25,648 bases of DNA, taken from the NCBI GenBank assembly GCA_947169985.1, contig CAMVRW010000003.1, positions 1 to 25,648 of the forward strand. Reading direction: 5' to 3'. Shown here one piece after another: positions 1-25,648 of the stretch (positions within the stretch are counted from its first letter, which is position 1; every line of letters starts with the position of its first letter). The notes below the pieces were generated by a model. That model was not told where the DNA came from. It saw only the letters and a program-made list of their open reading frames with translations, and did no database searches. A program made the translations under genes and the position numbers. The stretch is from an uncultured Butyrivibrio sp. Its GTDB lineage: Bacteria; Bacillota; Clostridia; Lachnospirales; Lachnospiraceae.

Positions 1-566
1 TTGATACATTCCAGGGTCTTGTAAACAATGGTTACTTCGATCCTTCAGGAATCGGCCTTACAAACGACGAAGTAAAGAACAACTTCATGGCTGGCAAGTA
101 TGCGTTCTACATGAACGGAACATGGAACTGTGCAGATTTCGCAGCTAACGAAGAGTTCCTTGCAAAGGTTAAAGTTGGTGAGTTCCCAGTTATCAACGCT
201 GACAAGGCTAAGCTTGGTCAGGTTATCGGTGGACCTTCAGACACACTTGCAGTTGCAGCTTCTTCACCTAACGCTGAGAGAGCAGCAGAGTACACATTTG
301 AGCTTGGAAGACTTATCTGCCACTATGGTTATCTTGATGGCTGCGGACTTCCTGCATGGACACCTTATGGTGACACAAGCTCAATCAATCCTCTTACACA
401 GACTGTATCTGAGATCGTAAGCAAAGCTGATAAGTTCGTTCTCTTTGGAGATACAGCTATGAGCGCTGATTCTGCAAACACATATCTTTCATATGTAGAT
501 CAGGTTTATGGATGCCTTCTTGATGGACAGCAGTTCATTGATGGCCTTGCTAAGGATATTCAGTAA
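1..566 (+). CDS. Sugar ABC transporter substrate-binding protein, 3' part (CUT1 family)
   Basis: This is the C-terminal part of an extracellular sugar-binding lipoprotein. The 5' end lies outside the window, and the reading frame begins at base 3 and ends with TAA at 564-566 (187 residues visible). The pattern FMAGKYAFYMNGTW is typical of family 1 solute-binding proteins, in which a Trp/Tyr-rich segment lines the sugar pocket. The following GGPSDTLAVAASSPNAERA segment is also usual for these proteins. Two CUT1 permeases follow directly, so the protein should deliver a sugar or oligosaccharide to them. Codon use is strongly biased towards a few codons (for example CTT for Leu), as expected of a highly expressed gene. 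The substrate cannot be read from the sequence. No ATPase gene is visible, so a shared MsmX-type ATPase is likely (inference). Confidence 0.9.
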   Translation, partial: DTFQGLVNNGYFDPSGIGLTNDEVKNNFMAGKYAFYMNGTWNCADFAANEEFLAKVKVGEFPVINADKAKLGQVIGGPSDTLAVAASSPNAERAAEYTFELGRLICHYGYLDGCGLPAWTPYGDTSSINPLTQTVSEIVSKADKFVLFGDTAMSADSANTYLSYVDQVYGCLLDGQQFIDGLAKDIQ

Positions 567-583
567 TTAAGTTAATTAAGAAA

Positions 584-613
584 CTCCGGCTTCCATTTTT
601 TAGGGAGCCGGAG
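584..613 (+). terminator. Stem-loop between binding protein and permease genes
   Basis: An 8-bp perfect inverted repeat (CTCCGGCT at 584-591, AGCCGGAG at 606-613) sits between the binding-protein stop and the first permease. Only a weak T-rich stretch follows (GCTTCTTT). A hairpin here usually acts as a partial terminator or 3' RNA stabiliser, so that binding protein is made in excess over the permeases. That role is inferred from position. Confidence 0.6.
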
Positions 614-635
614 GCTTCTTTGGAAGGACCTGTGT

Positions 636-1523
636 ATGAAATCTAAAATCGATGTCAAAAAGGGGATCACTGTTTTTCTTTTTCTTCTTCCGGGCCTGGC
701 TCTTTTCATAAGCATACTTATAGCTCCTATCGCTGTGTCAGTTTACAGGAGTATGTATGACTGGAATGGCTTTTCGGAGGGCACTTTCATCGGCTTTGCC
801 AATTACATAGAGCTGTTTACCAACGGATCCATCAAGTTTATGACGGGTCTTAAGAATTCCATGATCCTGGCATTTTTCTCAGTATTTGTTCAGCTGCCAT
901 TTGCTCTTTTCCTGGCTCTGTTACTGGGAAGAAAACCTAAGAAGGAAAGAGCTTTTCTTTCAATTTTCTTTATGCCGGTACTTATTTCAACGGTAGTTAT
1001 AGGTCAGCTCTGGCTGAAGATCTATAACCCGGATTACGGTCTTTTAAACAGATTCCTTGATGCTGTTCATCTTGGTGATTGGAAGCATGTATGGGTCGGC
1101 GATGTTAAGACTGCTCTTGGAAGCGTTATTGTTCCTACAGTCTGGCAGTATATCGGCTATCATATGCTTCTTATGTACGCAGGAGTAAAGGGCGTTTCAA
1201 CTGACCTTAGGGAAGCTGCCATGCTTGATGGCGCAACACCCTGGCAGGTGGACAGATATATTGTTATTCCTGTGATCAAGCCAATTATAAGAGTAAGCGT
1301 TATCTTCGCAGTTACCGGATCTTTGAAGACCTACGACCTTGTTCGTATCCTGACTGAAGGCGGACCTTTCCAGTCTACAGAGGTACCAAGTACATTGCTC
1401 GAGAACATGTTGTTCCTTAGGAACAGGTACGGAATGGGAAGTACCATATCGGTAATGTTGATAATACTTTGCTTTGCCTTTGCGCTTCTTATAACTGCAG
1501 CTTTCAGGGAAAAGGATGAATAA
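636..1523 (+). CDS. Sugar ABC transporter permease (MalF/UgpA-like)
   Basis: This is one of the two membrane subunits of the CUT1 importer. The 295-residue protein has about six hydrophobic segments, beginning with one near residues 12-34. It carries the EAA loop that contacts the ATPase (REAAMLDGATPWQVDRY, about residues 192-208, followed by IVIPVIKPIIR). The length fits the family. The ATG at 636 follows GGAAGGACC at good spacing. The gene ends 8 bases inside the next permease frame, so the two are translationally coupled. The hairpin at 584-613 separates it from the binding protein gene. Confidence 0.93.
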   Translation: MKSKIDVKKGITVFLFLLPGLALFISILIAPIAVSVYRSMYDWNGFSEGTFIGFANYIELFTNGSIKFMTGLKNSMILAFFSVFVQLPFALFLALLLGRKPKKERAFLSIFFMPVLISTVVIGQLWLKIYNPDYGLLNRFLDAVHLGDWKHVWVGDVKTALGSVIVPTVWQYIGYHMLLMYAGVKGVSTDLREAAMLDGATPWQVDRYIVIPVIKPIIRVSVIFAVTGSLKTYDLVRILTEGGPFQSTEVPSTLLENMLFLRNRYGMGSTISVMLIILCFAFALLITAAFREKDE

Positions 1524-2382
1524 TATGGAAAACAATCAGATGGAGGCGGTAAAAAAATCTAATCCTGCCGCCAAAGTGTTAATGTATATATTCCTTGTGT
1601 TCTGGGCTTTGGTGAACCTGTTCCCAATCTATTTCATGTTCACCTTCTCACTTAAGTCCAACGAGGAAATATTTGGTTCAAATATCATAGGTCTTCCTAA
1701 AGAGTGGCTCTGGTCCAATTACGTAACCGCTCTTAATACAGGAAACATGGCCCTTTACTTTGTGAACAGTTTGCTGGTTACAACACTGGCTATTGCAATA
1801 TCTTTGATTGCAGCCATGATGGCAACCTATGCGATCACAAGAATCAAGTGGGGACTTAATAAGCTTACAAATGCATTCTTTATGCTTGGACTTACAATTC
1901 CAATCCAGGCATCTATCGTGCCGGTTTATGTAGTCCTTTCCAAGATGCACTGGCTCAACAAGTATTCCACTTTGATCGTACCTTACTCAGCTTTTGCGCT
2001 TTCAATGTCCATTCTCATCTGCACAGGCTTTATGGTGGAGATACCCTATGCATTGGACGAAGCAGCAAGAATAGATGGATGCGGACTTGCGGAAACCTTC
2101 TTCAGGATAATCCTCCCCCTGATGAAGCCCGCAGTATCCACTGTTGGTGTGTACTCATATCTTCAGTGCTGGAATGAGTTCATGTTTGCCAACGTATTTA
2201 TCTCAGATTCCAAACACAGGACACTTCCTGTAGGTATCAAGGCTCTTTCCGGTCAGCACACAACAGACTGGGGCCCTATTGGAGCAGCTTTGGTTATTGC
2301 AACCTTCCCGACTCTTGGTTTCTACCTGTTTCTAAGCGGAAAGATCCAGGAGAGCTTTATTGCAGGAGCGGTCAAAGGTTGA
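1516..2382 (+). CDS. Sugar ABC transporter permease (MalG/UgpE-like)
   Basis: This is the second membrane subunit of the importer (288 residues). It has the MalG-type EAA loop (LDEAARIDGCGLAETFFRI followed by ILPLMKPA, about residues 178-205). It ends in the usual ...GAVKG C-terminus, which packs near the nucleotide-binding site. The ATG at 1516 overlaps the upstream stop. A second in-frame ATG at 1525 lies one base after that stop and has AAAGG at 1511-1515, so the start could be three codons later. A clear intrinsic terminator follows. Confidence 0.93.
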   Translation: MNNMENNQMEAVKKSNPAAKVLMYIFLVFWALVNLFPIYFMFTFSLKSNEEIFGSNIIGLPKEWLWSNYVTALNTGNMALYFVNSLLVTTLAIAISLIAAMMATYAITRIKWGLNKLTNAFFMLGLTIPIQASIVPVYVVLSKMHWLNKYSTLIVPYSAFALSMSILICTGFMVEIPYALDEAARIDGCGLAETFFRIILPLMKPAVSTVGVYSYLQCWNEFMFANVFISDSKHRTLPVGIKALSGQHTTDWGPIGAALVIATFPTLGFYLFLSGKIQESFIAGAVKG

Positions 2383-2418
2383 TCTATAACAAAATATCTT
2401 TATCACTACCCCTCGCGG

Positions 2419-2456
2419 CAAGCCCTGGAGAATAAGCTTCCAGGGCTTGTCAATTT
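2419..2456 (+). terminator. Intrinsic terminator of the sugar transporter operon
   Basis: An 11-bp perfect stem (CAAGCCCTGGA at 2419-2429, TCCAGGGCTTG at 2439-2449) with a 9-base loop is followed by TCAATTTTT. It separates the transporter genes from the two-component genes. Confidence 0.85.
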
Positions 2457-2484
2457 TTACAGACAGGACAAAACGTGTTATCTT

Positions 2485-4299
2485 ATGCATATGAGTTTAT
2501 TTAACAGGTTTTCTTCCGAACAGAATAAGAGAGCAAAATCTCTTTCCTTCAGACTTCAGCGCCTTGTGCTGGGGATTGTATTTCTTGTCATTATTTCCTT
2601 CCTTATATCAGTTTTACTTATCTCTGAAAGGGAGCGAAGGGACTATGGAAAGCGGGAGTCAGAGAATATACTTAAGACTCTTTCAAGCAACATATCTTCT
2701 GATATTCAGGGATACTCGGAAATTTCCCGACTGGTTATGACTGAAAGCCGCCTTGTGGATTTTCTTAGGGCAGATTCCTCTGTAGTAGATATCAGTATGA
2801 TCAACGATGCCAGATATGGAGTCATGGATATCCTCAATGTTACTGAGGGTGTGGATACAGTCATAGTCATAAGGAATGATCTGATAATGCTGTCCACAAA
2901 CCGCTTTACCTACTGGTATGATTACGACCTGATGCAGACAGAGGATTGGAAAAAAGATATCATTGACGCCAAGGGTGCAACTGTGATCTCACTAAATTCC
3001 AATGGCGTAGCCCACAAAGCCGGAAACCGTCAGATGGTAACTATCGGCAGAGCAATCTACGATATCGATAGCCAGGACAGAACCGGTATAATGATGATGA
3101 ATATCTCCACCAGAGTCTTTGACAAGATGCTGGGCCAGCTGCGATACAACGATATCTGCATAACCAGTGATGATGGTATTTTCCTTGCAGGTAACGAGAA
3201 ATACGCAGATTACTTCGACAGCTCTTTTTCCGGAAAAGGAATAAGTCACAAGATAGTATCCCTGGGACAGGGGAAGGGACAGGGACTGGTCTCAGGCTGC
3301 AGAGTCGGCAATTTCCCCATTGTGATCCTTAAGGTTTCCTCATTTGGTTCAGAGGGTATTCCCTTCAGAATTATTTACGTGCTGCTGATCCTGTTGATCA
3401 TCTTCGTTGCGGCTACGGTTTACACAGGCTCTTTTGTCAAAAAGAATATTACAGACCCTATATTTGAGCTGTCTGATGCCATCGTCAAGAACAGGGTATC
3501 AGGGGAGCTGAAGATCATAGATAAGCCAATGCCCAACACTGAGCTTGCCATGCTGGAGGGCGATTACAACAACATGATCGACCATGTGAATCAGCTGATC
3601 GACACCCTGATGGAAAAGGAAAAGACACTTCAGAAGGCGGAAATGCGTGTGCTTCAGGAGCAGATAAAACCGCACTTTTTGTACAATTCCCTGGAGACCA
3701 TTGGATTTATGGCGCTGGAAGCAGGGGCGGACAAGGTTCACGATGCATTGGAGACCCTTGGAAGCTTTTATAGGAACTTCTTAAGTAAGGGCGGAAGAGA
3801 GATACCTCTTTCCCGTGAGGTCAAGATCGTTAAGGATTACCTGTCGCTGCAGAAGCTGCGCTACGGTGATATAATAGAGGACGAATATGATGTGGAAGAG
3901 GCGGCGGAATCCTTCATAGTTCCTAAGCTGATCCTGCAGCCTCTGGTTGAGAACAGTATCTACCACGGAATCCGCTTAAAGGGTGAAAAGGGACTTATCA
4001 GTATCAGGGCCTATCTGGAAGAGAAGGCAGCAGATGATGATCTGGTAAAAGAGCTGCACATCATAGTTACGGATACCGGTGTGGGAATGGAAGAGGAACA
4101 GATCAGGAAAATCCTTTCCATGGATAAGAAGGACAGGCCTGCGGAGGCGGATGAGAGCTTTGGACTTTGGGGCACCATCGAGAGGATCCGCATGTATACC
4201 GGCAATGAGGATTGTGTAAAGATCGAGAGTGAAACAGGGGAGTTCACCAGAATCGAGATAACGATACCGGACATGTCTATGACTGGGGCGAAGGTCTGA
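2485..4299 (+). CDS. YesM-type sensor histidine kinase
   Basis: This is a membrane sensor kinase (604 residues) that phosphorylates the response regulator encoded next. The order is: transmembrane helix at about 25-48, an extracellular sensing region to about 292, a second transmembrane helix at about 294-316, a HAMP region, then a His_kinase (PF06580-like) domain with phospho-acceptor His397 in QIKPHFLYN, and a C-terminal ATPase domain. The ATPase N box (PLVENSIYHGI), the DTGVGM motif and a GLWGTIERI glycine region are intact. Kinases of this family typically control sugar uptake or polysaccharide genes, in line with the transporter upstream. The ATG at 2485 lacks a good ribosome-binding site (AGGA lies 17 bases upstream), and an ATG two codons later is an alternative. 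No clear sigma-A promoter was found in the short gap upstream. Confidence 0.93.
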   Translation: MHMSLFNRFSSEQNKRAKSLSFRLQRLVLGIVFLVIISFLISVLLISERERRDYGKRESENILKTLSSNISSDIQGYSEISRLVMTESRLVDFLRADSSVVDISMINDARYGVMDILNVTEGVDTVIVIRNDLIMLSTNRFTYWYDYDLMQTEDWKKDIIDAKGATVISLNSNGVAHKAGNRQMVTIGRAIYDIDSQDRTGIMMMNISTRVFDKMLGQLRYNDICITSDDGIFLAGNEKYADYFDSSFSGKGISHKIVSLGQGKGQGLVSGCRVGNFPIVILKVSSFGSEGIPFRIIYVLLILLIIFVAATVYTGSFVKKNITDPIFELSDAIVKNRVSGELKIIDKPMPNTELAMLEGDYNNMIDHVNQLIDTLMEKEKTLQKAEMRVLQEQIKPHFLYNSLETIGFMALEAGADKVHDALETLGSFYRNFLSKGGREIPLSREVKIVKDYLSLQKLRYGDIIEDEYDVEEAAESFIVPKLILQPLVENSIYHGIRLKGEKGLISIRAYLEEKAADDDLVKELHIIVTDTGVGMEEEQIRKILSMDKKDRPAEADESFGLWGTIERIRMYTGNEDCVKIESETGEFTRIEITIPDMSMTGAKV

Positions 4300-4335
4300 G
4301 AAATCCGGGATGATATATTTGTTGTGGGAGAGAGT

Positions 4336-5103
4336 ATGGACAGAGCTATCAGGGTAATGATAATAGATGACGAGGAGTCAGCCAGAAAGCTGATGAGAGC
4401 AGCCATCAAGTGGGATGAGTTGGGGATGGAGGTTGTCGGGGAAGCAGCCAGTGGAATTGAGGCAATCAACATCATAGATGACCTTAAGCCGGACATCGCT
4501 TTTGTGGACATCTCAATGCCTTTCATGAATGGTATTGAGTTCACTGAGACAGCCACTTCAAGATATCCAAACCTTGTGATCATCATAATGACTGCCATCG
4601 ATCAGTTTGAATATGCAAGGAAATGCGTGAGCCTTCCAGTGTTTGAATATATGTTAAAGCCCATGGTCAGGGAAGAAATCACAAAGGTTCTCGAAAAGGC
4701 CAGGGACAAGATCTCAAAGGAGAAGGACTATTGGGCGGAGCTTGAGGCCAAAGCCGATGATGGCGGAGACCAGGCTGAGTCAGGTTCTACCGATCAGATT
4801 AAAAAGTATCTTGAGGAGAACTTTACTGACTCTAAGCTGAACCTGGCGTTTGTGGCCCAGCACTTTGGCTTTTCTGCCAGCTACCTTTCAAGGAAATTCA
4901 AGCAGGATACAGGAAAAAAATTCGTGGAATATCTCAACGAACTTCGCATGGAAAAAGCGAAGGAGTTTGCAGAGAAGGGCACCAAGATGTACGTTGCAGC
5001 CTCTGACGTAGGCATCCCCGATCCCAACTACTTCTCCAGATGTTTCAAGAAATTCACCGGGAAGAGCTACTCCGACTACATGGCAGAGAATGGGAAAAAC
5101 TGA
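4336..5103 (+). CDS. YesN-type response regulator (receiver plus AraC DNA-binding domain)
   Basis: This is a cytoplasmic transcription regulator of 255 residues and the partner of the preceding kinase. The receiver domain (about 1-125) has the acidic pocket IIDDEES, phospho-acceptor Asp58 in FVDISMPFMNG, the switch Thr in IIMTAID and Lys in MLKPM. The AraC-type domain (about 155-252) has two helix-turn-helix units. The second has the family signature DVGIPDPNYFSRCFKKFTG. The start is set at ATG 4336 because GGGAGAG lies just upstream. A GTG at 4324 in frame has no ribosome-binding site. The gene lies 36 bases after the kinase. Its likely targets are the neighbouring transporter genes (inference). 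Confidence 0.93.
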   Translation: MDRAIRVMIIDDEESARKLMRAAIKWDELGMEVVGEAASGIEAINIIDDLKPDIAFVDISMPFMNGIEFTETATSRYPNLVIIIMTAIDQFEYARKCVSLPVFEYMLKPMVREEITKVLEKARDKISKEKDYWAELEAKADDGGDQAESGSTDQIKKYLEENFTDSKLNLAFVAQHFGFSASYLSRKFKQDTGKKFVEYLNELRMEKAKEFAEKGTKMYVAASDVGIPDPNYFSRCFKKFTGKSYSDYMAENGKN

Positions 5104-5115
5104 TAAGAAAAGATT

Positions 5116-5146
5116 AAGCCGGAATGACTTGCATTCCGGCTTTTTT
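5116..5146 (+). terminator. Intrinsic terminator, probably bidirectional
   Basis: An 11-bp perfect stem (AAGCCGGAATG at 5116-5126, CATTCCGGCTT at 5132-5142) with a 5-base loop runs into a T tract at 5141-5146. It lies between the convergent response regulator and phosphatase genes. Its T tract touches the phosphatase stop codon. A-rich sequence on the other side suggests it may also work for the minus strand. Confidence 0.88.
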
Positions 5147-5930
5147 AGTGCCTCTCGTCTTCATTCTCAAAGCGTTCGCAGAACCTTGCTGAAAAAGAGG
5201 GCTTTTCACCGCCAATAGTCAGGTGGGTGATATCGCCAATGCGCAAGGTTCTGAAGATAGCAATGCCCTTTTGTCTTTCCTCTGAAACTACCTCTGTGAG
5301 GGAGGTTGGGGCCATGGCCAGAAACTGCAGTGGAACGAAAGGTGAAGTGTTCCATAGTCTTGATAGCAGTACGCAGGTTATTCCAAAGTGACAGAAAAAG
5401 CCCAGCGTCTTGTCGTTTCCTTCACGTACTGAATAGATATTGCCATTTCTAACATATCCATAGTCTTCCAATAACTGGTCAAAAGAGCTGATGACTGAGT
5501 CATAAATTTCACAGGCATTTGAAGCCTTTATTAAAGAAGACTCTCTCCATCCATTTACATCAAACATCTCTGAGTGATCACCATAATATGAAGGCATCAT
5601 ATCCCAGACAATGCGCTTTTTGAAAAGACCTGTCTCCGGATCTTTGGCAATTTCGTTGCAATAGGCGTTTCTTGTTTCTTCATCTGCTCTGTTCGGATCG
5701 AAAAGAGCAGGAAATTCCTGTAGCCATTCCAAAGTAGTTGCGTTCATCCCTAGCTCTTTTAAGCTGTATTCCGCTGTAGCCACAGCTCTGCCAAGAGGTG
5801 AAACAAATGCCTCATCAATTCCCAGGCTCTTAACCTGCTTTGCAAAAAGCTCAGCCTCCACTTTACCTTTTTCAGTCAGGCTGTCTATCGCATAGTCCGG
5901 ATCTCCGTGTCTTATAAAAAATAGCCTCAT
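5145..5930 (-). CDS. Histidine phosphatase family protein (phosphoglycerate mutase-like)
   Basis: This is a cytoplasmic phosphatase-like enzyme of 261 residues. The N-terminus MRLFFIRHGDPDY holds the RHG motif with the phospho-acceptor His8. The next motif, VSPLGRAVATAEY, is the usual SPLxRAxxTA element. The second catalytic His is in FFCHFGITC. The reading frame is open up to 6083, but the start is placed at 5930 because the RHG motif normally begins within about 10 residues of the start, AAGGGAAAAGAG lies upstream, and the extra 51 residues look like translated leader. It is longer than many family members (about 200 residues) because of a middle insertion. The substrate is unknown. It is transcribed divergently from the secreted protein gene. 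Confidence 0.87.
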   Translation of the reverse strand: MRLFFIRHGDPDYAIDSLTEKGKVEAELFAKQVKSLGIDEAFVSPLGRAVATAEYSLKELGMNATTLEWLQEFPALFDPNRADEETRNAYCNEIAKDPETGLFKKRIVWDMMPSYYGDHSEMFDVNGWRESSLIKASNACEIYDSVISSFDQLLEDYGYVRNGNIYSVREGNDKTLGFFCHFGITCVLLSRLWNTSPFVPLQFLAMAPTSLTEVVSEERQKGIAIFRTLRIGDITHLTIGGEKPSFSARFCERFENEDERH

Positions 5931-6125
5931 ATAGCTCTTTTCCCTTCTGCATTCTCTTTGCACATTATTGTTGCATTCTAGTGCTTCCTGGTCAATCAAA
6001 ACCGCCCATTCCAAAAACAAAATTTCTAGCATAATATCAAATAATTGAAATTTGGTTGCAAAAGTGACAAATTTTCGTATCAAAAGGGGTGGAATTTGTT
6101 CTCCTTAAGCGTTACTATTCTCTCG

Positions 6126-6154
6126 TTGGACACAAAAAATTCACAAAATAAAAA
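6126..6154 (+). promoter_or_regulatory. Possible sigma-A promoter for the secreted repeat protein
   Basis: TTGGAC (6126-6131) and TAAAAA (6149-6154) are separated by 17 bases, ahead of a short leader and a GGAGG site at 6169-6173. The match to consensus is moderate. The divergent 253-base gap (5931-6183) must also hold the phosphatase promoter, for which I see only weak candidates. Confidence 0.4.
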
Positions 6155-6183
6155 GTGTGTTAAATAACGGAGGTACGTGTGGC

Positions 6184-8016
6184 ATGTACAAGAAGACTCT
6201 TGTAGGTATTACATCAGCAGTAACAGCAGTTTCAATGGTAATTGCACCTTGCATGACAGCATATGCAGAGGATGTGACAGAGAAGTTGGACATTACCAGT
6301 GATAGAAATATTGAAGGAAATGTAGTTTCTGATGGAACTGATAACAGTCTGATAAATGACGCTCTCGTAGAAGTATCAGGATCTGATACAGACGTTACAA
6401 TAAGTGGAAATGTTGATGGATCTGCGGTTGTTACAGGTGAAGAACAGAGCTATGGTCCAAACTATACATATTTTCATAAATATAACGATACTGAGGTTTA
6501 TGAAATACGTGAATATGACACTCAGACCAAGTCTGGTGGAGCCGAGGCAGGTGTCAGTGTTAGTGGAGGTGCTTCTGTTACTGTTGGTGGCAATGTTATT
6601 GGAGGCGCGAACGGAGCAAGTGTTAGTGATGACAGTGACCTGACTGTTAACGGAGATGTTGTGGCAACTGGTCAGCAGTCAGTTATATCAGGCCATAAAT
6701 ATACCGGTTCAGATATTGTACAGACCACAGGAACTGAAGAAATAAAGCCAGGATCAGATAGAAGCAACTTGGGATATGCAGTAAAGGCAGATGCTACAGC
6801 CAATGAACAGAATGCAATTGGTTACACCAACTACATAGACGGTGCAGGAATCTTTACAGATGGTGACGGAGACATTCTTGTCAAAGGTGATGTAACATCT
6901 GTCGGTTCCGGTATAACAATAGATACCAATACTAACGGAGAAAAAGGCTCTATCACAGTTTTGGGAACCATCAAAGGTGACGAGTACGGTATTGTTATCA
7001 AAGACGGTTATTCCATGCTCGATTACTATGATTCACAGTCCCAGTATTATAACCCTCCGATGACAGGTGGCAGTTATCAGGATTATCATGAAAGATGCAT
7101 TGCAGCAGGCGAGAGCGAGGAAAGCTTCCAGGCAAGAAGCAAAGCAGCCGGTGACAGACTTGTAGCTGAAATGCCTGAGATTACCGTATATGCAATAGAG
7201 AGTAAAAGACTTATCAATAACAGTAGAGATAATGATTATTTTGAAGCTTACCAGGTAGCATACAACCAGGTAGTAAATGCTATCAATTACATCATCAAGC
7301 ACGATGATAATGTAACAGTTACAGCAAGCACAAAGACAATTGATGCTCAGGATTATTTTGTAACCAAGATCAACCAGGCCTTCGAGGTTGCTGCAGATGT
7401 TCCAAGCGGATATTACCTCAGCGGTGGTGAGAATGTTAAGGTTACAGACAAGGGAAATGGACGTTACGAGCTGATCCTTACAGGCATAGGCGGAAAGATC
7501 AACGTAAGAGCTGAGCTCATACCTGTTACTAAGTCAGAAGAAAAGTCATATGATGTTGTGGTAGAAGAGGTATCTCAGAGTGAAACAACACCTGTACAGC
7601 AGATAGTTCCTACATCAACTCAGGCCCTTGCAGCAGTTTCTAATCTTACAAGCCAGGCTGATACTCAGGCATTTATCGCAAAGGTCAGCGGTGAAAAGCC
7701 AGCTCATACAGTAGCATTTGAAGTAAAGAATGTTTCACCTATTCAGTATAAGGAAGCAGTTATCAGTAACGTTGCATCAGTTCCAGCAGGCGGTGCGTTC
7801 AACCTTGTAACTGATCAGCCGTCACTTTTCGATTCCAAAATGGTAGATGCTCTGATGGCAAGAAGTGATATCGACGTTAACGTAGTATTTGGCTATGGCG
7901 GAAAGACCTACAAGGTAGTTATCCCTGCAGGTTACAATATCAGAAGCCTTCTTGATTCAAATGGTTATTGCGGATTCTTAAGACTCCTTGCAATCCTTGG
8001 AGGAACGGTAATCTAA
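6184..8016 (+). CDS. Secreted repeat protein, predicted beta-solenoid N-terminal half
   Basis: I do not recognise a named family for this 610-residue protein. A signal peptide (MYKKTLVGITSAVTAVSMVI..., cleavage likely after AYA, about residue 28) sends it outside. About residues 40-280 contain at least five spaced units built on G-N/D-V-x-G/S/A (for example VTISGNVDGSAVV, VTVGGNVIGGANG, LTVNGDVVATGQQ, ILVKGDVTSVGSG, ITVLGTIKGDEYG). This is the pattern of a right-handed beta-helix made of sequential turns. A Tyr-rich, partly helical segment interrupts at about 280-370. A further beta-rich region and a C-terminal module ending in NGYCGFLRLLAILG follow. The start is ATG 6184 with GGAGG 10 bases upstream; an in-frame GTG at 6157 precedes that ribosome site. 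There is no LPXTG or membrane anchor. It may be an adhesin or surface protein, but this is a guess. Confidence 0.8.
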   Translation: MYKKTLVGITSAVTAVSMVIAPCMTAYAEDVTEKLDITSDRNIEGNVVSDGTDNSLINDALVEVSGSDTDVTISGNVDGSAVVTGEEQSYGPNYTYFHKYNDTEVYEIREYDTQTKSGGAEAGVSVSGGASVTVGGNVIGGANGASVSDDSDLTVNGDVVATGQQSVISGHKYTGSDIVQTTGTEEIKPGSDRSNLGYAVKADATANEQNAIGYTNYIDGAGIFTDGDGDILVKGDVTSVGSGITIDTNTNGEKGSITVLGTIKGDEYGIVIKDGYSMLDYYDSQSQYYNPPMTGGSYQDYHERCIAAGESEESFQARSKAAGDRLVAEMPEITVYAIESKRLINNSRDNDYFEAYQVAYNQVVNAINYIIKHDDNVTVTASTKTIDAQDYFVTKINQAFEVAADVPSGYYLSGGENVKVTDKGNGRYELILTGIGGKINVRAELIPVTKSEEKSYDVVVEEVSQSETTPVQQIVPTSTQALAAVSNLTSQADTQAFIAKVSGEKPAHTVAFEVKNVSPIQYKEAVISNVASVPAGGAFNLVTDQPSLFDSKMVDALMARSDIDVNVVFGYGGKTYKVVIPAGYNIRSLLDSNGYCGFLRLLAILGGTVI

Positions 8017-8045
8017 TTACAAACCAGATATATAAAAAAACTTTG

Positions 8046-8078
8046 TTAGCACTCACATTAAGTGAGTGCTAAATTTTT
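8046..8078 (+). promoter_or_regulatory. CIRCE operator (HrcA site), also shaped like a terminator
   Basis: TTAGCACTC (8046-8054), a 9-base spacer and GAGTGCTAA (8064-8072) form a perfect CIRCE element, the binding site of the heat-shock repressor HrcA. The spacer ends are also complementary, so the stem extends to 11 bp with a 5-base ATTAA loop. A run of five T's follows (8074-8078). No other terminator was found after the upstream gene. Confidence 0.95.
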
Positions 8079-8079
8079 G

Positions 8080-8108
8080 TTGACTTTTACCCTTGGGGGT
8101 CATAAAAT
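8080..8108 (+). promoter_or_regulatory. Sigma-A promoter of htpG
   Basis: TTGACT (8080-8085) and TAAAAT (8103-8108) are 17 bases apart. The -35 box begins 7 bases after the CIRCE, so bound HrcA would block RNA polymerase from the upstream side. Transcription would start near 8115. Confidence 0.75.
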
Positions 8109-8113
8109 TTTAT

Positions 8114-8146
8114 TTGGGCCCGGAGTATACCATTTGCCTGGGCCAA
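8114..8146 (+). other. Imperfect hairpin in the htpG leader
   Basis: TTGG-G-CCC-GG (8114-8123) can pair with CC-T-GGG-CCAA (8137-8146) with one bulged base on each side. It would lie at the very 5' end of the htpG transcript, about 14 bases before the ribosome-binding site. It may stabilise the mRNA or be thermosensitive; neither is shown. Confidence 0.4.
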
Positions 8147-8174
8147 TATTTCTTTTAACAAAGGAGTGAGAATT

Positions 8175-10265
8175 ATGGCTTCAAAAAAGGGTAATCTTTC
8201 AATCAACAGTGAGAACATGTTTCCGATCATTAAGAAATGGCTTTATTCGGATCATGATATCTTTTACAGAGAAGTAATCTCAAATGCATGCGACGCTATC
8301 ACCAAGATCCGCAAGATGGATATGATGGGTGAGTACCAGCTTCCTGATGGATTCAAGCCTCGCGTGGACATCATTCTTAACGATAAAGACAAGACTATCA
8401 AGGTTGTAGATAACGGTATTGGTATGACAGCTGAGGAGGTTGAGGAGTACATCAATCAGGTGGCTTTCTCAGGCGCTACAGACTTCCTTAACAAGTACAA
8501 GGATAAGGCAAACGCAGACCAGATCATCGGACATTTCGGTCTTGGTTTCTATTCAACCTTTATGGTATCTGACAACGTAGATATCGATACACTTTCCTGC
8601 AAGGGAGGTCCTGCTGTTCACTGGACCTGTGACGGCGGCTCTGACTTTGAGATGGAGGATGGCGACAAGACAGAGGTTGGTACAACAGTAACACTTCACC
8701 TTTCAGAGGACTGCCTTGAGTTCTGCAACGAGTACAAGGCAAGAGAAGTAATCGAAAAGTACTGCTCATTCATGCCTTATGAAATTTATCTTTCAAAGGA
8801 GAACGAGGAAGGAACAGAGACTATCAAGGCTTCTGAGAAGCTCGACTCTGATACCGTAATCGAGGAAGTTCATCCTGAGAAGAAGGAAGGCGAGACTGAG
8901 GAACCTGAGCTTCAGTACAAGATAAAGAGACGCCCTCAGCTTCTTAACGATACACATCCTCTCTGGGCTAAGACACCTAAGGATTGCACAGAGGAGGAGT
9001 ACAAGGAGTTCTACAGAAAGGTGTTCAGAGATTTCAAGGAGCCTCTTTTCTGGATCCACCTGAACATGGATTATCCTTTCAACTTAAAGGGTATCCTGTA
9101 CTTCCCTAAGATCAACATGGAGTTCGAATCTATAGAGGGAACAATCAAGCTTTACAACAACCAGGTATTCATCGCTGACAACATCAAGGAGGTTATCCCT
9201 GAGTATCTGATGCTCCTTAAGGGTGTCATCGACTGTCCTGATCTTCCTCTTAACGTATCAAGATCAGCTCTTCAGAACGACGGCTTCGTTAAGAAGATCT
9301 CTGAGTACATCTCCAAGAAGGTTGCAGAGAAGCTTGCAGGCCTTTGCAAGACAGATAAAGAGAACTACGACAAGTACTGGGATGACATCAGCCCATTCAT
9401 CAAATATGGTTGCCTGCGCGATGACAAGTTCTGCGAGAAGATGACAGACTATATTCTCTTCAAGAACCTGGATGGCAAGTACCTTACAACTCCTGAAGCT
9501 CTTCAGATCAACAAGGAAGCTGAAGAGGAAGCAGATAAGGAAGAGAATGCTGTTGACGAAAGCGGCAATAAGGTAGAGGCTGAGGTGGTAGACGAAGGCG
9601 CTAAGACTGAAGATGCAGCTAAGGCTGAGGATGAGAAGGAAAAAGAGCCACGTACCATCTACTACGTAACTGACGAGCAGCAGCAGAGCCAGTACATCAA
9701 CATGTTCAAGGCTCAGAAGATGGAAGCTTTCATCATGAAGCACAACATCGATGTGCCTTTCATGGAGCAGCTTGAGAGAAAGAACGAGGGCATCAGATTC
9801 CAGAGAATCGATGCAGACCTTACTGATACATTTAAGTCCAGAACTTCCAAGAAGGCAGCAGCTGAGCTTGAAGAGAAGGAAAAAGAGCTTTCAGAGAAGA
9901 TCAAGAAGGCTCTTAAGAATGACAAGCTCAACATCAAACTTGAGAAGCTCAAGGATAAAAAGGTTTCCTCAATGCTTACTGTTTCTGAGGAATCAAGACG
10001 TATGGCAGACATGATGAAGATGTATGCTGCCAACGGAATGGGAATGGGCTTTGGTGATTTCGGTAAGGAAGGCCAGACACTTATCCTCAATGCAAACCAT
10101 CCTCTTGTACAGTATGTAATGGAGCACGAGGACGGCGATAACACAAAGATGATCTGCGAACAGCTCTATGATCTTGCATGCATCCAGAACGCACCATTAG
10201 AGGGTGAGGCAATGACCAGGTTCGTTCAGAGAAGCAATGAGATCATGCTCATGCTTGCTAAATAA
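8175..10265 (+). CDS. htpG: Molecular chaperone HtpG (Hsp90)
   Basis: This is the bacterial cytosolic Hsp90, an ATP-dependent dimeric chaperone (696 residues). The N-terminal GHKL ATPase domain shows FYREVISNACDAI with the catalytic Glu, DNGIGMT and the lid motif GHFGLGFYSTFMV. The middle domain has NVSRSALQND with the conserved ATP-contacting Arg, and the C-terminal dimerisation domain ends the protein. The length exceeds the usual 620-640 residues because of an acidic low-complexity insertion at about residues 447-491 (rich in E, D, K, A). The start is ATG 8175 with AAAGGAG at 8160-8166. An in-frame GTG at 8166 overlaps that ribosome site and is rejected. Expression should be heat-induced through HrcA at the CIRCE. 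The flavin reductase gene follows after 9 bases and is probably co-transcribed. Confidence 0.97.
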   Translation: MASKKGNLSINSENMFPIIKKWLYSDHDIFYREVISNACDAITKIRKMDMMGEYQLPDGFKPRVDIILNDKDKTIKVVDNGIGMTAEEVEEYINQVAFSGATDFLNKYKDKANADQIIGHFGLGFYSTFMVSDNVDIDTLSCKGGPAVHWTCDGGSDFEMEDGDKTEVGTTVTLHLSEDCLEFCNEYKAREVIEKYCSFMPYEIYLSKENEEGTETIKASEKLDSDTVIEEVHPEKKEGETEEPELQYKIKRRPQLLNDTHPLWAKTPKDCTEEEYKEFYRKVFRDFKEPLFWIHLNMDYPFNLKGILYFPKINMEFESIEGTIKLYNNQVFIADNIKEVIPEYLMLLKGVIDCPDLPLNVSRSALQNDGFVKKISEYISKKVAEKLAGLCKTDKENYDKYWDDISPFIKYGCLRDDKFCEKMTDYILFKNLDGKYLTTPEALQINKEAEEEADKEENAVDESGNKVEAEVVDEGAKTEDAAKAEDEKEKEPRTIYYVTDEQQQSQYINMFKAQKMEAFIMKHNIDVPFMEQLERKNEGIRFQRIDADLTDTFKSRTSKKAAAELEEKEKELSEKIKKALKNDKLNIKLEKLKDKKVSSMLTVSEESRRMADMMKMYAANGMGMGFGDFGKEGQTLILNANHPLVQYVMEHEDGDNTKMICEQLYDLACIQNAPLEGEAMTRFVQRSNEIMLMLAK

Positions 10266-10274
10266 GGTAGATAT

Positions 10275-10871
10275 ATGGCAAAAGAGATATGGCGCCCCGG
10301 AAACATGCTGTACCCGATACCTGCGGTAATGGTCAGCTGTGGAAGGCAGGGCGAAAACCCTAACATCATAACTGTGGCATGGGCCGGGAATGTGTGCTCA
10401 TCTCCTGCTATGCTCTCTATCTCCGTCAGGAAGGAGAGATACTCCTACAACATCATCAAGGAGACCGGAGAGTTCGTGGTAAATCTTACCAGCAGACAGC
10501 TTACAAGGGCTGCAGACTGGTGCGGAGTCCGTTCCGGAAAAGACTTTGATAAGTTCAAGGAAATGAATCTGACTCCTCAGAAATCCGTGGAAGTATCCTG
10601 TCCCGGAATTTTAGAGAGTCCTGTGAACATAGAGTGCAAGGTTCATTCAATCCACGAGCTTGGAAGTCATGATATGTTCATTGGAGAAGTCCTCTGCGTA
10701 ACCGTAGATGACAGATTCATGGATGATAAGGGCAGGTTCGACCTTGGAGCAGCAGACCTTGTGGCCTACTCTCACGGCGAGTACTTTGCCCTTGGAGAGA
10801 AGCTTGGAAAGTTCGGCTATAGCGTCGCCAAAAAGCCCAGAAGTACAAAGAAAAAATCTGATAAGAAATGA
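10275..10871 (+). CDS. Flavin reductase-like FMN-binding protein
   Basis: This is a cytoplasmic protein of 198 residues with a split-barrel FMN-binding domain (PF01613-like). The typical order is present: PGNMLYPIPAVMVSC near the start, NIITVAWAGNVCSSPAML, SVRKERYSYNIIKETGEFVV and the middle GEVLCVTVDDRF strand. Members bind FMN and reduce flavins or unknown small substrates; the substrate here is unknown. A Lys-rich tail (about residues 186-198) is added after the domain. The ATG at 10275 follows AAGGT at short distance, only 9 bases after htpG. It may therefore share the heat-shock promoter. A terminator follows. Confidence 0.88.
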   Translation: MAKEIWRPGNMLYPIPAVMVSCGRQGENPNIITVAWAGNVCSSPAMLSISVRKERYSYNIIKETGEFVVNLTSRQLTRAADWCGVRSGKDFDKFKEMNLTPQKSVEVSCPGILESPVNIECKVHSIHELGSHDMFIGEVLCVTVDDRFMDDKGRFDLGAADLVAYSHGEYFALGEKLGKFGYSVAKKPRSTKKKSDKK

Positions 10872-10875
10872 TTTA

Positions 10876-10917
10876 CAGCCGAGAAGGTTCATTTAGAACT
10901 TTCCCGGCTATTTTTTT
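10876..10917 (+). terminator. Intrinsic terminator after the flavin reductase gene
   Basis: An imperfect long stem (CAGCCGAGAAGGTTC at 10876-10890 with GAACTTTCCCGGCTA at 10896-10910, with a few mismatches or G-U pairs) is followed by seven T's (10911-10917). Confidence 0.85.
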
Positions 10918-10922
10918 ACCAA

Positions 10923-10979
10923 ATAAACAAAAAAAACGACAGAATAAACATAACGATAACTAGAGTGGAATATTATGAT
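10923..10979 (+). promoter_or_regulatory. Candidate LytTR binding repeat and activator-type promoter
   Basis: Two near-identical 9-mers, ATAAACAAA (10923-10931) and ATAAACATA (10944-10952), are separated by exactly 12 bases. On the minus strand they read TTTGTTTAT and TATGTTTAT, close to the published LytTR pattern (W-M-M-GTT-N-R-Y repeats, about 12 bases apart). A -10-like TATGAT follows at 10974-10979 without a good -35, as for activator-dependent promoters. The region is A-rich, so chance similarity is possible. Confidence 0.4.
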
Positions 10980-11017
10980 AAAATGTCAATAACTATCCCT
11001 TTGAGCCGGAGAAGAAA

Positions 11018-11536
11018 ATGAAGAACATGGTAGATATCGAGGTTGTCCTCGATGAGAAGTACATAGACCCTAAAGTTACCATCAAGACTAGGGAAAATAC
11101 GAGACAGGTAGAGAATATCATCTATGCCATTGAAAATGCCTCTGATTCTGATTTTCCGCAAATTGCAGCCTATCAGGATTCAAAGCTGATCTTTGTGTCC
11201 CAGAAGGATATAGTAAGGGCCTACGTTGAGGGAAGAAAGGTAATGCTTCAGACGGAGGATGACCTTTATACCGTGAAAAAGAGCCTTGCAGGTCTTGAAA
11301 GTGACTTGAATGAACTGAGATTTCTCCGTATTTCTCAGTCTGAAATAATTAATCTTTACAAAGTAAAATGCTTTGATTTTAACGCAGTAGGGACCGTGGG
11401 AGTTGAGTTCGACTGCGGTGTAAAGACCTGGGCATCCAGGAGCAGAGTAAAAGATATCAAGGCAAAAATAAAAGCCAATGAAGAAGCCCGGGAAGAAAAG
11501 GATTCCGGGCGAAAGGAGAGAAGACTATGGAACTGA
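11018..11536 (+). CDS. LytTR-domain DNA-binding regulator without a receiver
   Basis: This is a one-component type transcription regulator of 172 residues. An N-terminal segment of about 50 residues precedes the LytTR domain (about 52-152), with the usual strands DSKLIFVSQKDIVRAYVEG, LYTVKKSLAGLES, RFLRISQSEIINLYKV and VEFDCGVKTWASRSRV. No receiver domain is present. The next gene overlaps it by 10 bases and encodes a DUF3021 membrane protein. Such pairs are known in Firmicutes as LytTR regulatory systems, in which the membrane protein holds the regulator inactive (HdrRM and BrsRM of Streptococcus mutans are the studied examples). The start follows CCGGAGAAG. A candidate LytTR site lies upstream, so autoregulation is likely. 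Confidence 0.88.
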   Translation: MKNMVDIEVVLDEKYIDPKVTIKTRENTRQVENIIYAIENASDSDFPQIAAYQDSKLIFVSQKDIVRAYVEGRKVMLQTEDDLYTVKKSLAGLESDLNELRFLRISQSEIINLYKVKCFDFNAVGTVGVEFDCGVKTWASRSRVKDIKAKIKANEEAREEKDSGRKERRLWN

Positions 11537-11937
11537 GAAATAAGATCATAATCAAATCTCTGATTGGCTTTATTATAGGAATATTTGTGGGACTGTTTTT
11601 CTGGTTCATGAATTCCGGAGACTATTCAGGAACGGCCTTTGTTATTCACCTTATCATGTCGGGAATCCTGGGACTTATCGCTATGGGGGGCTCTATTGTA
11701 TATGACATTGAGAGTTGGGGACTTTTAAAGGCGACAGCCACTCATTATATTCTGGTAATGATGGATTATGTAATTGTTGCCACTGCTCTTGGCTGGGTTA
11801 CTTCTATTATTGAAATGATGATTTTTCTCTCAGGAATGACGATCATATACGCTATGATATGGCTTTTTGAAAGCTATCTGTGGAAGAGGACAATAAGGAA
11901 AATGAATGAGCAGCTAAAAGAAATGCAGGAGAGATGA
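11527..11937 (+). CDS. DUF3021 family membrane protein, probable LytTR inhibitor
   Basis: This is an integral membrane protein of 136 residues with four predicted helices (about 9-27, 37-57, 70-90, 96-117) and a charged cytoplasmic tail. Its size, topology and position after a LytTR gene match the DUF3021 family. By analogy with HdrM/BrsM, it should bind and restrain the LytTR regulator at the membrane. The activating signal is unknown. It starts inside the LytTR gene (10-base overlap), a sign of tight coupling and fixed stoichiometry. The next gene begins 3 bases after its stop, so the phosphorelay genes are in the same transcript. Confidence 0.85.
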   Translation: MELRNKIIIKSLIGFIIGIFVGLFFWFMNSGDYSGTAFVIHLIMSGILGLIAMGGSIVYDIESWGLLKATATHYILVMMDYVIVATALGWVTSIIEMMIFLSGMTIIYAMIWLFESYLWKRTIRKMNEQLKEMQER

Positions 11938-11940
11938 CCT

Positions 11941-12750
11941 ATGAAGTTTAAGATCCTTGTTTCTGGTAAAAACAAAAAAGTTATAGCAGATATATGTGAA
12001 CATTTGGCTACGGACAGAGGGTACCATACTGTGAAGTGTCCGGCTAATAAAGCTGCGCTGTTTGATGCTGCTTTGTCTGAACTTCCAAGAGTAATAATCT
12101 TGTGCCTTGGAGATGAAACCAAAGATTCCATCAAGGTTTATGATGTTATGACTGATCTATCCAAGCGAGGAGGTTGCCCGATTATAGTTATCACCAATGA
12201 AGAGGATGAAAAGACCTTTATCAATCATTCGGCTCTTTCAAAAGTTCTTTTCCTAAGGAGACCTGTATCTCTTCTGGCACTTTATGAAAAACTGTCTGAG
12301 ATGGAGGAGGCACTTAAGAACGGAGATGATCTGATACAGACTGCCTTTAAGGAATATCATAACGAAAATCCGGATGCAGGCAGGAAGAGAAAGCATATCC
12401 TGGTGGTGGATGATGACTCGGAGCAGCTCATTACAATTAAGGAACAGCTGGAGGAGTTCTACGATGTGACTCCGGTTAAATCCGGTGATGCGGCGTTTAG
12501 ATTTCTTTTAAAAAAGATACCAGACATTATTCTTCTGGATTACATGATGCCGGGAATGGATGGAACAGAAGTTTTGCGAAGGATAAGGACTGTGGATGAA
12601 TATGCTTCAATACCGGTCATTTTCCTTACGGGAACCACTGAAAGAACCGCTGTACTAAGGATATTGACTGAGCTTAAGCCGCAGGGTTATATTGTGAAGC
12701 CTGCGAAAAAATCTAAGCTTGTGGCAAAGATCATAGACATATTGGGGTGA
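11941..12750 (+). CDS. Pseudoreceiver-receiver protein (two REC domains, no output domain)
   Basis: This is a cytoplasmic signalling protein of 269 residues. The C-terminal receiver (about 148-269) is complete: acidic pocket VVDDDSE, phospho-acceptor Asp200 in IILLDYMMPGMDG, switch Thr in FLTGTTE and Lys in IVKPAKK. The N-terminal half (about 1-125) has receiver-like strand and helix order but lacks the key residues. Cys55 stands where the phospho-Asp should be (VIILCLGDE), Arg107 replaces the Lys (FLRRPVS), and the acidic pocket is missing (ILVSGKNKK). No DNA-binding or enzyme domain is present. With the HPt gene immediately downstream it is likely a terminal or intermediate phosphate acceptor, with the degenerate half serving for docking (inference). 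Confidence 0.87.
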   Translation: MKFKILVSGKNKKVIADICEHLATDRGYHTVKCPANKAALFDAALSELPRVIILCLGDETKDSIKVYDVMTDLSKRGGCPIIVITNEEDEKTFINHSALSKVLFLRRPVSLLALYEKLSEMEEALKNGDDLIQTAFKEYHNENPDAGRKRKHILVVDDDSEQLITIKEQLEEFYDVTPVKSGDAAFRFLLKKIPDIILLDYMMPGMDGTEVLRRIRTVDEYASIPVIFLTGTTERTAVLRILTELKPQGYIVKPAKKSKLVAKIIDILG

Positions 12751-12755
12751 CTAAT

Positions 12756-13358
12756 ATGGAACTTGATACAAAGTGGATTGAGGACATTGGACTTGATGTT
12801 AAGCAGGGGTGCGAGTATACGGGAGGTGCAGAAAAGTATTTTTCTGCACTTTTGCGTTTTTATAACAATTATGAAAAGAACCGTGGGAAGATTCATGAGT
12901 TCCTGGCTGCAGGCGACTACGAGAACTACACCATAACGGTTCATGCCCTTAAGAGCAATTCCAAGATGATAGGTGCTATGGAACTTGGCAAGTCCTTCGA
13001 AGAATTGGAAAATGCCGGCAGAGAAAAAGACATACCGACTATTCAAGGCAGTACCGGAAAAGTCCTTGATGATTATGCAGCTCTTATTGAGAAGCTGGCA
13101 CCAATTTCCCAGATGGGAGAGGTGAAGGCAGCAGATGAGATATCTGCAGAGGTGGCAAAAGAAACAGCTGATAAGCTCTTAACTGCCCTTGATGACTTTG
13201 AGGCGGATGAGGCCATGGAGCTTGTAAAAAAGCTATCGGGATATCCTTTCAGGCTAACCCAGAAGGAAAAGCTTGAGCAGGCAAAGAACTACATTTCAGA
13301 CTTTATGTACGATGAAGCCGCAGACCTTGTTAGGGAGATCATCCCTTCCATAGAGTAA
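12756..13358 (+). CDS. HPt (histidine phosphotransfer) domain protein
   Basis: This is a small cytoplasmic phosphotransfer protein of 200 residues. The HPt four-helix bundle covers about residues 5-120, with the phospho-acceptor His63 in TVHALKSNSKMIGAMEL, the canonical HxLKxxxxxxG pattern. It should carry phosphate between receivers of the two hybrid kinases and the stand-alone receiver Asp200. A second helical region (about 127-200) with repeated acidic helices has no identified role. The ATG at 12756 follows GGGGTG. An in-frame GTG at 12747 would overlap the upstream stop by 4 bases and is the alternative start. Confidence 0.9.
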   Translation: MELDTKWIEDIGLDVKQGCEYTGGAEKYFSALLRFYNNYEKNRGKIHEFLAAGDYENYTITVHALKSNSKMIGAMELGKSFEELENAGREKDIPTIQGSTGKVLDDYAALIEKLAPISQMGEVKAADEISAEVAKETADKLLTALDDFEADEAMELVKKLSGYPFRLTQKEKLEQAKNYISDFMYDEAADLVREIIPSIE

Positions 13359-13375
13359 ATGAACGGGTAAATAAT

Positions 13376-15868
13376 TTGAATAAGATTAGAACAATCCTTA
13401 CGGTAATTCTGATAATTGTTTTTGGCTATATTCTCATTGGTGAAATAGTTATGCCACGAAATGCGCTGATATCCGGGATAGTGTGTGATGAGCTTCCTGC
13501 TGATAAGTGGATGCTTGTCAGGGAAGACGGCAGCAAAGTGCCCTTTGAGGTCCCGGGAAAAGCTGATGGGGATGTTTTGCTGCAGACTACACTTCCTGAA
13601 ACCTTTGATGAGGATTACGATGCGCTGTGCTTCAGGGGCATGGACATGAAGATCTACATCGATGGGCAGCTGCGGGAAGATGTGGCATCAGAGCACTATG
13701 GCTATCTGGGTGACAGATCAGCTGAAAAGTATGTGTTTGTTTCTCTACGGCCGGAAGACGCAGGAAAAGATCTTTTGGTTAACTATGAGTATAACTATGG
13801 AGTAGTCTACGAGGTTTATATAGGCACAAGAATAGGCGTTATGGGGCATCTGTTCAGACTATATGGCCTTGAGCTATTTGTGGGACTGATACTTATCATC
13901 ATTGGTCTTATCTGTCTTGTTGCTGCTGTTGCTTATAAGTATCTCTATGGCAAATATCTTGAACTTGAGCACCTTTCCATCGGCGCCATTCTTGGAGCCT
14001 GCTGGGTGCTGTCTAATTCTGTCTTTCGTCAGTTTTATACCAGCAATATTTCTGTGATGTCAGACATACCATTTCTCATGGTAATGATCATGCCACTTCC
14101 ATATCTGGTATTTATTAATTCCCTTCAAAATGGCAGATACTACAAAGCTATAATAGCTGTCAGTATCCTTGAGATTGCCAATTTTGTCTTTTGCATCACT
14201 TTGTTTGTCACGGGGAAGGTGCCTCTGGCAGACAGTTTTATTTTCTCAGCAATATGCGCTCTTATCGGCATAAGTGTAATCTTTGTCACGGTTCTTTTGG
14301 ACCTGAAAAAACATCTGATAGGATCCTATATATTTGTGGCTGCAGGATTCGGCGTTCTGGCCATCGCAGCTATAGTGCAGATCCTGGCCTATCAGTTTGC
14401 TCACGACGGAGTCTTCTCCGGCTTGTTTATGGCCCTGGGTCTTTTTGGCTTCATGATCTGCTCCATTATCCACACCATCAAACAGATAATCGGAATAAGG
14501 CTTGAGTCCAACGAGCTTCTTCACATCAACAAGGCAAAGGACGATTTCCTTGCCAACATGTCCCATGAGATCAGGACGCCCCTTAACGGAATCCTTGGAA
14601 TGGATGAGATGATCATCAGGGAAGCGGCTCAGAGCAACATAAAGAAATATGCTTTGGAGATCAAGAGCGCAGGAAATACTCTTTTATCAATAATAAATGA
14701 CATCCTTGATCTGTCTAAGATTGAGTCCGGAAACTTCGAGATCATCCCGGTGGAATATGACGTGGCTTCAGTCCTTAATGATGTGCTGATCATGACAAGA
14801 CCCAGAGCTCAGAAAAAGAACCTTGAATTCAACTACAATGTGTCAGGGGAAATCCCATCTATGCTCTACGGAGATGAGATCAGGATCAGGCAGGTGATGC
14901 TGAACATAATCAACAATGCCATTAAATATACCCAGGAAGGTCATGTTGATGTGGCCGTCGAAGCAAAATGCGAGAACACGGGGCATTTCGTGGATCTGGT
15001 GGTTAGAGTTTCCGATACTGGAATGGGCATCCGGGACGAGGACAAGGAGAAACTCTTTAAGAGCTTCCAGAGGCTTGAGGAAAAGAAAAATCGCAGCATT
15101 GAAGGCACCGGACTGGGACTTCATATTACTTACAGATTGCTGGAAATGATGGATGGAGACATACAGCTCGAAAGCGAATATGGCATCGGAAGTACCTTCG
15201 AAATAACTATTCCTCAGAAGGTTGTAAATGCACAGCCAATAGGAGATTTTTCCCAGGCGGTAAAGAACTATCTGGACAATATTGAAACAGATGAAGTGGA
15301 GCTTTACGCACCGGCAGCGAAAATACTTGTGGTGGATGACAATGCCATGAACCTTGAGGTTATGGAGGGACTGCTGCTGGATACCAAGATAAAAGTTACG
15401 TTGGTAGATTCAGGACAAAAGTGCATTGATGCCGTAAAGGAAAGCAGATTCGACTGCATTTTGCTGGATCAGATGATGCCGGGAATGAACGGAGAAGAAA
15501 CTCTTTCTGAAATGCTCAGGCTGGGAATCCTTGATGGAACACCGGTTGTGGCCCTTACAGCTGATGCTATCATAGGAGCCCGGGAGAGCTACATTCAGAA
15601 GGGGTTCACGGATTATGTATCAAAGCCTGTGAAGTATGATGCTCTTGAGAAAGTTCTGAAGCAGTACATTCCAAAAGAAAAGCAGCTTGTTCATACTGCC
15701 GCTGATGAACTTCCCGCGATGCTGATCTGGGGTAATGATTCAGATAAGCTTAAGGCAGAAAAAGAGAGGCTGGATGGAATATACAAATGCGTATGTGTTG
15801 TTGGAGAAAAAGCCAGAGATAAGTATCTTGAAAAACACGAGCCTGTAGGCGTAATGCATATCACCTGA
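13376..15868 (+). CDS. 7TMR-DISM hybrid histidine kinase
   Basis: This is a membrane hybrid kinase of 830 residues. An N-terminal helix (about 5-26) is followed by an extracellular beta-rich domain (about 30-150), then seven predicted helices (about 163-375). That is the 7TMR-DISM layout, which usually senses carbohydrates or other small ligands. Next come HisKA with His397 (NMSHEIRTPLNG), the ATPase domain (MLNIINNAIKYT, SDTGMGI, GTGLGLHI) and a receiver with Asp698 (ILLDQMMPGMNG). A tail of about 50 residues resembles half a receiver. The start is TTG at 13376, because no in-frame ATG precedes the first membrane helix and the next Met (residue 27) would delete it. The ribosome site is weak, suggesting low or coupled translation. 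The phosphate probably passes to the HPt protein encoded upstream. Confidence 0.92.
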   Translation: MNKIRTILTVILIIVFGYILIGEIVMPRNALISGIVCDELPADKWMLVREDGSKVPFEVPGKADGDVLLQTTLPETFDEDYDALCFRGMDMKIYIDGQLREDVASEHYGYLGDRSAEKYVFVSLRPEDAGKDLLVNYEYNYGVVYEVYIGTRIGVMGHLFRLYGLELFVGLILIIIGLICLVAAVAYKYLYGKYLELEHLSIGAILGACWVLSNSVFRQFYTSNISVMSDIPFLMVMIMPLPYLVFINSLQNGRYYKAIIAVSILEIANFVFCITLFVTGKVPLADSFIFSAICALIGISVIFVTVLLDLKKHLIGSYIFVAAGFGVLAIAAIVQILAYQFAHDGVFSGLFMALGLFGFMICSIIHTIKQIIGIRLESNELLHINKAKDDFLANMSHEIRTPLNGILGMDEMIIREAAQSNIKKYALEIKSAGNTLLSIINDILDLSKIESGNFEIIPVEYDVASVLNDVLIMTRPRAQKKNLEFNYNVSGEIPSMLYGDEIRIRQVMLNIINNAIKYTQEGHVDVAVEAKCENTGHFVDLVVRVSDTGMGIRDEDKEKLFKSFQRLEEKKNRSIEGTGLGLHITYRLLEMMDGDIQLESEYGIGSTFEITIPQKVVNAQPIGDFSQAVKNYLDNIETDEVELYAPAAKILVVDDNAMNLEVMEGLLLDTKIKVTLVDSGQKCIDAVKESRFDCILLDQMMPGMNGEETLSEMLRLGILDGTPVVALTADAIIGARESYIQKGFTDYVSKPVKYDALEKVLKQYIPKEKQLVHTAADELPAMLIWGNDSDKLKAEKERLDGIYKCVCVVGEKARDKYLEKHEPVGVMHIT

Positions 15869-15883
15869 AAAGGAGGCGAAGAA

Positions 15884-17170
15884 ATGAAAAGATTTATGAG
15901 TGTTGCGCTAACATCGTTGTTGGCGGGGGGGCTTATTTCCTGTGGCACTCCAGAAAATACTGATTTTGTACCGGAAGCCAGCGGCAGCACAGCTAATGAA
16001 GCTTCTTTGGCCGATGCAGGTGAGACCGAGAACTCCGCCGAAGAAGCTGAGGGTGAGGCTGCGTTCCATATAGGCATTGTTACAGGCTCCTATTCCCAGT
16101 CTGAGGATGACAGGCGAGGTGCAGAAGCTTTCCAGAACAAATATGGTGAGGATATGGTCACCCTGGCAATTTATCCGGACAACTTCACTGAAGAACTGGA
16201 TACAACAGTGCAGATCACAGTGGGGCTTGCTGATGATCCGGATATGAAGGCAATCATCGTCAATCAGGCAGTTGATGGGACCACAGAGGCCTTCCGCCAG
16301 ATCAAGGAAAAACGTCCTGACATCCTTTGTATAGCGGGAGAGGCTTATGAGGATTTTTCCGATATAGGGGAAGTGGCGGATCTGGTGGTTAATTATGACT
16401 TTATCAGCAGGGGCTATCTTATGGTCCGTACGGCCCACGAGCTTGGATGTGATACCTTTGTCCATGTGTCTTTTCCCAGGCATCTGTCTTATGAATCCGT
16501 ATCAAGGCAGGTTGCTATTATGAAAGCCGCCTGTGAAGAATTTGGTATGAACTTTGCCATGGAAGAAGCCCCTGATCCAACCACGGAAGTGGGAGTGCCT
16601 GGAGCCCAGTCTTATATATTGGAAAATGCTCCAAAGTGGGTTTCCAAGTACGGACAAAAATCGGCGTACTTTTGCACTAATGATGCGCACACAGAGCCAC
16701 TTATAAAGAGTCTTATGGAAAATGGAGGCTACTTTATAGAGGCTGACCTTCCGTCACCATTAATGGGATATCCGGGGGCTCTTGACCTGGATCTTACTGG
16801 TGCAAGCGGAGACTTTGAGCAGATCACCAAGACAGTTGAAGATGCTGTGGTTGCTGCAGGAGGAAGTGGTCGCTTTGGTACATGGACCTATTCCTATGGG
16901 TATGCTGTTTCTGCTGGTCTGGCAGAGCATGCCAGAAATGTGATCCTGGGAGATAGCAAGCTGGGAAGTATCAGTGATCTTTCAAAGGCCTATGGAGTCT
17001 TTTCTCCAGGAGTGAAATGGAACGGATCAGGTTATTCTGATGCAGAGACCGGCGAGAAGTGGGACAACATTTTCCTTATTTATCAGGATACATACATCTT
17101 TGGTGAACCGGGACGATACATGGGGACTACAGAAATAGAAGTGCCACAGGAGTACTTTACTATTAAGTAG
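15884..17170 (+). CDS. DUF3798 lipoprotein, periplasmic-binding-protein-like
   Basis: This is an exported lipoprotein of 428 residues. The signal peptide ends in a lipobox (LISC, Cys20), followed by an acidic linker of about 40 residues, which places it on the outer face of the membrane. The rest matches DUF3798 as I remember that family, including HIGIVTGSYSQSEDDRRGAE, TVGLADDPDMKAIIVNQA, FVHVSFPRHLSYESVSRQ and YFCTNDAHTEPLIKSL. The fold order is like substrate-binding proteins. No transporter genes adjoin. Instead it is flanked by two hybrid kinases, so a receptor role feeding ligand information to one or both kinases is the best inference. The ATG at 15884 follows AAGGAGG. The ligand is unknown. 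Confidence 0.88.
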   Translation: MKRFMSVALTSLLAGGLISCGTPENTDFVPEASGSTANEASLADAGETENSAEEAEGEAAFHIGIVTGSYSQSEDDRRGAEAFQNKYGEDMVTLAIYPDNFTEELDTTVQITVGLADDPDMKAIIVNQAVDGTTEAFRQIKEKRPDILCIAGEAYEDFSDIGEVADLVVNYDFISRGYLMVRTAHELGCDTFVHVSFPRHLSYESVSRQVAIMKAACEEFGMNFAMEEAPDPTTEVGVPGAQSYILENAPKWVSKYGQKSAYFCTNDAHTEPLIKSLMENGGYFIEADLPSPLMGYPGALDLDLTGASGDFEQITKTVEDAVVAAGGSGRFGTWTYSYGYAVSAGLAEHARNVILGDSKLGSISDLSKAYGVFSPGVKWNGSGYSDAETGEKWDNIFLIYQDTYIFGEPGRYMGTTEIEVPQEYFTIK

Positions 17171-17179
17171 GAGCTGGCT

Positions 17180-19585
17180 ATGGAAGATAAGGCTAAAAGA
17201 GATATAGAAAGAAAACACAAAAAGAATAGCATGCTTATTCCACTTATACTGCTGTTTATATTTATGACAGTCATGGTGGTCTATGTTTCTGCGCTGATGT
17301 ACAGGGTTGCTGTATCCAATTCCTATGCCGTAATGGAAGACAGAGTGCTGACTGTTTCTGCCATGGTAAACAACCACTTGAATACTGCTGAGAACGTGCT
17401 TCATGTGGCGGGTGATTCCGTAAATCATATGCTGGTAAGTGGTACTACTTCTGCCAGGATACATGAGTTCCTGGTTGATGAAACCACAAATATTGCAGAG
17501 CAGTTTGATGAAAATTATACCGGTATTTATGGCTATATTATGGGAAAGTACATCGATGGTCTCAACTGGGAACCACCGGAAGGGTACGATCCAAAGAGTC
17601 GTGAATGGTTTATCATTGCAAAGGAAGCTGGGGGAAAGGTTGTCTTTTCACCGCCTTATATTGATGCTCAGACAGGGAATCTTATTATCTCATCCTGTAG
17701 AATGCTTCCTGATAAGCAGAGTGTTATTGCCCTGGACGTTCAGCTCCAAGGTATCCAGTCAATGATGAGCGAATTGAAGATCTCCGGAAAGGGCTACGGA
17801 TTCGTTTGCGATGAGAGCGGCCTTATCATTGCACATGCTCAGGAGGACAGAAAGGGAACCAATATTAGTGATATGGAAGGCGGGAAGGAGCTTCTTTCTG
17901 CCATGAAGGAAGTGGGTTCCGGCAGCTTTTCCTATATGCTTGATGATGAAAAATGCACTCTATATGTAAACAGCATTGCAAATGAATGGATCGTTGCCAT
18001 GGTGGTCAGTGACCGTGAGCTATACTCCGAAGTGTTTACCCAGCGCATAGTGATCGTTATAATCTGCCTTCTGATCTTTGCTATGATAGCTGCAATCTAC
18101 TATGCAGGATACAGGAATGAGCAGAAGTACACAAAGCAGATGGAGGAAATGAAGCTGGAGGAGCAAAAGGCGGAGTACGACAGGAAGGTCCTTGAAGTTG
18201 AGAAAGACGCAGCCAATGCATCCAATAAAGCCAAGAGCGATTTCCTTGCCAACATGTCCCATGAAATACGAACTCCCATGAATGCTATTTTGGGTATGGA
18301 TGAAATGATCCTTCGAAATTCTCCCGGGGATCCAATAAGGAAATATGCCCTGGATATCCAGAGCGCAGGAAAAACTCTTTTGTCCATAATCAATGATATC
18401 CTTGACTTCTCTAAGATCGAATCCGGCAAGATGCAGCTGGTTCCTGTGGAGTACAGCTTTGCTTCCGTGATGAATGATGTGGTAAACATGACCATGAAAA
18501 AGGCCATAGACAAAGGCCTGGTCTACGACCTTAAAGTGTCAGAGGCTGTACCGTCAGGACTCCTTGGAGACGAGATCAGGATCAGGCAGATAATGCTTAA
18601 CCTAATCAATAACGCCATAAAGTACACCCATGAGGGCAAGGTGTCTATTGATGTTTCCTTTGATGAGGAACCATCAATGCTGGTGATCTGTGTGGCTGAT
18701 ACGGGAATTGGCATAAAGAACGAGGATCTTGGCAAACTCTTTGGCTCTTTCCAGCGCCTTGAGGAGGACAAGAACAGGAACATAGAAGGAACCGGACTGG
18801 GACTAAATATCACCCAGCGCCTTGTAAACATGATGGAGGGCTCCATTTCTGTAAGCAGCAGATACGGCGAGGGGACGACCTTCACTGCCTCCATGAAGCA
18901 GACAGTTGTGGATCCTACACCAGTAGGGGACTTTGCCCAGAACCTCTTAAAACTACAGCAGCAAAAGGAGGAATATAAGCCTTCGCTTATTGCACCTTCA
19001 GCTAAAGTTCTTATTGTGGATGACAATGATATGAATCTGGAGGTTATCGAGGGACTTCTTGAAGATACTAAGATCAAGATTACTACCGCACTTTCCGGCA
19101 GCCAATGTATTGATATTCTTCGGGAAAAGAAATTTGATGTGATCTTCCTGGATCAGATGATGCCTGGAATGTCCGGCGCCCAGACCCTTACAGAGATAAG
19201 AAAGGAGCATCTTGCAGACGAAACTCCAGTCATCGCTCTCACAGCCGATGCCATAGTTGGTGCCAGAGAAAACTACATTAAGGATGGTTTCACGGATTAC
19301 CTGAGTAAGCCTGTTATGTACGAAGCTCTAGAAGCCCTCCTTCTTAAGTATCTGAATAAGGATCTCGTCATGAGTGAAGAGGAACTTTCAAAAGAGAAAG
19401 CTTCCAAAGCAGACGCTGCTGAAAACAAGCCTGTTGTTCTGGTGATCAACGACTCCAAGGAAGAACTTTCAGCCCTAAAAGAAATCATGGACGACAAGTT
19501 CAAGGGAGTCTATGTAAGAGACGAGGCCAGTGCCCAAAAGTATCTGGATAAACACAACGCAGACTATGTTTTGCGAAAACAATAA
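17180..19585 (+). CDS. Cache-domain hybrid histidine kinase
   Basis: This is a membrane hybrid kinase of 801 residues. A first helix at about 16-38 and a second at about 290-312 enclose an extracellular dCache-like sensor. The signature is SREWFIIAKEAGGKVVFSPP followed by YIDAQTGNLIISSC, a pattern seen in amino-acid and small-molecule sensors. A coiled-coil linker leads to HisKA with His361 (NMSHEIRTPMNA), the ATPase domain (MLNLINNAIKYT, ADTGIGI, GTGLGLNI) and a receiver with Asp658 (FLDQMMPGMSG). A half-receiver tail ends the protein. The catalytic core and tail closely resemble those of the 7TMR kinase upstream, so one arose by duplication with exchange of the sensor. The start follows AGGAG, 9 bases after the DUF3798 gene. 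Confidence 0.93.
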   Translation: MEDKAKRDIERKHKKNSMLIPLILLFIFMTVMVVYVSALMYRVAVSNSYAVMEDRVLTVSAMVNNHLNTAENVLHVAGDSVNHMLVSGTTSARIHEFLVDETTNIAEQFDENYTGIYGYIMGKYIDGLNWEPPEGYDPKSREWFIIAKEAGGKVVFSPPYIDAQTGNLIISSCRMLPDKQSVIALDVQLQGIQSMMSELKISGKGYGFVCDESGLIIAHAQEDRKGTNISDMEGGKELLSAMKEVGSGSFSYMLDDEKCTLYVNSIANEWIVAMVVSDRELYSEVFTQRIVIVIICLLIFAMIAAIYYAGYRNEQKYTKQMEEMKLEEQKAEYDRKVLEVEKDAANASNKAKSDFLANMSHEIRTPMNAILGMDEMILRNSPGDPIRKYALDIQSAGKTLLSIINDILDFSKIESGKMQLVPVEYSFASVMNDVVNMTMKKAIDKGLVYDLKVSEAVPSGLLGDEIRIRQIMLNLINNAIKYTHEGKVSIDVSFDEEPSMLVICVADTGIGIKNEDLGKLFGSFQRLEEDKNRNIEGTGLGLNITQRLVNMMEGSISVSSRYGEGTTFTASMKQTVVDPTPVGDFAQNLLKLQQQKEEYKPSLIAPSAKVLIVDDNDMNLEVIEGLLEDTKIKITTALSGSQCIDILREKKFDVIFLDQMMPGMSGAQTLTEIRKEHLADETPVIALTADAIVGARENYIKDGFTDYLSKPVMYEALEALLLKYLNKDLVMSEEELSKEKASKADAAENKPVVLVINDSKEELSALKEIMDDKFKGVYVRDEASAQKYLDKHNADYVLRKQ

Positions 19586-19586
19586 A

Positions 19587-19769
19587 CTACACGAATTTAT
19601 TTTGTCCCTGGTGGTATTCGTACCCCAGGGATTTTAATTTGCTTACGATTGTTTCAAGCTCCTCCTGGGACAAATCAAGGCCCTCTGCTAAGGACTCCAG
19701 GCTTCCATAATTGTCCCGAAGCTGAGTGTTTATGTAGCTGAGTAATATCACAGGATCCTGTGGAATCAT
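19587..19769 (-). CDS. DUF4250 family small protein
   Basis: This is a small cytoplasmic protein of 60 residues, and I recognise it as DUF4250. The N-terminus MIPQDPVILLSYINTQLRD and the C-terminal pattern LKSLGYEYHQGQNKF are the usual features, with a short helix-turn-helix-like middle (SLEELAEGLDLSQEE-type spacing). The function is unknown; the fold pattern could be a small DNA-binding unit, but that is a guess. The start at 19769 has a strong AGGAGG upstream. The frame is open further to 19874, but that extension lacks a ribosome site. Its 3' coding end also carries the terminator of the convergent operon. An extended -10 candidate (TGGTAAAAT on the minus strand, about 19811-19822) may be its promoter. 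Confidence 0.87.
   Translation of the reverse strand: MIPQDPVILLSYINTQLRDNYGSLESLAEGLDLSQEELETIVSKLKSLGYEYHQGQNKFV
19605..19640 (+). terminator. UUCG-tetraloop terminator of the phosphorelay operon
   Basis: TCCCTGG-(T)-GGTA at 19605-19616 pairs with TACCCCAGGGA at 19621-19631 around a TTCG tetraloop: an 11-bp stem with one bulged T. TTTTAATTT follows. It ends the plus-strand operon and lies completely within the coding sequence of the convergent DUF4250 gene. Confidence 0.85.
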
Positions 19770-19860
19770 AGTTTTTCCTCCTGAAAAAATGGTCTGAGAA
19801 TTCTGCTTAGATTTTACCACACCACATATTGATAAAAAAACCATAAAAAACCCCATTATG

Positions 19861-19889
19861 TTGGAACTTAACATTATATGGTGTATAAT
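19861..19889 (+). promoter_or_regulatory. Sigma-A promoter of the envelope operon
   Basis: TTGGAA (19861-19866) and TATAAT (19884-19889) have the ideal 17-base spacing. Transcription would start near 19896, giving a leader of about 30 bases before the CpsB-like gene. A minus-strand TATAAT also lies within this promoter (19873-19878), but without a good -35. Confidence 0.8.
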
Positions 19890-19924
19890 TAATACGAGAT
19901 TTTGTGAGTATTTTTAGGAGCAGC

Positions 19925-20650
19925 ATGGAACCTATTATTGATATTCATTGCCACATTATGCCAGGGGTTGATGATGGTTCGGGGGACATGGCCACAAGCC
20001 TTGAAATGCTGAGAATTGCTGAAAAGAACGGCATAACTCACATGATACTGACTCCACATCATAAGCCAATGCACCACAATGTTAGTCCTGAGCATAACGT
20101 TCTTTACAGAAAAAAACTCCAGGAAGCAGCCAGTGCAGAAGGTATCAAGATAAAGCTCTTTTCTGGAAACGAGATATATTATAGCGACGAGACCATGGAT
20201 GAGTTGGAACAGGGGAAGATATGCTCCCTGGCCGGATCCGACTACGTTCTGGTGGAGTTCCATCCAACAAATCCATTCAGTGCAATACAAAATGCCGCAA
20301 ACCGGGTTCAGGCATATGGCTACAGGCCCATAATAGCCCACGTGGAGAGGTACAGCGATATAGTTTCTCATCCATCGAGAGTTCAGGATCTTATAGATAT
20401 GGGCTGTCTAATACAGGTCAACGCTTCCAGCGTTATGGGGAAGTACGGATTCGGCATCGGACATTTTACAAAGAAGCTCCTTAAGGAGAAGGTTGTTCAC
20501 TTTGTGGCTACAGATGCCCATGATGCAAAAAAGCGAGCTCCGGAGATAGCAGACTGCCGAAGCTTCGTGGAGAGAAAGATCGGACAGGATTATGCAAAAG
20601 AGATATTTCTCCTCAACGCCATAAGTGTGATCCGCAACGAGGAGATTTAA
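19925..20650 (+). CDS. CpsB/CapC-like tyrosine-protein phosphatase (PHP family)
   Basis: This is a cytoplasmic metal-dependent phosphatase of 241 residues. It should remove phosphate from the tyrosine cluster of the CpsD kinase encoded two genes downstream. PHP metal-binding motifs appear in order: IDIHCHIMPGVDDGS near the start, TPHHKP, GNEIYY, IAHVERY and ATDAHD. The length fits the family. The start is ATG 19925 with TAGGAG just upstream; the in-frame GTG at 19904 has no ribosome site. It is the first gene of a seven-gene operon driven from 19861. Confidence 0.93.
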   Translation: MEPIIDIHCHIMPGVDDGSGDMATSLEMLRIAEKNGITHMILTPHHKPMHHNVSPEHNVLYRKKLQEAASAEGIKIKLFSGNEIYYSDETMDELEQGKICSLAGSDYVLVEFHPTNPFSAIQNAANRVQAYGYRPIIAHVERYSDIVSHPSRVQDLIDMGCLIQVNASSVMGKYGFGIGHFTKKLLKEKVVHFVATDAHDAKKRAPEIADCRSFVERKIGQDYAKEIFLLNAISVIRNEEI

Positions 20651-20669
20651 AAAAGTAGGGGAGTAACCC

Positions 20670-21401
20670 ATGGGGAAAAGGGACGACATTATTGAGATCA
20701 ATCTGGGAGAGCTGTTTTCAGTTCTTTTGGGCAGGGCATTTCTGATAATAAGCGCAGGAGTTTTCTTTGCTCTTGCAGGTCTTTTTGTCAGCAAGTTCGT
20801 GCTTCACCCGGTATATGATTCAACCACCAAGATCTACATCCTAAATAAAGAAGAGAATCAGACCGTAACCTATTCTGATGTGCAGATATCCACACAGCTC
20901 ACACAGGATTATGCGGAGCTCATAAAGAGCAGATATGTTCTTGAGGAGGTTATCCAGAGACTGAATCTGGTGGACATGGACTATGATGATCTGTCTGGTG
21001 TCCTCAAGGTGGATACCCCTTCGGACACACGTATCGTGGCAATAACCGTCAGGGACGAAGATCCGCTCATGGCAATGCAGATAGCCAACTGCATAAGGGA
21101 AGTTGCCAGTGAGCACATTGAGAGCGTTATGGATATTGATGCCATCAACGTGGCTGAGACGGCCAATGTTCCTATGGAGAAGTCAGGTCCTTCAGTTATC
21201 AGATGGGGGATAATAGCAGGATTCTTAGGAGCGGTTGTTGTAGCCTTTTTCGTTATCCTGGGATACCTTCTGGATGACACCATAAAGAGTAACGACGACG
21301 TAGAAAGATATCTGGGCCTTAGCACATTGGCTCTTGTACCACTTACCCTGGAGGAGACAGATAAAAAGAAATCCAGGAAAGCTTCAAAGAAAAAGAAGTA
21401 G
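20670..21401 (+). CDS. Wzz/CpsC-like polysaccharide co-polymerase, kinase modulator
   Basis: This is a membrane protein of 243 residues. Two helices (about 18-40 and 172-195) enclose an extracytoplasmic region of about 130 residues, the Wzz topology. In Gram-positive bacteria this protein activates the separate CpsD kinase through its cytoplasmic C-terminus and helps set polysaccharide chain length. The tail here is short and very Lys-rich (about residues 229-243). No kinase domain is fused. The start follows AGGGGAG. It lies 19 bases after the phosphatase gene and 14 before the kinase gene. Confidence 0.9.
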   Translation: MGKRDDIIEINLGELFSVLLGRAFLIISAGVFFALAGLFVSKFVLHPVYDSTTKIYILNKEENQTVTYSDVQISTQLTQDYAELIKSRYVLEEVIQRLNLVDMDYDDLSGVLKVDTPSDTRIVAITVRDEDPLMAMQIANCIREVASEHIESVMDIDAINVAETANVPMEKSGPSVIRWGIIAGFLGAVVVAFFVILGYLLDDTIKSNDDVERYLGLSTLALVPLTLEETDKKKSRKASKKKK

Positions 21402-21415
21402 GAGGGGGATAACAT

Positions 21416-22249
21416 ATGCAGACCGCGAAGCTTCATTTTAGTCAGTCTGAAAACAATTACCAGATAAAAGAAGCATACAAGACCCTCCGAAGCAATGTGG
21501 AATTTTCCGGACAGAACGTGAGGGTGATCTCCATCACCAGCTGTACCCCCGGCGAGGGCAAGACTACAGTAGCCATGGCTCTTGCAAGGGCCTTTGCAGA
21601 AGCAGGAAAAAAGACGGTTCTTGTGGATGCGGATATGAGAAAATCCGTGCTGGTGGGCAGATATAAGACCGGTTCTGTAAGACTGGGGCTGACCCACTGC
21701 CTCGTAGGAAGAGAGAGGCTTTCCAGCGTTATCTGCGAAACTGACACACCAAACCTCTATGTTGTATTTGCAGGACCTGTACCACCGAACCCCAGTGAAC
21801 TTCTGGGGGGCAAAATATTTGGTAAGGTCCTTGAAAATATGAAGCAGGTATTTGACTACGTTATCATAGATACTCCGCCTCTTGGAAGTGTTATTGATGC
21901 GGCGGTTGTAGCCAAGCAGTGCGATGGCACGATTCTTGTAGTGGAAAGCAATTCCATCAGCTACAGGTTTGCCCAAAGGGTTAAGGACCAGCTGGATAAG
22001 GCCGGTGCCAAGATGCTGGGGGCTGTACTGAATAAGGTAGATATCTCCGGAAAGGGCTATTATGGTCACTATGGAGGATACTATGGTAAGTACTACGGTA
22101 AGTATTACGGTAAGTACTACGGCAAGTATGGGGAAGATAATGTTGATATCCCTGCAGCAAGACCAAGTGTGACCAAGCAGGAGACAGAACCGGATGAGGA
22201 TGATCTGGATGAACTCAACTACCTTGCCGGTGTTATGAGGAAAGAATAA
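21416..22249 (+). CDS. CpsD/CapB-type tyrosine-protein kinase (BY-kinase)
   Basis: This is a cytoplasmic bacterial tyrosine kinase of 277 residues that works with the CpsC-like protein. Walker A is SCTPGEGKTT (about 42-51), Walker A' is VLVDADMRKS (about 68-77) and Walker B is YVIIDTPPLG (about 147-156). Residues 215-238 hold 12 tyrosines, mostly as a repeated YYGK unit, which is the autophosphorylation cluster. Unusually, an acidic segment of about 40 residues follows this cluster; in many CpsD proteins the tyrosines end the chain. Its phosphatase is the CpsB-like protein. The ATG at 21416 follows GGAGGGGG. Confidence 0.94.
   Translation: MQTAKLHFSQSENNYQIKEAYKTLRSNVEFSGQNVRVISITSCTPGEGKTTVAMALARAFAEAGKKTVLVDADMRKSVLVGRYKTGSVRLGLTHCLVGRERLSSVICETDTPNLYVVFAGPVPPNPSELLGGKIFGKVLENMKQVFDYVIIDTPPLGSVIDAAVVAKQCDGTILVVESNSISYRFAQRVKDQLDKAGAKMLGAVLNKVDISGKGYYGHYGGYYGKYYGKYYGKYYGKYGEDNVDIPAARPSVTKQETEPDEDDLDELNYLAGVMRKE
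22079..22126 (+). repeat. Four 12-bp tandem units encoding the YYGK repeat
   Basis: Four in-frame copies of TAYTAYGGYAAG encode Tyr-Tyr-Gly-Lys (residues 222-237 of the kinase). Differences are synonymous third-base changes. Copy number could vary by slippage or unequal exchange, changing the number of phosphorylation sites. Confidence 0.9.
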
Positions 22250-22266
22250 AAGCCTGGGAGGAGTCC

Positions 22267-22737
22267 GTGAAAGGGAATATTTTTGGAGTTTTGTTTTCCA
22301 TATTGAGTGGGGTTCTGATCTTTTTGATCGTGGTGGCCTACACAAGGAGCGATCGTATTGCCCCTGAATTCAGGTTTTCAGCTACAGATACGATCTATGA
22401 TTCCGCCACCACAGACAATGACCTGAAGGTAGGTATCAACGCCTATGACGCCAAGGACGGAGATCTGAGCAGCAGGATCGTTGTAGAGAAGGTGGTCCTG
22501 AACAGGGAAAAAGAGACAGCGGTTGTATATTACGCAGTTGCAGATTATAGCGGCAATGTTACAAAGCAGTCCAGGGTTTTTCCTGCTGACATTGAAGATA
22601 TAGACAAAAATGTGGATCCTGACGAGATCATCGAGGAGGAAGAAGAGCTTTTTCCGGTTCTGGAATTGCCACAGGAACAGGAAGGAGCGGAAGAGGGCGA
22701 CAGTGAATCCTCGGCAACTCAGGAGACCAGTAACTAG
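22267..22737 (+). CDS. Membrane-anchored Ig-like (DUF5011-like) protein
   Basis: This is a 156-residue protein with one N-terminal membrane helix (about 5-25). An extracellular beta-sandwich-like segment follows (about 32-105), with the pattern APEFRFSATDTIYDS ... INAYDAKDGDLSSRI ... YYAVADYSGNVTKQSR. That is the form of DUF5011/HYR-like bacterial Ig domains, which often carry surface interactions. The tail is very acidic (about 108-156). The start is GTG at 22267 behind GGGAGGAG, 17 bases after the kinase stop. Its place between kinase and LCP genes suggests a role in polysaccharide assembly or wall attachment, but no function is known. Confidence 0.72.
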   Translation: MKGNIFGVLFSILSGVLIFLIVVAYTRSDRIAPEFRFSATDTIYDSATTDNDLKVGINAYDAKDGDLSSRIVVEKVVLNREKETAVVYYAVADYSGNVTKQSRVFPADIEDIDKNVDPDEIIEEEEELFPVLELPQEQEGAEEGDSESSATQETSN

Positions 22738-22747
22738 GAGCTAAATT

Positions 22748-23809
22748 ATGCGGGGAAAAGGCAGTGTATTTCTCATTATCTGGGCAAGCCTTATGACACT
22801 TATCGTAGTGGCACTGGTGGGCTTCGAGGCAATGAGGCTATTCGGAAAAGCAAATCTCACAAATAAATCAGCTACCTCAACGCCTATGATGGCCCAGACC
22901 CAGGAGATGGTTCCTGAGGAGAAGGCTTCCACTACCTGGCAGTCTGACTGGGTGCGGTACAATGGCGATGTTTATGATTACAACGAAGATATAACCACCT
23001 TCCTTATTATGGGAATAGACAAGGATGATGAAGTGGTTACAAAGGTCAATGAGGGAATGGATGGAGGACAGGCGGATTCTCTTTTCCTGCTGGTACTAAA
23101 TCCCCATGACCAGTCCATAAAGGTAATTGGCATCAATAGAAATTCCATGGCCAATGTGGATATTTATGATGAGTACGGCAGATATCAGAACACAGTGGTG
23201 GCACAGATCGCTATCCAGCACGGCTTTGGTGATGGTATGGAAAAGAGCTGTGAGTATCAGGTGAAGGCTGTTTCCAATATGTTCTATCAGCTGCCAATCC
23301 ATGGCTATGCGGCCATAAACATGAGCGCCATCCCCACCATCAATGATCAGGTGGGAGGAGTTGATGTAGAGGTTTTAGATGACCTTACCAAGTGGGACAA
23401 GAGCCTTAAAAAAGGGGCTAAGGTCCATCTGGAAGGCAAGAGTGCCTTCCATTATGTTAAGACAAGGGATATTACCATACCCGGTTCAAACGATGACAGA
23501 CTTGAGAGACAGCGTCAGTACCTTAATGGATTTATTGAGGCTGCAAGGAAGGCAAGTGAAGAAAACCCAAATGCAGCAGTGGAACTGTTTACAGCCATCA
23601 GCAATCAGATGGTAACAGACATCACGCCTGATGAGATAAGCTATCTTGCACCTGACCTTACCAGGTACAGCTTCGATGCTGATGATCTTAAGATGATAAA
23701 GGGCACCACGCAGAAAAATGGGGCCTATGAAGAATTCATTGTTGATGAGGATGATCTCTACAATACAATAATTGAAACTTTTTATGAAAAACTTGATAAT
23801 TTGGACTAA
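22748..23809 (+). CDS. LytR-CpsA-Psr (LCP) family glycopolymer ligase
   Basis: This is a membrane-anchored extracellular enzyme of 353 residues. LCP proteins transfer lipid-linked glycopolymers to peptidoglycan or proteins. One helix near the N-terminus (about 8-30) precedes a Ser/Thr-rich linker and the LCP domain (about 75-320). Visible motifs are FLIMGIDKDD, GQADSLFLLVLNP, VIGINRNSMANV and the Arg-rich HYVKTRDITIPGSNDDRLE, then RQRQYL, which holds the conserved arginines that bind the pyrophosphate. The start follows AGGAGC, 10 bases after the Ig-like gene. It probably anchors the polysaccharide whose synthesis the CpsBCD proteins control. Confidence 0.92.
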   Translation: MRGKGSVFLIIWASLMTLIVVALVGFEAMRLFGKANLTNKSATSTPMMAQTQEMVPEEKASTTWQSDWVRYNGDVYDYNEDITTFLIMGIDKDDEVVTKVNEGMDGGQADSLFLLVLNPHDQSIKVIGINRNSMANVDIYDEYGRYQNTVVAQIAIQHGFGDGMEKSCEYQVKAVSNMFYQLPIHGYAAINMSAIPTINDQVGGVDVEVLDDLTKWDKSLKKGAKVHLEGKSAFHYVKTRDITIPGSNDDRLERQRQYLNGFIEAARKASEENPNAAVELFTAISNQMVTDITPDEISYLAPDLTRYSFDADDLKMIKGTTQKNGAYEEFIVDEDDLYNTIIETFYEKLDNLD

Positions 23810-23813
23810 ATAA

Positions 23814-24602
23814 ATGCATAAATTATGCCGAAATAACTACATAGATGGGAATGCGTTGAGACTAGGCATTTCTATTTGCCTTGTGCTTTTTCTTCTGGCA
23901 GGTTGCGGGAAGGGAAGCCCTAAAGATCAGGAGATGGCAACGGGCGCGGGCGCGGAGGAATCAGGCAATGTGCACGTTGATATGACGACACTTCAGGAAC
24001 AGAACGAAGATATCTTCGCCTGGATAAATGTTCCCGGTACCGGCATAGATTATCCTGTGTGCCAGAGCGGCGAGGGGGATGACAGTTTTTATATCACCCA
24101 TAACTACTTGAAGCAGGAGGATCCCAAGGGGGCTATTTATACAGAATGCGCAAATCTTAAGAATATGTGCGACTTTAACGAAGTGCTTCATGGATCATCT
24201 CCAGAAGATGGTACCATGTTCAGTGATCTTCAGAAATTCCTGGACAAAAAGTTTTTTGACGAACACGAATATATATATGTATATACAGAAGATAATGCAC
24301 TGATCTACATGATCTTTGCGGCATATACAAGAGAAGATATAAGGCTGATCGAGGAATATGATTTTACCTATGTTTCCGGGTGCAAAGCTTTTCTGGATGA
24401 GATTTACCAGAACAGGAGCATGAGTAAGCAGATCCGTTCCGGATGGGAGAACATGGTTCAGCCTGAAAATTTCATTATCACCCTTACAACAAGGAGTAAG
24501 GATGACCCTTCCAAGCAGACAGTTGTTATAGGATGTCTTGTAGGCGACCTTAAGGGGACTATAGACAGATATCTGGATTATTCAGATGGATACGGAGAAT
24601 AA
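23814..24602 (+). CDS. Sortase-B-like lipoprotein lacking catalytic residues (pseudo-sortase)
   Basis: This is an exported lipoprotein of 262 residues with lipobox LLAGC (Cys31). The body follows the class B sortase order: INVPGTGIDYPVCQS, YITHNYLKQEDPKGAIYTE, EDGTMFSDLQKFLDKKFF, EYIYVYTEDNALIYMIFAAY and a final VVIGCLVGD strand. The active site is gone. In the usual IYGHxxxDGxMF motif this protein has LHGSSPEDGTMF, with Ser128 in place of the catalytic His. In TLSTC it has TLTTR, with Arg227 in place of the Cys. The conserved Arg of the next strand is replaced by Gln235. It is therefore unlikely to be a transpeptidase and may bind sorting-like peptides or other proteins. The ATG at 23814 has no ribosome site and lies 4 bases after the LCP stop, so it is probably coupled. 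A TTG at 23856 is an alternative. Confidence 0.85.
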   Translation: MHKLCRNNYIDGNALRLGISICLVLFLLAGCGKGSPKDQEMATGAGAEESGNVHVDMTTLQEQNEDIFAWINVPGTGIDYPVCQSGEGDDSFYITHNYLKQEDPKGAIYTECANLKNMCDFNEVLHGSSPEDGTMFSDLQKFLDKKFFDEHEYIYVYTEDNALIYMIFAAYTREDIRLIEEYDFTYVSGCKAFLDEIYQNRSMSKQIRSGWENMVQPENFIITLTTRSKDDPSKQTVVIGCLVGDLKGTIDRYLDYSDGYGE

Positions 24603-24687
24603 TTAAGAACATCAAGCGTCGGATGTGACCGACCTGGAATAGACTGTAACGATAAATTATTAAAATATGAAGGATGGAGGCAAAAAA

Positions 24688-25350
24688 ATGAAAAGGATTC
24701 TTGCTTTGGCACTTGCATCTGTAATGATGGTATCGTCCACAATCTGCGTATGTGCTGCAGAAACAACTACTGGAGAAGACCAGTCTGTTACCATGAGTCC
24801 TGAGACCAAGAAGGTAATCGAGGATCTCCAGAATGAGATCAAGGGACTTGAAAACCAGATCAATGATCTGATAAAGGCTGTTCAGGCTTCTCAGAGTAAA
24901 AGCGGCGGAGGCGGCAGCAGCAGCAGTCCATCAACACCTTCGGCTCCTCCTACAAATACAGGTAATTCCGTTTCCTATGGAGGAACAGTTGCATATCAGG
25001 GCGGTAAGGTTGAGATCAATGGCGGAAAGAGCAATGTTACTTTCACAATCAAGGCTCCTTCAAGCGGTGTAATGTCATCAGCTAATTCATTGGCAACAAG
25101 ACTTGGCGGATCACTTCTTACCTGCATCAACACAAGTTCACCCGGAGTTGCATTCTCCAATGCGAAGGTTAACTTCTTTGTAAGCGGTGTAACAAATGCA
25201 GATAACGTCGCTGTATATCAGAACCAGAACGGAACATGGGTACAGCTGGTAGTTGCAGAGGTTCGTCAGGATCACGTGGTTGTAAACCTTTCAAGACACG
25301 GCGATATAGCATTTGTAAGAGTTCCTGTACTTGCATCAGTAACACATTAA
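24688..25350 (+). CDS. Secreted coiled-coil and beta-domain protein, unknown function
   Basis: I do not recognise this 220-residue protein. The signal peptide (MKRILALALASVMMVSSTIC..., cleavage after CAA) is followed by a coiled coil (about 37-64, EDLQNEIKGLENQINDLIKA), a Gly/Ser/Pro linker (about 68-93) and a beta-rich domain (about 95-220). The linker encodes runs of Gly and Ser, typical of flexible surface stalks. The start is ATG 24688 behind GGATGGAGG; the in-frame ATG at 24667 lies before the ribosome site. It lies 85 bases after the pseudo-sortase gene, so it may be co-transcribed or have its own promoter, although none is convincing. It has no LPXTG motif or membrane anchor, so it is released or held by a partner. 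Confidence 0.75.
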   Translation: MKRILALALASVMMVSSTICVCAAETTTGEDQSVTMSPETKKVIEDLQNEIKGLENQINDLIKAVQASQSKSGGGGSSSSPSTPSAPPTNTGNSVSYGGTVAYQGGKVEINGGKSNVTFTIKAPSSGVMSSANSLATRLGGSLLTCINTSSPGVAFSNAKVNFFVSGVTNADNVAVYQNQNGTWVQLVVAEVRQDHVVVNLSRHGDIAFVRVPVLASVTH

Positions 25351-25361
25351 GATTGAATATC

Positions 25362-25397
25362 AAAAGAGGCCGTCACTAAAGTGACGACCTCTTTTTT
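25362..25397 (+). terminator. Intrinsic terminator of the envelope operon
   Basis: AAGAGGCCGTCAC (25364-25376) pairs with GTGACGACCTCTT (25381-25393), 13 bp with one C-A mismatch, around a 4-base TAAA loop. A run of T's follows (25392-25397). Confidence 0.88.
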
Positions 25398-25432
25398 ATG
25401 TATATATGAAAGGTATAAACTGTATAAACAAG

Positions 25433-25494
25433 GAGGTTCCGCTCTCGCACGCGTGCTCGCCGGAACACGTTCGAACTAGCTTCGAAAGGACCTC
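25433..25494. other. Palindrome-rich intergenic element of unknown role
   Basis: Within 62 bases there are GTTCCG (25436-25441) facing CGGAAC (25461-25466), a perfect 10-base palindrome GCACGCGTGC (25447-25456) in their loop, TTCGAA (25470-25475) facing TTCGAA (25481-25486), and an outer GAGGT/ACCTC pair (25433-25437, 25490-25494). It is richer in G+C than the surroundings. It ends 11 bases after the minus-strand permease stop, so it may be that gene's terminator, but there is no T tract on that strand. Confidence 0.5.
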
Positions 25495-25505
25495 AGCAAG
25501 TTCTC

Positions 25506-25648
25506 TCAGCCCTTTACAGCGCCTTCAATCATTCCTTCCATGATCTGCTTCTGTGCGATCAGGAAGATGACGATCATAGGAATGATGGCAAGTAAAGCTG
25601 CTGGAAGGATTCTATCCCAGCTCTTTACGTAGGATCCTACGAACTTCT
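25506..25648 (-). CDS. Sugar ABC transporter permease, C-terminal fragment (MalG-like)
   Basis: Read on the minus strand, this frame encodes the last 47 residues of an ABC permease and stops with TGA at 25508-25506. The rest lies beyond the window. The visible part has SYVKSWDRILPAALLAIIP, then a hydrophobic helix, then QKQIMEGMIEGAVKG. The same ending (GAVKG) and the same helix placement occur in the complete MalG-like permease at 1516-2382. A second CUT1 sugar transporter operon therefore converges on the envelope operon. The frame has no stop up to the window edge. Confidence 0.87.
   Translation of the reverse strand, partial: KFVGSYVKSWDRILPAALLAIIPMIVIFLIAQKQIMEGMIEGAVKG

Follow-up and report, generated by a model that had tools for sequence, protein, structure and literature searches.

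A lipobox-bearing class B sortase homologue without a catalytic triad, and its untagged secreted partner, in a Butyrivibrio capsule/EPS operon

Gene order of the operon

The window, a stretch of 25,648 nucleotides from an uncultured Butyrivibrio sp., carries a capsule/EPS operon in the order php-wzz-byk-Ig-LCP-srt-sec, all genes on the + strand. The conserved block opens with a CpsB/CapC PHP tyrosine phosphatase (19904..20650; PF19567, 338.6 bits). This is followed by a Wzz/CpsC-type chain length determinant (20670..21401; PF02706, 69.5 bits; TIGR01006, 168.7 bits, below the cut-off of 296) and a BY-kinase, a polysaccharide biosynthesis tyrosine autokinase (21416..22249; TIGR01007, 239 bits). 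A membrane protein that matches an Ig-like profile only weakly (22267..22737; PF16403, 14.9 bits, below cut-off; neighbour conservation) lies between the BY-kinase and an LCP (LytR-CpsA-Psr) family glycopolymer transferase (22748..23809). The latter scored 69 bits with PF03816, above cut-off, and 56.8 bits with TIGR00350, below the cut-off of 62.3. Directly downstream lie srt (23814..24602), encoding a lipoprotein of class B sortase fold, and sec (24667..25350), encoding a secreted protein. Elsewhere in the window, positions 6157-8016 encode a secreted-looking protein of 619 aa without a Pfam match.

The order LCP-srt-sec was kept in 49/49 fetched same-genus orthologue loci; the place that a preliminary description had given to srt, between an LCP and a secreted anchorless protein, is thus a fixed one. 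The Ig-like gene lay beyond the fetched piece in two of these loci (L010, L050). All 79 intact named loci gave matches to LCP and to sec, with sec at the locus start and not downstream of srt in L104. Sortases were classed as active or dead by their triad, and an LCP gene was located within 3.5 kb of 85/85 dead and 48/51 active sortases examined.

A second, divergent LCP-dead sortase module was observed in another EPS-type locus of genomes G024, G044, G069 and G074 (L252, L253, L254 and L256). The sec profile matched the next gene in L252, L253 and L254 (47, 58 and 50 bits); in L256 the next gene had no sec profile match and resembles sec only by look. The sec-like protein of this module is followed by a membrane protein and then by another, large one. 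A very divergent changed-triad sortase-like gene beside an LCP gene in the window's genus (L255, 5029-5892) may belong to the same module.

Triad loss and conservation of the sortase scaffold

The srt gene is an intact open reading frame of 262 aa with an ATG start. It scored 120.7 bits against TIGR03064 (NCBIfam, class B sortase; cut-off 153.75), a cut-off also just missed by the intact-triad sortase of L259 (153.1 bits), and 24.1 against Pfam Sortase (cut-off 26.6). Residues 56-244 of the srt model superposed on residues 67-249 of 5b23 with an rmsd of 2.1. The protein has a predicted SrtB fold and lacks all three catalytic residues, His, Cys and Arg. Ser128, within LHGSSPEDGTMF, Arg227, within TLTTR, and Gln235 fell on the His, Cys and Arg columns in alignments with solved SrtB and Lachnospiraceae SrtB sequences, residue equivalence being based on sequence/profile alignment and the overall superposition. 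The preliminary description, which had placed Ser128, Arg227 and Gln235 on the triad of a retained sortase scaffold, was borne out by the alignments and the fold model. Of the structural check that it had proposed, the superposition agreed overall and the placement of individual residues came from the sequence/profile alignment. Clade-typical residues of srt are C119, C190 and GWE210-212, with D245, G248, I250 and R252 towards the C terminus.

Bacterial lipoproteins carry a lipobox with an invariant Cys after a hydrophobic stretch. In srt this is LLAGC, with the lipobox Cys at position 31. A lipobox was present in 81/85 dead sortases (68 by rule, 13 by eye) versus 1/51 active ones; it was absent from dead members L109, L129 and L332 and doubtful in L255. 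The earlier assignment as a lipoprotein therefore holds for srt and does not extend to every dead member.

For the same-genus scan, 79 Butyrivibrio genomes were searched with an orthologue threshold of at least 183 bits, and an srt orthologue was present in 62. In an alignment of 50 sequences (49 orthologues and the window srt), 0/50 had His at position 128 or Cys at position 227 and 50/50 kept Cys31; the exceptions to Gln235 were L050 (Arg) and L025 (Glu). With 49 same-genus orthologues and no restored His128 or Cys227 among them, a sequencing error is disfavoured and the intact frame stands as first described. A wider scan, with one genome per species and the best 80 of 163 relatives kept, brought other genomes, mostly titled Lachnospiraceae and including Parablautia muri (L117). 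The named-genome set comprised 79 intact loci (L054-L132), the split copy L133 being left out, and 0/79 had the catalytic His or Cys. Position 235 was Gln in 78 of these and Glu in L073. Position 128 was occupied by Ser, Lys, Ala, Val, Asn, Arg, Gln, Asp or Gly, and position 227 was as variable. Judged from these alignments, columns 128 and 227 are free to drift and only Gln235 is newly near-fixed. In the homologue comparison that the preliminary description had asked for, triad loss recurred with an LCP neighbour and mostly with a lipobox, the exact residues S128 and R227 not being conserved.

Two control sets were analysed. Of 28 class B sortases from other genera, selected on profile score alone, 27 had an H/C/R triad and one had Q/H/R (L159). 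Among 20 other SrtB homologues in Butyrivibrio, selected on score, the triad was H/C/R in 16, H/C/Q in one and dead in three. By these counts the triad loss exceeds chance or sequencing error and is a clade-wide family trait of Butyrivibrio, which lives in rumen and gut, and of some relatives. Butyrivibrio sp. FCS014 (G022) carries three copies of the dead sortase, one intact, one split and one stop-ridden (L133; G022:C12, G022:C17).

dN/dS was 0.05-0.45 in 24 pairs with dS of 0.02-0.93, the pairs overlapping, several sharing members, and so not being independent; 23 columns were invariant in 42 sequences. Conservation was compared between 78 non-redundant dead and 26 active sequences, with L159 left out. 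Positions conserved in the dead set only included Phe68, Met118, Cys119, Phe121, Asn161, Arg173, Tyr182, Gly189-Cys190, Gly210-Trp211-Glu212, Gln235, Asp245, Gly248 and Arg252. The beta6-beta7 region was more conserved in dead than in active sequences (mean entropy 1.51 versus 2.00), and the old-His loop (1.36 versus 0.99) and the beta7-beta8 part (1.48 versus 1.34) were less conserved. On this codon and column evidence the dead sortase is under purifying selection, which supports the earlier suggestion that it was selected for a non-catalytic role.

The secreted partner and the tagged partners of active sortases

The sec protein has a signal peptide, a helix at 45-76, a Gly/Ser/Pro linker and a C-terminal beta domain at about 95-220. 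The window sec has no sorting signal: it ends without motif or tail and gave no LPXTG_anchor match at E 1. The sorting motif rule matched 0/75 sec proteins. A sec-like partner was found downstream of 81/85 dead sortases, the exceptions being L098 (contig end), L104, L255 and L256, and no credible sorting motif was found among the sec-like partners of the 85 dead sortases. The only match to the motif rule, LASTN at the end of the L073 partner, was rejected as it has no Pro and no tail. Across the genus, sec (at least 130 bits) was present in 61/62 genomes with an srt orthologue versus 0/17 without one, triads having been read in 50 of the 62. The sole orthologue-bearing genome without sec was G077, in which srt lies at a contig edge.

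Other Lachnospiraceae have a similar arrangement, in which an active SrtB is followed by a 200-270 aa secreted protein ending SPKTG. The order in L264 is php-wzz-byk-LCP-SrtB(H/C/R)-SPKTG protein; L260 has the same order from wzz on, and L259 has LCP-SrtB-SPKTG protein. Both SPKTG proteins tested from L259/L260/L264 passed the LPXTG_anchor cut-off (NCBIfam, 15.9) with 25.7 and 25.0, and 15/42 tagged partners matched this profile at E 0.1. The SPKTG-tagged protein is expected to be welded to peptidoglycan by the active SrtB.

A sec-like partner with a motif was found for 41/48 active LCP-linked SrtB by rule, or 42 on adding L263 (APQTG) by eye; any secreted motif protein was found for 43/48 by rule, L263 again adding one by eye. 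Since the triad itself defines the active rows, only its joint pattern with the tag is informative in these counts. Thirty of the 48 came from loci L297-L326, which were fetched on a tagged-protein profile match, and 30/30 of these had a motif protein. For the 18 from other loci a tagged neighbour was present in 13/18 by rule (14/18 with L263), and a sec-like protein in only 12/18. The LCP gene lay after the sortase in 31 of the 48, before it in 15 and on both sides in 2.

Seven active-SrtB partners end within 3 residues of S/APKTG and, unlike classical sorting signals, have no membrane helix or charged tail after it (L261 3757-4569 and 4626-5360; L262 4617-5387; L306 6014-6565; L308 6095-6862 and 9308-9937; L312 2732-3376).

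The C-terminal part of sec is homologous to the domain preceding SPKTG in the active-SrtB partners. Comparison with the tagged partners by hhalign gave a probability of 98.3 and an E-value of 1.2e-14 over 57 columns with 42 rows, and E-values of 2.1e-11 with 5 rows and 1.8e-13 with 8; negative controls against the sortase alignment gave 6.9% and 0.5%. Proteins with the sec domain were also observed without a recognised sortase or LCP among the nearby listed ORFs (L223 7477-8142, L224 4367-5251, L225 5857-6423).

Origin, proposed function and known systems

An unrooted tree of 104 sortases was calculated with the triad columns excluded. Two changes of active/dead state were needed on this tree. 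Forty-one dead rows form one clade (95/88, starred), or 40 without the long-branched L255 (98/92). This clade is nested inside a supported group of 63 (96/90), which also contains 21 active rows, 20 being LCP-linked. On its own the unrooted tree fits loss and gain alike; the catalytic triad is common to sortases at large, and for this reason the sensible reading is that it was lost, not gained, in the dead clade. Judged from its sequence, srt is not an active sortase but a pseudoenzyme that descends from a class B sortase in the capsule/EPS operon of Lachnospiraceae. Likewise sec likely lost its tag in this lineage, a direction suggested by the absence of the tag together with the triad and by the tagged homologues in relatives.

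L332 branches apart from the main dead clade. This gene (3616-4491, the same gene as that of L159) encodes a Q/H/R sortase of another genus, lies by an LCP gene and has a membrane helix and no lipobox. Its sec-like partner has no motif; this is one case, and it fits co-loss. We tentatively propose, with slightly less than even confidence, that evolution turned the covalent anchoring of a sortase substrate to the wall into non-covalent tethering of the pair at the membrane, with the triad lost, a lipid anchor gained, the tag lost and the LCP tie kept; L332 would be a partial parallel outside the clade, with its membrane helix kept.

The dead sortase may anchor sec non-covalently at the membrane or escort it there, a proposal to which we give an even chance. 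It would sit on the outside of the membrane next to LCP, where a putative contact with sec would allow it to anchor or escort that protein, and the operon polymer would be displayed or handed over at the membrane or wall without a transpeptidation step. Tethering or escort of sec is ranked as the best single mechanism, and a role as an accessory of LCP or of the polymer is ranked next, as the less probable of the two. Binding of wall proteins or glycopolymer, as suggested in the preliminary description, is a putative role. In favour of tethering are the fixed order LCP-srt-sec, the co-occurrence of sec with the srt orthologue, the second dead module, the homology of sec with the tagged partners, the joint absence of triad and tag, the low dN/dS, the lipobox and the need for srtB4 in the capsule of Mediterraneibacter gnavus described below. 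Against tethering, loss of the tag would also mean loss of the ligand of the old groove, and sec would have to be contacted through a different surface. The lower conservation of the old-His loop and the beta7-beta8 part than in active sortases also argues against it, as does the occurrence of sec-like proteins without a nearby sortase in three other Lachnospiraceae genomes (G341, G215, G138). Further points against it are the choice of 30 of the 48 active cases by their tagged partner, with lower counts in the other 18, and the frequently different position of LCP around active sortases.

As an accessory, the dead sortase would position LCP, bind lipid-linked polymer or nascent peptidoglycan, or gate export, and sec would be an independent surface protein encoded in the same operon. 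We consider this rather unlikely, though the nearness of LCP to active as well as dead sortases makes the sortase-LCP tie wider than the dead clade, and solitary sec-like proteins fit it too. Alone it leaves the near-perfect co-occurrence of sec with the dead sortase unexplained; co-inheritance of the operon could explain that. A displaced active site, in which Cys190, Cys119 or His126 would serve a different reaction, is improbable. With L255 and L332 excluded, Cys190 occurs in 39/40 and Cys119 in 37/40 dead rows, and neither is the prevailing residue among 62 active rows; His126 reaches 85% in the dead set, at a position that is Tyr in active sortases. However, no nucleophile replaces Cys227, columns 128 and 227 drift, some members have Thr in place of Cys119, and a disulfide is an equally simple reading of the two Cys. 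The extra split and stop-ridden copies of Butyrivibrio sp. FCS014 are what a decaying, functionless gene would leave, but decay is very improbable for the family given the intact gene in 79 named loci, the low dN/dS, the invariant columns and the fixed operon place.

Sortases are known as enzymes. If the anchor or escort proposal is true, a dead sortase that is lipid-anchored, under selection and shared by a whole clade, next to an untagged relative of a sortase substrate, would be a clear case of a pseudoenzyme in surface display. The srt gene gives a direct way to ask whether the sortase-LCP-capsule tie in Lachnospiraceae is one of catalysis or of binding only. Where such genes carry the label class B sortase, they should be kept out of sortase counts.

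In the available part of the report on Mediterraneibacter gnavus ATCC 29149, the locus tag of srtB4 (RGna_12035) adjoins that of an LCP gene (RGna_12040) in the CPS cluster, with a tyrosine phosphatase (RGna_12055) nearby (PMC13121745). The srtB4 mutant had no capsule halo and far less wall polysaccharide; a clean deletion agreed and a plasmid copy restored presentation, and srtB4 is thus required for surface CPS (PMC13121745). A catalytic-site mutant is not reported in that part of the paper (PMC13121745). The excerpted account of Actinomyces oris describes an LCP enzyme that glycosylates a sortase-anchored protein (PMC6381275), and the excerpt on B. proteoclasticus describes copious EPS in that species and EPS in most Butyrivibrio strains (PMC2914790). 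These three reports together make polysaccharide display the likely output of the operon.

The class B sortases of known structure (5b23, 1qwz, 4lfd) have an uncleaved N-terminal helix; srt has a lipobox instead, and it lacks the triad His, Cys and Arg and a tagged substrate next door. SrtB4 of M. gnavus resembles srt as a class B sortase homologue by an LCP gene in a polysaccharide cluster, the neighbours being known by locus tag alone; unlike srt it is treated as a sortase in the part of the report available (PMC13121745). The LcpA-GspA-SrtA system of A. oris, as far as the excerpt describes it, is alike in that an LCP enzyme works together with a surface protein which is sortase-linked and accepts the glycan (PMC6381275). 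There SrtA is an active housekeeping enzyme and GspA carries a sorting signal (PMC6381275), whereas the srt-sec pair has neither catalysis nor signal. Compared with the LCP-GspA type, LCP and sec flank a dead sortase, and sec is a putative acceptor only.
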